Shown: piece by piece, positions 1 through 64,000 of the stretch
Layout: every line of letters starts with the position of its first letter
Position numbering within the stretch: the stretch's first letter is position 1
Source of the DNA: Flavicella sediminum
Lineage (GTDB): Bacteria; Bacteroidota; Bacteroidia; Flavobacteriales; Flavobacteriaceae
NCBI RefSeq assembly: GCF_006381105.1
Contig: NZ_VDET01000002.1
Coordinates: forward strand, 1 to 64,000
DNA length: 64,000 nucleotides
Reading direction: 5' to 3'
Notes under the pieces: model-generated
Database searches by the model: none
Told to the model about the DNA's origin: nothing
What the model saw: only the letters and a program-made list of their open reading frames with translations
Translations under genes and position numbers: made by a program

Positions 1-861
1 TACATGTTTTTCCAAGCCATGCTCCTCTTCAACATACGCAAAAGCATATTGTAGCATGAATTTTAATCGGTCTTTTTGAAATAACGAAGTAGCGATCGAA
101 TTCGTAGCAGAGTTTGGATTTTTATTCGAGGCAAATTCTTTGGCATTTTTTATACTGATCAAATTAGTATCTTTCAGTACAAAATTTTCTATTTCCTCAG
201 AAACTGGTTTTAATAATTCCCCTAAGTCAAACTGTTCTTCTTCTCTAAAATAGTTAAATATGGGTTTTCTATAATTAGTTGTGCTATAAAAAGCTCCTTC
301 CAACATTTGCGTATCAGCATCATTGTAAGGCATATTGTTAGAAAAAACCATCAACTGTGTTAGGTTGATGAATTTTCTAAATTTTTTATTTTGAAAACGA
401 GTTTGCATTCGCTTGTGTTCCGCTAAAATACCATCTCTATTATTTGGCTTTTTAACTTCAATAAAAACCAAAGGCATACCGTTAATCAACAGGATAATAT
501 CTGGTCGAAAATTATCATCGTCTTTTTCATAGGGCAACTCAGTAACCACATGAAAAGAATTATTAGTCTCGAAATTCTCAAAATCGATTAATTTAATTCC
601 AGATTGATCTATTAGCTTGTTGTAAAATACTCTTCCTAAATCTTCATTTTCTAAAGTAAGAGAAATTTCATTGTAAAATCGCTCTGCTTCTTTTTGAGAC
701 AGGTTTGGATTTATTTTTATAAGTTGCTCGTAAAAAATAGCCGTAAAGATATTGGTGTTTGCATCCCAACTAGTATCCTTTAAAGATAAATAAGTATATC
801 CTAACTGTATAAAATGTAATATGGAGGGAATTTTAACTCTAGAGTCTTCGTTGAATTTCAT
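1..861 (-). CDS. hsdR: Type I restriction enzyme R subunit (HsdR), N-terminal part, runs off left edge
   Basis: The reading frame is open from an ATG at 861 down to base 1 without a stop, giving the first 287 residues. Residues about 118-137 read FRPDIILLINGMPLVFIEVK, which fits the PD-(D/E)xK nuclease core of HsdR with D121, E135 and K137. The stretch ending QLMVFSNNM (near residue 175) and the later KDRLKFMLQYAF (near 260) match the conserved regions that lead into the HsdR motor domain. HsdR cuts DNA after ATP-driven translocation in complex with HsdM and HsdS. Neither partner is in the window; they would lie to the left. The gene is cut by the window edge, so its integrity cannot be judged. 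Confidence 0.88.
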   Translation of the reverse strand, partial: MKFNEDSRVKIPSILHFIQLGYTYLSLKDTSWDANTNIFTAIFYEQLIKINPNLSQKEAERFYNEISLTLENEDLGRVFYNKLIDQSGIKLIDFENFETNNSFHVVTELPYEKDDDNFRPDIILLINGMPLVFIEVKKPNNRDGILAEHKRMQTRFQNKKFRKFINLTQLMVFSNNMPYNDADTQMLEGAFYSTTNYRKPIFNYFREEEQFDLGELLKPVSEEIENFVLKDTNLISIKNAKEFASNKNPNSATNSIATSLFQKDRLKFMLQYAFAYVEEEHGLEKHV

Positions 862-1008
862 TTAATTTTTTGTTTTCAAAGCAAGCATTAAAAATAAATA
901 AATATATCGGCTTTCCTATTTGTTAAGGTATTTACTTTTTACCAAATTACAGATTTTGTAGTATTTTAAAAAGGAAGTCTACATATTTTACTATTTCTAC
1001 AATTTTAT

Positions 1009-1443
1009 TTGACTATTTACAACAGAAATATTTACTTTAAGGCGAATTTCATTTTAAACAAAAAATTGATTACAAAACAACAAAGAAGAAATGAGCTTGA
1101 AAAAATCACGGGTTGTCTGACAGCCGTACTTCGCATCATTGCCAAAAAATTACAAGAAGGAAAAATCACCTCTCGCTTAGAATTGAATGAATTATTAGAA
1201 GCAAATTACAAAGGAGAAATTTATTTGAGTTTTATTGAATTGTTTAGCTACAACTGTACAGAACTTAATGCTATTGAAGTTACTGTTCAGTTAAAATTTA
1301 TTAGTGAAATACTTCCTGCTTTTTCTTGTGGCATTGAAGGAGGCTTTATATTGAAAACACCTCACAATAAACCCGACAGTATTCCAATTCCACAAAGATT
1401 GTATGCAAAGGAAGTATTGAAAGAAGATGAGACTTATAAATAA
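1009..1443 (+). CDS. Hypothetical protein of the island, no ATG start
   Basis: This 144-codon frame stays open from 970 to the stop at 1443, but it contains no methionine codon. The only plausible start is TTG at 1009, which would give MTIYNRNIYFKANF. The translation is lysine- and glutamate-rich with an amphipathic middle and a C-terminal stretch containing GGFILKTPHNKPDSIPIPQ. I recognise no family. It is the only plus-strand gene candidate in the island and sits between hsdR (divergent, 147 bp away) and the GCAAC array. It could be a real protein with a rare start, the 3' remnant of a longer gene, or a chance frame. The protein-like composition makes the first two more likely. Confidence 0.4.
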   Translation: MTIYNRNIYFKANFILNKKLITKQQRRNELEKITGCLTAVLRIIAKKLQEGKITSRLELNELLEANYKGEIYLSFIELFSYNCTELNAIEVTVQLKFISEILPAFSCGIEGGFILKTPHNKPDSIPIPQRLYAKEVLKEDETYK

Positions 1444-1455
1444 AAACACCCAATT

Positions 1456-1471
1456 GCAACAGATCTGTTGC
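1456..1471. repeat. 16-bp perfect palindrome GCAACAGATCTGTTGC
   Basis: GCAACAGATCTGTTGC is its own reverse complement. It begins 12 bp after the stop of the ORF at 1009-1443 and uses the same GCAAC word as the tandem array 80 bp further on. No T-run follows on either strand, so it does not look like a terminator. A protein-binding site is possible. Confidence 0.55.
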
Positions 1472-1550
1472 TTAGCACGTCACCCATCACTCTTACTTTC
1501 TTATTAGCAAAAAAAACCTGTTTCCTCAGTAAAACAAGGACTTCATCTAT

Positions 1551-1694
1551 TTGCAACAACAGCAACAACCGCGTTGCAACAACAGCAACAAACATATTGC
1601 AACAATAGCAACAACAGCAACAAACGTATTGCAACAATAGCAACAACAGCAACAAACGCGTTGCAACAACAGCAACAACTTTGTTGCAACAATA
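1551..1694. repeat. GCAAC-rich tandem array, five units plus a partial
   Basis: Units begin at 1551, 1574, 1597, 1629, 1661 and 1684, each with TTGCAACAA. They are 23, 23, 32, 32 and 23 bp long, and the last is partial. The 32-bp units carry one extra 9-bp subunit CAACAAYAG. Units end in variable four-base tags: CGCG, CATA, CGTA, CGCG, TTTG. The 309-bp stretch 1444-1751 has no convincing gene. A minus-strand frame over the array would code only for Leu/Cys runs and is not credible. The array lies just downstream of the 3' end of the Toprim-like gene. It could be an iteron set, a binding array for an island protein, or slippage-prone low-complexity DNA. Confidence 0.85.
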
Positions 1695-1751
1695 AAAACA
1701 GTATTTTTCTATAGGTTCCTAACTAAAAAGTCTATGAAAAACACAAACAAG

Positions 1752-2687
1752 CTACCCTAGCAACTCACTTAACAAATCTTCTAAGTCTGAATTGTATTTA
1801 TTTTCTTCTTTTAGTTGCGCATCACTTTTTCCTTCTGTCATATCCCAAATTGTAGCTTGAATATTATTGCTAAGGAACTTTTCTTTTTTGGCATTCATTA
1901 TTTCAACAGCATTGTTGCTAATGTCTGGAATGATTAAAATTCGCTCTCCAGAAAGCACTTTCATTTTAGCATCGGTCAATCCATTAATACCTCCATACGA
2001 CAACCAATTATAATTTGGAAAAACCATGGAACACACCAATGCCGTTTTTTCACTCTCTACTAAATTAATTGGCTTGTCTTCATTCAATAAATGCTCACCA
2101 AACAAACATGCGTAATATCCATCTTCATTTTTAAAAGGAACTTTAAAAACAGAAGTCCTTTTACCATTGTTAGTGTAATAGCTAATTTTATTTTTTTGAA
2201 ATTTATACTCCTTATTCACATAAAAGAAAACTGTACCTCCATCTTTTGTTGATTTTAAATGGTATTTCTGAATAGCTTCTCTCACCAATTTAGTATCGTA
2301 TTGCATTAACAGAAATTTGGTTAAATTATCTGTAGGATTTGAGTTATAATATTTTTCTATATCGTTTGGCTCTATAAATCTTTCTTTTTTTTCTGGTTGC
2401 AACTTCTCCTGTGGTAAACTTTCCAAAGAAATGCTGTAATCTTCATTTACATACTCCTGAAAACTACCCGCTAGCTCATTCCAAACAAATTTTCTTCCCT
2501 TCTCATCGACATATAAAGATGGAGGTTTCGTTATTTGTCCACATGAATGACAATAACCAAAGCGTAAGGGAAGATTCTTAAAATTCACAAATTTCCCATC
2601 CTTATTTTCTTTCCCACAACAAGGTGTTATGAGTGAAAAGTTTCTCTTTCTTTGAAAATCTATTTTGACTTCTATTTTTTTCAACAT
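1752..2687 (-). CDS. Zinc-finger and Toprim-like protein of the island (DUF6371-type)
   Basis: The 311-aa product starts at the ATG at 2687 (MLKKIEVKIDF). A TTG 36 bp upstream would also be in frame, but it falls in a repeat arm. The N-terminus has a zinc-ribbon-like pair, CC at 23-24 and CHSC at 46-49, as in CHC2-type primase fingers. The C-terminal half has Toprim-like words: VESEKTAL, YGGINGL and ILIIPDIS, with the acidic residues expected for metal binding. Such proteins accompany DUF3987 proteins in Bacteroidota mobile elements, where a role in element replication is presumed. It lies downstream of the DUF3987 gene in the same direction, separated by a 100-bp spacer that holds an inverted repeat. 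The family name is from memory; the primase-like role is inference. Confidence 0.7.
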   Translation of the reverse strand: MLKKIEVKIDFQRKRNFSLITPCCGKENKDGKFVNFKNLPLRFGYCHSCGQITKPPSLYVDEKGRKFVWNELAGSFQEYVNEDYSISLESLPQEKLQPEKKERFIEPNDIEKYYNSNPTDNLTKFLLMQYDTKLVREAIQKYHLKSTKDGGTVFFYVNKEYKFQKNKISYYTNNGKRTSVFKVPFKNEDGYYACLFGEHLLNEDKPINLVESEKTALVCSMVFPNYNWLSYGGINGLTDAKMKVLSGERILIIPDISNNAVEIMNAKKEKFLSNNIQATIWDMTEGKSDAQLKEENKYNSDLEDLLSELLG

Positions 2688-2711
2688 AATTGATATTATG
2701 GATTTACTTCG

Positions 2712-2810
2712 TGCAACTTGCAACTCACAACTTCGTTAAAAAACGCTATACAATATTAATATACTGACACTTACGCCTAAAAACAGCTTACTTGCGAGTT
2801 GCAAGTTGCA
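2712..2810. repeat. Inverted repeat of TGCAACTTGCAACTC around the DUF3987/Toprim junction
   Basis: The left arm at 2712-2728 reads TGCAACTTGCAACTCAC and the right arm at 2794-2810 is its reverse complement with one mismatch in 17. The spacer is 65 bp. The right arm lies inside the last codons of the DUF3987 gene (residues MQLATRK), and the left arm lies in the leader of the next gene. Each arm itself holds two GCAAC words, the same word as in the array at 1551-1694. No T-run follows, so an intrinsic terminator is unlikely. Confidence 0.8.
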
Positions 2811-4101
2811 TTTCTAAACGCACCTTTTTAAATCTTCTTGATATAGATCCTTTATCTTTTCCTGTAATCTCGGCAACAGCTTTTTGTTCTGCATTATTTT
2901 TTATTGCAAGCTTAACAATTTCATCTAGAGGTAATAATTCCTTATGTACCTGTGTTCGCTTAGCCAATAACATATTGAAATTGAGAAAATAAAATTCATT
3001 CAATAAAATCGCTAATTCCACCGTTTCTATATTCAATTTTGAAGCAAAAGTGCCTTCTGAAGAATTTTTCATCATATAACACACAATACAAAGCTTATGA
3101 ATTGATATTTGCATTTTAGACATGTATTCTTCAATAATTGGCTTGGCTTTTTCTTGAGCACTAACCAAACCTTGAACATATTGAAAGAGTCGATCTTTTG
3201 CTTGGTCGGAAAACTCTATTTGAAATTCTTTTTTTGGCTCATCCTCTTTTTCACTTTGATTTTTATACGACAAAATAGTGCCCAAACAAGTATTGTAATT
3301 CTCAATAGCCTTTTCTGAAATACTCCCTCTAGATAGCACTAAATTTTTAGTACTTGGAAACACAACTAAAAGCCGATCTACAAAACCACTTTCCAAATTC
3401 CCTTTTCCAAATATTTTATCGATAAACTGAGTTTGTATACCTCCTATAAGTGTTGGATAAGATTCTGTCATTCTAAAACTTTCTGAACCAATCCTCGCTA
3501 CATCAATTGAACTATTATTGTATCCTTCCAAAAACAATTCTCTATACTTAACACCATCCCTACTGTTAGGATTCCCCATTTTATCAATCAAAGTAAAAAG
3601 CTCATCTTGACAAATTCCTAACGACTTTGGATTGTCAAAATGAATTCTCTGAACCGCTTCAATTGTTGCATCTTTCACCAAAAGATGTTTTCTCTTAGGC
3701 TCCTGCCCTTCTTCTTTATTATAAGAGGTTAACTCCTCTCTATAGTTCTGATAATAAACATCATCTAATTCTTTTAACTTTTTAGTCGCAACTTTAATGG
3801 CTTCACTTTTAGCATCTCCTCTACTACCAATTATTGCAAAGTATAGATTCCCATAATTCTTAAACCCCAACTCTTCTATATAAAAAGTAGTCCCAATAGA
3901 GCTGCTCACGGCAAACAACATAGAGGACAACATAAATTCTTTGGGTATTCTTTTATGCTTATGAGATTCCTCCAAAAGAAACGTGAATTCTTTTGGTAAT
4001 AAGTCTATTATTTTATCAAAACACCCTGATGCTTTTGACGAATCGGTGGCATGAAACTCTTTTAAGCTATCCTTAATTTCTTTGATTTTATTTATATCCA
4101 T
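2788..4101 (-). CDS. DUF3987 domain protein, helicase/primase-like
   Basis: The 437-aa product has a P-loop-like GSRGDAKS at residues 92-99. Further conserved words are DATIEAVQ, ICQDELFTLIDKMG and GGIQTQFIDKIFGKG, typical of the DUF3987 family found in Bacteroidota plasmids, phages and integrative elements. The last 45 residues (LDEIVKLAIKNNAEQK and what follows) look like a helix-turn-helix, possibly for DNA binding. Members are thought to act in element replication, but no reaction has been shown to my knowledge. It starts 10 bp after the HTH gene upstream, so the two are probably co-transcribed. The family call is firm; the role is inference from context. Confidence 0.8.
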   Translation of the reverse strand: MDINKIKEIKDSLKEFHATDSSKASGCFDKIIDLLPKEFTFLLEESHKHKRIPKEFMLSSMLFAVSSSIGTTFYIEELGFKNYGNLYFAIIGSRGDAKSEAIKVATKKLKELDDVYYQNYREELTSYNKEEGQEPKRKHLLVKDATIEAVQRIHFDNPKSLGICQDELFTLIDKMGNPNSRDGVKYRELFLEGYNNSSIDVARIGSESFRMTESYPTLIGGIQTQFIDKIFGKGNLESGFVDRLLVVFPSTKNLVLSRGSISEKAIENYNTCLGTILSYKNQSEKEDEPKKEFQIEFSDQAKDRLFQYVQGLVSAQEKAKPIIEEYMSKMQISIHKLCIVCYMMKNSSEGTFASKLNIETVELAILLNEFYFLNFNMLLAKRTQVHKELLPLDEIVKLAIKNNAEQKAVAEITGKDKGSISRRFKKVRLEMQLATRK

Positions 4102-4111
4102 ATCTAAAAAA

Positions 4112-4408
4112 TTAATAGTTAATTCTTTTTAACGAACTTAAAATCTCTGACTTTTTAAATCGAATTTTATTTCCTATTCGATAACTAATCACAATTTTAC
4201 TTTTTCGCCAAGCGGCTAAAGTTGGTAATGTAATCTTTAAGATATCACAAGCATCCTTACTTGTGATAAATTCATCTTCTGTGTCTATTTTTGATTTTTC
4301 TGTTTTCTCCTTTAAGATCAACTTTAATTCATTTAAAAATCTAGACGACATTCCTTCTAATAATTCCTCAAAAGAAATGCTTTCTATTTGTAAAAATTTA
4401 TTTTTCAT
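4112..4408 (-). CDS. Excisionase-like helix-turn-helix protein
   Basis: This 98-aa protein has a charged N-terminal half of unknown role and a C-terminal MerR/HTH_17-type domain (about residues 47-95). The words are FITSKDACDILKIT, LAAWRKSKIVISYRIGNKIRF and KKSEIL. This fold is shared by excisionases and small DNA-binding regulators of integrative elements. Its place between the integrase block and the replication-like genes suits either a recombination directionality factor or a regulator of the genes downstream, with which it is probably co-transcribed. It is separated from the integrase block by a strong terminator. Confidence 0.75.
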   Translation of the reverse strand: MKNKFLQIESISFEELLEGMSSRFLNELKLILKEKTEKSKIDTEDEFITSKDACDILKITLPTLAAWRKSKIVISYRIGNKIRFKKSEILSSLKRINY

Positions 4409-4484
4409 ATTACTATATTTAATTATAGTAGCAAGAGAGCTAAATAAAGCAAGGTAAAATGGAGTAAAACGAAGAAAAAAACAA

Positions 4485-4526
4485 GTAAAAAAAAACCTTA
4501 AAAACTAGAAACACTAGTTTTTAAGG
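4485..4526 (-). terminator. Intrinsic terminator after the 303-aa gene
   Basis: A perfect 13-bp stem has arms CCTTAAAAACTAG (4496-4508) and CTAGTTTTTAAGG (4514-4526) with a 5-base loop. On the minus strand it is followed by nine T. It lies 94 bp past the stop of the gene ending at 4620 and would insulate the HTH/DUF3987 genes from integrase transcription. Confidence 0.85.
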
Positions 4527-4550
4527 GAGCAAAAAATAATTTTAATAAAA

Positions 4551-4613
4551 AAACTAGTGAATCGGATTCTAAAATGCTGAAAAAAATGTGATTTTCACTA
4601 GTTTACTAGTTTT
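4551..4613. repeat. CTAGTTT-motif cluster with 11-bp inverted repeat
   Basis: AAACTAGTGAA at 4551-4561 and TTCACTAGTTT at 4594-4604 are perfect inverted arms with a 32-base spacer, and a further ACTAGTTTT follows at 4605-4613. With the two CTAGTTT words in the neighbouring terminator there are five copies in about 115 bp. The cluster sits between the 303-aa gene and the HTH gene, in the 211-bp gap 4409-4619. It may be a binding site for an element protein such as the HTH protein. Confidence 0.65.
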
Positions 4614-4619
4614 GCCTTT

Positions 4620-5531
4620 CTACTGATTTAGTAAAAAGTCAGTAAAAACTTTGTCAAATTCTTTAAAAACATCTTCTTCATTTGTAGTTGACGCCACTTG
4701 AATTTGAGCGTTTTTAAACGTATAAATTTCATTCTCTTTTAGAAAACTGTAATACCCCTTTGGCTTTTCATTTTTCCAAAATTTTCTAGATTTATAATAC
4801 CTGTGCAATTTGCTGAAAAATGCATCATTTTGTTTCTTATTATTTTTATGAACTAAAAAACAAAACAACTCTTTTACTTGAGTGTTTAAGAATAATGAAT
4901 CTTCATCCAAATCATCTAGTCCTTGTACATCAAAAACACTTTTCTTCTTAAGACCATCTATAAAATCAATTACTATAGTAACATATTCTTTTACGTCAGT
5001 CATTTCAAATTGTCCCTTAAGCTTAGACAAGCCATGCTGAATAAAATAATTATAAGGTATATAAGACAGTTCATTCTGCTTTTTCTGTAAGAAAGAATTC
5101 AAACTATTAATTTTACTACTCTCTTTTGATCCTATCTCATCAATGAAATACGCAAAAAACAAATGCTGCATCAAAACCAGATAGCAAGAATAAAAACCAT
5201 TGTACAAATCAAACTCTCTATGTATCTGTTGATTATTTTCATCTTTATATTCAATACTCCCCTTTCCTATTTTATTTTCTAGCTGTATTTCTTCAAATCG
5301 ATCTTTAAACACAACGGCAAGCTCAATCTCTTGATCAATTCTATAAATATCCTTATACACCTCTACCAGAACCTCATTAATATTAAAATCCGCAAAAGGA
5401 ATAGATCCGTTGAAAGTATTAATAACCTCCAAGACATTGGGAAAAGCTTCCCTCACAGATTTATTGAATTTCGTATCAAACTGTTCAGATTCTAAAATTG
5501 AAAGATTACTAATTTTGTTTCTGTAATTCAT
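4620..5531 (-). CDS. Hypothetical island protein, 303 aa
   Basis: I do not recognise this family. The product is soluble-looking, rich in acidic and aromatic residues, with no signal peptide or clear membrane segment. The middle has a hydrophobic stretch (YLVLMQHLFFAYFIDEIG, near residues 118-135). The C-terminal part has a basic aromatic patch: KLHRYYKSRKFWKNEKPKG. It begins 3 bp after the integrase stop, so the two are almost certainly co-transcribed. Genes in this place in Bacteroidota elements are often element-specific regulators such as RteC-like proteins, but I see no motif that proves this here. Confidence 0.6.
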   Translation of the reverse strand: MNYRNKISNLSILESEQFDTKFNKSVREAFPNVLEVINTFNGSIPFADFNINEVLVEVYKDIYRIDQEIELAVVFKDRFEEIQLENKIGKGSIEYKDENNQQIHREFDLYNGFYSCYLVLMQHLFFAYFIDEIGSKESSKINSLNSFLQKKQNELSYIPYNYFIQHGLSKLKGQFEMTDVKEYVTIVIDFIDGLKKKSVFDVQGLDDLDEDSLFLNTQVKELFCFLVHKNNKKQNDAFFSKLHRYYKSRKFWKNEKPKGYYSFLKENEIYTFKNAQIQVASTTNEEDVFKEFDKVFTDFLLNQ

Positions 5532-5534
5532 AGG

Positions 5535-6755
5535 TTAATTTTTAAAAAATTTATGATTCGAAATTCTTTCCGCAAACTCTTCTTTACTAATTTTTATATA
5601 TGTCAGAAAACTCTTCTCTGTTTTATGACCTGATAACTGCATAATAGCCAGACTATCCATTCCTGATTTATAGGCGTTAGAGCAAAATGAACGTCTTGCA
5701 GAATGAGAACTTATCAATGTGTGTTTTGGCTTATCGTCCTTTTGCCGTATCAATTCTTTAATCTCCGCTTTTTCAGCAATTTCCTTTATCGTTAAATTAA
5801 TATCTTGTTCGTTTACGAACTTTGGAGACTTTCCGTTTCTTTTTAATAAAATTTTCTCAATAATTGGATGAATTGGAATGATCACATCTGTATTTGTTTT
5901 CGTCTGTTTCATTACAAAACATCTTTTGCCATTAAACTCCTGTATATTTTCAGCTACCAACTTTTTCCAATCAGAAATTCGTTGCCCCGTAAACGCTCCT
6001 ATTAAAAATAAATCTCTTACTCGATCATCAATAGAATCAAACTTTAATTCTAAGAGTTCTATTTTTTTCAATTCTTCGTTCGTCAAGTAAACCTGAAAAC
6101 TATCTTCTTTAAGGACTTTAAAATACTTATGCCTATGACCTGAACACTTAGTAAATCCATCTTCCAGAGCCGAATTCATAAACATCTTAATGTTTTTAAG
6201 ATGTTTTCCTATCGTATTCGGACTCATCTCATGTGAATCTTCTAAATACGCGACAAAAGCATAATAAAATTCTATATTAATCGATTCGAATGAAATTTTA
6301 TACCGCAAAGAACTTTCAAAACTCTTAATCAGATCCAACGTCCTCTCATACGACTGCCAAGTGACCTTTGCGACTCTTTTCTTTGAATTCTCTATAAGTA
6401 GGTCTATGTATTGGTAAAACCCCGCTACGACCACTTTACTTGACCTTCTTTGAAAGAAAACATCTAGTTTCTCCTTTACATTCTCTTTTGACAACTCATT
6501 ACCAACTTTAAGCTTTAGATATTCGTTTTCAGTATACGATTTGATTTTAGCAAGCTTGATATTAATCAAATCCTTGACACCTTCAACTTCTATCTTATTT
6601 CTTACTTTTTGATTTTTTGAATCCCAGTATTTTGGAGCGATCTTTAAACCTGTAGAATAAACTAAATCCTTTTTATTAGGTAATAAGATTTTTAGACTTA
6701 TCGGAGTTTCATTTAAAGTAGATTTATTTCGTAAAAAAAAGTTTAAGGAAGCCAT
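5535..6755 (-). CDS. Tyrosine recombinase (integrase)
   Basis: The 406-aa product has three parts. The N-terminal arm-binding domain is of the type common in Bacteroidota elements (SLKILLPNKKDLVYSTGLKI, near 20-39). A SAM-like core-binding domain spans about 110-215, and the catalytic domain about 225-400. The catalytic set is complete: R259 in TGQRISD, H351 and R354 in HSARRS, H377 in SGHKT and the nucleophile Y386 in TYIKIS. The gene is full length and should be active. It reads away from the tRNA-Asp gene and is followed after 3 bp by the 303-aa gene. The enzyme would insert and excise the element. Confidence 0.92.
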   Translation of the reverse strand: MASLNFFLRNKSTLNETPISLKILLPNKKDLVYSTGLKIAPKYWDSKNQKVRNKIEVEGVKDLINIKLAKIKSYTENEYLKLKVGNELSKENVKEKLDVFFQRRSSKVVVAGFYQYIDLLIENSKKRVAKVTWQSYERTLDLIKSFESSLRYKISFESINIEFYYAFVAYLEDSHEMSPNTIGKHLKNIKMFMNSALEDGFTKCSGHRHKYFKVLKEDSFQVYLTNEELKKIELLELKFDSIDDRVRDLFLIGAFTGQRISDWKKLVAENIQEFNGKRCFVMKQTKTNTDVIIPIHPIIEKILLKRNGKSPKFVNEQDINLTIKEIAEKAEIKELIRQKDDKPKHTLISSHSARRSFCSNAYKSGMDSLAIMQLSGHKTEKSFLTYIKISKEEFAERISNHKFFKN

Positions 6756-6788
6756 AAATGTGTTTTTTCAATGCCTGATAAACTTAAA

Positions 6789-6822
6789 CAAAAATAACAC
6801 CGTACCGAAATATGTACCGAAA
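6789..6822 (-). promoter_or_regulatory. Probable integrase promoter with two GTACCGAAA sites
   Basis: On the minus strand a TATTTTTG -7 box (6789-6796) lies 33 bp before the integrase ATG. Where a -33 box would be, there are two direct copies of TTTCGGTAC (plus-strand GTACCGAAA at 6802-6810 and 6814-6822), 12 bp apart. These may be an operator or integrase arm sites. No TTG -33 element is present at the proper distance. Confidence 0.5.
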
Positions 6823-6918
6823 ATAGTTTTATTTACCTTTATTTCATTTTAGTCTACTTTCTAAGAAAAACACTGCAAACCCTCTTTAACATTAAGAAAT
6901 CTGAAAAAAGAGCATAAA

Positions 6919-6944
6919 AAAAGGGAAGTATAAACTTCCCTTTT
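6919..6944 (-). terminator. Terminator of tRNA-Asp
   Basis: An 11-bp stem (6919-6929 with 6934-6944), core GGGAAGT/ACTTCCC with A/T flanks, has a 4-base loop. It directly follows the tRNA 3' end and continues into T-rich sequence on the minus strand. Confidence 0.8.
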
Positions 6945-6945
6945 G

Positions 6946-7019
6946 CGGTCTGGACGGGACTCGAACCCGCGACCCCCTGCGTGACAGGCAGGTATTCTAA
7001 CCAGCTGAACTACCAGACC
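6946..7019 (-). tRNA. tRNA-Asp (GTC)
   Basis: The minus strand folds as a full cloverleaf. The acceptor stem is GGTCTGG/CCAGACC with discriminator G. The D-arm contains AGCTGGTTAGAAT. The anticodon stem is CCTGC/GCAGG around the loop with GTC, and the T-arm contains GGTTCGAGTCC. The 3' CCA is not encoded. It has its own promoter and terminator, so it is a single-gene unit and the likely integration target of the neighbouring element. The overlapping open frame on the minus strand is a tRNA translation artefact. Confidence 0.96.
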
Positions 7020-7036
7020 GTTGCTGTTAGCGGTTG

Positions 7037-7066
7037 CAAATATAGAACATTTCATTGTTCTGACAA
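7037..7066 (-). promoter_or_regulatory. Promoter of tRNA-Asp
   Basis: The minus strand carries TTG (7064-7066), a 19-bp spacer and TATATTTG (7037-7044), an exact match to the Bacteroidota housekeeping promoter. It ends 17 bp before the tRNA 5' end. Confidence 0.8.
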
Positions 7067-7085
7067 GTACTTTTCTTGTTTTTTT

Positions 7086-7706
7086 TCATTTATTTTTTGA
7101 ATCCACTTGCAAGGTTAGTTTTCTTAACGAAGCCAAGTAATCTTCGATACTATCTACATCGCTAAGGATTAAATTATTACTTACTGAAATTGATTCTGAA
7201 GCATATTTTTCTAGTATTTTTTTCGCCCCCCTATCTCCGGAAAGTTTTTTTAAATCTTCAAAGTATGCTTTCGGAATCACGGCAGGAACCCCGAATTTAG
7301 TAGTATACAGACTAGAAATGATTTTACTTTTGTTTTGTTCCGCTGACTGTAATAATTCATTCAAATAAGAAGTTAACACAAATGGTTGGTCGGCTAAGAG
7401 AATTAAAACATGTGTATAGTTCTTATATTTTTCTAATTCTTTTATTCCAAAACTTAAACTACTCCCAATACCTAAGTTCCAATTTTCATGAAATAACGGC
7501 GTTATAGGATATTTAGCTATAGATTCTTTAATTTTTTCATAGTTAGCTCCTAACACTACAAAAACATCATTATCACCAGTGCCTGTAGCCTGTTCAATTG
7601 CATTGCCTAACAAAGTAGTCGCTTTCCAAGCTAGTAATTGTTTTGGCCGTTTCATCCTACGAGAACCTCCCGCGGCCAATATTAAAATGGCTGTTTTATT
7701 TTTCAT
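7086..7706 (-). CDS. MocA-like molybdenum cofactor nucleotidyltransferase
   Basis: The 206-aa product has the nucleotide-binding signature LAAGGSRRMKRPKQLL (near residues 10-25) and a later LADQPF with the metal-binding Asp, as in MobA/MocA cytidylyltransferases. MocA attaches CMP to molybdopterin to form the dinucleotide cofactor used by xanthine-dehydrogenase-type enzymes. It is the last gene of the molybdenum hydroxylase operon and overlaps the preceding xdhC by 11 bp. The context supports a dedicated maturation role. The nucleotide specificity (CTP versus GTP) is inferred from partner type, not read from the sequence. Confidence 0.82.
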   Translation of the reverse strand: MKNKTAILILAAGGSRRMKRPKQLLAWKATTLLGNAIEQATGTGDNDVFVVLGANYEKIKESIAKYPITPLFHENWNLGIGSSLSFGIKELEKYKNYTHVLILLADQPFVLTSYLNELLQSAEQNKSKIISSLYTTKFGVPAVIPKAYFEDLKKLSGDRGAKKILEKYASESISVSNNLILSDVDSIEDYLASLRKLTLQVDSKNK

Positions 7707-8754
7707 TGAAAAATTTTACAGACTTTAGATCTCTATCATGAATAGAACCTTTTTTATCTTGTAAATGGTATGCCTTTTTACCCTGACTTACAGCTATAAT
7801 TTCAGAAATAATAGAAATTGCAATTTCCTGAGGAGTTTCTCCTCCAATATTTAAACCTGCGGGTCCGTAAATGCTTTCTAAAAAAGCATCTGTTACGTCA
7901 AAATGATATTCTATAAAAGACGAAAGCATTTGTTCTTTTCTTTTAGAAGGACCTAACAAACCAATATACATCGGCTCGGTATTTTTCAATGCTTTCAAAT
8001 ACAATACATCTTTTGCGTAATTATGATTCATTAACACAAAAGCTGTTTGTTTGTCAATACCTTCTATAGAAAAATCATCTGCCGATACTTTTACTAAATG
8101 ACTTGCTCCTGGGAAATTTTGTTTTTCTTTTCTTGAATCTGAAGCGGCAACAATCCAAACTTCCCAACCCAAACAACTTGCTTGTGTACATAAACTAACA
8201 GCATCGTGTTCGGTTCCTATAATAATCAGCCGGAAACAAGGAAGTAATTTTTCTTTAAATTCTAAAAAACTAGTACGCTCATTTATCAATCCCTCTTTGG
8301 AAGAAAACGAATAAAAGTCTTCTTTCCTACTAAATGAAATAATACTTCCACATTGTATATGCGCTGTATCCTTATTATAAAAAGTACTTATTTCAAATGC
8401 ATGACGAGCATCAATACTTTTTTTTATGCTATCAATTACTTCTTTCTTTGGAGAAAAAACTTCTAACAAAACAAACAAAGTACCTTCACATCCCAAACGA
8501 AAACGCCCGTCATACGTCATTAATTTAGAGTTTCCTGTTTTAAAAACTGTTTGTGCTTGCCGAATGACTTCTTTCTCAACACAACCTCCACTAATTGCAC
8601 CTACAATTTGTTTGTTTTCCAAAACCAACATACGCACCCCCGCTCCTCTATATGAAGAACCGTCTACAGAAACAACAGTTGCCAAAACAGTTTTTATTCC
8701 GGCTTGGTTTGCTATTGTATAGGCTTCAATTATATGTTTAAATTCGTGTGTCAT
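7696..8754 (-). CDS. xdhC: XdhC/CoxI family molybdoenzyme maturation factor
   Basis: The 352-aa product has an N-terminal XdhC_CoxI domain (words SVDGSSYRGAGVRMLV and ISGGCVEKEVI) and a C-terminal Rossmann-like XdhC_C domain (IIIGTEHDAVSLC, IGLLGPSKRKEQ, GPAGLNIGGETPQEIAISI). Family members bind and sulfurate the molybdenum cofactor and insert it into xanthine-dehydrogenase-type apoenzymes. Its start overlaps the stop of the large-subunit gene by 4 bp (ATGA), so translation is probably coupled. The length is normal for the two-domain form. Confidence 0.88.
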   Translation of the reverse strand: MTHEFKHIIEAYTIANQAGIKTVLATVVSVDGSSYRGAGVRMLVLENKQIVGAISGGCVEKEVIRQAQTVFKTGNSKLMTYDGRFRLGCEGTLFVLLEVFSPKKEVIDSIKKSIDARHAFEISTFYNKDTAHIQCGSIISFSRKEDFYSFSSKEGLINERTSFLEFKEKLLPCFRLIIIGTEHDAVSLCTQASCLGWEVWIVAASDSRKEKQNFPGASHLVKVSADDFSIEGIDKQTAFVLMNHNYAKDVLYLKALKNTEPMYIGLLGPSKRKEQMLSSFIEYHFDVTDAFLESIYGPAGLNIGGETPQEIAISIISEIIAVSQGKKAYHLQDKKGSIHDRDLKSVKFFNEK

Positions 8755-10910
8755 GAAATATTTAATTCCCAGTTTTTAATAAAGGGTTGTTTTCTTAACC
8801 TTATTCCCATAGCTGCTTTTATCGCATTTGCTACTGCCGCTGCTGCTGGAGGTAAAGTCGGCTCTCCCAAACCTGTTGGCGCTTCATCACTATCTATAAA
8901 ATAAGTTTCTACTTGAGGGGTTTCACTCATACGAATCAAACGATAGCGATCATAATTTGAACTTTGAGGAGTTCCATTTTTCAAGTCTAAATCTCCATAC
9001 ATAGCATGGCCGATTCCATCTATAACGCCACCCTGCATTTGATTTTTTGCTCCTAGTGGATTCACCACAATTCCACAATCTACTACGCAATAAACTTTTG
9101 TTACCACTGGCATTCCTTCTTTCACCACAACCTCAGCTATTTCAGCAACATGTGTGTTATGACTGTAATAAGCGCTAAAACCTTGAAAGGTTCCTTTTGG
9201 AGCATTTCTCCAATTGGACTTTTCTTTCACCATTTTAATGACTTCTAACATTCTTTTTGGTGAATATTCCATTCTATTATCAGAACTATCGGCCGCATTT
9301 AATAAATCTATTCTTAGTTGAATTGGATCTATTTTTAATTCTTCGGAAACTTCATCTAAAAAAGTTTGTTCAGCACAACCTAAAAAATTGGAAATAGGGG
9401 CACGCCAAGCCATTGTTGTGACTTTACTTCTTAATTTAGCGACTTCTACTTTATAATTTTTCACAGAGCCAGCCGGAAAAAAATTGGCTCTACTTTTATT
9501 TATATTTCCTCCAATAGCCGCTTCTTTTATATGATAGGCTGCTATTTTTCCATTCTTTAAACCTGCTTTAAATCTATATTTAACTTTTGGTCTGTAAAAA
9601 CCTGCGGTCATATCATCTTCCCTAGAAAAAATTAATTTTACGGGTTTTTGAATGATACTAGATATTTCAGCAACTTCTAAAACAAAATCATTTTTTAATC
9701 GCCTACCAAAACCACCACCCATACGGGTCATTTCTAATAAAACCTCATCTGGTGAACGCTTTAATAATTTGGCCACTCTATTGGCACTTCCTTCCGGTGT
9801 TTGAATAGGTCCTACCAAATGTATTTTATCTGCAGTTACATTTGCATAAAAATTCATCGGTTCCATGGTATTGTGCGGCAAAAATGGAGCTTCGTAAGTT
9901 CTTTCTATGACACGATCAACTTTGGAAAAAGCAGTTTCTAAATCACCATCCATACGAACCGTTTTTAGCTTCACTCCTTTTATACTGCCTCCTTCTAACA
10001 AGGTAATTAAATCTTCGTCTTGTTTTTCTGTATTTTCTAAAGTAGAATTTGAAGACCAGTTAGCCGTAATTGCTTTCTTTCCTAAAAAGCACAGCCAAGT
10101 ACTTTCACCTATCACAGCAATCTTATCGCCAAAACGGATGACATCGATTACTCCTTTTATTTTTTTTGCTTCAGCACTTTCAAAATTTAGTAGTTTTTGC
10201 CCAAATGCCGGTGGTCTTATAACCGAAGTATACAACATACCCGGTGTTTTAAAATCGATTCCAAACAAAGGTTTTCCTTCTGTAATTTTAGAAGAATCAA
10301 CATTTTTTATATCCTGACCGATGATGTTAAAATCTTTGGTTTTCTTTAAAGTTACATTTGTTGGAATTTCTAACTTAGCCGCTTCCACAACCAAATCGCC
10401 ATAACCTATTTTTTTACCTGAACTATGAATGACAAACCCGTTTTTAGTTTGACAACTAGCTATTGAAACTCCCCATTTAGTTGCTGCAGCTTGTACCAAC
10501 ATAGCTCTTGCCGTTGCTCCAGTTTGACGTAAAGGCAACCAAGCAAAACGTATAGATTGACTACCTCCTGCTACTTGTCTTGTATAATTTTTTGTATCTA
10601 ACTTTCCTTGTGCTACGGTTACATCCTTCCAAGCTACATCCAACTCTTCAGCAATAAGCATGGGCATAGATGTTTTTACTCCTTGACCTATTTCAGGGTT
10701 TGGTGAAAAAATAGTGACTTTTCCATTCAACGCAATTTTTATAAAGGCATTGAAATCTTGGTAATTCAAATTAGAAACAGCATCCGTAAGTAAGCTTTCT
10801 GGATTTACAGCTTTTATCAAATTAAATCCGAAAAGAATTCCACCACTTGCCAAAAGCGACGTTTTCATAAACGACCTTCTGTCTACATTATTTTTTTTAT
10901 TTGTATGCAT
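8751..10910 (-). CDS. Molybdopterin-binding large subunit, IorB-like, Tat-exported
   Basis: The 719-aa product begins with a twin-arginine signal (DRRSFMK at about residues 10-16, followed by a hydrophobic segment), so it is probably exported folded to the periplasm. The body matches isoquinoline 1-oxidoreductase beta/aldehyde-oxidase-type subunits. It has GGSQSIRFAW, a cofactor loop TRMGGGFGRR, WRAPISNFLGC, and the C-terminal GLGEPTLPPAAAAVANAI with the catalytic Glu expected of the family. The electron carrier is the 2Fe-2S protein encoded 9 bp upstream. The substrate cannot be told; aldehydes and N-heterocycles are used by relatives. Confidence 0.88.
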   Translation of the reverse strand: MHTNKKNNVDRRSFMKTSLLASGGILFGFNLIKAVNPESLLTDAVSNLNYQDFNAFIKIALNGKVTIFSPNPEIGQGVKTSMPMLIAEELDVAWKDVTVAQGKLDTKNYTRQVAGGSQSIRFAWLPLRQTGATARAMLVQAAATKWGVSIASCQTKNGFVIHSSGKKIGYGDLVVEAAKLEIPTNVTLKKTKDFNIIGQDIKNVDSSKITEGKPLFGIDFKTPGMLYTSVIRPPAFGQKLLNFESAEAKKIKGVIDVIRFGDKIAVIGESTWLCFLGKKAITANWSSNSTLENTEKQDEDLITLLEGGSIKGVKLKTVRMDGDLETAFSKVDRVIERTYEAPFLPHNTMEPMNFYANVTADKIHLVGPIQTPEGSANRVAKLLKRSPDEVLLEMTRMGGGFGRRLKNDFVLEVAEISSIIQKPVKLIFSREDDMTAGFYRPKVKYRFKAGLKNGKIAAYHIKEAAIGGNINKSRANFFPAGSVKNYKVEVAKLRSKVTTMAWRAPISNFLGCAEQTFLDEVSEELKIDPIQLRIDLLNAADSSDNRMEYSPKRMLEVIKMVKEKSNWRNAPKGTFQGFSAYYSHNTHVAEIAEVVVKEGMPVVTKVYCVVDCGIVVNPLGAKNQMQGGVIDGIGHAMYGDLDLKNGTPQSSNYDRYRLIRMSETPQVETYFIDSDEAPTGLGEPTLPPAAAAVANAIKAAMGIRLRKQPFIKNWELNIS

Positions 10911-10919
10911 CGCTTCGTT

Positions 10920-11390
10920 TTAAGAGTTAGATTTCATTTTTTCAGCAGCAGAAACTACGGCTTCTTCAATTCTATTATAGGCTGCACAACGACAAATATT
11001 TCCATGCATTGCCATTCTAACATCCTCTGAGGAAGGATTTTTATTTTGCTCTAAAAAAGCAGAAGCCGTCATTATTTGACCAGCCTGACAATATCCACAT
11101 TGTGCAACATCAAGCTTGTTCCATGCTTCTTGAACTGGATGGTTGTTATTTTCAGACAAACCTTCTATAGTTGTTATTGCACTATCACCAACCATAGCCA
11201 CCGTTAGCAAACAACTTCTTGTAGCATAACCATTTAAATGAACTGTACAGGCACCGCACTGCCCAATACCACATCCATATTTTGTTCCTACCAAATCCAA
11301 AGAATCACGTAAAACCCACAATAGTGGGGTGCTATCATCCACATCAACTGTGTGAATTTTATTATTGATTCTCAATTTAAAAACACCCAT
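10920..11390 (-). CDS. 2Fe-2S subunit of molybdenum hydroxylase, IorA-like
   Basis: The 156-aa product has the two [2Fe-2S] domains of this family. The plant-type cluster uses C40, C45, C48 and C60 (CGIGQCGACTVHLNG). The helical-domain cluster uses C98, C101, C133 and C135 (CGYC and CRC). All eight ligands are present. It is the first gene of the operon and passes electrons from the molybdenum subunit. There is no Tat signal on this protein, so it would be exported by riding with the large subunit, as is known for other two-subunit enzymes of this type. Confidence 0.92.
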   Translation of the reverse strand: MGVFKLRINNKIHTVDVDDSTPLLWVLRDSLDLVGTKYGCGIGQCGACTVHLNGYATRSCLLTVAMVGDSAITTIEGLSENNNHPVQEAWNKLDVAQCGYCQAGQIMTASAFLEQNKNPSSEDVRMAMHGNICRCAAYNRIEEAVVSAAEKMKSNS

Positions 11391-11429
11391 AATTAATTCC
11401 TTATTTGTTAAATGATCTTTCCCTTATGC

Positions 11430-11494
11430 AAATTGTCATTTGCAAAGACTTACAAATGACAATTTCTTATTTAATCTTGAAGTTTTTAAACTTC
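11430..11494. promoter_or_regulatory. Two inverted repeats upstream of the molybdenum hydroxylase operon
   Basis: The 190-bp gap 11391-11580 holds two dyads. AAATTGTCATTTG/CAAATGACAATTT (11430-11442 and 11453-11465) is a perfect 13-bp inverted repeat. GAAGTTT/AAACTTC (11479-11485 and 11488-11494) is a 7-bp one. Neither is followed by a T-run on the minus strand, so they look more like operator or attenuator elements than like intrinsic terminators of the upstream barrel gene. Confidence 0.5.
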
Positions 11495-11580
11495 TTGTAG
11501 CTTGCCACTAAACTAAGCTGCAAAACCTACTTGAACTTCTTCAATATTACCCGACACTATCTAAATTTTGCCTGCTAAAG

Positions 11581-14301
11581 TTAAATATTATATTTTAAAG
11601 TAAACATTAAATAACGAGGCTGTACAAAATACTCAATGGTTGATATACTATTTTGAACTTCTGAAATATTATCTCTGTTAATGGAATTTGTTTGTAATAA
11701 GTTAGTTCCTGAAATTCTATACTCCCATTTGGAACCTTTTTTTCTAAATGTCAAATCGGCTTTTAAGAAACCATAATGATTAGAAATTGTTTCTGCTTTG
11801 TCTTTGTAATCAAAATACTCATAATCTGCAGTAAAAATAAAGTGCTTTAAAAACAAGGCATCTACATTTACATAAGGTTTGTCTGTATAAAAAACTCGAT
11901 CGCCGTAATCATTGATACTTTTTGTATATCCTACTTTTATATTAGGTGCATTGTTAAAATTGGTTCCTACATCACCGCCATAATTATAACTAGTTACCTC
12001 ATTCAACAATAAATTTGTTTCTCCAGCATTGTTTGTTCTAAAATTGTAAAATTTAGAAAGTGAACCATTGGCTTTTAAGTTTACTTTTATTTTTCTGAAC
12101 GTTCTACCATATCTAAAGTTTGAAGACAAGGTCTCATCTGGTAAATTCGAGTTTTGTGAAGTAGCTACTTGACCTACTCCATTAAACTCAGTACTGTTTT
12201 TTATATCATTTTCCTTTTTGTTATAAGAAATAGAAGCGTTGATATTGGTATAATTATACATAATAAAGCTAAAATAACTCAATGAATAACTATGATAAAT
12301 AGCGCTTTCTAAATTTCTATTTCCTTGATAAACCGAATTGTAATTATTAAACAATAGTCCTTCCGATAGTTTATTTATATCCGTAAACTGATTGGTCATT
12401 AAATACCTAAAACGTAAACTTTCAGATTGTTTGAACTGATAGTTGGCATAAAAATCAGGTAAAAGCTTTGTCAAATTATTTGTATTTGTGGTCGCCAATT
12501 GCCTGTCTACTGTTTTGTATTGATGCAATTTAACTCCCGGTTCAAAGGTGAACTTGCCTGTAATAAATTTATAGTGAAAACCTGCGAAAAAATCAGAGAA
12601 TTGAAATTTCACGTCGTTTCCAAAAGAAGCATCTGTAAAATTATTCACCGTTTTATCATCCAACAATTGAAATAAATCAGAGTTAAAATTCTGTGTGCTT
12701 AGTAAAGTCCCTAAGGTAAAATTTAAATGACTTTTAGCATTTAGCACATAAAAATAATTAAGCTTTGCATCAAACTTTCCAGTTGTTGTAATTTTATTTT
12801 GCGTTAAATTAAACTTCGATTCTTCGGTCTCTAAATACGGACTTAAATGTTCTTGTACATTTAACAAATCAGAAATTGAATTGAACAACGGACGCTCTTT
12901 TTGTGCCATGTATTGTGCTTCAAAAGCCAAAATATTTTTATCATTTATGGTTTTATAAATATTTAAATTCTGCGTAAACACAAAAGGATCGTCTTCTTTT
13001 AAGGTCTTTATACCATTCGAATTTGGATTACCATCAATAAACGTATCCGACGAAAGAGAATCTGCTTGTTGTTGTTTCGAAATTTTTAAAAACACATCAT
13101 AATCTAATTGATAATTTGCACTTGGTTGGTATTTTGCACTCAGTTTTAGCAAGGTTAAATCACTTTCTTGTGAAGTAGTGCTACTTACTTTCTCTGTATT
13201 CAAATTATCACGAAACAATTTATTTGTAGTTTGTTCCATTTCAGTTTCTGTACCTGAATAAATTCCAAATCCGCTAAGGTCTAATTTATCATTAGGTTTA
13301 TGACTAAAGTTAGAGGCCAAGAATTTTGTATTGATATCTTTGGCTCTGTTATTTTGTAAAGTCGACAAACCAATTCCGTTAGAACCTACATTGAATGAGG
13401 TTCCTCCTCTTGAAGATACATTTCTGAAACCTCCGGTAAATCGGTAATAATCTCTAGTAGTAAAGGGCACTTCACCAATATTATTGGCATCTGTTAATAA
13501 ATTGATACTTGTTTTCGGACTGTAGTAAAAAACTTTAGGATGAATTAAATAACGTTCATCTGCTCCTGCACCGGCAGTTACTTCACCAAACCAAAACTTG
13601 TCTTTTCCTTCTTTTAAGCGAATATTAATTGCAATATTGTCTTCATTGTTAGAAACGCCCTTCATTTGAGAAACCTCATTGTAATTTCTCAAGACTTCAA
13701 TTTTAGACAAGGCGTTGGCAGGAATATTTTGAACGGCAATTTTAGAATCCCCATCAAAAAAATCTTTTCCTTCCACCATTACTTTCGTCACTTTTTTCCC
13801 TTCAACCTCTATTTCACCATCTTCATTTACAACAACACCAGGTAATTTATCCAAAACATCGCCCAATTTTTGTTCGGTTCCGTTTTTAAAAGAATCGGCA
13901 TTGTAAACAATCGTATCTCCTTTAATAGTCACCGGCATTTCATAAGCAATTTCCACTTCGTTTAATAAATTAGAAGCTTCTTTTAGCAATACATCTTGGG
14001 TAACTTTTTTTGTTGCGTTTGTCAAGTCAACGAGTATGGTTTCTGTATCAAAACCGATATAACTCACTTTTAATTCGTACTTAAATTTAGCAGGTAAGCT
14101 TAAGTGATATTCTCCTCTAGGATCTGTAATGGCATAATTTTCCATGGCATTTGTTTCCAAATTAAAAGCTATAACATTGGCCATATCTAAACCTACACCT
14201 ACACTATCTTTTACGATTCCTGAAACTTTTATAGTTTGACCAAAGGTTACCTGCAACAAGCATAGAAACACAAAGGAAAGGAATGTTGATTTTTTCATCA
14301 T
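11581..14301 (-). CDS. Outer-membrane beta-barrel protein with carboxypeptidase-like domain
   Basis: The 906-aa product has a signal peptide (KKSTFLSFVFLCLLQVTFGQ). A carboxypeptidase-regulatory-like fold follows (about 24-105: KVSGIVKDSVGVGLDMANVI), then a TonB-plug-like domain (GDTIVYNADSFKNGTEQKLG, DKLPGVVVNEDGEIEVEG) and a long beta-barrel to the C-terminus. It matches the TonB-receptor-related barrel family (OMP_b-brl_3 type) widespread in Bacteroidota. No clear TonB box is seen. The gene starts 22 bp after the GLPGLI gene and is surely co-transcribed with it. The transported substrate or partner is unknown. Confidence 0.85.
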   Translation of the reverse strand: MMKKSTFLSFVFLCLLQVTFGQTIKVSGIVKDSVGVGLDMANVIAFNLETNAMENYAITDPRGEYHLSLPAKFKYELKVSYIGFDTETILVDLTNATKKVTQDVLLKEASNLLNEVEIAYEMPVTIKGDTIVYNADSFKNGTEQKLGDVLDKLPGVVVNEDGEIEVEGKKVTKVMVEGKDFFDGDSKIAVQNIPANALSKIEVLRNYNEVSQMKGVSNNEDNIAINIRLKEGKDKFWFGEVTAGAGADERYLIHPKVFYYSPKTSINLLTDANNIGEVPFTTRDYYRFTGGFRNVSSRGGTSFNVGSNGIGLSTLQNNRAKDINTKFLASNFSHKPNDKLDLSGFGIYSGTETEMEQTTNKLFRDNLNTEKVSSTTSQESDLTLLKLSAKYQPSANYQLDYDVFLKISKQQQADSLSSDTFIDGNPNSNGIKTLKEDDPFVFTQNLNIYKTINDKNILAFEAQYMAQKERPLFNSISDLLNVQEHLSPYLETEESKFNLTQNKITTTGKFDAKLNYFYVLNAKSHLNFTLGTLLSTQNFNSDLFQLLDDKTVNNFTDASFGNDVKFQFSDFFAGFHYKFITGKFTFEPGVKLHQYKTVDRQLATTNTNNLTKLLPDFYANYQFKQSESLRFRYLMTNQFTDINKLSEGLLFNNYNSVYQGNRNLESAIYHSYSLSYFSFIMYNYTNINASISYNKKENDIKNSTEFNGVGQVATSQNSNLPDETLSSNFRYGRTFRKIKVNLKANGSLSKFYNFRTNNAGETNLLLNEVTSYNYGGDVGTNFNNAPNIKVGYTKSINDYGDRVFYTDKPYVNVDALFLKHFIFTADYEYFDYKDKAETISNHYGFLKADLTFRKKGSKWEYRISGTNLLQTNSINRDNISEVQNSISTIEYFVQPRYLMFTLKYNI

Positions 14302-14323
14302 TATTTTTTTTTAGTATTTTGTT

Positions 14324-15172
14324 TTATCTTCTTGGTCCTCCTGGTCTACCTCCGCCAGATCTTCCACCACCTTTTCTAAATCTTTCTCTCAGTTCTGCTG
14401 TTTTTTCTTGCACTATTTTCTGAAAATCTTCATCGCTAATTTTTTTTCCTTTTTTAGGCGCTTTTAATTCTTTCTTATCGTTAACATTCATCACCACTTT
14501 GGTACAAATAATTTGTGTATCTCCAGCATTTACTCCTAAAATTAAACCTGGCAATCCCCAATATTTATCAGGTCCCATACTAACAGGAATCATTGGTGTA
14601 TACCAAACGGTAACCAAAACCATTTCTTCCTTTTCTTCCTTTGGTTTTTCTTCACCTTTTTCTGGAGGAGGCCCCATTGTTTTCTTTACTGTTTTGATAA
14701 AAGTACTTGCCTTAAAGCAAGTATATTTTCCAATTTGTTTGGTTTCCTTTTCCAATTTCCAGTTAAAGTCTTCTAACTTTTCTTCTATTAAAAAATTCTT
14801 TCCAAAAAACTCCACTGCTCTTTTGCTTTCTTTAGAGGCTGTATTCTTATAATACTCACCCGTTAAAGCGCCTCCAAAAACAGAAGCAAACATCCTACCT
14901 CTTGTGCTTTCTCCTGGCCCTGCCAATTTTTCTTCTTCTTGATAAATAGATTCTGTTTTATTAAAACTAAGCTCGTATGTTTTTTCTGAAAAATCTTTCA
15001 TTCGTTTTAACATCCGTGCTTTCGCATCTTCAGGAATTTTTCTTCCTCCAAAATCAAAGTCTACTTTGGTTTTAGACATATAAACAACCTTCCCTTGAAA
15101 ATCTTGCGCCTGAGTTGTATAGGCGAACGAGCATGCTGCAATTGCAAACAATAAAATTCTTTTTAATTTCAT
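14324..15172 (-). CDS. GLPGLI family secreted protein
   Basis: The 282-aa product starts at the ATG at 15172 (MKLKRILLFAIAACSFAYTT signal). A TTG 24 bp upstream is less likely and would sit in the promoter region. The family-defining word is present (YWGLPGLILGV). The middle has a charged Pro/Glu/Lys-rich insert (GPPPEKGEEKPKEEKEE). The C-terminus is a basic Gly/Arg/Pro tail (RKGGGRSGGGRPGGPRR), which is unusual for the family as I know it. Function is unknown. Such proteins are often encoded beside an outer-membrane barrel of the type downstream, which suggests a periplasmic partner role. Confidence 0.88.
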   Translation of the reverse strand: MKLKRILLFAIAACSFAYTTQAQDFQGKVVYMSKTKVDFDFGGRKIPEDAKARMLKRMKDFSEKTYELSFNKTESIYQEEEKLAGPGESTRGRMFASVFGGALTGEYYKNTASKESKRAVEFFGKNFLIEEKLEDFNWKLEKETKQIGKYTCFKASTFIKTVKKTMGPPPEKGEEKPKEEKEEMVLVTVWYTPMIPVSMGPDKYWGLPGLILGVNAGDTQIICTKVVMNVNDKKELKAPKKGKKISDEDFQKIVQEKTAELRERFRKGGGRSGGGRPGGPRR

Positions 15173-15193
15173 CTTTATGTATTTAGTACGAAA

Positions 15194-15238
15194 CAAATAT
15201 AGACGCTTCCTTGAATAATAATAGTTAACGTGTGTTAA
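15194..15238 (-). promoter_or_regulatory. GLPGLI operon promoter with tandem GTTAA site
   Basis: On the minus strand a perfect -7 box TATATTTG (15194-15201) lies 21 bp from the ATG. No TTG is found 19 bp upstream. Instead a tandem GTTAA-N5-GTTAA (15224-15238, plus strand; also a TTAAC/GTTAA dyad) occupies the place of a -33 element. OmpR/PhoP-type regulators bind such 10-11-bp-spaced repeats, and the divergent operon encodes one. An 8-bp direct repeat ATAGACGC (15199-15206 and 15258-15265) overlaps this box and precedes the kinase gene. Confidence 0.55.
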
Positions 15239-15288
15239 TTCAGCTTTGCATAGGAAAATAGACGCATAAATTGCCTTATTTTTGACCT

Positions 15289-16764
15289 ATGAAACGGAAT
15301 CAAAACATTTGGATAATTGTATTTATTAGCTGCACTATTGTGTTGACTATTAGTGCGCAGGTGTACACCAACATCCGTCAGTACGACACCAATAGACATT
15401 TACTATATAAGCAAGTGCACTTTTGTTTAGACAAAGCAGTAGACACTTATTTTGCCAATGTGGCCAAGGGAGGAATTCTTTCTTTAACCTCTGAAGACAC
15501 GGAAGACCCTAATAAAACCATTACAGAAACTTTAAGAGTAAAGGATCGTTTTTCTGAAAGTATCAAGTCAAAAATTGATAGTACCTTGCAAATACTTTCA
15601 AAAACGGACACGACAAAAACCTATATTATTTCGCCAATACATGGCGATAAAAAGTCGTCAAAAAATATTTACAATTATAAAAAAAGAATCCCGAAGCACT
15701 TAGACAAATTAATTTCTAAAGTGTATGTTTCATTTACAAAAGACTCTTTAGATTTAAAGAAATTAGATAAGTATTTAGCACGAGACCTAAAAAGAAAAGG
15801 TCTAAATTTAAACTATGCATTAAGTTATACGCACCGTAGATATGGTGATGATACTGTAAAGATATCCAAATTACATTTTGAAAATTTCCCGAAAAAACAT
15901 ATCAGCGTTACTTCAAACTCTTCTTATTTACCGCACAAAGGAGGCAAGTTAAAAATTCATTATACCGATGAAACTACTTTTCTGTTAAGACGCTCCTTAA
16001 GAGACATCTTTTTTTCTTTAGTGCTTTCACTAAGTATTATTTCTTGTTTGCTGTATTTACTTTACACTATAAACAAGCAAAAGAAAATTGCCGCTATTAA
16101 AAATGATTTTATTAGCAATATGAGTCATGAATTTAAAACGCCAATTGCCACAATTAGTGCCGCTTTAGAAGCTATAAAGAATTTCAACAAAACAAATAAC
16201 ACCGCCAAAACAGAAAAATATATTGACATGTCTGCTGTACAGGTTCAAAAACTAAATGAGATGGTGGAGAAAATACTAGACATTGCAACCCTGCACTCCG
16301 ATAAATTAGTCATAGAAAGAAAACCCACAGATTTGGTGCAACTTTTAAGAAACTGTACCAACAAGCATCAATTAATTTCGCCAGACAAAGTATTTCTTTT
16401 CAAACCAAATATTGAAAAACTAAATTATAATGTCGATACTTTTCACTTTGAACATGCCATCGACAATTTATTGGACAACGCTATTAAATATGGAGGAACG
16501 GAAATTACTGTTTCAATTACTGCTGAAAACAATACTATTTCTATTCGCATTCAAGACAACGGAATTGGCATAGACAAAAAACATAAACATAAAATATTTG
16601 ATCAATTTTTCCGAATTCAAAAAGGAAATATACACGATACCAAAGGCTTTGGAATTGGCTTGTTTTACACAAAAAAAATAATTGAAAAACATGAAGCCAC
16701 CATAGAAATTGAAACCGAAAACACAAAATTGACCAGCTTTAAAATTGATTTAAAAAATGAGTAA
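15289..16764 (+). CDS. Sensor histidine kinase
   Basis: The 491-aa membrane kinase has a first membrane helix at about residues 7-27 and a periplasmic sensor region of about 210 residues. A second helix spans about 240-260 (FFSLVLSLSIISCLLYLLYT). The HisKA domain has the phospho-acceptor H280 (NMSHEFKTPIATI). The ATPase domain shows an N-box (DNLLDNAIKYGG), G1 (DNGIGI) and G2 (GFGIGLFYTKK). No HAMP or PAS domain is evident. The 3' end overlaps the regulator gene by 8 bp. A TATTTTTG box ends only 4 bp before the ATG, so the transcript may be nearly leaderless if that box is used. The sensed signal is unknown. Confidence 0.92.
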   Translation: MKRNQNIWIIVFISCTIVLTISAQVYTNIRQYDTNRHLLYKQVHFCLDKAVDTYFANVAKGGILSLTSEDTEDPNKTITETLRVKDRFSESIKSKIDSTLQILSKTDTTKTYIISPIHGDKKSSKNIYNYKKRIPKHLDKLISKVYVSFTKDSLDLKKLDKYLARDLKRKGLNLNYALSYTHRRYGDDTVKISKLHFENFPKKHISVTSNSSYLPHKGGKLKIHYTDETTFLLRRSLRDIFFSLVLSLSIISCLLYLLYTINKQKKIAAIKNDFISNMSHEFKTPIATISAALEAIKNFNKTNNTAKTEKYIDMSAVQVQKLNEMVEKILDIATLHSDKLVIERKPTDLVQLLRNCTNKHQLISPDKVFLFKPNIEKLNYNVDTFHFEHAIDNLLDNAIKYGGTEITVSITAENNTISIRIQDNGIGIDKKHKHKIFDQFFRIQKGNIHDTKGFGIGLFYTKKIIEKHEATIEIETENTKLTSFKIDLKNE

Positions 16765-17428
16765 TCCCATAAAAATTATATTGGCTGAAGACGAACTTTC
16801 TTTAGGCGAAATCTTAACGGACAGTTTGGAAAGTAGAGATTTTGACGTGCTTTGGTGTAAAAACGGGCAAGAAGTATTGGAAGCTTACGAAAAAGACAAA
16901 CCCGAATTATTGGTATTAGATGTCATGATGCCTATTTTAGACGGTTTTAGTGTTGCCAAAAAAATTAGAGAAACAGATGCAGATACGCCCATTATATTTT
17001 TAACAGCAAAATCGCAAACCAGTGATGTGGTAGAAGGGTTTGATTTAGGCGGTAACGATTACCTTAAAAAGCCTTTTAGTATGGAAGAATTAATTGTTAG
17101 AATTCATGCATTACTAAGGCGAAATGGTCGCCAAGAAAGTCTACAAATAGGACACTATTTTTTTGAATTTAAAAAGCAAATCCTAAAACACAATTCAAAA
17201 GAATTTTCTTTAACACATAGAGAAGCTCATCTATTGTTTCATTTATACCAAAATAAGAATGATGTTTTGGATCGTTCTTTTATTTTGAAAAAACTTTGGG
17301 GGAATGACGATTTTTTTAATGCCCGAAGTATGGATGTATTCATTAGTAAATTAAGAAAAAAACTTATCTTAGACAGCAACATTAAAATTATCAATGTTAG
17401 AGGCTATGGCTATAAACTAATTTGCTAA
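16757..17428 (+). CDS. OmpR-family response regulator
   Basis: The 223-aa product has a receiver domain with the acidic pair ED at 11-12, the phospho-acceptor D55 (LLVLDVMMP), T at ITFLTAK-like position (IIFLTAKS) and K at LKKPF. A C-terminal winged helix spans about 130-223 (SLTHREAHLLFHLYQNK, RSMDVFISKLRKKL, GYGYKL). It is the partner of the overlapping kinase gene. The tandem GTTAA site in the divergent intergenic region fits its DNA-binding class, and the GLPGLI/barrel operon is the obvious candidate target. Confidence 0.92.
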   Translation: MSNPIKIILAEDELSLGEILTDSLESRDFDVLWCKNGQEVLEAYEKDKPELLVLDVMMPILDGFSVAKKIRETDADTPIIFLTAKSQTSDVVEGFDLGGNDYLKKPFSMEELIVRIHALLRRNGRQESLQIGHYFFEFKKQILKHNSKEFSLTHREAHLLFHLYQNKNDVLDRSFILKKLWGNDDFFNARSMDVFISKLRKKLILDSNIKIINVRGYGYKLIC

Positions 17429-17434
17429 AACTAC

Positions 17435-18187
17435 ATGAAATTTTTACTGACTTGCATAGCTCTTCTTTTTATTACTTTTGGAAACGCACAAATTGAGACG
17501 AGCTTACAAAGTACAAAATCATTAAATGCAGATCGTTTTGTTGGTATAGATCAATTTAACAACACCTACTCTATCAAAAACAATAGCTTCTTTAAAAACG
17601 AGGAAAAAACCTATACAAACTTTTCTTTAGGAACAATTACTTCCGCAGATATTAGCAATCCTTATAAGATCGTTTTGTTTTACGCCGATTTTAACACGGT
17701 TATTTTATTAGACAACCAACTAAACGAAACAGATAAAATTACATTTGACTACAATGTTTTGTTTGCAAGAAAATCTGGCGCCAATAATTTATGGATTTTT
17801 AATCGAGATGAAGCGCTTGTGGAAGTCTATAATTACAAAAGCAACACTATTGAAAACAAAACAAGTCCCCTTTTAAACATCCATTTTTCTGCTATGAGAA
17901 GTAACTTGAATGAAGTTTTTATGCAATCGGACTCGTTAATAAACACGTATGATTATTTAGGAAATCAAGTAGCAAGCACTCCTATAAAAACTATGGACGA
18001 TTTTGAAATAGACAACAAACGTATTATCTATCTTAAAAACAAGCAACTGTATCTTCATGACAAATCAAGAATAGAAAAAATAAAAATTTCTATTTCAAAC
18101 ATGGTCAATTTCCAATTTACGAACAATGATTTATATATCTTTGACGGGCAAAAAGTCAATCATTTTATACTAAATAAAAATGACTAA
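17435..18187 (+). CDS. Secreted hypothetical protein, possible beta-propeller
   Basis: The 250-aa product has a signal peptide (MKFLLTCIALLFITFGNAQ) and then a chain of short beta-strand-like stretches with recurring aromatic/Asp words (VGIDQFNNTYSIKN, YADFNTVILLDNQLN, LWIFNRDEALVEVYN, DLYIFDGQKV). This resembles a small propeller or repeated blade protein. I do not recognise a named family. It begins 6 bp after the response regulator and is 30 bp before the deoxynucleoside kinase gene, so it is probably in the same operon. A periplasmic role is likely. Confidence 0.7.
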   Translation: MKFLLTCIALLFITFGNAQIETSLQSTKSLNADRFVGIDQFNNTYSIKNNSFFKNEEKTYTNFSLGTITSADISNPYKIVLFYADFNTVILLDNQLNETDKITFDYNVLFARKSGANNLWIFNRDEALVEVYNYKSNTIENKTSPLLNIHFSAMRSNLNEVFMQSDSLINTYDYLGNQVASTPIKTMDDFEIDNKRIIYLKNKQLYLHDKSRIEKIKISISNMVNFQFTNNDLYIFDGQKVNHFILNKND

Positions 18188-18217
18188 ATTAGCCTTTAAA
18201 TTATTAAGATCTATTCA

Positions 18218-18832
18218 ATGCACATAGCAATAGCAGGAAATATAGGAGCAGGAAAAACGACCCTAACTAAATTATTAGCAAAACATTACCATTGGGATTC
18301 TCATTTTGAATCTGTAGACGACAATCCGTATTTGGATGATTTTTATAGTGAAATGGAACGTTGGTCATTTAATTTACAAGTCTATTTTTTAAATACACGT
18401 TTCAATCAAATTTTAAAAATTCAAAAGAGTGGTAAAAATATCATTCAGGATAGAACGATTTATGAGGATGCAAAAATTTTTGCACCCAACCTACACGCTA
18501 TGGGTTTGCTAACCAATAGAGATTATAAGAATTACAATTCCTTATTCGACTTAATGGAAAACTTGGTAACTCCTCCTGACTTATTAATTTATTTACGAGC
18601 AGATATCAAAACTTTGGTAGGGCAAATTCACAAAAGAGGAAGAGCCTATGAAAACACCATAAGCATTGATTATTTAAGTCGCTTAAACGAACGCTATGAA
18701 GCTTGGGCAACGCAATACACCAAAGGAAAATTATTAATTATCGATGTTGATGCAATTGATTTTGTAGAAAACCCAGAAGACTTAGGCTCTATTATAGACC
18801 GGGTAGATGCGCAGATCAATGGTTTATTTTAA
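18218..18832 (+). CDS. Deoxynucleoside kinase
   Basis: The 204-aa product has the P-loop GNIGAGKTT at 7-15, the substrate-side Glu in ESVDDNPYLDDFY, the family DRT motif (IIQDRTIYEDAKIF) and the basic lid region HKRGRAYE. This fits the dNK/deoxyguanosine kinase family, which phosphorylates salvaged deoxynucleosides using ATP in the cytoplasm. Base preference cannot be read from the sequence. It ends the plus-strand run and is followed by a strong bidirectional terminator. Confidence 0.9.
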   Translation: MHIAIAGNIGAGKTTLTKLLAKHYHWDSHFESVDDNPYLDDFYSEMERWSFNLQVYFLNTRFNQILKIQKSGKNIIQDRTIYEDAKIFAPNLHAMGLLTNRDYKNYNSLFDLMENLVTPPDLLIYLRADIKTLVGQIHKRGRAYENTISIDYLSRLNERYEAWATQYTKGKLLIIDVDAIDFVENPEDLGSIIDRVDAQINGLF

Positions 18833-18850
18833 ACCCAATATTACACTATA

Positions 18851-18883
18851 AAAAAAGCTTCTCAATTTTTGAGAAGCTTTTTT
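18851..18883. terminator. Bidirectional terminator between deoxynucleoside kinase and hppA
   Basis: A 15-bp perfect stem (AAAAAAGCTTCTCAA at 18851-18865 with its complement at 18869-18883) has a 3-base loop. The A/T ends give a T-run on both strands, and it lies between convergent genes. Confidence 0.92.
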
Positions 18884-18903
18884 ACTTTTGTTCGATATTT
18901 TAT

Positions 18904-21219
18904 TTAACAATCATTTTCCTTTTTTATCGTAGCATACGTTTCAAATAGCTTTATAAACGAAACTTCCTGTGTTTTTGCTTCTTCTAATTCTACCTCCTTA
19001 GAAATCTCTACTTTTATTTCTTCTGAAGGAGTAGTAAGTTCAATGGACTCAATCGCATTGTTTTTTTCATTTACATAGGTAACAAGTGCTGCTTCATTTG
19101 CAATACTTGGCGCAATAACCAAAGCCACAACCGACATTAATTTCAATAAAATATTTAAAGAAGGACCCGATGTATCTTTAAACGGATCACCAACCGTATC
19201 TCCAACTACCGATGCTTTATGCGCATCTGTTCCTTTTTTCCCTTGTTCTTCAATTGTTTTTTTAGCATTGTCCCAGGCTCCACCAGCATTTGACTGAAAG
19301 ATGGCCATTAGCACACCACAAGTAGTTACACCTGCTAACAAACCTCCTAACATTTCAGCTCCACCAATAAAACCAACAGCGACTGGAACGGCAATAGCCA
19401 ATAAACCCGGTAAAACCATTTCTTTAATAGAAGCCTTTGTAGAAATATCTACACATTTATCATATTCAGCAACACCATCTGCAGCATCAAAAATAGCTCT
19501 ATCTTCTTCAGAGGCTTTGCTCATGTCTGAATCATATTTACGCATAACTGTCAATGCCGCTTTTAATTCTGGTATGTCTCTAAACTGACGACGAACCTCT
19601 TCAATCATTGCCATGGCAGCTCTACCAACAGCATTCATAGACAAGGCAGAAAACACGAAAGGTAACATTCCTCCAACTAACAATCCTGCCATAATTTGAG
19701 GCTGCGAAACATCAATAGCGGTTACATTTGCTGTTTTCATAAAAGCCGCGAACAAAGCCAAAGCTGTTAATGCAGCAGAGGCAATCGCAAATCCTTTTCC
19801 TACAGCTGCAGTAGTATTACCTACAGCATCTAATTTATCCGTACGTTCTCTTACTTCACTTGGCAATTCTGCCATTTCAGCAATTCCACCTGCATTGTCA
19901 CAAATAGGTCCGTAAGCATCTACAGCCAATTGAATACCTGTATTTGCCAACATACCCACAGCAGCAATAGCAATTCCATATAGACCTGCAAAATGATGCG
20001 ACACCATAATGGCCGCCGCAATTAATAAAATAGGAACTGCGGTAGACATCATGCCTACACCCAAGCCAGCAATAATATTTGTTGCCGCTCCAGTTTCAGA
20101 TTGCTCTACAATTGACATCACCGGTTTTTTACCCGTTGCCGTATAATATTCTGTTATTTTTCCAACACCTAATCCTGCTACCAAACCAGCAATAGTTGCC
20201 CAAAACACGCCCATAGCACCAAAAGGCAATTCAGCATGAGCTTCAGGTATCAAAGCATTGATAATAAAATAAGATGCAACCACCATTAATCCAGCCGAAC
20301 CAAATTCCCCAATATTTAAAGCTGTTTGCGGATTTCCTCCATCTTTTACTTTTACAAAGAAGGATCCTAGAATAGACATCACAATTCCCACGGCTCCAAG
20401 AACCAGTGGCAAATACACGGCTCCTAATCCACCCACAATATCTGGTGTAACAATAAAAGCTCCCAAAACCATGGTACCAATAATTGACCCAACATAAGAT
20501 TCAAACAAATCGGCGCCCATACCTGCGACATCTCCCACATTGTCACCTACATTATCGGCAATCGTTGCTGGGTTCAAAGGATGATCTTCAGGAATACCTG
20601 CCTCAACTTTCCCTACCAAGTCGGCACCAACATCGGCAGCTTTGGTATAAATACCTCCGCCCACACGCGCAAACAAAGCTATAGAAGAAGCTCCTAAAGA
20701 GAAACCTGAAAGTACATTTAACACCATGGCTAAATTTTCAGCTCCTGGCCAAATATTTTGATAGATAGCAAATAACCCGCTTAGGCCTAAAATACCCAAA
20801 CCAACAACACCTAATCCCATAACAGCTCCACCTGCAAAAGCAACTTCTAAAGCTCTTCCTAATGAAGTTCTTGCAGCCTGGGTCGTTCTTACATTTGCTT
20901 TGGTTGCTACTTTCATACCAATAAAACCTGCCAAGGCAGAACAAATAGCTCCTATAATAAAAGAAACGGCGACCATTCCACTAGACCCCACTTCAGCATC
21001 ACCTTTAAAATATAATAAGACAGCTACTGCTGCCACAAAAATTGCTAAAACTTTATATTCGGCTTTTAAAAAAGACATGGCCCCATCGGCAATATTTTTT
21101 GCGATACGAGCCATTTTTTCATTTCCTTCTTCTTGTTTAGAAACCCAAGTATTTTTCACAAATACAAAGGCCAAAGCCAACACCCCAAAGAGGGGTAAAT
21201 AGTTCACGATTACTTCCAT
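18904..21219 (-). CDS. hppA: Membrane-bound ion-pumping pyrophosphatase
   Basis: The 771-aa product is a polytopic membrane protein with the family's catalytic stretch [18 protein letters not shown] and the second acidic set [19 protein letters not shown], plus [16 protein letters not shown]. It uses PPi hydrolysis to pump Na+ or H+ out. The determinant region reads [10 protein letters not shown], with Ala at the site where K+-independent enzymes have Lys, so it should be the K+-dependent type. The C-terminal tail after the last helix (about 50 residues, acidic) is longer than in many relatives. It is encoded next to the soluble pyrophosphatase but after a terminator, so probably as its own unit. 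Confidence 0.93.
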
Positions 21220-21286
21220 TTTTAAGTTTGATTTAGTTTAACAAATTGGTTTAAAGCTCCCTAAAGTAATGAAATATAATTGATAA

Positions 21287-21321
21287 AAAAATACCGTATC
21301 TAATTTAATAGATACGGTATT
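21287..21321 (-). terminator. Terminator after ppa
   Basis: A 13-bp stem AATACCGTATCTA/TAGATACGGTATT (21290-21302 and 21309-21321) is followed by a run of T on the minus strand. It begins 27 bp past the ppa stop. Confidence 0.88.
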
Positions 21322-21347
21322 TATATTTATTTGATCAAAAATCAATT

Positions 21348-21875
21348 TTAAATAGAAAAATCTCCTTTTGCTTTATGCTCACTGTTATTATATCTGTCAA
21401 CACATTCGATGTAGATTTTTTTAGCTTCTTCAGCATCACCCCATCCACCTGTATCTACTTTTTTCTTTTCTAAATCTTTGTAAACTTTAAAGAAATGTTC
21501 GATCTCTTTTAATCTATGTGGATTTAAATCTGCAATATCTCTTTTATTATTCCAAATAGGATCTGAAACAGGTACACAAATAATTTTTTCATCTGGTCCT
21601 TTTTCATCCGTCATATGGAAAACTCCGATTGGACGAACTTCCATTACTACCATTGGGTAGGTTGGTTGGTGTCCTAAAACTAAAACATCTAAAGGATCTT
21701 TATCTAAGGCTAAAGTTTGTGGAACAAACCCGTAATCACCTGGATACATCATAGAAGAAAACAACATTCTATCAAATCTAATTTTTTGCAAATCAAAATC
21801 AAATTCGTATTTGTTTCTACTTCCTTTAGGAATTTCAATTAATACATCAAAAGTTTTTACTTCTTCCTCGCTCAT
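21348..21875 (-). CDS. ppa: Inorganic pyrophosphatase, family I, soluble
   Basis: The 175-aa product matches the family I enzyme. It has the N-terminal EIPKGSRNKYEFD, the metal-binding signature DKDPLDVLVL, YPGDYGFVPQTL, and the later DEKIICVPVSDP. It hydrolyses PPi from biosynthesis to phosphate in the cytoplasm. Its length is normal. A TATTTTTG box lies about 50 bp upstream on the minus strand. Its neighbour hppA consumes the same substrate, so the cell can either waste or conserve the PPi energy. Confidence 0.94.
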   Translation of the reverse strand: MSEEEVKTFDVLIEIPKGSRNKYEFDFDLQKIRFDRMLFSSMMYPGDYGFVPQTLALDKDPLDVLVLGHQPTYPMVVMEVRPIGVFHMTDEKGPDEKIICVPVSDPIWNNKRDIADLNPHRLKEIEHFFKVYKDLEKKKVDTGGWGDAEEAKKIYIECVDRYNNSEHKAKGDFSI

Positions 21876-21945
21876 AATTTATTGGTTTTTAGCTTACTAA
21901 TTAATTCCTGCAAAAATACGAAAAATATAAACTTAAGCCTTCATA

Positions 21946-24423
21946 TTAAAAAGAAAATCCGAAGGATCCCTTTACGCCAAAGTTATGAGAACCCGGCACA
22001 TCAAGGTAGGTTCCTCTCCATAAAAACTCTATTTTGAATACTTTTAAAATATTTCCTATTCCGGCACTGTATTCAATATATATGTCTTCAGGAGTTTTAT
22101 AAATGACATTAGATTTGTTTAAATCTTTATTTTCTTGCGAAACAGATCCCCATACACTTCTAACTCCAACTATTTCTCTTAGGTTTAGTTTTTTAAGAAG
22201 TGGTATACGATTGAATATACGACCATTAAAATTATGTTTGAATTTTAAGGTTGTATAAGTATCTGTAACAAACTCATAATAATTCAACAAACCAAAAGTA
22301 TTGCTAATAGTAAAATAAGATTGATTTCCAGGAACCACACTTAACAAACCTAAAGGTACTTTTCCAAACGTTTTACCCGCTTCTAAAGTCACCTTTGAAG
22401 CTCCAAGACCTCCAATTTGAAAAGGCTGACTGTAATAAAACTGAGCTTTGTAATAATCAAAATCACTTTTGTTAAATTTAAAACCTTTTGAATAACTTAG
22501 AAAAAGTGTTGGAAAATTACTATTCACATTTTTCAATTCAACACCAGCACCCACTGTTTTTCTTTTAGGTGTATATTCTAATGAAATAGAAGCTTCTAAT
22601 TCATTTGTATTGGTTTGAATATTTCCTTCACTATCAATATAATTTAAATTAAAATCTCCAGAGCCAGGTGGTTTTAATGTTTTATACGAAGATCCTACTT
22701 TAATTTCTAGGTTTTTCTTTAAATTTGCTGCCAACGAAATAGTCGACAAATTTACATTAGTCAACTGATCAGACGGACCACTTGCCAAAAAAGCTGAAGA
22801 AGCAAAACTTCTTCCCATCACATCATTTGAAGTGGTTAAGCTAACCCCAATTTGCTCCAAATCTCGTCGTTTTCCTAATTCTAGTATCCAACGATTTTTC
22901 TTTCGGAACATCCATTTCCAAGATACTCCATACTTGAATTTTTTGTCTTTCAACCCATATGCCGTATATCCTTGAATTCGCCATAAATCATTTGGACCAA
23001 AATACGTTCTACCTCCTACTCTTAGTCGCCAACCTTCAATATCATTGACACCTACCGAAGAAAACACCGGGCCAAAATCAAACTTATTAAAACTAATATA
23101 TCCTGTGGCCAATATAGAGGCTAAATTGTACATTCTTTTAAACTTTGGTACCGTATTTAGCGTATCTAACATACTGTACACACCTTCCTCGTTTTTATTT
23201 AGTTTTTCAAATCTATTCTCCTTCCAATAACTATCAGATTTGTTATGAATACTATCTGCATACACATCAGAAACCACATCGTAAAAAGCGATATCTTTCG
23301 GAATATCAAAATTATAATTGTTATAAAGCGTTGTTCGTTTTCCGTAAAACCCTCTCGATTTTTCTTTTTTCGTCAGACTGAAATCAGATTGGATATAATC
23401 CTTTTTTAATAAGAAGATTGAATCACTAAGGACTTCATATTTTTGCTCTATATACAAATCTTTGATCCAGTTAATATTGGCACTTTTAGAAGCTTCCATA
23501 TTAATTTCCTTCACCGCAAAGGTTGTATCATTTACCCAAAAATCTCCTTTAAAGGTTAAGGTACCTGTCCGTCTTGGATAATACACAATATTATAACACC
23601 ATTTTCCCTCAATAAACGTACTGTCTGCCAAAACATAATTATAGGTATTTACACCTGTTTTAGACAAAGGGCTTGTAAAACTTTTATTAAACAGTTTGAT
23701 ATAATTATCGTAAATATCATATTCTACATACAAATCCTTTACAAAGGAAATAACATATTGATTCCCTTGAAATCCGGAGTTTTTATTAGCCTGTAAATCC
23801 TCTTTAAATTTAGTGGTCGGTTTATTTAAACCATAGGTTTTGTAAAAAGCTTCGTTAATAAAGATGGGTAAAAACGATTTTCCAGTGACTCTAGAGGTAT
23901 CTATATGATCAAAGACAAATTCCATCCCTTTGAAAATTCTACTTTTCATTAGAGTACTGTCGATATTGTTCATATCAAACTCTATCTTTTCATATTTATC
24001 GTATTGATATTGCTTGTGTAAATACACCCCATTCTTTTTCTTTTTAGCCCATATTTTTTTTAAAATATCAATAGCAGGATTTCCTTTTACTTTTTGTTTT
24101 CCTGAATAAATAACGACTTCATCCAAACTTGAAGCTTCATCTTTTAAGACAATATTTAAATCGTAATTATTCGTTTTGGTCAAAGGAATTGTTTTTGTTT
24201 CATAACCTAAAAAGGAAACGATCAATGCAGGATAGCTATTTGTAGATTCAATATAAAAAGTTCCCTTTTCATCTGTTATTTCTCCAATGGAGGAATTCTT
24301 CAAAACAATGGTAGCATAAGGAATTGGATTGCCAGAAGTATCTGTTACAATACCCTTTACTCGAACTTGAGCAAAAAAGAGATTACTTATTAGTAAGAAA
24401 AATAAAACGATATTTTTTTTCAT
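21946..24423 (-). CDS. DUF5686 outer-membrane protein with carboxypeptidase-like domain
   Basis: The 825-aa product has a signal peptide (KKNIVLFFLLISNLFFAQ), a carboxypeptidase-like regulatory domain (KGIVTDTSGNPIPYATIVLK, near 23-100), and a long C-terminal region ending in an aromatic residue after beta-rich sequence (FGVKGSFGFSF). This is the architecture of DUF5686 proteins of Bacteroidota, presumed outer-membrane barrels. The function is not known. It is separated from pdhB upstream by a terminator, so it is probably transcribed alone. Confidence 0.85.
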   Translation of the reverse strand: MKKNIVLFFLLISNLFFAQVRVKGIVTDTSGNPIPYATIVLKNSSIGEITDEKGTFYIESTNSYPALIVSFLGYETKTIPLTKTNNYDLNIVLKDEASSLDEVVIYSGKQKVKGNPAIDILKKIWAKKKKNGVYLHKQYQYDKYEKIEFDMNNIDSTLMKSRIFKGMEFVFDHIDTSRVTGKSFLPIFINEAFYKTYGLNKPTTKFKEDLQANKNSGFQGNQYVISFVKDLYVEYDIYDNYIKLFNKSFTSPLSKTGVNTYNYVLADSTFIEGKWCYNIVYYPRRTGTLTFKGDFWVNDTTFAVKEINMEASKSANINWIKDLYIEQKYEVLSDSIFLLKKDYIQSDFSLTKKEKSRGFYGKRTTLYNNYNFDIPKDIAFYDVVSDVYADSIHNKSDSYWKENRFEKLNKNEEGVYSMLDTLNTVPKFKRMYNLASILATGYISFNKFDFGPVFSSVGVNDIEGWRLRVGGRTYFGPNDLWRIQGYTAYGLKDKKFKYGVSWKWMFRKKNRWILELGKRRDLEQIGVSLTTSNDVMGRSFASSAFLASGPSDQLTNVNLSTISLAANLKKNLEIKVGSSYKTLKPPGSGDFNLNYIDSEGNIQTNTNELEASISLEYTPKRKTVGAGVELKNVNSNFPTLFLSYSKGFKFNKSDFDYYKAQFYYSQPFQIGGLGASKVTLEAGKTFGKVPLGLLSVVPGNQSYFTISNTFGLLNYYEFVTDTYTTLKFKHNFNGRIFNRIPLLKKLNLREIVGVRSVWGSVSQENKDLNKSNVIYKTPEDIYIEYSAGIGNILKVFKIEFLWRGTYLDVPGSHNFGVKGSFGFSF

Positions 24424-24433
24424 GCGTTTCTCT

Positions 24434-24467
24434 AAAAAAAATTCCTTTCTGAAACAGAAAGGAATTT
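24434..24467 (-). terminator. Terminator after pyruvate dehydrogenase beta gene
   Basis: A 13-bp stem AAATTCCTTTCTG/CAGAAAGGAATTT (24439-24451 and 24455-24467) has a 3-base loop, followed by seven T on the minus strand. Confidence 0.9.
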
Positions 24468-24492
24468 ATATAACGTTGATTTATTTGTGCTA

Positions 24493-25473
24493 TTATTTCA
24501 CGTATAAAACTTCTTTTACTTCTTTGATTACATCCGTATAATCTGGCAACCATTCTGCCAATAAAACTGGAGAAAATGGTGCTGGAGTATCTGCTGTATT
24601 GATACGTTTGATTGGTGCATCTAAATAATTGAAAGCTTTTTCTTGTACTTGGTATGTAATTTCAGTTGAAATATTTCCGTATGGCCAAGCTTCTTCCAAA
24701 ATAACCAATCTGTTTGTTTTCTTTACAGATTCTATGATCGCATCAATATCTAACGGACGAATAGTTCTTAAATCGATAATTTCAATTGAAATCCCTTCTT
24801 TTTCTAAAATCTCAGCAGCTTTATAAGCTTCTTTTATAATTTTTCCAAAAGAAACAACAGTTACATCTGTTCCTTTTCTTTTGATATCAGCAACACCTAA
24901 AGGAATGATATATTCTCCTTCTGGCACTTCACCTTTATCACCATACATTTGCTCAGACTCCATAAAAATAACAGGATCGTTATCTCTAATTGCTGCCTTT
25001 AACAAACCTTTTGCATCATAAGGATTTGAAGGTACCACAACTTTTAATCCAGGAGTATTTGCAAACCAGTTTTCAAAAGCTTGTGAATGTGTTGCACCTA
25101 ATTGTCCTGCAGAAGCAGTTGGTCCTCTAAATACAATTGGACAAGGAAATTGACCTCCTGACATTTGACGGATTTTAGCCGCGTTGTTTATAATTTGATC
25201 AATACCAACCAAAGCAAAGTTGAAGGTCATGTATTCAACGATAGGTCTGTTACCCGTCATTGTAGAACCTACCGCAATTCCTCCGAAACCTAATTCAGCA
25301 ATGGGCGCGTCAATAACACGCTTTGCACCAAATTCATCTAACATTCCTTTAGAAGCTTTATAGGCTCCATTGTATTCTGCAACCTCTTCACCAATTAAGT
25401 ATACGCTTTCATCCAAACGCATTTCTTCACTCATTGCTTCACAAATTGCTTCTCTAAATTGTATTGTCTTCAT
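24493..25473 (-). CDS. pdhB: Pyruvate dehydrogenase E1 component, beta subunit
   Basis: The 326-aa product matches the two-subunit E1 beta type. It has the N-terminal TIQFREAICEAMSEEM, the thiamine-binding GEEVAEYNGAYKASKG, and ELGFGGIAVGSTMTG. It also has GPTASAGQLGATHSQAFENW and the C-terminal LEEAWPYGNISTEI. With the alpha subunit and thiamine diphosphate it decarboxylates pyruvate and passes the acetyl group to E2. The alpha subunit is not adjacent. A TATTTTTG box is present about 30 bp upstream. A 2-oxoisovalerate role is possible, but the sequence pattern is closer to pyruvate enzymes as I know them. Confidence 0.88.
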   Translation of the reverse strand: MKTIQFREAICEAMSEEMRLDESVYLIGEEVAEYNGAYKASKGMLDEFGAKRVIDAPIAELGFGGIAVGSTMTGNRPIVEYMTFNFALVGIDQIINNAAKIRQMSGGQFPCPIVFRGPTASAGQLGATHSQAFENWFANTPGLKVVVPSNPYDAKGLLKAAIRDNDPVIFMESEQMYGDKGEVPEGEYIIPLGVADIKRKGTDVTVVSFGKIIKEAYKAAEILEKEGISIEIIDLRTIRPLDIDAIIESVKKTNRLVILEEAWPYGNISTEITYQVQEKAFNYLDAPIKRINTADTPAPFSPVLLAEWLPDYTDVIKEVKEVLYVK

Positions 25474-25806
25474 TATAGTATTCTTTATGAGCGAACAAAA
25501 ATAAGGATTTTCATTTCATTATTTATACTTAGTTTTTAAAAAAGCTAAAAATAATCTAATATTCTATTTTAGATTCCTATCATAACGGCATCCTCATTAA
25601 AACTTATAAAAAATTAAGAATCTCCTAAAATCTGCTTTTTGACTCTGACTTGCCTCTAGAAACGAAACCTCACAAAAAAAACACCGTCCTTAATCAATTA
25701 AAAATTAGCAAAATATGATCGTATTATTTTACTATGCATGCATAGTTTTTTTGAAAAAAAAACAGTAACTTCGCTTTGCAAAATTAACCTTATAAGTCAC
25801 TATATA
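25474..25806. other. Divergent intergenic region between pdhB and etfB
   Basis: This 333-bp AT-rich stretch contains no convincing gene and no tRNA. It must hold the promoters of the two divergent units. A short palindrome TATGCATGCATA lies near 25734-25745. I chose not to start etfB at the upstream ATG at 25738, because the 23 added residues have no counterpart in EtfB and would cover this region. Confidence 0.6.
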
Positions 25807-26553
25807 ATGAAAATTCTAGTATGTATTAGTCACGTACCCGATACGACTTCAAAAATAAACTTCACTGATAACAATTCAGCATTTGACACCACAGGTGTTC
25901 AATATGTCATAAATCCATATGATGAATTTGCACTAAGTCGTGCCATGTGGTTCAAAGAAAAACAAGGAGCAACGGTAACAGTGATTACTGTTGGAAACGC
26001 CACTACAGAGCCTACTTTAAGAAAATGCTTGGCCATTGGTGCAGATGATGCAATCAGAATAAATACCGAAGCATTAGACGGTTTTCAAGTTGCGAAAGAA
26101 TTGGCAGAAGTTGCGAAAGCAAATGCTTATGATTTGATTTTAACAGGTAGAGAATCGATTGATTATAATGGCGCTATGGTTCCAGGAATGCTAGCTGCAC
26201 TTTTAGATTTTAATTTTATAAATGCCTGTGTAGGTGTAGAAATTGAAAGTGGCGCAGTTACAGCTTCAAAAGAAATTGATGGAGGTACAGAAACTTTAGC
26301 GACTACATTGCCTGCAGTAATTGCGGGACAAAAAGGTTTGGTTGAAGAAAAGGATTTACGCATTCCAAACATGCGAGGAATTATGATGGCACGTAAAAAA
26401 CCACTTGCCATAGTTGAACCTCAAACGATAGAAGTAGCTACAAAAGCAATTAATTTTGAAAAGCCAGCTGAAAAGTCGGCTTGTAAATTAGTAGATGCTT
26501 CAAACATTGATGGATTAATTGATTTATTACACAACGAGGCGAAAGTAATTTAA
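25807..26553 (+). CDS. etfB: Electron transfer flavoprotein beta subunit
   Basis: The product is 248 aa from the ATG at 25807 (MKILVCISHVPDTTSKI), the usual EtfB N-terminus. An upstream in-frame ATG would add 23 residues not seen in the family. It has the AMP-binding words GRESIDYNGAMVPGMLA and a typical VEEKDLRIPNMRGIMMARKK segment. EtfAB accepts electrons from acyl-CoA and related dehydrogenases and hands them to ETF-quinone oxidoreductase. It is followed 88 bp later by etfA. Confidence 0.93.
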   Translation: MKILVCISHVPDTTSKINFTDNNSAFDTTGVQYVINPYDEFALSRAMWFKEKQGATVTVITVGNATTEPTLRKCLAIGADDAIRINTEALDGFQVAKELAEVAKANAYDLILTGRESIDYNGAMVPGMLAALLDFNFINACVGVEIESGAVTASKEIDGGTETLATTLPAVIAGQKGLVEEKDLRIPNMRGIMMARKKPLAIVEPQTIEVATKAINFEKPAEKSACKLVDASNIDGLIDLLHNEAKVI

Positions 26554-26641
26554 CTTTTGGGGACCAAGTATCAAAAATGACCTATGGAGTTCCCTAAAAG
26601 AAATTCATTCGTCACAATTTATAATTTATAATAAAAAAAAT

Positions 26642-27604
26642 ATGTCTGTATTAGTTTTTGCCGAAGCATCGGAGGGGAAATTTAAAAAAATTGCTTTTGA
26701 AGCAGTTTCTTACGGAAAAAAAGTAGCAGAACAATTAGGAGTTTCATTAGTTGCATTGACTATAAACGCAGATAATGCTGCTGAATTGGCTGCCTATGGT
26801 GCTGCCAAAATCATAAAAGTAAATAATGAAGTTTTAAAAAGCTTTGATGCCAAAATTACGGCAAATATCATTCAACAAGTAGCAGAAAAAGAGGCCAGTC
26901 AAGTTGTGGTTATTGATTCTAGTTCTAACGGATTGTATCTAGCTCCATTGGTTGCTGTAAACTTAAATGCAGGATTTGCCTCGAACGTAATGGCAGCGCC
27001 TAGTTCTACAACTCCTTTTGTAGTAAAGAGAAAAGCTTTTTCAAACAAAGCATTCAATAACACGGAAATTAACACCGAAGTAAAAGTAATTGGCTTGGCA
27101 AAAAACTCTTTCGGAATTTTTGAAAACAACACAACGGCAAGCGAGGAAGACTTCTCTCCTGAAATCATTGCTTCTGGCGTGAGTTCTGTAGGGGTAAATA
27201 AAGCTTCAGGAAAAGTTACTATTGCCGATGCAGAAATAGTTGTTTCTGGTGGTAGAGGATTAAAAGGACCAGAAAACTGGGGATTAATTGAAGATTTAGC
27301 AGAAGTATTAGACGCAGCATTAGCTTGTTCTAAACCGGTTTCTGATTTAGGTTGGAGACCACATGGAGAACATGTAGGCCAGACCGGTAAACCTGTTGCC
27401 TCTAACTTATATATCGCCATTGGAATTTCAGGCGCCATACAACATGTTGCCGGAATCAACGCTTCCAAAGTAAAAGTTGTCATCAACACAGACCCTGAAG
27501 CTCCTTTCTTTAAAGTAGCTGACTATGGAATTGTTGGAGATGCTTTTGAAGTAGTTCCAGAATTAATTGAAAAGTTAAAAGCATTTAAGGCTCAAAATTC
27601 GTAA
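26642..27604 (+). CDS. etfA: Electron transfer flavoprotein alpha subunit
   Basis: The 320-aa product has the C-terminal FAD-binding domain with the known words VVSGGRGLKGPENW, ALACSKPVSDLGWRPHGEHVGQTG and AIGISGAIQHVAGI. The N-terminal half is the pseudo-symmetric Rossmann domain that packs on EtfB. It holds FAD and forms the heterodimer with the product of the gene upstream. A long hairpin follows the stop and ends the unit. Confidence 0.94.
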   Translation: MSVLVFAEASEGKFKKIAFEAVSYGKKVAEQLGVSLVALTINADNAAELAAYGAAKIIKVNNEVLKSFDAKITANIIQQVAEKEASQVVVIDSSSNGLYLAPLVAVNLNAGFASNVMAAPSSTTPFVVKRKAFSNKAFNNTEINTEVKVIGLAKNSFGIFENNTTASEEDFSPEIIASGVSSVGVNKASGKVTIADAEIVVSGGRGLKGPENWGLIEDLAEVLDAALACSKPVSDLGWRPHGEHVGQTGKPVASNLYIAIGISGAIQHVAGINASKVKVVINTDPEAPFFKVADYGIVGDAFEVVPELIEKLKAFKAQNS

Positions 27605-27629
27605 TTTTTATTAAATTGTGCCTTCAAAG

Positions 27630-27674
27630 ACAGTCTATACTAGTAAGATAATTTTGTCTTACAGTATAGACTGT
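27630..27674 (+). terminator. Terminator after etfA
   Basis: An 18-bp stem with a single bulged A (27630-27648 paired with 27657-27674) has an 8-base loop, followed by TTAATTTTT. It begins 25 bp after the etfA stop and ends 33 bp before the next ATG, so the next gene needs its own promoter or depends on read-through. Confidence 0.85.
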
Positions 27675-27707
27675 TTAATTTTTGCACCCGCTATAGCAGT
27701 ATCATAT

Positions 27708-28319
27708 ATGAGTTTAATTCAACTTGACATCAAAGGAATTTCGTACAGCCAAACCCAAAGTGGTGCTTATGCGCTTGTATTAACTGAAATAGACGGGAAC
27801 AGAACCTTACCTATTGTAATTGGCGCTTTTGAAGCTCAATCAATTGCCATTGCTCTGGAGAAAGAAATAAAACCTCCAAGACCATTGACACATGATTTGT
27901 TTAAAACCTTTTCAGATAGATTTCAAATTAATGTTACCAAAGTAATTATTCACAAATTAGTGGACGGTGTTTTTTTCTCTAGTTTAATTTGTGAAAGAGA
28001 TGGATTGGAAGAAATAATTGACGCCAGAACTTCTGACGCCATAGCTTTAGCAACTCGTTTTAACGCGCCTATTTTTACCTATGAGGCCATTTTAGAAAAA
28101 GCCGGGATTTACTTAAAGTTAGATGCAGAAGAAATTATTTCTGACACAAATGACTACGAACTAGAAGAAATTTTAGGAGAAGATTCGGATACCAATTCAG
28201 AAAATGAACTTTCCAAACTTTCCTTAAAAGAACTTAACGAAGCCTTAAACAACGCTGTTTCTCAAGAAGACTATGAGGCTGCGGCAATTATACGTGATGA
28301 AATAGACAAACGAGTTTAA
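27708..28319 (+). CDS. Bifunctional nuclease family protein with UVR motif
   Basis: The product is 203 aa from the ATG at 27708 (MSLIQLDIKGISYSQ). An upstream start at 27618 would run through the etfA terminator hairpin and is rejected. Residues about 1-135 are a BFN/DUF151 domain (LPIVIGAFEAQSIAIALE, RPLTHDLF, DARTSDAIALATRF). The C-terminal 35 residues (LKELNEALNNAVSQEDYEAA) form a UvrB/UvrC-type interaction motif. This two-part architecture is common in Bacteroidota. The family name comes from a plant nuclease; the bacterial role is not settled. Confidence 0.85.
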   Translation: MSLIQLDIKGISYSQTQSGAYALVLTEIDGNRTLPIVIGAFEAQSIAIALEKEIKPPRPLTHDLFKTFSDRFQINVTKVIIHKLVDGVFFSSLICERDGLEEIIDARTSDAIALATRFNAPIFTYEAILEKAGIYLKLDAEEIISDTNDYELEEILGEDSDTNSENELSKLSLKELNEALNNAVSQEDYEAAAIIRDEIDKRV

Positions 28320-28466
28320 CTTGTTTTTCACAATAACAACTGCTTTTTCAGACTGTTAATTACTTTTCTAAAAATATCTCAAGACTATTAAAAATTCTTT
28401 TTTGGTTTTCTTATTTTTGTGAAGATTGCCTTGTAACAAAAAGGCCATCTTTTTAAACAATTATAC

Positions 28467-29291
28467 ATGAAGCAATATTTAGATTTAGTAAAACACGTTC
28501 AAGAAAACGGTGTTTTTAAAGGAGACCGAACTGGAACAGGAACAAAAAGTGTATTTGGTTACCAAATGCGTTTCGACTTGTCCGAAGGATTTCCAATGGT
28601 TACCACCAAAAAGCTACACCTTAAATCTATTATTCATGAGTTACTTTGGTTTTTAAAAGGCGAAACTAATATTGCCTATTTACAAGAAAACAAAGTAAAA
28701 ATATGGGATGCCTGGGCAGATGAAAATGGAGATTTAGGCCCCGTTTACGGACATCAATGGAGAAGTTGGAATGGTGAAGAAATTGACCAAATTGCGGAAC
28801 TTATTGAAACCTTAAAAACAAACCCTAATAGCAGAAGAATGTTAGTCTCTGCATGGAACCCGAGTGTATTGCCTGACACCAGTATTTCTTTTGCTGAAAA
28901 TGTAGCCAATAACAAAGCTGCGTTGCCTCCTTGTCATGCTTTTTTCCAATTTTACGTTGCTGAAGGAAAACTTTCTTGTCAATTGTACCAAAGAAGTGCT
29001 GATATCTTTTTAGGAGTTCCTTTTAACATCGCATCGTATGCTTTGTTTACCATGATGATTGCTCAAGTAGTTGGCTTAGAAGTAGGAGAATTTATTCATA
29101 CTTTTGGTGATGCACATATTTACACCAATCATTTTGATCAAATAGAAGAACAACTGTCAAGAGAACCAAAGGCTTTACCTACCATGAAAATAAATCAAGA
29201 AATAAAATCAATTTTTGACTTTACCTTTGACGATTTTACTTTAGAAGGTTATGATCCTCATCCTTTAATTAAGGGAAAAGTATCTGTGTAA
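28467..29291 (+). CDS. thyA: Thymidylate synthase
   Basis: The 274-aa product matches the classical folate-dependent enzyme. It has the N-terminal [20 protein letters not shown] and the folate/dUMP sites VYGHQWRSW and [10 protein letters not shown]. The catalytic Cys is in [12 protein letters not shown], followed by [18 protein letters not shown] and [12 protein letters not shown]. It methylates dUMP to dTMP and yields dihydrofolate, which the DHFR encoded 238 bp downstream recycles. A TATTTTTG box (28412-28419) lies 47 bp upstream. Confidence 0.97.
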
Positions 29292-29325
29292 TTATCAAAA
29301 CAAAAACAAACTAAAATAAAATGCT

Positions 29326-29412
29326 ATGAAAAAATTTATTTAGTGCTTGTTTTTTGTTGTCCACTTTAAGTAAGACTAAACAGCAGTTTAAAAAAAAGTA
29401 AAGAGGCATTCA
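29326..29412 (+). other. Possible decayed small secreted-protein gene between thyA and folA
   Basis: The ATG at 29326 gives only MKKFI before a stop. Changing the length of the following A6 run by one or two bases yields MKKIYLVLVFCCPL or MKKNLFSACFLLSTLSKTKQ, both like signal peptides. This may be the wreck of a small exported protein gene or a chance effect of AT-rich sequence. The rest of the 238-bp gap holds nothing I recognise. Confidence 0.2.
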
Positions 29413-29529
29413 ACCAAAAAAGATAAACAAAAAATACAAGCTTTTCAAAATTCAAAGGCAACTAGAAAAAACATCTACTGTACTTTCCTATTCCCCTTAG
29501 CTTTGAATTGCTTACATAATTAGTATACA

Positions 29530-30012
29530 ATGACAACAATAATAGCCGCAATTGCAAACAACAATGCATTGGGTAAAGACAATGACCTTATATGGCACTT
29601 ACCCGCAGACTTAATTCGATTTAGAAAAACAACTACAGGTCACCATATAATTATGGGTCGCAATACTTACGAGTCTATAGGAAAACCTTTGCCCAATAGA
29701 ACAACCGTAATAATTACTAGAAACCCTGCCTATAAAGCAGAAGGCTGCATCATTGTTAATTCTATTGAAGCTGCTTTGGAAATTGCAAAAAACGATGAAA
29801 GTCCTTTTATAATAGGAGGCGCAGAAATTTACAAACAAGCCATTTCTTTGGTAGATCAATTAGACATTACAGAAGTACATCATGATTTTGAAGCGGATGT
29901 GTTTTTTCCAGAAATAGATTTAACAGTTTGGAAGGAAACCAAACGAAAACGTTTTACAACGGATGAAAAGAATAAGTACGAATATAGCTTTGTATCTTAT
30001 TCCAAAAAATAA
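29530..30012 (+). CDS. folA: Dihydrofolate reductase
   Basis: The 160-aa product is a normal-length chromosomal DHFR. It has MTTIIAAIANNNALGKDNDL at the N-terminus (Met20-loop region NALGKDNDLIWHLPAD), HHIIMGRNTYESIGKPLPNR for NADPH and folate binding, and FIIGGAEIYKQA. It reduces dihydrofolate to tetrahydrofolate with NADPH and works with ThyA upstream. A terminator hairpin follows closely. Confidence 0.96.
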   Translation: MTTIIAAIANNNALGKDNDLIWHLPADLIRFRKTTTGHHIIMGRNTYESIGKPLPNRTTVIITRNPAYKAEGCIIVNSIEAALEIAKNDESPFIIGGAEIYKQAISLVDQLDITEVHHDFEADVFFPEIDLTVWKETKRKRFTTDEKNKYEYSFVSYSKK

Positions 30013-30020
30013 GGCATAAA

Positions 30021-30056
30021 AAAAAGGAGAAATCTCTAAGAGATTTGCTCCTTTTT
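30021..30056 (+). terminator. Terminator after folA
   Basis: The stem AAAAAGGAG+AAATCTC pairs with GAGATTT+CTCCTTTTT with one bulged G and a 3-base loop. It lies 8 bp after the stop and ends in T5. Confidence 0.88.
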
Positions 30057-30332
30057 CTAAACTAAACTTAAACCAATCTTTGATAAAATAATATCATTGT
30101 AGTGAGAATTGATCGTTAGAAGTAACCACTCAACCTTCAATCAATAATCTGATATTAACATCAAATTATGTGACAAAGATACGACCGTTCCAAAGATATA
30201 TACCTCATCTTAATTGTCATATATATATGCTATTTTAACCTAGTTGATTTTTTATGACTTTATTAACGATAATATAACACAGAAAAAGACGCGATATTCA
30301 GTATATTTGCTAAGCCCTTAAGAAACAGCATT
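30057..30332. other. Non-coding region before the AraC gene
   Basis: With the terminator this makes a 320-bp gap without a gene. It is AT-rich, has no convincing ORF or RNA fold, and includes an alternating ATATATAT stretch near 30222-30229. A perfect -7 box TATATTTG (30302-30309) lies 23 bp before the AraC ATG without a TTG at the proper -33 distance, which would suit an activated promoter. Confidence 0.5.
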
Positions 30333-31205
30333 ATGAATACGACAAAACCTACTTTCAGAAAAATAGAACCCGATTTTGGAAGCTCTTTCCTGTTAAAACA
30401 CTACAAAGACTCCGTAAAAGATCGTTTTCCATTTTGGCATTTTCATCCTGAATTAGAATTGGTATATGTAAATCATGGCGGGGGAAAAAGACATATTGGA
30501 AATCATATTTCTTATTTTAAAAACAGTCAGTTGGTATTGGTTGGTTCTAATTTACCTCATATGGGGTATACCGATAGACTTACTACCAATGGAACGGAAA
30601 CTATTGTGCAAATGAAGCCCGATTTTTTGGGTGAAGCTTTTATCAACTTACCCGAAACAGACGCCATTCACAAATTATTTGAACGTGCGAAGATGGGCTT
30701 GTTGTTTCATCCTAAAATAAAAAAAGAAGTCGGTCCAAAAATAACACAATTGATTCGCTTGCAAGGAATTTCTAGATTGTTAAAATTCATTGAAATACTA
30801 CATGAACTTGCCATCACAGAAGATTACACCATGTTAAATGCGCAAGATTTTGCTGTTGAAGTATACCAACAAGACAATGATCGAGTGGATCAAATTTTTA
30901 AATACATTACTAAAAACTTCCAAAGTCATATTGCTTTAGAAGACATTGCAGAAGAGGTAAATATGACACCACCTTCCTTTTGTCGTTATTTAAAAAAGGT
31001 AACTGGGAAAACATTTACAGCTTTGGTAAATGAATATAGAATTGTACATGCGTCAAAACTATTGGCTGAAAAACCGACAAGTATTACCGATATTTGTTAC
31101 GAAAGTGGCTTTAATAATTTTTCTCATTTCAACAAATTATTTAAGAAAAAAACAGGTTGGAGTCCTTCTAACTATCGAAATGAAATGAAGAGAATTATTA
31201 CCTAA
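30333..31205 (+). CDS. AraC-family transcriptional regulator with cupin-like sensor
   Basis: The 290-aa product has an N-terminal cupin-like domain (about 10-150: FPFWHFHPELELVYVNHGGG, with His residues that could bind metal or ligand). The C-terminal AraC-type double HTH (about 190-288) includes VDQIFKYITKNFQSHIALED, SITDICYESGFNNFSHFNKL and FKKKTGWSPSNYR. Such regulators usually control sugar or sugar-acid genes. It is separated from the sugar-acid operon only by the three tandem repeats and is convergent with it, so a link is possible but not proven. It is transcribed alone. Confidence 0.88.
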   Translation: MNTTKPTFRKIEPDFGSSFLLKHYKDSVKDRFPFWHFHPELELVYVNHGGGKRHIGNHISYFKNSQLVLVGSNLPHMGYTDRLTTNGTETIVQMKPDFLGEAFINLPETDAIHKLFERAKMGLLFHPKIKKEVGPKITQLIRLQGISRLLKFIEILHELAITEDYTMLNAQDFAVEVYQQDNDRVDQIFKYITKNFQSHIALEDIAEEVNMTPPSFCRYLKKVTGKTFTALVNEYRIVHASKLLAEKPTSITDICYESGFNNFSHFNKLFKKKTGWSPSNYRNEMKRIIT

Positions 31206-31233
31206 TTCCATTTCTTTTAAAATACAACAAATC

Positions 31234-31341
31234 CAATTGAGTGCAGTTACTAATGAACTGTATACCAATAACCTTTTATGATGAAATAATTGTAAACCAA
31301 AGCATAAATCCCTAATAACCACAAAAGGAACCACTCAATTG
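31234..31341. repeat. Tandem structured element, copy 1
   Basis: It is bounded by a perfect 10-bp inverted pair CAATTGAGTG/CACTCAATTG. Inside, an inner hairpin pairs CAGTT with AACTG, where the other copies have CAATT with AATTG, a compensatory change. The right third (AACCACAAAAGGAACCACTC) is identical in all three copies. Confidence 0.85.
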
Positions 31342-31384
31342 ATCCTTGTATTTTATGTCTTTCTTTTTTTACTATTAAAATTGT

Positions 31385-31495
31385 CAATTGAGCGCAATTC
31401 AAATGAATTGTATGCCTTAAACACTTCTTATGATGAATTCATTTATTTAACCTCAGCATAAATTCCCATTAACCACAAAAGGAACCACTCAATTG
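31385..31495. repeat. Tandem structured element, copy 2
   Basis: It has the same layout as copy 1. The outer stem extends to 14 bp (AATTGTCAATTGAG with CTCAATTGACAATT). One outer pair is C opposite A on the plus strand but would be a U-G wobble in a minus-strand RNA. The inner hairpin is CAATTC/GAATTG. Confidence 0.85.
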
Positions 31496-31545
31496 ACAAT
31501 TGTTTTATTCTATAAATTTTTGTAAGTTGTACTTTTAATAATTGT

Positions 31546-31655
31546 CAAATTGAGTGCAATTCATATAAATTGTATACCAATAACCTTTTTTATGATGAAC
31601 TAATTTTTAACCTCAGCATAAATTCCTAATAACCACAAAAGGAACCACTCAATTG
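31546..31655. repeat. Tandem structured element, copy 3
   Basis: It is closest to copy 2 in its right half and to copy 1 around TATACCAATAACC. The outer stem carries one extra A (CAAATTGAGTG). The inner hairpin is CAATT/AATTG. It ends 9 bp before the stop codon of the minus-strand oxidoreductase gene. Confidence 0.85.
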
Positions 31656-31664
31656 ACAATTGTA

Positions 31665-32693
31665 TTATATTTTTATTACTTTATTTTTTTCACTCGATGC
31701 ATATACCGCATCCTGTATTCTTAAATTTTTTAAATACTCCGCTCCTTCCGTTTCAAATTCTTGTTTGTTTATAATTCCGGAAACAAAATGTCGTTGTGTT
31801 TCAAACACACAATCTCCAGAGAAATTATTTTTTGAATAGGCATAAACATATTTTTCTTCTTTAGCTCCTAATAATTGTAGGCTAATACTCCCATCGCTAT
31901 GCAACCTTATCGTTCCTTTATTCCCTTCAACAAGCATTACCCCAAAAGTTAACCTTGGATCTTCTGCTGTATTTTCGTTAAATCTATTGGCATCTAACAT
32001 ACCAAAAGCTCCTGATGAAAAATCAAAATGCACCCAAGCCAAATCTTCACCAGCTATATTTTTATTCAAATTTCTTAATCGGGCATATACACTTTCCACT
32101 TCTCCTCCTAAAAAACGAAACGTATCAATAAAATGAACACCCGTTTCATACATCAACAATTTTGACATCGTTCTAAAATAGGGCTGTCTATCTAAATACG
32201 CATCTTCAGCCCAGCCATCACCGGTTCTTAATCGAAAATTAATCGTGTGTATTTTATCGCCAATTATTCCTGTATTTATTAATTTCTTTATCTCGCGATG
32301 CCATGGCTGAAATCTAAAATTTTCATGAACCATCAATCTAACAGCTCCATCTTTAAATAAATTAACGATAGCCTCAGCTGTTTCTAAAGAACCTCCAAAA
32401 GGTTTCTGACAAATTACATGTACTTTATATTTTACCGCTAGTTTACACAATTCAAAATGTGATTCTGGAGGCGTAATGATATCTATAAAATCCGGACGCT
32501 CAGTCTTCAACATTTCTTCAACATGTGTATAACTGTTTCCTAAGGAATATTTATCAGCAGACAGCTTTGCTTTCTCTAGAGAAAAATCACAAACAGCAAC
32601 TATTTTCACATTGTCCATTCGTTGCCAAGCTTCAAAATGAAACTGGCTAAAATACCCTGAACCTATACAAACACCTTTTAATATTTTCATCAT
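31665..32693 (-). CDS. Gfo/Idh/MocA-family oxidoreductase
   Basis: The 342-aa product has an N-terminal Rossmann fold (VCIGSGYFSQFHFEAWQRM for NAD(P) binding) and the family word CQKPFGGSLETAE, in place of the common EKP motif. A C-terminal alpha/beta substrate domain follows (about 125-340). Members oxidise or reduce sugars and sugar acids. It is the last gene of the sugar-acid operon and starts directly after the MFS stop codon. The substrate is unknown, but the context points to a short or branched sugar acid. Confidence 0.85.
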   Translation of the reverse strand: MMKILKGVCIGSGYFSQFHFEAWQRMDNVKIVAVCDFSLEKAKLSADKYSLGNSYTHVEEMLKTERPDFIDIITPPESHFELCKLAVKYKVHVICQKPFGGSLETAEAIVNLFKDGAVRLMVHENFRFQPWHREIKKLINTGIIGDKIHTINFRLRTGDGWAEDAYLDRQPYFRTMSKLLMYETGVHFIDTFRFLGGEVESVYARLRNLNKNIAGEDLAWVHFDFSSGAFGMLDANRFNENTAEDPRLTFGVMLVEGNKGTIRLHSDGSISLQLLGAKEEKYVYAYSKNNFSGDCVFETQRHFVSGIINKQEFETEGAEYLKNLRIQDAVYASSEKNKVIKI

Positions 32694-33965
32694 TTAATAC
32701 ATTTTATATGATTTTTCAGGACGAACTTTTAACCATAAAAATATTGCTATTACATTAAACAAAGCTCCTAAGTAAAAAAACAATTCCACAGAACCTGTCC
32801 AACCTTGAATATAAGGAAACAACAAAGCGGTAATAAATGCACCTACATTTCCAGCCATGTTCATGGTTCCAGAAACGGCGCCCGCATGTTTTTCTCCTAT
32901 ATCTATACAAAATGCCCAAGAAGAAGGTAAGGTCATATCGGCTCCAAAAATGGCCAAACTTAAAAACAAAATAGCCCCTTCAACAGTTTCCATATGAACA
33001 CTCATTAACAAACCTATAGCTGCCAATGCAAAACCTAAAGAAGCTGGTAAAACTCTTGCTTTTTTCCATTGCCCTTTCTTATAAATAAAATCACTTAAAA
33101 ATCCAGAAAACCAATTTCCAAAAGCTCCAAAAATTAAAGGGATGGCCGCATACATTCCTGCTTCAACATTTTCTAAACCGTATTTAGATTTTACATGCGG
33201 AAACAACCAAGTAAGCGCAAAGAAAAACGTAAAATTGCTACAAAAATATTGTCCCATAGCCAGCCACATGTTTTTAGATTTCAACAATCTTTGAAAATCT
33301 AATTTTTCTCCTGGCACATCTTTGGCTTTTTGCTGTCTGTTTTCAACAATATAAGCGACTTCCTCTTTATTTAATGAGGGATGCTCTTCTGGATTGTCTC
33401 TGAAAAAAGCATACCATACAACAGCCCAAATAATTCCTATAAGTCCTAGAATAAAAAAAGTATTTTTCCATCCAAACCCATCTAATAAATAGGCTACAAG
33501 TGGCAATGAAAACGCAGCACCTAAGCGAGATCCTGAAAAATTAATTCCGGTCACCAATCCTCTTTCCGACATGGGAATCCAACTATACACCGCCCTTGAA
33601 ATACTTGGAAAAGCACCGGCTTCTCCTGCTCCAAACAAAAACCGAACAATTAATAAGGAAACAAAATTCCATACCAAACCGGTAAATGCCGTAAATACGG
33701 ACCAGATAATAACAATGGCAGAAAGTATTTTTCTTGGTCCAAATTTATCCGCTAAAATTCCACTTGGTGTTTGACACAAAGCATAGCCCAAAGCAAATAC
33801 AGAAAGTACCCAACCCATTTGTTTATCTGACAATAATAAATCTTCAGAAATAGAATCTTTAGCTACAGAAATACAAACTCTATCGATATATAATAATAAG
33901 GACAATAGGAAAGTTCCTAGAACCATGAAATATCGTCTTGGAAAAAATTTAGTGGTTTTATTCAT
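32694..33965 (-). CDS. MFS transporter, sugar-acid (ACS) type
   Basis: The 423-aa product has twelve hydrophobic segments. Loop words fit the anion:cation symporter branch of the major facilitator superfamily: YIDRVCISVAKDSI, GILADKFGPRK, RFLFGAGEAGAFPSISR. That branch includes hexuronate and tartrate carriers. It sits in the inner membrane and would bring the operon's substrate into the cell. It overlaps the kinase gene by 8 bp, so it is part of the same operon. Confidence 0.88.
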   Translation of the reverse strand: MNKTTKFFPRRYFMVLGTFLLSLLLYIDRVCISVAKDSISEDLLLSDKQMGWVLSVFALGYALCQTPSGILADKFGPRKILSAIVIIWSVFTAFTGLVWNFVSLLIVRFLFGAGEAGAFPSISRAVYSWIPMSERGLVTGINFSGSRLGAAFSLPLVAYLLDGFGWKNTFFILGLIGIIWAVVWYAFFRDNPEEHPSLNKEEVAYIVENRQQKAKDVPGEKLDFQRLLKSKNMWLAMGQYFCSNFTFFFALTWLFPHVKSKYGLENVEAGMYAAIPLIFGAFGNWFSGFLSDFIYKKGQWKKARVLPASLGFALAAIGLLMSVHMETVEGAILFLSLAIFGADMTLPSSWAFCIDIGEKHAGAVSGTMNMAGNVGAFITALLFPYIQGWTGSVELFFYLGALFNVIAIFLWLKVRPEKSYKMY

Positions 33966-35352
33966 TGTTTAGTTTAGTTAGTATATGGGCAAGGGCATCA
34001 TTATCTCCCACATTTCCTGGGAAAATAATATAAGGCACCTTTGGAAATTTTGTTTCTTCTCCTAGCTTCCAAACGGGAACGCCAGGAATAATTTGTCCTT
34101 CAACAAATGCTTTTTTAACCCCCAAAGCTTTTACAGCAATATCACTTGAAGTAATCCCTCCTTTGGCTAAAATATATTTCGGACAGGTTTGCAATCCTTT
34201 TACAATACGGATCAAGCTAGAAGAAACTTGGTTTACAATTTTCAAACTTTCTACGCCATCAATTCCTGTTTTAACAAGTCGTGATGTGTAAATAACCACT
34301 TCTTTTCCTGCTCCTAAATTTGCATCTATAAAATGGATTGCTTTATTTATTTCAATCTGTTGTTCTTCTTTTTGCAGTAGTTTAGTTACTTCTACTTCAT
34401 AAAAAGCATACGATTTGTTTTCTTTTAATTTCGTTAATTGTGCTGTTGTTTTAGGAACATAAGAACCTACAATTGTTAAACCTCCAATTCCTGTACTTAT
34501 CAATTCTGACTTTTCAAGGAGTTCTTTTTTTTCAATATTCGCAATAGCATTTACAAAGGAAGCCGAACATCTAATAACTGCTGGCAAAGCAGATTGTAAA
34601 AAGCCCAAAGCAAACGATTGTAAATCTTCATAACAGGTTGCATTCACCACATAAAACTTGTCAGCTTTATTGACTAATAAAGTTTTACAAACTTGCACGG
34701 GACCTTGTTTTCTAAGAACATCTAAAGAAAAACTTTGAACCGCTTCCGCTTTAACCAATCCTCCTGTTTTCTCTGAAATCCATTCTTTTAGATTGGAAGC
34801 AGTATATCCAAAAGTTGCATCCTTAGCAAAAGGACTTTCTCCTACGGGAAAAAATACGCCATCCTGCTCCATATAATGCACATCATTCACAGTCACTCTT
34901 CCTCCTTCAAAAAACGCAGGAATTAAAAATTGTTTGCAATTATCAAGCCCTAAACCGTTTTCCAAGGCACTTGTTTCTGCTTGATAATGTCCTCGTAAGG
35001 TAGAATCTCCCCTACTTAAAATTATGGTACTTTTGTTATATTTCGATGCCGATTTCCCTACTCGATCAGCGATTGTTTTAGCAACTTCATAGGCTTTATT
35101 TTCCTGAAAGCTTCTAGAATTAGTCAAAATAAAAAACACTCTTGTACCACTTTCAAATTCGCCATCTAAAGTTTCCTGCTCCCAATCGGTAAGCACTGAA
35201 ACTCCATGTACTGTTTGCGTACCTGTCGGATCATCATCCAACACAACAATAACGGGTTTGCTTTTAGACAAGCATTCGGCAATCTCTTCCTTATAACTTT
35301 TTTGCTTGTCTGAATTATAAACAGCCAATTTTATGTCTATTTGTTCAGTCAT
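33958..35352 (-). CDS. Four-carbon acid sugar kinase (DUF1537, OtnK/DtnK-like)
   Basis: The product is 464 aa from the ATG at 35352 (MTEQIDIKLAVYN), 1 bp after the cyclase stop. A TTG 12 bp upstream would overlap that gene and is less likely. The N-terminal part has the family signature VVLDDDPTGTQTVHGVSV and the substrate motif LSRGDSTLRGHY. The C-terminal ATP-binding part has YILAKGGITSSDIAV and GNVGDNDAL. Known members phosphorylate D-threonate, L-threonate or D-erythronate at O-4. No PdxA2, OtnC or OtnI partner is in the operon, so the substrate here may differ. Confidence 0.87.
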   Translation of the reverse strand: MTEQIDIKLAVYNSDKQKSYKEEIAECLSKSKPVIVVLDDDPTGTQTVHGVSVLTDWEQETLDGEFESGTRVFFILTNSRSFQENKAYEVAKTIADRVGKSASKYNKSTIILSRGDSTLRGHYQAETSALENGLGLDNCKQFLIPAFFEGGRVTVNDVHYMEQDGVFFPVGESPFAKDATFGYTASNLKEWISEKTGGLVKAEAVQSFSLDVLRKQGPVQVCKTLLVNKADKFYVVNATCYEDLQSFALGFLQSALPAVIRCSASFVNAIANIEKKELLEKSELISTGIGGLTIVGSYVPKTTAQLTKLKENKSYAFYEVEVTKLLQKEEQQIEINKAIHFIDANLGAGKEVVIYTSRLVKTGIDGVESLKIVNQVSSSLIRIVKGLQTCPKYILAKGGITSSDIAVKALGVKKAFVEGQIIPGVPVWKLGEETKFPKVPYIIFPGNVGDNDALAHILTKLNNE

Positions 35353-35353
35353 T

Positions 35354-36001
35354 TTATCTTTCAATCGCTATAATTCTTGCCGGAGAACCATCACCTTTTT
35401 TTACTTTTAAAGGAAGCGCTATCAAACTTACTGAGGCCGATTTAATTTTATCTAAATTCACCAAACCTTCTACAATAATGATATTCCCTTTCATTAAAAT
35501 TTCATGAATCAAGGTGACTTCTTCTATTGAGTTTACATCGGCTACAGAAGGTGGTTCTACACCAATCATGTTAATTTTCTTAGCAACACACCATTCAGCA
35601 AATTCTTGACTCAACCTTGGCAATTCGTTTCGATACAAATCCGTTCCAAAAAACTGACTCCAACCTGTTTTTAACAACAGGCTGTCACCGTCTTTTACTT
35701 TTTCAGCAATTTTCCCTAAATCATTTATAGAAATCAAACCTTTCGATTTGATATGAGATAGATCGACCAACCAGGCTTTAGAAATTAATCTATCTACAGG
35801 AATTTCATCAATTGTTTGGCTGCTCACATTAAAATGCAAAGGAGCATCCATGTGTGTTCCAATATGAGAATACAGTTGCAATGTTGAAGCATTCCAACCA
35901 TCTTCTTCCATAGATTTTGCAACACTAATCGTCACCCCAGGATCACCATTTGAAATGCTGCGTGTTAAATCGATAATTTTATTTCCTGTATCTATTTGCA
36001 T
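35354..36001 (-). CDS. Cyclase-family metal hydrolase (kynurenine formamidase-like)
   Basis: The 215-aa product has the metal-binding motif HIGTHMDAPLHF (near residues 46-57) and the N-terminal DLTRSISNGDPG of the SCL/cyclase family, which includes bacterial KynB. A role in tryptophan breakdown is unlikely here, because no other kyn gene is near. The operon context suggests hydrolysis of a lactone or similar form of a sugar acid. It lies 1 bp after the dehydrogenase gene. The reaction is inference. Confidence 0.82.
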   Translation of the reverse strand: MQIDTGNKIIDLTRSISNGDPGVTISVAKSMEEDGWNASTLQLYSHIGTHMDAPLHFNVSSQTIDEIPVDRLISKAWLVDLSHIKSKGLISINDLGKIAEKVKDGDSLLLKTGWSQFFGTDLYRNELPRLSQEFAEWCVAKKINMIGVEPPSVADVNSIEEVTLIHEILMKGNIIIVEGLVNLDKIKSASVSLIALPLKVKKGDGSPARIIAIER

Positions 36002-36002
36002 T

Positions 36003-37070
36003 TTATTTTTTAGCGTTTAAGGCTTCTAATACATTGTTCATAATATCGGTTGTACTTGCAGTACCTCCTAAATCTTTCGTAAATTCTCCTTTAGAAGTTG
36101 CTTTACCTATGGCTTCCATAATTGCTTTTGAAGCCTCCAATTCGCCAATATGTTCCAACATAATCGCTCCTGACCAAATTTGTCCAATTGGATTTGCAAT
36201 ATTTTGTCCAGCAATATCTGGTGCCGAACCATGTATAGGTTCAAACATAGATGGGAATTCGTTTTCGGGATTGATATTTCCACTTCCTCCTAAACCTAAA
36301 CTTCCCATAATAGCACCTCCTAAATCTGATAAAATATCTCCAATTAGATTTGTCGTTACAATTACATCAAAAACTTCTGGTTTTAAAACAAAACTTGCAG
36401 AAGCATTATCTACATACATTTTATCATAGGCTACATCTGGGTATTGTTCAGCAACTTCTGCAATAACCTGATCCCAATATTTTAAACTATGTATTAAGGT
36501 ATTTGACTTAGTTACATTGGTCACCTTCTTTCTTCTTTTTTGCGCTAATTTAAACGAATAATGTGCAATACGCTCAATACCATGTCGAGTAAATATACTG
36601 GTATCAATTGCCATTCCTCCTGGTTTATCAGCATGCATTATTTTTCCGCTTTGTACAAATTCACCTTCGTTATTTTCTCTTACAACAACAAAATCAATGT
36701 CTTTTTCTGTTTTATATCTTAACGGACTTTCAACACCTGCAAATAATTTTACCGGGCGGTAATTTACATATTGTTCAAATGCTGTTCTAACTTTAAACGT
36801 ATAATCTCTTGCTGGCAAAGTATCATCTACTTCTGGCAAGCCAACGGCTCCAAAAAAGATGGCATCAAACCTTTTCAAATCTTCCAAAGCATTGTCTGCC
36901 ATAAACTGACCATGCTCTTTGTAGTAACCAGCACCATATGGAAACTCTTCTGTCGCTATTTCGAACCCAAACTTTTTAGCAGCCGCATGTACAACTGCCA
37001 TTCCAGCAGGTACAATTTCTCTTCCTATCCCATCTCCATTTACAACTGCAATACTGTACTTTTTACCCAT
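36003..37070 (-). CDS. Tartrate/D-malate-type decarboxylating dehydrogenase (TtuC-like)
   Basis: The 355-aa product belongs to the isocitrate/isopropylmalate dehydrogenase family. It has NGDGIGREIVPAG, the substrate-binding FVVVRENNEGEF, the catalytic Lys in VTNVTKSNTLIHSL, and the Asp set in NLIGDILSDLGGA. The pattern GRE plus RENNEGE is close to tartrate dehydrogenase/decarboxylase and D-malate dehydrogenase. It uses NAD+ and a divalent metal in the cytoplasm. It is the first gene of the operon and divergent from lacI. The exact substrate is open: tartrate, malate or a C4 acid from the neighbouring enzymes. Confidence 0.87.
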   Translation of the reverse strand: MGKKYSIAVVNGDGIGREIVPAGMAVVHAAAKKFGFEIATEEFPYGAGYYKEHGQFMADNALEDLKRFDAIFFGAVGLPEVDDTLPARDYTFKVRTAFEQYVNYRPVKLFAGVESPLRYKTEKDIDFVVVRENNEGEFVQSGKIMHADKPGGMAIDTSIFTRHGIERIAHYSFKLAQKRRKKVTNVTKSNTLIHSLKYWDQVIAEVAEQYPDVAYDKMYVDNASASFVLKPEVFDVIVTTNLIGDILSDLGGAIMGSLGLGGSGNINPENEFPSMFEPIHGSAPDIAGQNIANPIGQIWSGAIMLEHIGELEASKAIMEAIGKATSKGEFTKDLGGTASTTDIMNNVLEALNAKK

Positions 37071-37110
37071 CTTTCTAGAAATTTAATATAATTTTTATTT
37101 TAAAATATTT

Positions 37111-37127
37111 TGCGCAATTATTTGCAC
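37111..37127. promoter_or_regulatory. LacI-type operator 1
   Basis: TGCGCAATTATTTGCAC is a near copy (15 of 17) of the site at 37204-37220 and has a partial TGC...GCA dyad. It lies 41 bp before the dehydrogenase ATG, just upstream of a weak -7 box (TAAATTTC on the minus strand, 37078-37085). Confidence 0.75.
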
Positions 37128-37203
37128 TGTGATTTTATTAATTTATTGTTCTACAATATTAATGATAAAATTAGATTAAAAAAATGCTTCGATTCAAGTT
37201 TAA

Positions 37204-37245
37204 TGCGCAATGTTTTGCACAACTCAAAGTTCTGTATTAAATTTG
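37204..37245 (+). promoter_or_regulatory. lacI promoter with overlapping operator 2
   Basis: The promoter is TTG (37215-37217), a 20-bp spacer and TAAATTTG (37238-37245), 13 bp before the ATG. Operator TGCGCAATGTTTTGCAC (37204-37220) covers the -33 element, so the regulator probably represses its own gene. The two operators are 93 bp apart centre to centre, which would allow looping over both promoters. Confidence 0.75.
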
Positions 37246-37258
37246 GAAAAATATTATT

Positions 37259-38275
37259 ATGAAAAAAACGACTCTTAAAGACATCGCAATCAAACTGCAA
37301 GTTTCGGTTTCAACCGTTTCTAGAGCTTTACAAAATAATCCTAGAATTAGTAAAGAAATTCGTGACTTAGTTTTACAAACAGCGAAAGAATTGAATTATT
37401 TTGCGAATAAAAACTTTGATTTTACTGGCTTAAAAAAAATGAATGCCATAGGGGTTATCGTTCCAAAAATAAGTTATCACTTATATGCAATGGCCATTAG
37501 TGGTATCGAAAAAATTGCTGAGGACAATAATATGAAAATCATTATATGCCAATCTAACGAATCTTATGAAAGAGAAAAAGGCTTGGTAAAGGAACTTATA
37601 GAAATTGGAATTGCTGGATTAATTGTCTCTCATGCCAGTCAGACTAAAAATTTTTCACATTTTCAAGAAGCGAAAGATCACAACATTCCGCTTGTATTTT
37701 TTAACCGATTGTGCGACGAAGTTGAAAGTGATAAAGTTGTGTTAGACAACTTTAGAGCCGCTTATGATGCGACGCAGCATTTGATAGAAATAGGTTGCCA
37801 AAAAATTGCTTATATCGGTGGCCCAGAAATTTTGCAAATTAGCAACACACGCTTGTTAGGCTATAAAAAAGCACTTGCCGACAGCAATTTTTCCTTAAAT
37901 GAAAAACTGATAGACTACTGTAATTTCAATCGAGAAAGTCATTTAACCCTTGCTAGAAAACTGCTTTACGCACCAACACACCCCGATGGAATTTTATGTT
38001 TTAGCGATCAAATTGCTATTTCTGTAATGTTGGCCGCCAAAGAAAGAGGTATAAAAATACCTGAAGATTTATCGATTATAGGATTTAACAATGAACCTAT
38101 TGATGAATTATTAGACCCAACCTTAACAAGTGTAGATCAACCTGATTACGAAATGGGTCTTGCCTCCGCACAATTCATCATCAATAGAATAAAAAACCAT
38201 CAAATAAAAAACACTAGAAAAATATTAAAGTCGAATTTAATTATTAGAAATTCTACTAACAGAAACAAACGCTAA
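37259..38275 (+). CDS. LacI-family transcriptional regulator
   Basis: The 338-aa product has an N-terminal LacI HTH (TLKDIAIKLQVSVSTVSRAL, about 4-23, with the hinge near 50) and a periplasmic-binding-protein-like effector domain (NAIGVIVPKISYHLYAMAIS, GLIVSHASQTKN, IAYIGGPEILQISNTRL). It is divergent from the sugar-acid operon and has two matching operators in the shared intergenic region, so it almost certainly controls that operon and itself. The effector is probably the imported acid or an intermediate. Its stop codon abuts that of pxpC with no gap. Confidence 0.92.
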   Translation: MKKTTLKDIAIKLQVSVSTVSRALQNNPRISKEIRDLVLQTAKELNYFANKNFDFTGLKKMNAIGVIVPKISYHLYAMAISGIEKIAEDNNMKIIICQSNESYEREKGLVKELIEIGIAGLIVSHASQTKNFSHFQEAKDHNIPLVFFNRLCDEVESDKVVLDNFRAAYDATQHLIEIGCQKIAYIGGPEILQISNTRLLGYKKALADSNFSLNEKLIDYCNFNRESHLTLARKLLYAPTHPDGILCFSDQIAISVMLAAKERGIKIPEDLSIIGFNNEPIDELLDPTLTSVDQPDYEMGLASAQFIINRIKNHQIKNTRKILKSNLIIRNSTNRNKR

Positions 38276-39202
38276 TTAAGTTTTCAAGAGCTTTTTTAAA
38301 CGCATATTCTTATTATGATTTAAGGCTTGCGCCTCCTCTAGAGACACCTGTCTAAATCTAATTTTATCACCCGGTTTTTGCTGTCCTAAAAAAGGAAGGT
38401 CAATAGCAATCACATTTGCTATTCTTGGATATCCGCCCGTGGTTTGCGCATCAGTCAATAAAACTATAGGCTGTCCATTTTCAGGGACTTGCACCGTGCC
38501 TGTAATGATTCCAGAAGAAAGTAATTCTGCTTTTTCTTTTAAGCACAAAGCGTCTCCTTCCAATCGATAGCCCATTCGGTTACTTTGGGCACCAATCACA
38601 TATTCCTTTTCGAAAAACGTTTTTTGGGATTCTTCTGAAAATAAATCAAACTCAATGCTAGGTAATACTCTTACTGTTAAACTTGAAGTATAGGCTAACT
38701 GAAACTCTTTGGGTACTTTTTTAACTTCTGTAATATTTTTAGTATTTAACAAAAGTCTATCCCCTTTTTTCAATGCTCTTCCTTGAAAACCTCCTAAAGC
38801 AGCATATGAGTATGTCGAAAAACTGCCCAACTCTTTTTCTAATTGAAGTCCCCCCGAAAATGAAATATAGGTCCGTACACCTGAACTCAACTTTCCAAAA
38901 CTAAGCACTGCTCCTTTTTCAACTTTCACACTTTTGTACATGGCAATAGCAGTGCCATTTATTTGAGGATTTAAATTAGCGCCGGTAATCCCTATAAAAG
39001 TTGTTGAATGAAATTTCATGACAGGTCCTATTAAAGTAAGCTCTAAAACAGCTTCATTCGAATGATTTCCAACCAGCCAATTAGCCAACTTAGCCGCATC
39101 TGTATCCATAGCGCCCGAAATTGGCATTCCGTAGTCTTGGTACCCAAATCTGCCTAAATCTTGAATTGTTGTAGAAAACCCAGGTTTAAGAATTTCAATC
39201 AT
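38276..39202 (-). CDS. pxpC: 5-oxoprolinase subunit C (biotin-dependent carboxyltransferase family)
   Basis: The 308-aa product matches PxpC/KipA: PGFSTTIQDLGRFGYQDYGM at the N-terminus, LELTLIGPVMKF, and the C-terminal GTVQVPENGQPIVLLTDAQT. With PxpA and PxpB it hydrolyses 5-oxoproline to glutamate using ATP. It overlaps pxpB by 8 bp. There is no room for a terminator before the convergent lacI stop, so antisense transcripts may occur here. Confidence 0.92.
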   Translation of the reverse strand: MIEILKPGFSTTIQDLGRFGYQDYGMPISGAMDTDAAKLANWLVGNHSNEAVLELTLIGPVMKFHSTTFIGITGANLNPQINGTAIAMYKSVKVEKGAVLSFGKLSSGVRTYISFSGGLQLEKELGSFSTYSYAALGGFQGRALKKGDRLLLNTKNITEVKKVPKEFQLAYTSSLTVRVLPSIEFDLFSEESQKTFFEKEYVIGAQSNRMGYRLEGDALCLKEKAELLSSGIITGTVQVPENGQPIVLLTDAQTTGGYPRIANVIAIDLPFLGQQKPGDKIRFRQVSLEEAQALNHNKNMRLKKLLKT

Positions 39203-39869
39203 GTTTAAGATTTTTATATTCCTCTAAACTAATTTCAACAAACTTAATTCGATCTCCTTGTTGAACTTTGAATGGAGTTTCCAAATTGGTTTTATCAAAA
39301 ATTTTAACTGGGGTTTTGCCTATAATTTGCCAACCACCGGGACTCGCCACCGAATACACACCTGTTTGCTGACCACCAATTCCGACAGCTCCTTCTTCAA
39401 TTCTCATCCTTGGATTGGCTTTTCTAGGACAAAATAATTTTTCATCCAAACCTCCTAAATAAAAAAAGCCAGGAGTAAAACCCAACATATAAACTAAATA
39501 TTCTGGCGCCGTATGTAGACTAATTATTTCCTCTTTTGTTAAACCAGTATGTAAAATAAGTTCCTCAAAATCCTTTCCAAATTCGGTATCATAACAAACA
39601 GGAATTTCAATAAGTCTAGTAAGCTGTCCTTTTTTTTCTTCTAAAGGAATATGTAATAATAGAGCTTTCAATTCTTTAAAAGAAATAATATGCGCATCAT
39701 AACTTATGGTAATCGTAGTAAAGGCAGGAATGATTGCAACAATTCCTTCTATTTTTTTCTCTTTTAAACTGCGGGTGTAGTTCACGATGATTGTATGTAT
39801 TTCCTCAGAGAAACCTTCTGAAAAAGTTAACAACACTGCTGAATCTCCATACACCTCACATTTCAACAT
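39195..39869 (-). CDS. pxpB: 5-oxoprolinase subunit B
   Basis: The 224-aa product matches PxpB/KipI. It has the conserved LGFTPGFFYLGGLDEKL, RKANPRMRIEEGAVGIGG and VYSVASPGGWQIIGKT. The related Bacillus KipI was first described as a kinase inhibitor, but the complete pxpABC set here supports the oxoprolinase role. It lies 1 bp after pxpA and overlaps pxpC. Confidence 0.92.
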   Translation of the reverse strand: MLKCEVYGDSAVLLTFSEGFSEEIHTIIVNYTRSLKEKKIEGIVAIIPAFTTITISYDAHIISFKELKALLLHIPLEEKKGQLTRLIEIPVCYDTEFGKDFEELILHTGLTKEEIISLHTAPEYLVYMLGFTPGFFYLGGLDEKLFCPRKANPRMRIEEGAVGIGGQQTGVYSVASPGGWQIIGKTPVKIFDKTNLETPFKVQQGDRIKFVEISLEEYKNLKHD

Positions 39870-39870
39870 A

Positions 39871-40623
39871 TTAAAATGATTTTATTTGAATATTTTTATT
39901 TAAAAAATCTTTTCGAAGTTTGTTGACAAACACCAGCGCATTTTCAGAATCGCCATGAACACAAATGCTTTCCGCTTCAATATGTAAAAGTTCACCTTCT
40001 ATAGTACTTACTTTATTCTCTAAAAGCATTTGCAAAGCTTGTTTACTAGATGCTTTTACAGAAGAGATAACAGCTCCTTTTTTTGTTCGTGGAACTAACA
40101 AACCATTATTTGTATAAGTACGATCAGCAAAAACTTCCTTTACAAAAGGAATACCGACAAGGGCTGCCGCTTTTTCCATTTGAGAATTTGCTTGTCCTAA
40201 AAAAATTAAATTTTGCCCAAAACTTTTGATTACTTCTGCTATTTCTACCGCCAAATTGAAATCCTTAGCCGCTTCATTGTACAAAGCTCCATGAGGTTTT
40301 ACATGACTCATTTTACCTCCATGAAATTCAGTTAATTTTTGAATAACACCGATTTGATAGCGCAGACTTGCCTTTAATTCCACAGAAGAAAGGTCCATTT
40401 TTTTTCTTCCAAAATTCTCTAAATCTGGATACGAAGGATGTGCACCAATTTGCACGCCGTTTTTAATAGCCAAAACAATAGCATTCTGAATGGTTAAAGG
40501 ATCTCCACCATGAAAACCACAAGCGATATTACAAGAAGTAATCAACGGAATTAAGGCTTCATCTTGACCTATTTTCTTAGCGTAATAACTCTCACCAACA
40601 TCACAATTTAAATCAATTCGCAT
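39871..40623 (-). CDS. pxpA: 5-oxoprolinase subunit A (LamB/YcsF family)
   Basis: The 250-aa product begins MRIDLNCDVGESYYAKKIGQ and has the family words SCNIACGFHGGDPLTI, IGAHPSYPDLENFGRKKM and HVKPHGALYN, with the His/Asp residues expected in the active site. It is the first gene of pxpABC and starts 8 bp after the sppA stop, so the operon may be read together with sppA. 5-Oxoproline arises from spontaneous glutamine cyclisation and must be recycled. Confidence 0.93.
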   Translation of the reverse strand: MRIDLNCDVGESYYAKKIGQDEALIPLITSCNIACGFHGGDPLTIQNAIVLAIKNGVQIGAHPSYPDLENFGRKKMDLSSVELKASLRYQIGVIQKLTEFHGGKMSHVKPHGALYNEAAKDFNLAVEIAEVIKSFGQNLIFLGQANSQMEKAAALVGIPFVKEVFADRTYTNNGLLVPRTKKGAVISSVKASSKQALQMLLENKVSTIEGELLHIEAESICVHGDSENALVFVNKLRKDFLNKNIQIKSF

Positions 40624-40631
40624 AAGGTTTC

Positions 40632-42374
40632 TTACTTTAGTTCATATACAAAAGGAAGTCTTGCCTGCATACCCATTGCTGTTTTTAAATCTTGTAGTTT
40701 TTTAAACAATTGAAAATTTGCAGTACCTACCCATTCTTTTAAAAGTGAGGCTTCCGATTTTATAAAGGGAATTCCTTTTAAAGTCTCTTTAAAATCTTTT
40801 TCATAAGAAGGGTAATTTACGGTTCTATAATCGCTCAGTCCGGCTGCTGTTGCTGCAATTTCCATAGCCCTTTCCAATCCACCCAGTTCATCTACCAAAC
40901 CGTTCTGTAAGGCTTGCGTCCCCGTCCAAACTCTACCTTGTGCAAGTTCATGCGCTTCTTCAAAAGTCATGTTTCTACCTTTGGCAACTTTACTTACAAA
41001 CGAATGATACACTTTATCAACTCCTTCTTTGGTTACCTTATAGTACGCAGCATTCATCGGTTGAAAAGCACTGTAAGAACCACCTTTATTCGTCGCAACT
41101 CTATCAGAATGAATTCCAATGTTTTCAGAAAACTCACTTATATTTGGAACAATTCCGTAAACGCCTATAGAGCCAGTTATGGTTGAAGGTTCAGCAACTA
41201 TTTTATCCGCATTACAAGCAATATAATAACCACCTGAAGCTGCTAAGTCTCCCATAGAAACAATCAATGGCTTTTCAGCTTTTGTCAACTCCAATTCTCG
41301 CCATATCAAATCAGAAGCCAAAGCACTTCCTCCGGGAGAGTTCACTCGTAAAACGACCGCTTTGATGCTTTCTTTATTTCTTGCTTTTTTTAGAGCTTCA
41401 ATAATCATTTCTTGTCCCACATAATTTTCATCTCCTCGTCCGTAAATAATTTCACCTTGCGCATAAATCACTGCAATTTTATTTGGAGAAGAATTAAACT
41501 TAGCTCCCTTACCTGTTTTTATATAGTCGGTCAATGAAATAGTTGAAAATTTACCTCCAAGTAAATTGGTGATTTTAGCATCATAGGCATCTTTATAAAT
41601 AACACCGTCCACCAAATGATTCTCTTTTGCCAACTCAGCACTTCTTCCTAACAAATTATCAGCAATATGGTTTAAGGTTTCCTTTGTAACCTCGCGTTCT
41701 TCTGAAACTCCCGTTAAAACGTCATCCCAAATAGAATCGATCAATTCTTTTAACTGCAATCGATTTGAATCACTCATTTTATTTTCCAAATAAGGCTCTA
41801 CCGCACTTTTGTATTTTCCATGTCGAATGACTTCCATTTTCATCCCATATTTATCTTGAAAATCTTTAAAAAATAACGTTTCAAAAGCCAAGCCTTTAAA
41901 TTCGACTTCTCCTAAGGGACTTACAAAAACGGAATCAGCAACGGAGCTTAAATAGTATTCTTTTTGACCATAAAAATCGCCATGAGCGAAAATAAATTTT
42001 CCAGACTCTTTAAATGAAGTCAAAGCCTCACGTATAGATTTTACCTGTGTTAAACCTGCTGAAACAGCTTTTGTCTCTAAACTAATTCCTTTTATGTTGG
42101 CGTCATACTTTGCATTTTCTATTGCCGTTGCAATAGCATTCAAACCAATAAAATCCTCATTCTGACCTAAAATTTCAGAAATAGGATCGGTTGCTTTTGG
42201 TGCATAATCTTTCACTACAGCTTCTAAGGAAAGTTTTAAAACAGAATTCGTTTTCACTTCAATTTCTTCTTCTTGACCAACAAAAAAGGCAATAAGAATA
42301 ATTGAAAATAAAATAATTGTACAGGCTATGAAAAAGCCCATAACCGAGGCTAGCAAATTTTTTAAAAAGTCCAT
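40632..42374 (-). CDS. sppA: Signal peptide peptidase SppA, long (67K) form
   Basis: The 580-aa product has one N-terminal membrane helix (about 8-30) and two tandem peptidase-like domains, as in the long E. coli-type enzyme. The N-terminal domain carries the general-base Lys region RHGKYKSAVEPYLENKMSD. The C-terminal domain carries the nucleophile Ser in MGDLAASGGYYIACNADK and the oxyanion stretch VLRVNSPGGSALASD. It degrades leftover signal peptides in the membrane. A perfect TATATTTG -7 box lies about 25 bp upstream, divergent from folK. Confidence 0.93.
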   Translation of the reverse strand: MDFLKNLLASVMGFFIACTIILFSIILIAFFVGQEEEIEVKTNSVLKLSLEAVVKDYAPKATDPISEILGQNEDFIGLNAIATAIENAKYDANIKGISLETKAVSAGLTQVKSIREALTSFKESGKFIFAHGDFYGQKEYYLSSVADSVFVSPLGEVEFKGLAFETLFFKDFQDKYGMKMEVIRHGKYKSAVEPYLENKMSDSNRLQLKELIDSIWDDVLTGVSEEREVTKETLNHIADNLLGRSAELAKENHLVDGVIYKDAYDAKITNLLGGKFSTISLTDYIKTGKGAKFNSSPNKIAVIYAQGEIIYGRGDENYVGQEMIIEALKKARNKESIKAVVLRVNSPGGSALASDLIWRELELTKAEKPLIVSMGDLAASGGYYIACNADKIVAEPSTITGSIGVYGIVPNISEFSENIGIHSDRVATNKGGSYSAFQPMNAAYYKVTKEGVDKVYHSFVSKVAKGRNMTFEEAHELAQGRVWTGTQALQNGLVDELGGLERAMEIAATAAGLSDYRTVNYPSYEKDFKETLKGIPFIKSEASLLKEWVGTANFQLFKKLQDLKTAMGMQARLPFVYELK

Positions 42375-42434
42375 TGAAAATTAATTTATGAGCAAATATA
42401 AACTATTCTGTTTTCTTTCGTTTCTTTGTGGCTT

Positions 42435-42935
42435 ATGAAATCTACTACTTATTTATCCTTAGGAAGCAATTTATCTGACAAGCTTCAAAACCTAAAAAAC
42501 GCTGTAAATGCTATTGAACAAGAAATAGGAATTGTTTCAAAAATTTCTTCTATTTATGCAACTCCAGCACTTGGATTTGAAGGAAATGAGTTTTATAATA
42601 TTTGTATTGAAGTAAAAACCGAACTCAATTCCTCAGAACTTTTAGACAAAATTTTAGCTATGGAAATTGAACTTGGTAGAATTAGAAATGCTCGTGTTGG
42701 CTATCAAAATAGAGTCATTGATATTGATGTTATTTTATTTCAAAATGAAGTGCTTGTAAGCAAGTCATTAATCATTCCTCATCCCAGAGCTATAGAACGA
42801 AATTTTGTACTTTACCCCTTAAATGAAATCGCCAAAGACACCGTATTCCCTAATACAAAAAACACCATACAACAGCTTCTAGAGCTATGCAAAGACACTA
42901 GTAAAATTGAAAAAACAGATCAAAAAATCCGTTAA
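42435..42935 (+). CDS. folK: 6-hydroxymethyl-7,8-dihydropterin pyrophosphokinase
   Basis: The product is 166 aa from the ATG at 42435 (MKSTTYLSLGSNLSDKL). A GTG 9 bp upstream is possible but not needed. It has the family words YLSLGSNLSDKLQNL, TPALGFEGNEFYNI, ELGRIRNARVGYQNRVIDID and IIPHPRAIERNFVLYPLNEI. It makes the pyrophosphorylated pterin used by dihydropteroate synthase in folate biosynthesis, in line with thyA and folA elsewhere in the window. It is transcribed alone or with the long OmpA gene 138 bp later. Confidence 0.94.
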   Translation: MKSTTYLSLGSNLSDKLQNLKNAVNAIEQEIGIVSKISSIYATPALGFEGNEFYNICIEVKTELNSSELLDKILAMEIELGRIRNARVGYQNRVIDIDVILFQNEVLVSKSLIIPHPRAIERNFVLYPLNEIAKDTVFPNTKNTIQQLLELCKDTSKIEKTDQKIR

Positions 42936-43073
42936 AAAACTGCAATTAATTAACATAGTTTAACGACCAAACCTTAGCTACAATAAATGAGTGAAAAAAT
43001 TCGTTTAGTAAAATAATAGTATTATTTTTGCTATTGTTCTACCCTAAGGAATTTGATTAATTTAAATTTTAGA

Positions 43074-46000
43074 ATGACTTTAAAAAACAAAGCCTTAAGA
43101 ATACTCTTTTTTGCCTTAGTTTCCTCTCAATTATTTGGACAAAAAAAAGTAGAAGAAAAAAAATCCACTTTTAGCGAATACTACGATACATGGGCCGTTG
43201 GTTTCGGGGTTAGTAACATAATTCTTCATGGTGACTTGCGTTCCTTTGGGAATTCAGATGGTAGAAAGTACTACAACTTTGGTAGCTATTTATACATTGA
43301 TAAAATGTTCAATCCTATTCTTGGAATGGAATTGAAAGTTGGCTACTCTAGTTTAGGTGGTGGACGTCAATCATTCTCTGATCCTGAATACAGCTATTAT
43401 GACATTTTATACACAAACGATTTTCCGAATGAAAATTTTTATATGGAAGGAACTGCATATAGCGCAGAACTAAATGCCGTAATAAGTGTCGATAATTTAT
43501 GGAAAAGACATAGTGACCGTTGGAATTTTAATTTATATGGAGGGTTTGGTTATCAAAAATACAATTCAAGATTATTAATTAGAAATTACGATCCCCTAAG
43601 GTATTTAGATGATGTTTCTGACGAAGGAGTTGTTATTGAAGCTGATTTTGGCAGTAATAAGTTCCGAAAAGATAAAAACTACGCTAAATCCGTATTTTTA
43701 AATATTGGAGTCGGTTTAAAGTACAGAGTAAATAGAAAAATTGACATTGAACTACGTTCATCAATCTACGTAAATCACGAAGATCATCTTGATGCTGCCA
43801 TTAGTAATCAACAGAATTATGAAAATTACTTTGTGACAGGTCTTGGTTTGGTTTACAAATTTGGAAAAAAAGACAAATATGCTATTTGGGTACATGATGA
43901 TGAGGAGGAAGAAAAACCTGATTATGATTTTGGTGATGAAGATAATGATGGGGTAATCAATGAAATGGACAAAGAACCTGAAACCCCTATTGAAGCAGAA
44001 GTTTATGGTAGTGGTAAAGCAGTAGATTCAGATAAAGATGGGCTTCCAGATCATATTGATAAGTGCCCACTAGTGCCAGGACCAGAGCACAACGAAGGCT
44101 GTCCTCCTGATACGGATGGAGATGGTGTTCTTGATATTGATGATGTTTGTCCTGAAGAAAGAGGAATGAAAGAAACTTTAGGTTGTCCAAAAAACTTTGG
44201 AGACGGATCTGGTTACGGTTATGGAAATAACGGAGCACCGAACGATGTTTCTGAAAGAATTTTCTTACTATCAAAAAGTATCTACTTTAAATCAGACAGC
44301 GATGAAATTAAAGGTGATTCTTACAGTATCTTAAATGAAATTGCCAACATCATGTTGGAATATCCAAATACGCAATTCCAAATTGATGGACATACGGATG
44401 ATAGAGCTCCTGCTTATTACAATATGAATTTATCTGAAAGAAGAGCTGAAAGCGTTTTGACCTATCTTACAGGTATGGGGGTAAATACCTACCGTTTGTA
44501 TTCTCAAGGTTATGGAGAAGAAAAACCTACACATTCAAACGACACTGAGCAAGGAAGAAAATTCAATAGAAGAGTAGAAATTAATTTTATTCAACCTGAA
44601 TCAGAAAAAGGATTGCAAATTTACGACAAAGAGGTAAACATTACCGAGTCTGCAAATTTAATACAACCGCAATTAAGAAGTATTGGTGGAGAAGATACAG
44701 ATGGAGATGGTGTGGCAGATGCCTTTGACAAAGAACCCAATACACCAGTAGGTGCATTGGTTTACGGAAATGGTGTTTCTGTTGATACCGATAAAGATGG
44801 TGTTGCAGATTACATGGACGACTGTCCTTTGAAATTTGGATCAGCAGACAGAAATGGCTGCCCAGAATTTACAGAACCTGTTGCTACGACAACACCTCAA
44901 GGAACTCCTAGAGTTAGCATTACAGATACTGACGGCGATGGCGTAATTGATGCTTTGGATGCTGAAGAAGATACTCCATATGGATCAAAAGTGTACGGGA
45001 ACGGTGTTGCCATTGACACAGACGGAGATGGTGTGATAGATATTTTTGATGAATGTCCGTTAAAACCTAGCACCAACGAAAGTGGATGTCCTGATAAAAC
45101 AGAAACAACAAACAATACTGAAGTTGCAGCTACCTATACCGTTAAAGATTCAGATGGCGATGGTGTCATAGACGAATTAGATGCTGAAAACAACACACCA
45201 AAAGGCGCTAAAGTTTATGGTAATGGTGTTGCAATTGATACAGACAGAGATGGAATTATTGATTTAAACGATGCTTGTCCGTTAGAACCTGGCGTAGGAA
45301 ATGGATGTCCTAAAGAAATTAAAACGGCTAATAACGGAACCTTCAACTTAAATGATGCAGATGGCGATGGAGTTACAGATGCTTTAGACCAAGAACCTAA
45401 TACCCCAAAAGGTGCTAAGGTTTATGGTAACGGAGTTTCTATTGATACTGATGGGGATAGTATTGCAGATCATTCTGATGCTTGTCCTTACAAATATGGA
45501 TCAGTAGACAAAAATGGCTGTCCACTTTCCGAAGACACAGACGGCGATGGTGTTATCAATATTTACGACAAGGAACCAAATACACCTTTTGGTGTAAAAG
45601 TATACGGAAACGGTGTTTCTATGGATACTGATAATGATGGAACTCCAGATCATAAAGATGCATGTCCACTTAGCCCTGGAGAAGACAGCAATGGTGGTTG
45701 TCCTAAAGAATTGAAAAAAGATAAAAGCGGAACCGTTACTTTAATAGATACAGATGGAGATGGTGTAGTAGATCAATTTGATGAAGAGCCAAATACACCT
45801 AAAGGTGCTAAAGTTTATGGAAATGGTGTTGCCATTGATACGGATTATGATAGTATTCCTGATTATTCTGATAAATGTCCAACCGTAGCAGGAAGTATTG
45901 AAAAAGACGGATGTCCTGAAGAAAAAGAAGCTACAGGCCAACTACAATTAGTAGATACCGATGGAGATGGAGTAATTGATTTATTCGACAAAGATCCAAA

Positions 46001-46997
46001 TACGCCGGAAGGCGCATTGGTTTATGGAAACGGAATTCCTATTGACAGCGACCGTGATGGATTACCAGACTACAGAGATGAGTGTCCTTTAAAAGCAGGT
46101 CCTGTTGAAAACAAAGGATGTCCAAAAGACGTTAAAGAATTTGATTGGAATGATTCTGATGGTGATGGTGTTGTAAATGAATTTGACAAAGAACCAAACA
46201 CGCCTAAAAACGCAAGAGTTTATGGTAACGGAGTTGCGGTAGATTCTGATTACGATGATGTCCCTGATCATATGGACGATTGTCCTTTTAAACCAGGAAG
46301 TGTTGAAAACAAAGGATGTCCTGAAATTAAAGGAGCTATCAAAGGAAATACAATTGACACAGATCAAGATGGTGTTATCGACTTATACGACAAGGAAGCC
46401 AATACGCCTTTCGGTGTAAAAGTATATTCGAATGGTGTTGCTATTGATTCTGACAAAGATGAAGTTCCTGACTATAAAGACAGATGCCCGCTTGTAAAAG
46501 GATTAAAAAACAACGAAGGCTGTCCTGTAGAAAGTGACTTAGACGGTGATGGTGTTGCTGATGACGATGATTTATGTCCAGATGTTAAAGGTACTGCTGC
46601 TAACAAAGGTTGTCCAGATAAAAACTTCGATAAAAGTGTTTCTGTAAGAATTGAAGACTTGGCTAGCCAAATTAAATTTGCCAGAACCAAAAACACTTTG
46701 TCGAATGAGACTACTGAAGTTTTAGATCAAATAACCAAAATCATTCAGGAATACCCTGCTACTAAATTTCATATTGAAGCACATACAGATGACAAGCATA
46801 ATGAAAAATACAGTTTGTTTCTTTCTAAAAGAAGAGCAAATGCCATTATGAAATATTTAATTGACGGAGGCGTTGAAGAGGACAGATTAACAGCAGAAGG
46901 TTATGGTGATGAAAATCCAAAATATCCTAACGACAGTGATCTTGCTACAAGTGAATTAAATAACAGAATAGAATTTAAATTTATTCTTCCTGAATAA
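43074..46997 (+). CDS. Giant OmpA protein with two OmpA domains and TSP3 calcium repeats
   Basis: The product is 1307 aa from the ATG at 43074 (MTLKNKALRILFFALVSSQL signal). A TTG 21 bp upstream is rejected because it would spoil the signal peptide start. Order: a beta-barrel-like N-terminus (about 20-280), a short TSP3 block (about 284-372) and a first OmpA domain (about 392-505, IDGHTDDRAPAYYNMNLSER). Then come nine near-identical ~60-residue TSP3 modules (about 540-1150), a half module, and a second OmpA domain (about 1186-1307, IEAHTDDKHNEKYSLFLSKR). OmpA domains bind peptidoglycan, and Asp-rich repeats bind Ca2+. It probably spans from outer membrane to wall. A TATTTTTG box lies at 43023-43030. 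Confidence 0.9.
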   Translation: MTLKNKALRILFFALVSSQLFGQKKVEEKKSTFSEYYDTWAVGFGVSNIILHGDLRSFGNSDGRKYYNFGSYLYIDKMFNPILGMELKVGYSSLGGGRQSFSDPEYSYYDILYTNDFPNENFYMEGTAYSAELNAVISVDNLWKRHSDRWNFNLYGGFGYQKYNSRLLIRNYDPLRYLDDVSDEGVVIEADFGSNKFRKDKNYAKSVFLNIGVGLKYRVNRKIDIELRSSIYVNHEDHLDAAISNQQNYENYFVTGLGLVYKFGKKDKYAIWVHDDEEEEKPDYDFGDEDNDGVINEMDKEPETPIEAEVYGSGKAVDSDKDGLPDHIDKCPLVPGPEHNEGCPPDTDGDGVLDIDDVCPEERGMKETLGCPKNFGDGSGYGYGNNGAPNDVSERIFLLSKSIYFKSDSDEIKGDSYSILNEIANIMLEYPNTQFQIDGHTDDRAPAYYNMNLSERRAESVLTYLTGMGVNTYRLYSQGYGEEKPTHSNDTEQGRKFNRRVEINFIQPESEKGLQIYDKEVNITESANLIQPQLRSIGGEDTDGDGVADAFDKEPNTPVGALVYGNGVSVDTDKDGVADYMDDCPLKFGSADRNGCPEFTEPVATTTPQGTPRVSITDTDGDGVIDALDAEEDTPYGSKVYGNGVAIDTDGDGVIDIFDECPLKPSTNESGCPDKTETTNNTEVAATYTVKDSDGDGVIDELDAENNTPKGAKVYGNGVAIDTDRDGIIDLNDACPLEPGVGNGCPKEIKTANNGTFNLNDADGDGVTDALDQEPNTPKGAKVYGNGVSIDTDGDSIADHSDACPYKYGSVDKNGCPLSEDTDGDGVINIYDKEPNTPFGVKVYGNGVSMDTDNDGTPDHKDACPLSPGEDSNGGCPKELKKDKSGTVTLIDTDGDGVVDQFDEEPNTPKGAKVYGNGVAIDTDYDSIPDYSDKCPTVAGSIEKDGCPEEKEATGQLQLVDTDGDGVIDLFDKDPNTPEGALVYGNGIPIDSDRDGLPDYRDECPLKAGPVENKGCPKDVKEFDWNDSDGDGVVNEFDKEPNTPKNARVYGNGVAVDSDYDDVPDHMDDCPFKPGSVENKGCPEIKGAIKGNTIDTDQDGVIDLYDKEANTPFGVKVYSNGVAIDSDKDEVPDYKDRCPLVKGLKNNEGCPVESDLDGDGVADDDDLCPDVKGTAANKGCPDKNFDKSVSVRIEDLASQIKFARTKNTLSNETTEVLDQITKIIQEYPATKFHIEAHTDDKHNEKYSLFLSKRRANAIMKYLIDGGVEEDRLTAEGYGDENPKYPNDSDLATSELNNRIEFKFILPE
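44691..46520 (+). repeat. Nine-module TSP3 coding repeat
   Basis: Each module reads DTDGDGV.D..D.EPNTP.G..VYGNGV..DTD.D...D..D.CP, followed by a short variable linker. The DNA period is about 180-220 bp. The word VYGNGV (VYGNGI or VYSNGV in two) recurs in every module, and each module ends with two Cys in CP words (for example DDCPLK and GCPE). DNA similarity is high enough that unequal crossing-over is likely to change copy number. Confidence 0.9.
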
Positions 46998-47016
46998 AAA
47001 GGAAACTTAAGCAACA

Positions 47017-47050
47017 AAAAAAGGCACTCTAAATTGAGTGCCTTTTTTTA
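47017..47050. terminator. Bidirectional terminator between the OmpA gene and gldC
   Basis: A 14-bp stem (47017-47030 with 47037-47050, core GGCACTC/GAGTGCC with A7/T7) has a 6-base loop between convergent genes. Confidence 0.93.
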
Positions 47051-47065
47051 TTTCAACTATTTTTA

Positions 47066-47401
47066 TTATTTCTTTAAGTCCAATTTTTCTTCGAAATAAT
47101 CACAGAAATCTCTCATCGTTTCTGCCATCTTTTCATCATTGGTTGCACGCTCAAAAGTATGACTCATAGAAACTAATGTTTGATGAAAAAACTGTTTCAT
47201 TTCATCAACAGGCATGTCTTTTGTCCAAAGATCAATACGCAATGTATCCTTCTTTTTCGCATCCCATATAGACATCATGATTGCTTTTGTTTCATCTTTT
47301 TCTACGCCTCCATCTTCTGCGTTCCAAAGCATTTTTTCCGGAACTTTATTTTCGTCTAATCCAATTTCAAATTCGATTTTCGATTTATGTACTACTGCCA
47401 T
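47066..47401 (-). CDS. gldC: Gliding motility protein GldC
   Basis: The 111-aa product matches GldC along its length: KSKIEFEIGLDENKVPEKML, WNAEDGG, KKKDTLRIDLWTKDMPVDEM, then a helical C-terminus. It is a small cytoplasmic protein needed for full gliding in Flavobacterium; its molecular role is not defined. Its usual neighbour gldB is not in the window. A TATCTTTG -7 box lies about 30 bp upstream on the minus strand. Its presence supports a Flavobacteriia host, but does not by itself prove motility. Confidence 0.92.
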   Translation of the reverse strand: MAVVHKSKIEFEIGLDENKVPEKMLWNAEDGGVEKDETKAIMMSIWDAKKKDTLRIDLWTKDMPVDEMKQFFHQTLVSMSHTFERATNDEKMAETMRDFCDYFEEKLDLKK

Positions 47402-47570
47402 ATCTATCCTATTTTTCTTTTTACAAAGGGCAAAGATACAGTATTCAAAAAATTATAATTAACAATTTCAAAAAAAGAAAAGAAACCAAGTCTGTAAAAC
47501 AAATTATTATTCAGAAAAACACAATTAGCTTTCTTAGAAAGTAAGTATATTTGTTACAAAAAATAAAATT

Positions 47571-48089
47571 ATGGACGCAGCAAAAGCCAACAGCAAAAAC
47601 ATCATTCTTAATTACGGAGCCATACTAGGAGCCACTTCTATTTTAATTAGCCTTACCCAGTATGTTTTAGGACAACATTTATCTCCGAATATGATTTATG
47701 GTTTGTTGAGTATTGTGATCATGATTCTAATTACTTTTTTAGCCATTAGAAACTTCAAAGCTACCAATGATGGTTTTTTATCTTTTGGTGAAGCCGTAAA
47801 AATTGGCGTTGGCGTTGCAGTTATAAGTGCGGTTATTGCCATTATTTACAATCAGTTATTCATGACTTTTATTGAACCTGATTTTATGGACCAACTGATA
47901 GCCAAACAAGAAGAAGATTTATTTAACAAAGGTTTGAACGAAGAACAAATTGAAGCAACCATGAATATGACCAACAAAATGAAAGGCCCCTTTATTTCTT
48001 CTGCTATCGGAATTGTTGCTAGTGCATTTATTGGTTTTATTATTTCTGCAATCACTGGAGCCATTATGAAACAATCTAAAGAAGCTTAA
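47571..48089 (+). CDS. DUF4199 membrane protein
   Basis: The 172-aa product has four hydrophobic segments (near 15-32, 42-60, 75-97 and 142-165) with a charged stretch between the third and fourth (MDQLIAKQEEDLFNKGL). This is the pattern of DUF4199 proteins of Bacteroidota, often encoded just before a family 2 glycosyltransferase as here. Function is unknown; a role in membrane or glycolipid handling is a guess from context. A perfect TATATTTG -7 box lies at 47546-47553. Confidence 0.85.
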   Translation: MDAAKANSKNIILNYGAILGATSILISLTQYVLGQHLSPNMIYGLLSIVIMILITFLAIRNFKATNDGFLSFGEAVKIGVGVAVISAVIAIIYNQLFMTFIEPDFMDQLIAKQEEDLFNKGLNEEQIEATMNMTNKMKGPFISSAIGIVASAFIGFIISAITGAIMKQSKEA

Positions 48090-48103
48090 ACAACATCCCC
48101 TCA

Positions 48104-49057
48104 ATGAATTTATCCCTAGTTATCCCCTTATTAAACGAGGAAGAATCTTTAATAGAGTTACATGATTGGATTGTCAAGGTAATGACAGAACACAATTTTA
48201 GCTATGAAATACTATTTATAGATGATGGTAGTACGGATACTTCGTGGCAAATTATTGAAAACCTATCCTCTATTAACAAGAATGTTAAGGGAATCAAATT
48301 CGCTACCAATTTTGGAAAATCTCAGGCATTAAATGCTGGTTTCTTAAAAACAAAAGGAGATGTAGTCATAACGATGGATGCCGATTTACAAGATGCACCA
48401 GACGAAATCCCGGCCTTGTACGACTTAATTACCAAAGAAAAATTTGATTTGGTTAGTGGTTGGAAAAAGAAACGTTTTGATTCTAAAATAAGAAAAAACA
48501 TACCCTCAAAATTATTTAACTGGGCAGCAAGAAAAACTTCTGGAATTCAATTAAATGATTTTAATTGCGGATTAAAAGCTTACCATCATCGTGTGGTAAA
48601 AGCCATTGATGTACATGGAGAAATGCACCGCTATATTCCGGTACTTGCCAAAAATGCGGGTTTTAATAACATTGGAGAAAAAGTAGTCAAACATCAAGCC
48701 AGAAAATATGGTGTGACCAAATTTGGAATGGAAAGATTTATCAATGGTTTTTTAGATTTAATTACCATTTGGTTTGTCAGTAAATTCGGCAAAAGCCCCA
48801 TGCATCTTTTTGGATTAGGAGGTACGTTTATGTTTGTATTTGGTTTCTTTTCAGCCATGGTTATGGGGGGTATTAAATTGGTCAATGTTTTTTATTACCA
48901 CAAACCTTCTCCTTTAGTTACCGACAGTCCCCTATTTTATATTTCTTTAACCACCATGATTTTGGGAACACAACTATTTTTAGCCGGTTTTATTGGGGAA
49001 TTAATTTTGAGAACTAAAAAGAACAAACCCGATTACCAAATAGCATCGGAAATATAG
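48104..49057 (+). CDS. Family 2 glycosyltransferase, polyprenol-phosphate sugar type
   Basis: The 317-aa product has an N-terminal GT-A domain (LSLVIPLLNEEESLIELHDW, IDDGSTDTSW, and the metal motif MDADLQDAPDEIP) and two C-terminal membrane helices (near 230-262 and 278-305). This matches the GtrB/ArnC/DPM1-like branch that moves a sugar onto a polyprenyl phosphate carrier. It starts 14 bp after the DUF4199 gene. The sugar is unknown. Confidence 0.88.
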   Translation: MNLSLVIPLLNEEESLIELHDWIVKVMTEHNFSYEILFIDDGSTDTSWQIIENLSSINKNVKGIKFATNFGKSQALNAGFLKTKGDVVITMDADLQDAPDEIPALYDLITKEKFDLVSGWKKKRFDSKIRKNIPSKLFNWAARKTSGIQLNDFNCGLKAYHHRVVKAIDVHGEMHRYIPVLAKNAGFNNIGEKVVKHQARKYGVTKFGMERFINGFLDLITIWFVSKFGKSPMHLFGLGGTFMFVFGFFSAMVMGGIKLVNVFYYHKPSPLVTDSPLFYISLTTMILGTQLFLAGFIGELILRTKKNKPDYQIASEI

Positions 49058-49174
49058 ATAAAATGTACGTTTTACGCTTATTTCGTTAAGAAACCGTTAT
49101 AGTAGATTTACGCATTTACTTCAAAAAAAATTGTGAAAATTAACTTATTTTTGCTCAAATTATAAAAAAAACAT

Positions 49175-50893
49175 ATGAATACTCAAAACATCATCGACAC
49201 GGCCAAAGAATGGTTATCTGCAACTTTTGATGCAGCAACTCAACAAGAAGTACAATCTTTAATAGACAACAATCCTGAAGTTTTAGCGGATAGTTTTTAC
49301 AAAGACATGGAATTTGGAACGGGTGGTATGCGTGGTGTTATGGGTGCTGGAACCAATAGAATTAACAAATATACTTTAGGAAAAGCGACACAAGGTCTTT
49401 CTAATTTTTTAATTCAACAAAACCCAAACAAACAATTAAAAACAGTAATTGCTTTTGATTGTCGTAACAACAGTAAAGAATTTGCCAAAGTTGTTGCAGA
49501 TGTTTTTACAGCCAATGGAATTCAAGTATTCTTATTTGAAGACCTAAGAACAACTCCAGAATTATCTTTTGCTGTTCGTCATTTAGGCTGTGATGCTGGT
49601 ATTGTATTAACCGCCTCTCATAATCCACCAGAATACAACGGTTATAAAGTTTATGGAGCAGACGGTTGCCAAGTAACGCCACCTAATGATGGTTTAATTA
49701 TTAGCGAAGTGAACAAAGTTTCTTTTGATAAAATTAAATTTGAAGCCAACGAAAGTTTGTTAACCTATATAGGAAAAGAAGTTGATGAAGCTTTCAACGA
49801 AGTTTCTGTTGCCAATGGAACTTTTGGTACTGTAGATAGAAGTGATGTAAAAGTAGTTTTTACAGCTTTGCATGGAACTTCTATTATGTCGGTTCCTCAA
49901 GTTTTAGAGAAAGCTGGTTTTAGCGATGTGCACTTGGTAAAAGAACAAGCAGAACCTAATGGTAATTTCCCTACGGTTGTTTCTCCTAATCCAGAAGAAA
50001 CAGAAGCTTTAGCCATGGCTACAGAATTATCTAACAAAATTGGCGCTGAAATTTTAATGGGATGTGATCCTGATAGTGATCGATTAGGAATTGCTGTTAG
50101 AGATTTAGAAGGAAACATGAAATTATTGAATGGAAATCAAACCATGATTTTAATGACCGATTTCTTAATCAAACAAAAGAAAGCAGCAGGAAAACTAGAT
50201 GGTACACAATTTACAGCAACAACCATTGTTTCATCTGAATTGGTAAAAGTTTTGGCCGACCATTACGGTGTAGAAACGGTTATTACCTTGACAGGTTTTA
50301 AATGGATTGGAAAAGCAATAGCCGACAACCCAACGAAAGATTTTGTTGGTGGTGGTGAAGAAAGTTTTGGTTATATGATTGGTGATTTTGTAAGAGATAA
50401 AGATGCCGTTACAGCTTGTTTATTAGCCTGTGAAATGGTTGCTCATGCAAAAGCTAACGGAACTACTTTGTACAAACAATTGTTAGAGATTTATAAAACT
50501 CATGGTTATTACAAAGAATCTTTAATTTCTATTACCAAAAAAGGTATGGATGGCGCTGAGCAAATTCAACAAATGATTGCCAACTATAGAGAAAACCCGA
50601 TTCAAGAAATTCTAGGATCAAAAGTAAAATATGTTTGTGATTACGGAACTTCTATCCAAAAGAATTTACTTAACGGAGAAGAAACAGTTATTGATATCCC
50701 AAAATCAAATGTATTAATTTACCATACAGAAGATGGAACGAAACTTTGCGTTAGACCTAGTGGGACAGAACCTAAAATAAAATTCTATTTTGGGGTTAAA
50801 GCAACACTAAGTGCTATTGAAGATGCAGATAAAGTAGAAGCTCAATTAGATCAAAAAATACAAGATATTATTGAGACCTTAAACCTAAAATAA
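49175..50893 (+). CDS. Phosphosugar mutase (phosphoglucomutase/phosphomannomutase family)
   Basis: The 572-aa product has the N-terminal FGTGGMRGVMGAGTNRIN and the phospho-serine loop TASHNPPEYNGYKVYG. The metal loop is MGCDPDSDRLGIAV, the sugar loop GGGEESFGYM and the phosphate site RPSGTEPKIKFY. The length and the C-terminal pattern fit the PGM2-like branch that includes phosphoglucomutase and phosphopentomutase. It interconverts sugar 1- and 6-phosphates for nucleotide-sugar synthesis. A TATTTTTG box lies at 49146-49153. It is 3 bp before the ABC transporter gene. Confidence 0.9.
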   Translation: MNTQNIIDTAKEWLSATFDAATQQEVQSLIDNNPEVLADSFYKDMEFGTGGMRGVMGAGTNRINKYTLGKATQGLSNFLIQQNPNKQLKTVIAFDCRNNSKEFAKVVADVFTANGIQVFLFEDLRTTPELSFAVRHLGCDAGIVLTASHNPPEYNGYKVYGADGCQVTPPNDGLIISEVNKVSFDKIKFEANESLLTYIGKEVDEAFNEVSVANGTFGTVDRSDVKVVFTALHGTSIMSVPQVLEKAGFSDVHLVKEQAEPNGNFPTVVSPNPEETEALAMATELSNKIGAEILMGCDPDSDRLGIAVRDLEGNMKLLNGNQTMILMTDFLIKQKKAAGKLDGTQFTATTIVSSELVKVLADHYGVETVITLTGFKWIGKAIADNPTKDFVGGGEESFGYMIGDFVRDKDAVTACLLACEMVAHAKANGTTLYKQLLEIYKTHGYYKESLISITKKGMDGAEQIQQMIANYRENPIQEILGSKVKYVCDYGTSIQKNLLNGEETVIDIPKSNVLIYHTEDGTKLCVRPSGTEPKIKFYFGVKATLSAIEDADKVEAQLDQKIQDIIETLNLK

Positions 50894-50896
50894 TAA

Positions 50897-52723
50897 ATGA
50901 AAAATTTCAAAAGATTTTTATCTTATGCCTTGCCATACAAATGGCAAGGTTTTTTTGCTATATTCTTTAACGTATTTTATGCGTTATTTACAGCATTGTC
51001 CTTTGTTACTTTAATGCCCATGTTAGGCGTTATTTTTGGAGAAACGGAAAAAATATTGATAAAACCCGAATTTCCTGGAACCTTAAAAATTTCAAAAGAC
51101 TATTTAGAAAATCTTCTGAATTATTTCGTCACCACAAACACAACAAACAATGGAATTGATAGTACCCTTATTATTATGGTTTCTATCATCATTTTTGTCT
51201 TCCTTCTAAAAAACATTTTTGGCTATCTTGGAAATGTCTATATGGCCTTCACAAAAAACAATGTTCTAAACGACCTGCGAAAAGAAATTTTTGATAAAAT
51301 TATTTCACTCCCCGTTTCTTATTATTCTGAAAAGAAAAAAGGGGATGTTATTTCCAGAGCAACCAATGATATTAACATCGTAAATTCTACCTATTTAGAC
51401 TTGGTAATTGTTTTTATACGAGAACCATTGAACATCATTTTCACGTTGATTATTATGATTGGCATGAGTTGGGAATTGTCATTGTTCATTTTTACATTTA
51501 TACCTGTATCAGGTATTGTCATTTCGCTGATTACAAAAAAAATAAAAGAACAAGCACGCTCTATTTTCGATCAAGGTGGCGATCTATTGAGTAAAATTGA
51601 AGAATCTATAACCGGATTGAAAGTCATAAAAGCTTTTAATGCTGAAAAATTTATTACCCAAACCTATAACAAAAGAAGTGATAATATTAGAGTGGTTAGT
51701 GATAAAATGAGTTTGAGAGATGCCGCCTCTAGTCCTACTTCAGAATTTTTAGGAATCGCAACCATTGCCTGTTTGCTTTGGTTTGGAGGAAGAATGGTAT
51801 TGGTTGGACACTCTATTCAGCCTAGTGCATTTATTACATTTATGGCTTTGGCATATAATGTCTTAACTCCTGCCAAAAACATTTCTAAGGCAAACAACCG
51901 CATGAAAAACGGAAACGCTGCTGCCGAAAGAGTTATTGAAGTTTTAGACAGTAAAAATCCTTTGGCCGATCAAAAAAATGCTGTAGAAATTACAGGCTTC
52001 AACAAAGAAATTGTATTCGATAATATTTCTTTTAAATATGATCAAGAATATGTTTTGAAAAACTTTACATTGACGATTCCTAAAGGTAAAACCGTTGCTT
52101 TGGTTGGACAATCTGGAAGTGGTAAATCGACTTTAGCCAATTTAATCACACGTTTTTGGGACGTTAATGAAGGAGCTATATTAATTGATGGTATTGATAT
52201 CAAAACCATCAATACAAAATCTTTAAGAGCACAAATGGGGATTGTTGCTCAAGAAGCTTTGTTGTTTAATGAATCTATTAAAAACAATATTGCCTTGGGT
52301 GATTATCATGCCGATGACGAACGAATCATACAAGCGGCAAAAATTGCAAATGCCCATGATTTTATTCAAGAATTACCTGACACGTATAACAGTCCGGTTG
52401 GAGATGGTGGCGGCTTATTTTCTGGAGGTCAAAAACAAAGAATTGCTATTGCAAGAGCTGTGTATAAAAACCCACCGATCATGATTTTAGACGAAGCGAC
52501 TTCGGCTTTGGATACAGAATCAGAAAAATCGGTACAAGATGCTTTGGAAAATATGATGCGTAACAGAACATCTATTGTTATTGCTCACAGACTTTCAACC
52601 ATCCAAAATGCCGATACCATTGTGGTTTTACGAAAAGGAATTATCGTTGAACAAGGATCTCATGAAGAATTAATTTCTAAACAAGGAGAATACTACAAAT
52701 TGGTAAATTTACAATCGATATAA
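50897..52723 (+). CDS. ABC exporter, MsbA-like, fused membrane and ATPase domains
   Basis: The 608-aa product has a six-helix membrane domain (about 1-330) and an ATPase domain (about 365-600). The ATPase shows Walker A GQSGSGKST, the signature FSGGQKQRIAIARA (Phe in place of the usual Leu), and Walker B IMILDEATSALD. It also has the switch His in IVIAHRLSTI. It would act as a dimer to flip or export a lipid or peptide, most likely lipid A core given the family. It directly follows the mutase gene. Confidence 0.9.
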   Translation: MKNFKRFLSYALPYKWQGFFAIFFNVFYALFTALSFVTLMPMLGVIFGETEKILIKPEFPGTLKISKDYLENLLNYFVTTNTTNNGIDSTLIIMVSIIIFVFLLKNIFGYLGNVYMAFTKNNVLNDLRKEIFDKIISLPVSYYSEKKKGDVISRATNDINIVNSTYLDLVIVFIREPLNIIFTLIIMIGMSWELSLFIFTFIPVSGIVISLITKKIKEQARSIFDQGGDLLSKIEESITGLKVIKAFNAEKFITQTYNKRSDNIRVVSDKMSLRDAASSPTSEFLGIATIACLLWFGGRMVLVGHSIQPSAFITFMALAYNVLTPAKNISKANNRMKNGNAAAERVIEVLDSKNPLADQKNAVEITGFNKEIVFDNISFKYDQEYVLKNFTLTIPKGKTVALVGQSGSGKSTLANLITRFWDVNEGAILIDGIDIKTINTKSLRAQMGIVAQEALLFNESIKNNIALGDYHADDERIIQAAKIANAHDFIQELPDTYNSPVGDGGGLFSGGQKQRIAIARAVYKNPPIMILDEATSALDTESEKSVQDALENMMRNRTSIVIAHRLSTIQNADTIVVLRKGIIVEQGSHEELISKQGEYYKLVNLQSI

Positions 52724-52741
52724 AAAATAAATATGCTTAAG

Positions 52742-52768
52742 CAGGCTGTCTTTTTAAGATACAGCCTG
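52742..52768. repeat. Hairpin overlapping the end of cca
   Basis: CAGGCTGT (52742-52749) and ACAGCCTG (52761-52768) form an 8-bp stem across the cca stop codon, in the 30-bp gap between two convergent genes. A short T5 lies in the loop, not after the stem, so it is a weak terminator at best. Confidence 0.5.
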
Positions 52769-54178
52769 AAGGCCAAGTGAAGCTCCCTGCTTTAACATTA
52801 ATTGAAACGCTGCTTCGTATTCATTTGGAATTACTCCTTCCAGCACCGCTTCTTTAATAGCTTCTTTTATAATTCCAATTTCACGTCCAGGTTTTAAATT
52901 AAAGGTTTCCATAATTAATTCTCCTGAAATTGGAGGCTCAAAATTTCGAACATGATCTCTTGCTTCGACCTCTTTCACCTTGTCTCGAACTAATTTATGA
53001 TTGTTATGGTACCTTTTGAATTTGATTGGATTTTTTGTGGTAATATCCGCTTCGCATAAAGTCATTAAACTATCCAAATCGTCACCTGTATCAAACAACA
53101 ATCTTCGAACGGCCGAGTCTGTAACATCTGAAGCCAAAACAATGGGACGAGAACTTAACAAAACCATTTTCTGAACAAACTTCATAGGTTGGTTCAATGG
53201 CATTTTTAATCTTTTAAATAGTTTAAACACCATTTTCGATCCAACAAATTCATGCGCATGAAAAGTCCAACCAATTTTTTTCTGAAATTTCTTTGTCGGT
53301 GCTTTTCCTATATCGTGTAACAAAGCTGCCCAACGCAGCCATAAATCGTCTGTTGTGGGTGCAATATTATCTACTACTTCTAAAGTATGGTAAAAATTAT
53401 CTTTGTGTTTCTGTCCGTCAACCTCATCTATTCCTTTTAAATTTGTCAACTCTGGCAGAATTCGTTCTAGCAATCCCGATTTTTCAAGTAACAAAAAACC
53501 TATAGAAGGTTTATCGGCCATGATTATTTTGTTCAGCTCTACAACAATTCGCTCTTTGGTAATAATATCTATCCGAGGCGCATTTTTTGTTATGGAAGCA
53601 AAACAATAATTATCTATTACAAAATTCAATTGGGTTGCAAAACGTATGGCACGCATCATTCGTAAAGGATCATCAGAAAAAGTAACATCTGGATCTAAAG
53701 GCGTGATTAATTTTTTAGATTCCATATCCGCTACTCCCTCAAAAGGATCTAATAACAAACCGAAATCTTCTTCATTCAAACTTAAAGCCAAGGCATTGAT
53801 ACTAAAATCTCGACGCTCTTGATCGTCCTTTAATGTACCCTCACTAACAATTGGGTTTCTACTATCTTTTGTATAAGATTCTTTCCTTGCACCTACAAAC
53901 TCAACTTCAATATCTTTGTAGCGCAACATGGCGGTACCATAGGTTTTAAAAACCTGAACCTTGGGTTTGTTCGGCAATAAACTGGCAACTTTTCTAGCCA
54001 AATCTATTCCGCTTCCTACCGCAACAACATCTACATCTTTGGCTTTTCCTCTTTTCAATAAAAAATCACGGACAAAGCCCCCAATTACATAGCTCTTAAT
54101 ATCTAACTCTTTCGCAGCTTGTGAAATGTAGGTGAAAATTTCAGAAGCTAAGGCTTCTTTGTAATATGAGTTTTGCAT
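52754..54178 (-). CDS. cca: CCA-adding tRNA nucleotidyltransferase with HD domain
   Basis: The 474-aa product has the nucleotidyltransferase head (IGGFVRDFLLKRGKAKDVDV with the catalytic Asp pair), the flexible-loop and RRDFSINALAL motifs, and an HD domain (LLHDIGKAPTKKF) after the body. It adds or repairs the 3' CCA of tRNAs, which the tRNA-Asp gene in this window does not encode. It lies 5 bp after tsaC and is probably co-transcribed with it. Confidence 0.93.
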   Translation of the reverse strand: MQNSYYKEALASEIFTYISQAAKELDIKSYVIGGFVRDFLLKRGKAKDVDVVAVGSGIDLARKVASLLPNKPKVQVFKTYGTAMLRYKDIEVEFVGARKESYTKDSRNPIVSEGTLKDDQERRDFSINALALSLNEEDFGLLLDPFEGVADMESKKLITPLDPDVTFSDDPLRMMRAIRFATQLNFVIDNYCFASITKNAPRIDIITKERIVVELNKIIMADKPSIGFLLLEKSGLLERILPELTNLKGIDEVDGQKHKDNFYHTLEVVDNIAPTTDDLWLRWAALLHDIGKAPTKKFQKKIGWTFHAHEFVGSKMVFKLFKRLKMPLNQPMKFVQKMVLLSSRPIVLASDVTDSAVRRLLFDTGDDLDSLMTLCEADITTKNPIKFKRYHNNHKLVRDKVKEVEARDHVRNFEPPISGELIMETFNLKPGREIGIIKEAIKEAVLEGVIPNEYEAAFQLMLKQGASLGLQAVS

Positions 54179-54183
54179 AAATC

Positions 54184-54744
54184 TTATTCTCTAATAACTT
54201 CAATTTCATCTTTGTTAACAATCCTTAAAATTGTTGATGATTTATCGGCCATTTTATCGTGCTGCGAATTTACTATATAATCTACGTTACGCAAAACAGC
54301 ATCGCTTATTTCTGAAAAGCTTTTTGGAGTAGCTTCACCACTAACATTTGCTGAAGTTGAAACAATAGGTTTGCCAAATTTTTGAATCAATTGTTCACAA
54401 AATTCATCTTTTACGATACGAATGGCAATGGTATTATCACTGGCGATGGTATTTTTCGCCAATCCTTTTGGATTCTCATAAATAATAGTCGTTGGCTTCT
54501 TAGCTAATTTGATAATCTCCAAAGCTTTTTGAGGAACATAGCTTACATACTCCTGAAGCATTTCAACAGAATTTACCAAAATAATTAAACTCTTAGTTTC
54601 TTCTCTATTCTTTAATTGGTAAATCTTAGCCACAGCCTCTTCATTGGTTGCATCACATCCTATCCCCCAAACCGTATCGGTTGGATACAAAATTATTTTA
54701 TGATTTTCTAAAAAAACGTTTGTTGTCTCTATTTCCGCAATCAT
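54184..54744 (-). CDS. L-threonylcarbamoyladenylate synthase (TsaC/Sua5 family, short form)
   Basis: The 186-aa product has the YrdC-like fold words LYPTDTVWGIGCDA, KKPTTIIYENPKGLA and STSANVSGEATPKSFSE. It makes threonylcarbamoyl-AMP from Thr, bicarbonate and ATP for the t6A37 base of tRNAs. It lacks the extra C-terminal Sua5 domain, so it is the TsaC length class. It heads a small tRNA-modification operon with cca. Confidence 0.9.
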   Translation of the reverse strand: MIAEIETTNVFLENHKIILYPTDTVWGIGCDATNEEAVAKIYQLKNREETKSLIILVNSVEMLQEYVSYVPQKALEIIKLAKKPTTIIYENPKGLAKNTIASDNTIAIRIVKDEFCEQLIQKFGKPIVSTSANVSGEATPKSFSEISDAVLRNVDYIVNSQHDKMADKSSTILRIVNKDEIEVIRE

Positions 54745-54919
54745 GTCTAATTATTATGAAAAAAAATTTCTTGCGAAACTATAAAATTTTTCTTGAAAAC
54801 ATCCACTTTTCTTTTAACGTACCCCTGTCTAATTATTCTAATTATTCTAATTAATCAATTAGTATTGTTATTTAAATTGTATTTTTGTTCCTGTTTTTTA
54901 ACCTCTTCAAACAAATATA

Positions 54920-55723
54920 ATGATTATTGTAAGGATAATAGGTGGTCTTGGAAACCAAATGTTTCAGTATGCATATGCCAAGGCATTAGAGGCTTCCGGA
55001 AAAAATGTTCAAATAGATTTATCCAAAATAAAAAAATACAAACTACACGGTGGCTATCAATTAGACAAGTACAATATTGATTTAAAAGCAGCTAGTAGTC
55101 TTTCTGTTTTTCTTGCTAAAATTGGTCTTATAAAATCAGTAAAAGAAAAAAACTCTCTTTTTAACGAAAACTTACTTGAAGTTGATGGCAACACTTATGT
55201 AAAGGGTTATTTTCAAACAGAAAAATATTTCAAAGAAGCTCGGAAAACAATCTTAAGTCAGTTTCAACAAATAACTGCAAAAGGAGTTTCAACCCTTGAT
55301 TATGCAAAACAAATAAATAGCACACAAAGCAATTGTTCATTACATGTACGCCGAGGAGATTATGTAAGTAAAAAGATAAACCAAACCATTCACGGAGTTT
55401 GTAGTTTAGATTATTACAGAGCTGCTATTGACCACATTCTTTCAAAAGAAAGCCATACTACATTTTTTGTTTTTTCGGATGATATTGAATGGACAAAAGA
55501 AAATTTAAACATTGAAAATGTTGTTTTTGTAGATCATAAATGCACACCTCATGAAGATATTTATTTAATGAGCTTGTGTAAAAATAACATTACGGCAAAT
55601 AGTAGTTTTTCATGGTGGGGCGCTTGGCTCAATCAAAACAAAAACAAAACGGTTATTTCTCCCAAGCAATGGTTCGTTAACAAAGAAACAAATATTATTT
55701 GTGAAGATTGGATACAATTGTAA
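54920..55723 (+). CDS. Alpha-1,2-fucosyltransferase (GT11 family)
   Basis: The 267-aa product starts with the family signature RIIGGLGNQMFQYAYAKALE and has the GDP-fucose site HVRRGDYV (near residue 142). It also has FVFSDDIEWTKENL and the C-terminal NSSFSWWGAWLNQN. It would transfer fucose from GDP-fucose to the 2-position of a terminal sugar on a surface glycan. No GDP-fucose synthesis gene is in the window. A TATTTTTG box lies about 45 bp upstream. It pairs with the glycosyltransferase gene 41 bp downstream. Confidence 0.92.
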   Translation: MIIVRIIGGLGNQMFQYAYAKALEASGKNVQIDLSKIKKYKLHGGYQLDKYNIDLKAASSLSVFLAKIGLIKSVKEKNSLFNENLLEVDGNTYVKGYFQTEKYFKEARKTILSQFQQITAKGVSTLDYAKQINSTQSNCSLHVRRGDYVSKKINQTIHGVCSLDYYRAAIDHILSKESHTTFFVFSDDIEWTKENLNIENVVFVDHKCTPHEDIYLMSLCKNNITANSSFSWWGAWLNQNKNKTVISPKQWFVNKETNIICEDWIQL

Positions 55724-55764
55724 GTCAACTTGCTTGAGATTTCAAATTAAAAAAAATATAAAAT

Positions 55765-56568
55765 ATGAATGTTGGTGTTGTCATAACTACCTATAACCAT
55801 CCGGCATGGTTAGAGAAAATTTTTTGGGGATATTTAGCACAAAATGATCAAGATTTTACGCTAATTATTGCAGACGATGGTTCAAAAGCTGCGACAAAAG
55901 AGGTCATTGAAAAATATGCGACTCAATTAAAAATAGAACATGTTTGGCACGAAGATATTGGCTTTAGAAAAACCAAGATACTAAACGATGCCATTAAGCA
56001 AACAAAATGTGATTATTTAATTTTTACCGATCACGATTGTTTGCCTCGACAAGATTTTATTGAAACACATAAAAAATACGCTCAAGAAGATTTATTACTA
56101 TCTGCAGGCTACTACAAACTAACCATGCCTGTGAGTTTAAAAATTACGAGAGAAGATATAGAGTCTCAGAATGCCTTCGATTACCATTGGTTGGTGAAAC
56201 ACGGACAAACAAAATCATTAAAATCTATAAAACTGCGCGTAAAAGGGAAATGGGCCAGATTTATGGATCGGATTACTACCACTAAGGCGACTTGGAATGG
56301 GGCTAACAGTTCTACCTATAAAAAGAACATTGTTGCCGTAAATGGTTTTAACGAAGACATGACCTATGGTGGTTTGGACCGTGAAATGGGCGAACGAATG
56401 ATGAACAATGGCATTACAGGAAAACAAATCAGACATCAAGCTATTTGTTTGCATTTAGACCATAAGCGTGGCTATGATGGAAAAGAAACTTGGGAACGAA
56501 ACCGAAAAATCCGTCAAAAAGTAAAACAAGAAAACATAAAGTGGGCCAAAAACGGTATCGTAAAATAG
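55765..56568 (+). CDS. Family 2 glycosyltransferase with galactosyltransferase-like C-terminus
   Basis: The 267-aa product has an N-terminal GT-A domain (VVITTYNHPAWLEKIF, IIADDGSKAATKE, and the metal motif TDHDCLPRQDF). A C-terminal part with WNGANSSTYKKNIVAVNGF and MTYGGLDREMGERM resembles the Glyco_transf_7C region of galactosyltransferases and chondroitin synthases. It is soluble and would act at the inner face of the membrane. With the fucosyltransferase it probably finishes a lipopolysaccharide or capsule side chain. Confidence 0.88.
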   Translation: MNVGVVITTYNHPAWLEKIFWGYLAQNDQDFTLIIADDGSKAATKEVIEKYATQLKIEHVWHEDIGFRKTKILNDAIKQTKCDYLIFTDHDCLPRQDFIETHKKYAQEDLLLSAGYYKLTMPVSLKITREDIESQNAFDYHWLVKHGQTKSLKSIKLRVKGKWARFMDRITTTKATWNGANSSTYKKNIVAVNGFNEDMTYGGLDREMGERMMNNGITGKQIRHQAICLHLDHKRGYDGKETWERNRKIRQKVKQENIKWAKNGIVK

Positions 56569-56586
56569 CGTAACAATTTAGTATTT

Positions 56587-56997
56587 ATGGCAAAAATTCT
56601 CGCATTAGATTTCGGAAAAAAAAGAACAGGTATTGCAGTTACTGATGATTTGCAAATAATTGCATCAGGACTTACAACTGTTGAAACACCAAAGCTTATT
56701 TCCTTTCTATTAAACTATAGCAAAAAGGAAACTGTAGAAACCATTGTTATTGGAAAACCAAAACAAATGAACTACAGTGATAGCGAAAGTGAGGTTTTAA
56801 TTTTGGCTTTTATAAAAAAACTAAAAGGTGCTTTTCCTAAAACTCCTATAGTTAGAGAAGACGAACGCTTTACATCTAAAATGGCTTTTCAAACAATGAT
56901 TGATGGAGGTTTGTCTAAGAAAAAAAGACAAAACAAAGCACTTATCGACGAAATAAGCGCCACTATCATCTTACAATCCTACCTGTACAACAAATAA
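56587..56997 (+). CDS. ruvX: Holliday junction resolvase-like RuvX/YqgF
   Basis: The 136-aa product has the RNase H-like fold with ILALDFGKKRTGIAVTDDLQ at the N-terminus, IVIGKPKQMN, VREDERFTSKMA and the C-terminal ALIDEISATIILQSYL. This gives the Asp/Glu/Asp set of the family. YqgF proteins process pre-16S rRNA and may act on branched DNA. It lies 18 bp after the glycosyltransferase gene. Confidence 0.92.
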   Translation: MAKILALDFGKKRTGIAVTDDLQIIASGLTTVETPKLISFLLNYSKKETVETIVIGKPKQMNYSDSESEVLILAFIKKLKGAFPKTPIVREDERFTSKMAFQTMIDGGLSKKKRQNKALIDEISATIILQSYLYNK

Positions 56998-57071
56998 TTA
57001 GCTTTTAAAAAGCCGTATTTTCCATAGCAAACACCTTAAAAAGTAACACAAGAATTTTGATTTCAATTAAG

Positions 57072-57103
57072 TTGTAATTAACTCCTTATTCTTTGTACTT
57101 TTG
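57072..57103 (+). promoter_or_regulatory. Promoter of the peptide deformylase gene
   Basis: TTG (57072-57074), a 21-bp spacer and TACTTTTG (57096-57103) match the Bacteroidota consensus, 26 bp before the ATG. Confidence 0.65.
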
Positions 57104-57129
57104 CATCCATAAATTATAAAGCTTAAAAA

Positions 57130-57717
57130 ATGATTTTACCTATCGTTGCCTATGGTGACCCTGTTTTAAGAAAAGTAGGAAAAGAGATTGATGCTGATTA
57201 TCCTGAGTTAGAAAAATTACTTTCTAACATGAAAGAGACCATGGCAAATGCACAAGGTGTTGGTTTGGCAGCTCCACAAATAGGTAGAGCCATTCGTTTG
57301 TTTTTAATTGACGCCACTCCTTTTGCTGAAGACGAAGATTTAAGTCCGGAAGAACAAAAGGTACTAAGTACATTTAACCATGTTTTTATCAATGCAAAAA
57401 TTGTAAAAGAAGAAGGTGATGAATGGGCTTTTAACGAAGGTTGTTTAAGTATTCCTGACATTCGTGAGGATGTTTTTAGAAAAGAAAAAATTACCGTTAC
57501 CTATCAAGATGAAAATTTTGACAAACATGAAATTGTACTAGACGGAATTGCTGCTAGAGTTTTTCAACACGAATACGACCATATTGAAGGAATTTTATTT
57601 ACCGATAAATTATCTTCTTTAAAGAAACGACTGCTAAAGAAAAAATTAGAAAATATTTCTAAAGGAAAAATAGACGCAGATTACAGAATGCGTTTTCCGA
57701 ATGCGAAAAAAAAATAA
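57130..57717 (+). CDS. def: Peptide deformylase
   Basis: The 195-aa product has all three deformylase motifs: GVGLAAPQIG, EGCLSIP (metal-ligand Cys) and QHEYDHIEG (two His ligands and catalytic Glu). It removes the formyl group from nascent proteins. It is followed 57 bp later by the DUF5606 gene, the common gene order in Flavobacteriia. Confidence 0.96.
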   Translation: MILPIVAYGDPVLRKVGKEIDADYPELEKLLSNMKETMANAQGVGLAAPQIGRAIRLFLIDATPFAEDEDLSPEEQKVLSTFNHVFINAKIVKEEGDEWAFNEGCLSIPDIREDVFRKEKITVTYQDENFDKHEIVLDGIAARVFQHEYDHIEGILFTDKLSSLKKRLLKKKLENISKGKIDADYRMRFPNAKKK

Positions 57718-57774
57718 TTGATTTCAATTCTTAACCAGAATCAGAATCTCTAAATCATATAAAAAAACAATTAA

Positions 57775-58197
57775 ATGGGACTTTCAAAAACTATCGCCAT
57801 TGCTGGAAAAGCTGGTTTATTTAACATTATCACACAATCTAAAGGCGGATTTATTGTAGAATCTATTGCGGAAAAGAAAAAATTTCCTGTAACAAATGCA
57901 CACAACGTAAGTGTATTGAATGATATTGCAATTTATACCTACGATGAAGAAAAACCATTAAGAGAAGTGTTTTTATCTATTCATGCAAAAGAAGAAGGAA
58001 AAGCGGCTATTAGCCATAAAGAAAGTAACAAAGTTTTATTAGCTTACTTCGCAGAAATTTTACCTGATTTTGATCAAGAAAGAGTGTACCCTTCTAATAT
58101 TAAGAAAGTAATACAGTGGTACAACTTATTAATTGCTGCTGAATTTGATTTTTCTACATTAACAGAAAAAGAAGAAAAAACAGCTGAACAAGCATAA
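57775..58197 (+). CDS. DUF5606 domain protein
   Basis: The 140-aa product begins MGLSKTIAIAGKAGLFNIIT, with GGFIVESIAEKKKFPVTNAH and a C-terminal acidic tail. This matches DUF5606 proteins of Bacteroidota, an Sm-like small fold of unknown function. Its place between def and mazG is common in the group. A strong terminator ends the unit. Confidence 0.85.
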   Translation: MGLSKTIAIAGKAGLFNIITQSKGGFIVESIAEKKKFPVTNAHNVSVLNDIAIYTYDEEKPLREVFLSIHAKEEGKAAISHKESNKVLLAYFAEILPDFDQERVYPSNIKKVIQWYNLLIAAEFDFSTLTEKEEKTAEQA

Positions 58198-58231
58198 GTA
58201 CTGTTCTACTATTCAAATACACAAATATAAT

Positions 58232-58269
58232 AATCGGCAAGCTCAACTTAGAGCTTGCCGATTTTTTTT
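58232..58269 (+). terminator. Terminator after the DUF5606 gene
   Basis: A 13-bp stem AATCGGCAAGCTC/GAGCTTGCCGATT (58232-58244 and 58251-58263) has a 6-base loop, followed by T6. Confidence 0.94.
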
Positions 58270-58367
58270 CATCACCTTACTACTTACAGAAATTACAATA
58301 AGAATATTTTCGTTTTAAGAAGTTTCTTCCTTGTATATTTTGTAATTTTCGCAGCAAATATAAGCGC

Positions 58368-59147
58368 ATGGTAGCCAAAGAAAAGCAGTTAAAAGAAATT
58401 GAACGCCTATTAAATATCATGGATGAACTCCGTGAAAAATGTCCTTGGGATAAAAAACAAACTTTTGAAACCCTTCGGCATTTAACCATAGAAGAAACCT
58501 ATGAATTGGCAGATGCCATCCTTGAAAATGACCTGGAAGAAATTAAAAAGGAATTGGGTGATTTATTGCTACACATTGTTTTTTATGCGAAAATTGGCTC
58601 TGAAACCAACAGCTTTGATATTGGTGATGTAGCGAGTAGTATTTCTGAAAAATTAATTCACAGACATCCACATATTTATGGTAATGTAGAAGTTGCTGAC
58701 GAAGAAGAAGTGAAAAGAAATTGGGAAAAACTAAAATTAAAAGAAGGAAAAACCTCTGTTTTAGAAGGTGTTCCAAAATCCTTACCTGCTTTGGTAAAAG
58801 CCAGTAGAATTCAAGAGAAGGTCGCTGGAGTTGGTTTTGATTGGGAAGAGCCACAACAAGTCTGGGAAAAAGTCCAAGAAGAATTAACGGAATTAAATGA
58901 AGAAGTTAAAAATGGAAACAAAGACCATATAGAGGCTGAATTTGGGGATGTGCTATTTTCTATGATCAATTATGCTCGTTTTATAGGTGTGAACCCTGAA
59001 AACGCCTTAGAAAGAACGAATAAAAAATTCACCAACCGATTTCAATATTTGGAAAAAGCAGCCAAAGAAAACAACAAGGCTTTAAGTGATATGAGTTTGG
59101 AAGAAATGGATGTATTTTGGGAAGCTTCAAAAAAATATTTTAAATAG
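58368..59147 (+). CDS. mazG: Nucleoside triphosphate pyrophosphohydrolase MazG
   Basis: The 259-aa product has two MazG domains. The first has MDELREKCPWDKKQTFETL and the metal-binding EETYELADAI with a following ELGDLLLHIVF. The second has VQEELTELNEEV and EFGDVLFSMINYAR. It hydrolyses NTPs, including damaged ones, to NMP and PPi. It is 4 bp before the SDR gene. Confidence 0.93.
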   Translation: MVAKEKQLKEIERLLNIMDELREKCPWDKKQTFETLRHLTIEETYELADAILENDLEEIKKELGDLLLHIVFYAKIGSETNSFDIGDVASSISEKLIHRHPHIYGNVEVADEEEVKRNWEKLKLKEGKTSVLEGVPKSLPALVKASRIQEKVAGVGFDWEEPQQVWEKVQEELTELNEEVKNGNKDHIEAEFGDVLFSMINYARFIGVNPENALERTNKKFTNRFQYLEKAAKENNKALSDMSLEEMDVFWEASKKYFK

Positions 59148-59151
59148 AAAT

Positions 59152-59880
59152 ATGAAAAACATCATTGTTATAACAGGAGGAAGTAAAGGTATTGGAAAAG
59201 CTTTGGCTAAAAAATATGCCGACAATGACTATCTAGTTTTTTCCATTGCTAGAAATACTTGTCCTATTAATGATGTTCATTCCATACAAGGAGATTTATC
59301 CAATCCCGAAAACATTGAAGCTTACTTCACTTCTATCTTACAAATCGTCAATTTAAAAAAGGTATCCTCTTTCACTCTTATTCTAAATGCAGGAAGCTTA
59401 GGCACCATTGGAAATATAGAAAAGAACCCTCTAAACTCAATTCAAAAAACCGTGCAATTGAATTTAACAGGACCTTTATTATTCTCCTCCATTTTCATTG
59501 AAAAGCTAAAAGAAGCTACTTTTGAAAAAAAGATCATTTCAATTTCCTCTGGAGCAGCCATAAAACCCTATGCGGGCTGGAGTGTTTATTGCAGTACCAA
59601 AGCGGGAGTAGACATGATGACCCGAACCATAGCCGAAGAACAAAAAACACTTGTAAACGGGGTAAAAGTCAATGCTATTTACCCAGGCGTTGTTGAAACG
59701 AATATGCAGGAAACTATTAGAAATTCTCCTGAAAAGGATTTTAAAAACGTACAAAGGTTTATCGACTTAAAAGAAAAAGAGGAGCTTTATACGCCTGATT
59801 TTGTCGCCGATAAGATTTACAACTTAGATTGTGAAAATGTATTAGAAACGGGTGCCATTGTAGATCTCCGGAATTTATAA
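59152..59880 (+). CDS. Short-chain dehydrogenase/reductase
   Basis: The product is 242 aa from the ATG at 59152 (MKNIIVITGGSKGIGKAL). An ATG at 59110 would overlap mazG and add a tail without family counterpart. It has the cofactor loop TGGSKGIGKALA, the LNAG word, the Ser in SISSGAA and the catalytic YCSTKAG. The GGSKGIG pattern with IARN suggests NADPH. The C-terminal GAIVDLRNL is like sepiapterin-reductase-type relatives, but the substrate is unknown. Confidence 0.88.
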   Translation: MKNIIVITGGSKGIGKALAKKYADNDYLVFSIARNTCPINDVHSIQGDLSNPENIEAYFTSILQIVNLKKVSSFTLILNAGSLGTIGNIEKNPLNSIQKTVQLNLTGPLLFSSIFIEKLKEATFEKKIISISSGAAIKPYAGWSVYCSTKAGVDMMTRTIAEEQKTLVNGVKVNAIYPGVVETNMQETIRNSPEKDFKNVQRFIDLKEKEELYTPDFVADKIYNLDCENVLETGAIVDLRNL

Positions 59881-59926
59881 AAAAGAGAATTATTTTTCCT
59901 TTCTCACAGGAGTTTCTCCATTCATT

Positions 59927-60706
59927 TTACAAATCTTGAGCGTTGGCAATCATTTCAGCAATATCCATTACTTGCACATCGTCTTCCTTCTCTTTATTCT
60001 TCACCCCGTCTGTCATCATTGTATTGCAAAAGGGACAACCCGTAGCAATAATATCTGGTTTAATTTCTAAAGCATCTTCCGTACGTAAAACATTGACTTC
60101 TTTGTTTCCTTTTTCGGCATCTTTAAACATTTGTGCTCCTCCAGCACCACAACACAAACCGTTTATTTTACAACGCTTCATTTCAATTAATTCTACTTCT
60201 AGTTTTCGAATTAATTCTCTTGGAGCTTCATAAACATCATTGGCTCTTCCTAAATAACAAGGATCGTGAAAGGTAATTTTTTTTCCTTTGTAAGAACCGC
60301 CTTCTATAGAAATTTTCCCTTCATCTAACAAGGTTTTTAAAAACTGTGTATGATGCATTACTTCATAAGAACCACCCAACTCAGGATATTCGTTTTTAAT
60401 GGTATTGAAACAATGGGGACAAGCAGTGACAATTTTTTTCACATCGTAAGCATTCAAGACTTCAATATTTGTCATGGCTTGCATTTGAAATAAAAACTCA
60501 TTTCCTGATCGTTTTGCAGGATCTCCTGTACAACTTTCTTCTGTTCCCAACACTGCAAAATTCACTTTTGCGTGGGTTAATATCTTCACAAAGGCTTTGG
60601 TTATTTTCTTTGCTCTATCGTCAAAACTTCCTGCACAACCAACCCAAAACAACACATCTGGTTGTTTTCCTTGAGCTGTTAATTCTGCCATTGTAGGTAC
60701 GTTCAT
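59927..60706 (-). CDS. CCG-domain iron-sulfur protein (HdrB/LutA-like)
   Basis: The 259-aa product has two cysteine-rich CCG domains: VGCAGSFDD with later ACPHCFNTI, and the second CCGAGGAQMF with TGCPFCNTM. These bind special Fe-S clusters in heterodisulfide reductase B, lactate-utilisation A and succinate-quinone reductase E proteins. It has no membrane segment. It is encoded 78 bp downstream of a membrane Fe-S protein and would complete it as a redox enzyme. The substrate is unknown. Confidence 0.88.
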   Translation of the reverse strand: MNVPTMAELTAQGKQPDVLFWVGCAGSFDDRAKKITKAFVKILTHAKVNFAVLGTEESCTGDPAKRSGNEFLFQMQAMTNIEVLNAYDVKKIVTACPHCFNTIKNEYPELGGSYEVMHHTQFLKTLLDEGKISIEGGSYKGKKITFHDPCYLGRANDVYEAPRELIRKLEVELIEMKRCKINGLCCGAGGAQMFKDAEKGNKEVNVLRTEDALEIKPDIIATGCPFCNTMMTDGVKNKEKEDDVQVMDIAEMIANAQDL

Positions 60707-60784
60707 TTCTTTTATACGTTTTAAGTTATGAGATTTTAATTTTGAATTAAGGAAAACTCAATACTAAAAAATTCAAAACTGTTT

Positions 60785-62092
60785 TTATTCATCTTTCCAG
60801 TTCAATCGGTCCATTTGATTATAAGGCCATGGAGCTCCATTATTCTCAATATTCCCCATCATGGTATTTAATTCTTGCGGCGCTGCAGATTGCTCCATTA
60901 CTAAATATTGACGCATGTCCATAATAATAGACAACGGATCAATATTTACAGGACATTCTTCTACGCAGGCATTACAACTGGTACAAGCCCATAATTCTTC
61001 TGGTGAAATATAATCATTTAGTAATTGCTTTCCGTCTTCTTTGAATTCACCTTTATTGGCATCGATATTTTTTCCTACTTCCTCTACTCGATCACGTGTT
61101 TTCATCATGATGGCTCTAGGAGACAATTCTTTACCTGTTTGGTTGGCTGGGCAAACAGAAGAACAACGTCCACACTCGGTACAGGTATATGCATTCATTA
61201 ACTGCACCCAATTCAAGTCTGTAACATCACTGGCTCCAAATTTTTCAGGTTCGCCTTCTGGTTCTTCAGGAACGGCATAAGGATCTGCATTCGGATCCAT
61301 CATGGTTTGCACTTCTTTGGTTACCGTTGCATTGTTTGCAAACTGCCCTTTGGGTTTTAAATTCGCATAAAAGGTGTTTGGAAAAGCCAATAGGATATGT
61401 AAATGTTTCGAATAGTATAAATAATTTAAAAAGGCTAGAATACCCACAATATGAATCCACCAAGCTGTGCGCTCTATGACATGATTTGTACCTTCAGAAA
61501 GGTTAGCAAACAAAGGACTTATATATTGGCTAATGGTATTTCCTATATTGATTTCTTGGAAATGAATATCTGTGGCATTCATTAGTAAAAATAAGGACAT
61601 TAATACCATTTCGAAATACAAAATAATATTTCCATCATTCTTTGGCCAAGCCGTCATTTCCTTATACCAAAAACGTTTGATTCGTAATACATTTCTTCTT
61701 GCCCAAAAAACAATAACAGAAACAAGTACTAAAAATGCTAAAACTTCGAAAACACCAATTAAAAAAGAATAGAATGCACTTCCTAACAAACCTAAAAACA
61801 AACGATGTGTTCCTAAAAGCCCATCTAAAATAATTTCTAAAACTTCAATATTAATAATGATAAAACCTACATATACAATAATGTGCAAGAATCCTGAAAC
61901 GGGTCTGCGTACCATTTTAGACTGACCAAGTGCAATCTTAAACATATTGGACCAACGTTCCTTTTTTTGATCACTTCTATCAATAGCTTTCCCTAAATGA
62001 ATATTACGCTTTAATTTTCTTATGTTTTGAATAAAAAAACCAACCCCTCCTATGAGCAATAAGGCAAAAACTATGTTTGGTAGGTACTGCAT
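60785..62092 (-). CDS. Membrane Fe-S oxidoreductase with two 4Fe-4S sites
   Basis: The 435-aa product has about five or six hydrophobic segments in the first 260 residues, with His residues that could hold heme. A cytoplasmic ferredoxin domain follows, with two 4Fe-4S motifs (CTECGRCSSVCPANQTG and CTSCNACVEECPVNIDP). This is the HdrC/NarI-like composition. With the CCG protein downstream it would pass electrons to or from the quinone pool. The pair next to an MlaD gene is a frequent order in Flavobacteriia. Confidence 0.86.
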   Translation of the reverse strand: MQYLPNIVFALLLIGGVGFFIQNIRKLKRNIHLGKAIDRSDQKKERWSNMFKIALGQSKMVRRPVSGFLHIIVYVGFIIINIEVLEIILDGLLGTHRLFLGLLGSAFYSFLIGVFEVLAFLVLVSVIVFWARRNVLRIKRFWYKEMTAWPKNDGNIILYFEMVLMSLFLLMNATDIHFQEINIGNTISQYISPLFANLSEGTNHVIERTAWWIHIVGILAFLNYLYYSKHLHILLAFPNTFYANLKPKGQFANNATVTKEVQTMMDPNADPYAVPEEPEGEPEKFGASDVTDLNWVQLMNAYTCTECGRCSSVCPANQTGKELSPRAIMMKTRDRVEEVGKNIDANKGEFKEDGKQLLNDYISPEELWACTSCNACVEECPVNIDPLSIIMDMRQYLVMEQSAAPQELNTMMGNIENNGAPWPYNQMDRLNWKDE

Positions 62093-62106
62093 ATGTCAAA
62101 TTTTAT

Positions 62107-63057
62107 TTAGTTTTTTTGATATTCCTTTTCTTTTTTTCCAAACAAAGAAAAGTGTACATAACGTTTTGGATGCAATTTCAAGTCTCTTAACAATTCTTCC
62201 AATTCCTTTGAAGCATTGTCTAAATTATCATACACAGCATCATCCTTCATTAATTTTCCAATCGTACCTTCTCCTTTGGCCATTCCTTCAGAAACTGTTT
62301 GAAGGTTTTCAACTGTCGCTTCAATTTTAGCAATTAGCTGACCGATATTTGCATTTACCAAAGTATCAGACAATTTAGCGAAATTATTGGTGATTTTTTC
62401 AGTATTGTCTACCGAGGCATGAATATTTTTTCTATTCTCAAGAACAATCAATTCTGTAGTGGCGGTCATTTCATCTAAATTTGCCATGGTACTGTTCATC
62501 TTAGAAATAATACCACGAATGTTGTTTTTCGATTCTTCATCAAAAACACTATTTACATGAACTAATAAAGAGTCTGCACTTACAATAACACTTTCCAATT
62601 TGGCTTGCAAGGGATTTAATTTTTCTCCAAAAGAAGAAAACATATCCGATTCAATTTCTCCTCTTAAGAAATCTCCAGGTTTTGCCAAAACAGGATCGTC
62701 GTAAGATGGAATAATAGCCAAAGATTTACCGCCCATTAAACTGGCACTGTAAATTTTTGCGACACTATTTTTATCAAAATGAAAATCATTTTCAACCGTA
62801 AATTCTACAACCAACTGTCCTCGCTTTTCAATTTTCTCATTGAATTTGATATCAACCACTTTACCTACTTGGTAACCATTGATCGTGACTACGCTGGCGG
62901 TATTTAATCCTTGAACATTATTGTATTCTGTAAAGTACGAATGTGAAGGACCTTCGAATAAATTATGTCCTTTTAAAAAACTATAACCCCAAAGAAATAT
63001 AGCGATTATGACGATAGCAACTATACCTGTTTTAAGTTCTCTTGAAAATTTAATCAT
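62107..63057 (-). CDS. MlaD/MCE family lipid-transport protein
   Basis: The 316-aa product has an N-terminal membrane anchor (about 11-26), an MCE domain (about 35-120: YNNVQGLNTASVVTINGYQV, MGGKSLAIIP) and a long coiled-coil C-terminus. MCE proteins form hexameric rings in the periplasm that carry phospholipids between membranes. MlaE and MlaF partners are not in the window. It lies 57 bp after the amidase gene and 14 bp before the Fe-S membrane protein gene. Confidence 0.88.
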   Translation of the reverse strand: MIKFSRELKTGIVAIVIIAIFLWGYSFLKGHNLFEGPSHSYFTEYNNVQGLNTASVVTINGYQVGKVVDIKFNEKIEKRGQLVVEFTVENDFHFDKNSVAKIYSASLMGGKSLAIIPSYDDPVLAKPGDFLRGEIESDMFSSFGEKLNPLQAKLESVIVSADSLLVHVNSVFDEESKNNIRGIISKMNSTMANLDEMTATTELIVLENRKNIHASVDNTEKITNNFAKLSDTLVNANIGQLIAKIEATVENLQTVSEGMAKGEGTIGKLMKDDAVYDNLDNASKELEELLRDLKLHPKRYVHFSLFGKKEKEYQKN

Positions 63058-63114
63058 AAACTAATTTTAATAAACAAAACTACTAATTATTTATGTGGTT
63101 AAAAACAAATCGCT

Positions 63115-64000
63115 CTATTTTATGGCTTCCGACAGAGAGATCTTTTCTCCTCCACGAAATGCCGCTATAAAGGCCGACGTATACCCTTTCTTTTTGGCAG
63201 AAATCAAATATTTTTTTGCTTTGCTATAGCTATTTGTTTCTCCCAAATAATACTTGTAATAACTTCCTACTTTTACTCGTTTTACTTCTTTTAAACCTTT
63301 AAAATTATAACTAGCCGTACTAATTTTAGATTTCCCTGAAGCTATTTGAATTTTAAACAACACTTCTTCTTTGTTACTAGAAGTTCTGCTTTTCATTTCT
63401 ACAATTTTAGGTGCTTCAATAGTGACCACCGTATTCATTTTCAACCCGTTGACATAATTGATTATGGCTTTAGAAATAGAACTTGCCATTTCTAATTTCC
63501 CTTTTTTAGAGTTTAAATAAGCCCCTTCTCTTTTATTGGTTAAAAACCCAGTTTCCACCAAAATACTTGGCATATAAGTTTGATGCAACACAATAAACCC
63601 TGCTTGCTTTACTCCACGGTCTACTCTTTTTAAGCTTCCTTTAAAATTATTTTGAACAGCACTTGCCAAGCTAATACTCTTGTCTAAATTTTCCTCCTGT
63701 TCTAAAGTCAGCCCAATTACAGACTCTGGAGAATTGGGGTCAAAACCTCGATATTTTTCTTGGTAATTCTCTTCCAATAAAATCACTTCATTTTCAGCTT
63801 TGGCGACTTCAAAATTTCTTTTGTTGGCATGCAGACCTAAAACCCAAGTTTCAGAACCTGCTGCCTGAGAATTATGTGCATTGCAATGCACAGAAACAAA
63901 CAAGTCGGCATGCGCTTTATTGGCAATTCTACCACGTTCAAACAAATCGACAAAAACATCTTTTTTACGGGTATAAATTACTTTTACATCTTTTTCTTTT
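63115..64000 (-). CDS. N-acetylmuramoyl-L-alanine amidase with SPOR-like tail, 5' end outside
   Basis: The frame is open to the right edge; an apparent TTG start at 63945 is not real, since the codons upstream (KDVKVIYTRKKDVFVD) belong to the family. 294 residues are visible. The amidase part has the Zn ligand His in SVHCNAH and the catalytic Glu in VETGFLTN. The last 80 residues (from VLFKIQIASGK to the GYTSAFIAAF word) resemble a SPOR domain that binds denuded glycan at the septum. It would split septal peptidoglycan in the periplasm. The signal peptide and the first Zn ligand are outside the window. Confidence 0.9.
   Translation of the reverse strand, partial: KEKDVKVIYTRKKDVFVDLFERGRIANKAHADLFVSVHCNAHNSQAAGSETWVLGLHANKRNFEVAKAENEVILLEENYQEKYRGFDPNSPESVIGLTLEQEENLDKSISLASAVQNNFKGSLKRVDRGVKQAGFIVLHQTYMPSILVETGFLTNKREGAYLNSKKGKLEMASSISKAIINYVNGLKMNTVVTIEAPKIVEMKSRTSSNKEEVLFKIQIASGKSKISTASYNFKGLKEVKRVKVGSYYKYYLGETNSYSKAKKYLISAKKKGYTSAFIAAFRGGEKISLSEAIK

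Follow-up and report, generated by a model that had tools for sequence, protein, structure and literature searches.

Three tandem structured units beside a catabolic operon in Flavicella sediminum and a sister species

A gap between two convergent genes of Flavicella sediminum holds three tandem copies of a unit of about 110 bp, and the question is whether these copies encode an RNA, form an element of the DNA itself or simply mark a place where transcription ends. We analysed them within a window of 64,000 nt (positions 1 to 64,000 of contig NZ_VDET01000002.1) and compared the locus across the genus. The array is a real, structured and lineage-restricted tandem element, and it fits no known family. 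Our preferred reading, to which we give a probability of roughly 45%, is that the three tandem units are structured RNA modules, specific to the lineage and carried on the minus strand, that form the 3' tail of a five-gene operon; we infer both the transcription and the function.

Location and copy number of the array

The array takes up most of a 459-bp gap (31206-31664) between an AraC-family gene and the last gene of an operon (37070-31665) made up of isocitrate/isopropylmalate-dehydrogenase-type, cyclase, four-carbon acid-sugar-kinase-type, MFS and Gfo/Idh genes. The features at the locus are as follows.

30333-31205, plus strand: AraC-family regulator, the convergent neighbour upstream of the array
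31234-31341, minus strand: core of unit 1, with a closing stem that reaches 31219-31227 and 31346-31354
31314-31341, plus strand: right block of unit 1, with the core TAACCACAAAAGGAACCACTCAATTG, identical in all three units
31385-31495, minus strand: core of unit 2, with a closing stem that reaches about 31379 and 31502
31546-31655, minus strand: core of unit 3, with a closing stem that reaches about 31538 and 31663
31665-32693, minus strand: Gfo/Idh/MocA oxidoreductase, last gene of the operon 37070-31665

A sequence-only reading of the window had described three copies at these positions with a right block, TAACCACAAAAGGAACCACTCAATTGA, that is the same in all of them, and we confirmed both points. 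Pairwise identity among the units is 80-87%, and Tandem Repeats Finder reports the array with a period of 160, 2.8 copies and a score of 521. Over about 1.7 Mb of the main contig the same program found few arrays with a period of at least 50, mostly noncoding.

No copy of the unit turned up outside the locus in the whole 4.58-Mb genome when we searched with BLAST and a covariance model; these three are the only ones. The plasmids and phages that we searched gave no match to the array, and BLASTN against 397 genomes of the family returned only weak, single short fragments, which were chance-like or coding where we inspected them. The units resemble the structured RNAs of Rfam in being domains of about 110 nt in which pairing is kept through sequence change, but none of the 4227 families of Rfam 15 reached its gathering score in the array of either species.

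Several smaller leads were followed and dropped. An exact 18-mer, AACCACAAAAGGAACCAC, has 23 matches in 84,980 species genomes, none with flanks that resemble a unit, and many of them read as TonB/carboxypeptidase-type coding sequence (KGTTKGTT); its four matches in viral contigs are likewise unlike the unit in their flanks. Small ORFs in the units do not hold up, as no frame is open at the same register in all three and indels of 1-2 nt shift the frames. A likeness to C/D-box snoRNAs (AUGAUGA) is at chance level, and the words common to the units and the operon promoter region are only AT-rich 9- and 10-mers.

Pairing in the window and in the sister species

Each copy is closed by an inverted repeat, as had been noticed before, but the real stem runs beyond the limits first given for it. 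In copy 1, AAAATACAA (31219-31227) pairs with TTGTATTTT (31346-31354), and in copies 2 and 3 ATTGTC pairs with GACAAT; this outer segment of copy 1 is unlike that of copies 2 and 3 in its letters, with the pairing retained. The left arm of copy 3 has one extra A (CAAATTGAGTG), which corrects the earlier description. None of 2000 dinucleotide shuffles paired as well as the closing-stem arms, in every copy and on either strand, and whichever strand is folded, the whole units also do better than shuffles, with z about -2.5 to -3.4. Because the window units fold on both strands, the F. sediminum genome alone does not settle the strand.

Folded as the minus strand, copies 2 and 3 form a multi-branched domain with an outer stem (P1), a stem P2 (GUUCCU/AGGAAU) whose loop carries UGUGGUUA, the minus-strand reading of the right block, and a stem P3 (UUAUG/CAUAA). 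A further stem, P4 (CAAUU/AAUUG), is clearest in copies 1 and 2. The paired change reported for the inner stem is there: copy 1 reads CAGTT/AACTG where copies 2 and 3 read CAATT/AATTG, the one double change (A-U to G-C, in P4) among the three copies. So is the change of a T-A pair to T-G in copy 2, a wobble when read as the minus strand but C-A when read as the plus strand. In all, four stem changes among the window copies affect a single side, every one of them a wobble pair on the minus strand only, and two pairs are broken in copy 1. This covariation does not rise above a shuffle control (165/500), and taken alone it is weak. Variation is lower in paired than in unpaired columns (9/62 vs 14/47), although this is not significant (p = 0.06).

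The comparison within the genus covered six genomes, including that of the window. The AraC gene is present in all six (79-87% identity), and the Gfo/Idh cluster adjoins it only in F. sediminum and in one sister species (G003). Two genomes (G001 and G005) have a secD-like gene after AraC and no array, and two others (G002 and G004) have a convergent gene there, which by eye appears to be pxpC, and again no array. In the window, 31665-38275 holds the catabolic cluster plus a LacI-type regulator and lies between araC and pxp-type genes. The cluster seems to have been gained or lost as a block, because araC directly adjoins the convergent pxpC-like gene in G002 and G004.

In G003, the gap between AraC and Gfo/Idh also contains three tandem units, here of about 115 bp (L064 2149-2500), each closed by an inverted repeat of its own. 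Units B and C have an identical core of 53 nt, whereas the stems of about 25 bp that flank it are almost wholly different in sequence. Seventeen stem pairs stand at the same position in B and C; nine of them changed on both sides, five changed on one side and three are the same, a count that leans towards pairing because the pairs were taken from minimum-energy folds. The pairing energies of the arms are independent of those folds. With their own partners the arms of B and C reach -22.6 and -26.5 kcal/mol, against -10.4 or weaker with the arms of the other G003 units, and the own-partner pairing was matched by 3 and 0 of 2000 shuffles. Both units fold well as the minus strand only (z -3.8 and -3.6, against -1.3 and -1.9 on the plus strand), which is the asymmetry expected of an RNA and not of a DNA palindrome. 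In unit A the pairing is good whichever strand is taken, and the plus strand gives the better fold (z -3.2 vs -1.8). The GC skew of the G003 gap tracks the minus-strand gene.

The two arrays are alike in gene order, orientation, unit number and unit size. The closing stem of G003 unit A has AATT-GAGTG / GCACTC-AATT in common with the window units, and TGTGGTTATT occurs in both arrays. An alignment of unit A with copies 1 and 3 beats 498 of 500 shuffles, and one of the whole gaps beats 392 of 400. The longest direct repeat is 33-34 nt in the window gap and 53 nt in the G003 gap; downstream of 29 other Gfo/Idh and 26 other AraC homologs in the family we found no long direct repeats (at most 12 nt), and other Gfo/Idh operons of the family are without such an array. 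Weak matches to the G003 array elsewhere were coding sequence or chance-like where checked. We consider it probable, on the basis of position and architecture, that the two arrays are homologous; sequence support for this is weak.

The sequence-only reading had proposed a structured element favouring a minus-strand RNA, to be followed up through homologous copies with preserved pairing in other genomes. Such paired homologues probably exist, as the G003 array has the same position and strong private pairing, although the covariance model of the window units, which was run on their own genome and on the G003 locus, gave no significant match at the latter. The preference for the minus strand comes mainly from the G003 array, since the window units alone fold on both strands; support for a minus-strand RNA structure is good from the sister species and modest inside the window.

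What the array may do

On our preferred reading, the operon transcript would read through into the array. Readthrough is the simplest source of RNA because the coding part of the operon ends about 10 nt before unit 3 begins, and the gap has no promoter box of its own. Each module would be a domain closed by a long stem around inner hairpins and the UGUGGUUA motif, and in G003 every closing stem is private to its own unit. The modules may act as a structured 3' end, which would be a strong barrier against 3' exonucleases and against AraC transcription coming from the other side; they may also be processed into stable fragments, and the common motif may be bound by a protein or RNA partner. The inner core of the G003 units, together with the UGUGGUUA motif in both species, suggests such a partner. 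Within one genome the stems diverge almost completely and the core is identical to the letter, a natural experiment that tells letters which need only pair from letters which need to be read. A more specific version seems doubtful to us: here the array would be an undescribed kind of operon tail made of self-insulating modules, in which private stems prevent mispairing and a core that is uniform within the species binds a partner and sets the fate of the operon mRNA.

To our knowledge, the structured 3' UTR elements of Bacteroidota are little charted. The array provides a defined locus, in a sugar-acid-type operon, at which to look at effects of 3' structure on convergent flavobacterial transcripts. 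Its known carriers are two species, and this range narrows the reach of the finding.

The strongest of the alternatives, which we still think unlikely, is a two-way barrier, with palindromic stems that fold in both transcripts, end or shorten those that run on from AraC or from the operon, and have no further specific role. The genes on the two sides of the gap converge, the closing stems can pair on either strand, and two other convergent gaps of the window (18833-18903 and 46998-47065) carry compact hairpins with good folds on each strand. The array shares its place with structured 3' UTRs and the bidirectional terminators of convergent genes: it directly follows the last stop codon of an operon and has a convergent gene on its far side. 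Like them, it has stable stems. However, about 70 nt suffices in the ordinary convergent gaps here, and three diverged domains of about 110 nt far exceed that need. Their architecture is also different, being three large branched domains with a conserved core instead of a compact hairpin followed by a T-run, and loops of about 90 nt are not intrinsic terminators. It had been said that no T-run marks the copies as plain terminators. On the plus strand, copies 1 and 3 are in fact each followed by a T-rich tract, but the units contain no classic terminator (a compact GC stem-loop and then a T-run), and the lack of an ordinary terminator is itself in keeping with a two-way barrier. Against a barrier with no specific role, the 53-nt identical core of two G003 units suggests a sequence-specific one, and the same two units fold poorly on the plus strand.

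We give less credit to an inverted-repeat element that acts as DNA (MITE-like, REP/BIME-like or a recombination hairpin) and multiplied locally by tandem duplication. MITEs are elements of about 100-300 bp with terminal inverted repeats, and the array shares with them and with REP/BIME elements that it is intergenic, palindromic and repeated. Every unit has long terminal inverted repeats, the window units fold on both strands, and the array sits at the junction of a catabolic cluster that two species have and four lack. Unlike these elements, the array has no dispersed copies: the sampled family genomes, the plasmids, the phages and the rest of the genome hold no further one, and with just three copies at a single locus the REP/BIME reading that had been suggested is not supported. 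The terminal inverted repeats are common to window copies 2 and 3 and partly to copy 1, but not among the G003 units, where they all differ while the cores of two units are identical, the reverse of what the ends of a transposable element would show. Two G003 units also fold on the minus strand only.

A nearby gene brings in a reading that we consider very unlikely, namely that the array is a sponge or decoy for a small RNA.

30018-30168 (wider limits 30013-30181), minus strand: sRNA-like gene in the folA-araC gap, conserved in 6/6 genus genomes

In each of the six genomes this gene has a TATCTTTG promoter box and an intrinsic terminator, and it contains GAGTGGTTAC and TGGTTTAAGTTTAGTT without variation. 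The array would repeat its invariant GAGUGGUUAC-type motif on the minus strand, or the complement on the plus strand. The gene and all three units have TTGAGTGGTT in common, and GTGGTTA is common to the units of both species. The minus strand of the gap has GTGGTT 6 times where 0.12 would be expected, counted over repeated units that are not independent. Pairing between the sRNA core and a plus-strand array transcript is stronger than in 295 of 300 shuffles (5/300 were as good), but in G003 there is no excess complementarity, with 200 of 300 shuffles as good, so the relation is only a lead. The motif match was also spotted post hoc, the units give no match to the sRNA model, and four genomes have the sRNA without the array. 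From its sequence the gene is a possible partner of the array. Neither Rfam nor 378 genomes of the family beyond the genus gave a convincing match to it, and the 12 matches of the sRNA model (R3) that we inspected outside the genus lack the invariant motifs and appear to be driven by the terminator.

Least probable is that the array is a row of three separate small-RNA genes, in which every unit starts and ends by itself. In favour of this, tandem sRNA-like genes exist in the same genome (C12:650 kb), and sugar uptake in Bacteroides is under the control of multicopy sRNAs (FopS, PMC11697453). However, the gap has no Bacteroidota promoter box (TAnnTTTG) on either strand (near-matches only) and the units have no intrinsic terminator, which makes such genes improbable and leaves the suggested small-RNA family unsupported; in the C12 array, by contrast, most copies have the box and the readable ones a terminator hairpin.

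The FopS sRNAs are multicopy, with promoters, an exposed seed and terminators (PMC11697453). They occur in many copies, mostly scattered, have a seed that is single-stranded at the 5' end and finish in a Rho-independent terminator; one is derived from a 3' UTR (PMC11697453). The array is like FopS/GibS of Bacteroides thetaiotaomicron (PMC11697453) in that several paralogous noncoding units occur per genome within the phylum Bacteroidota, and unlike FopS it consists of three tandem copies at one locus that form closed domains without promoter box or terminator.

Other small-RNA-like genes and repeats

The tandem genes at C12 (about 650.4-651.6 kb; L189 6420-7560) form about five units of about 252 bp just upstream of a mutS-like gene. 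Each has a TATCTTTG-type promoter box (TATCTTAG in one copy) and a terminator hairpin where this is not masked, and on these features the array looks like tandem sRNA genes. It has a single counterpart in the sister species (G003:C21:41675) and no Rfam match. It is a member of a multicopy sRNA-like family (L242-L252) found in all six genus genomes, in which an invariant TTTTTCATAGCAATTTTCC is preceded by a variable 5' hairpin and followed by a terminator hairpin. TTTTTCATAGCAATTTTCC is complementary to GGAAAATTGCTATGAAAAA, a sequence that looks like a translation start region (ATGAAAAA).

Two further repeats came up. A noncoding tandem array at C12 1173694-1174436 (L215 9694-10436), with about 2.7 copies of a 280-bp unit, adjoins a TonB/SusC-like gene. 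Within the window, 1551-1694 is a GCAACAACA-rich tandem repeat with periods of 9, 23, 32 and 55, outside long ORFs.
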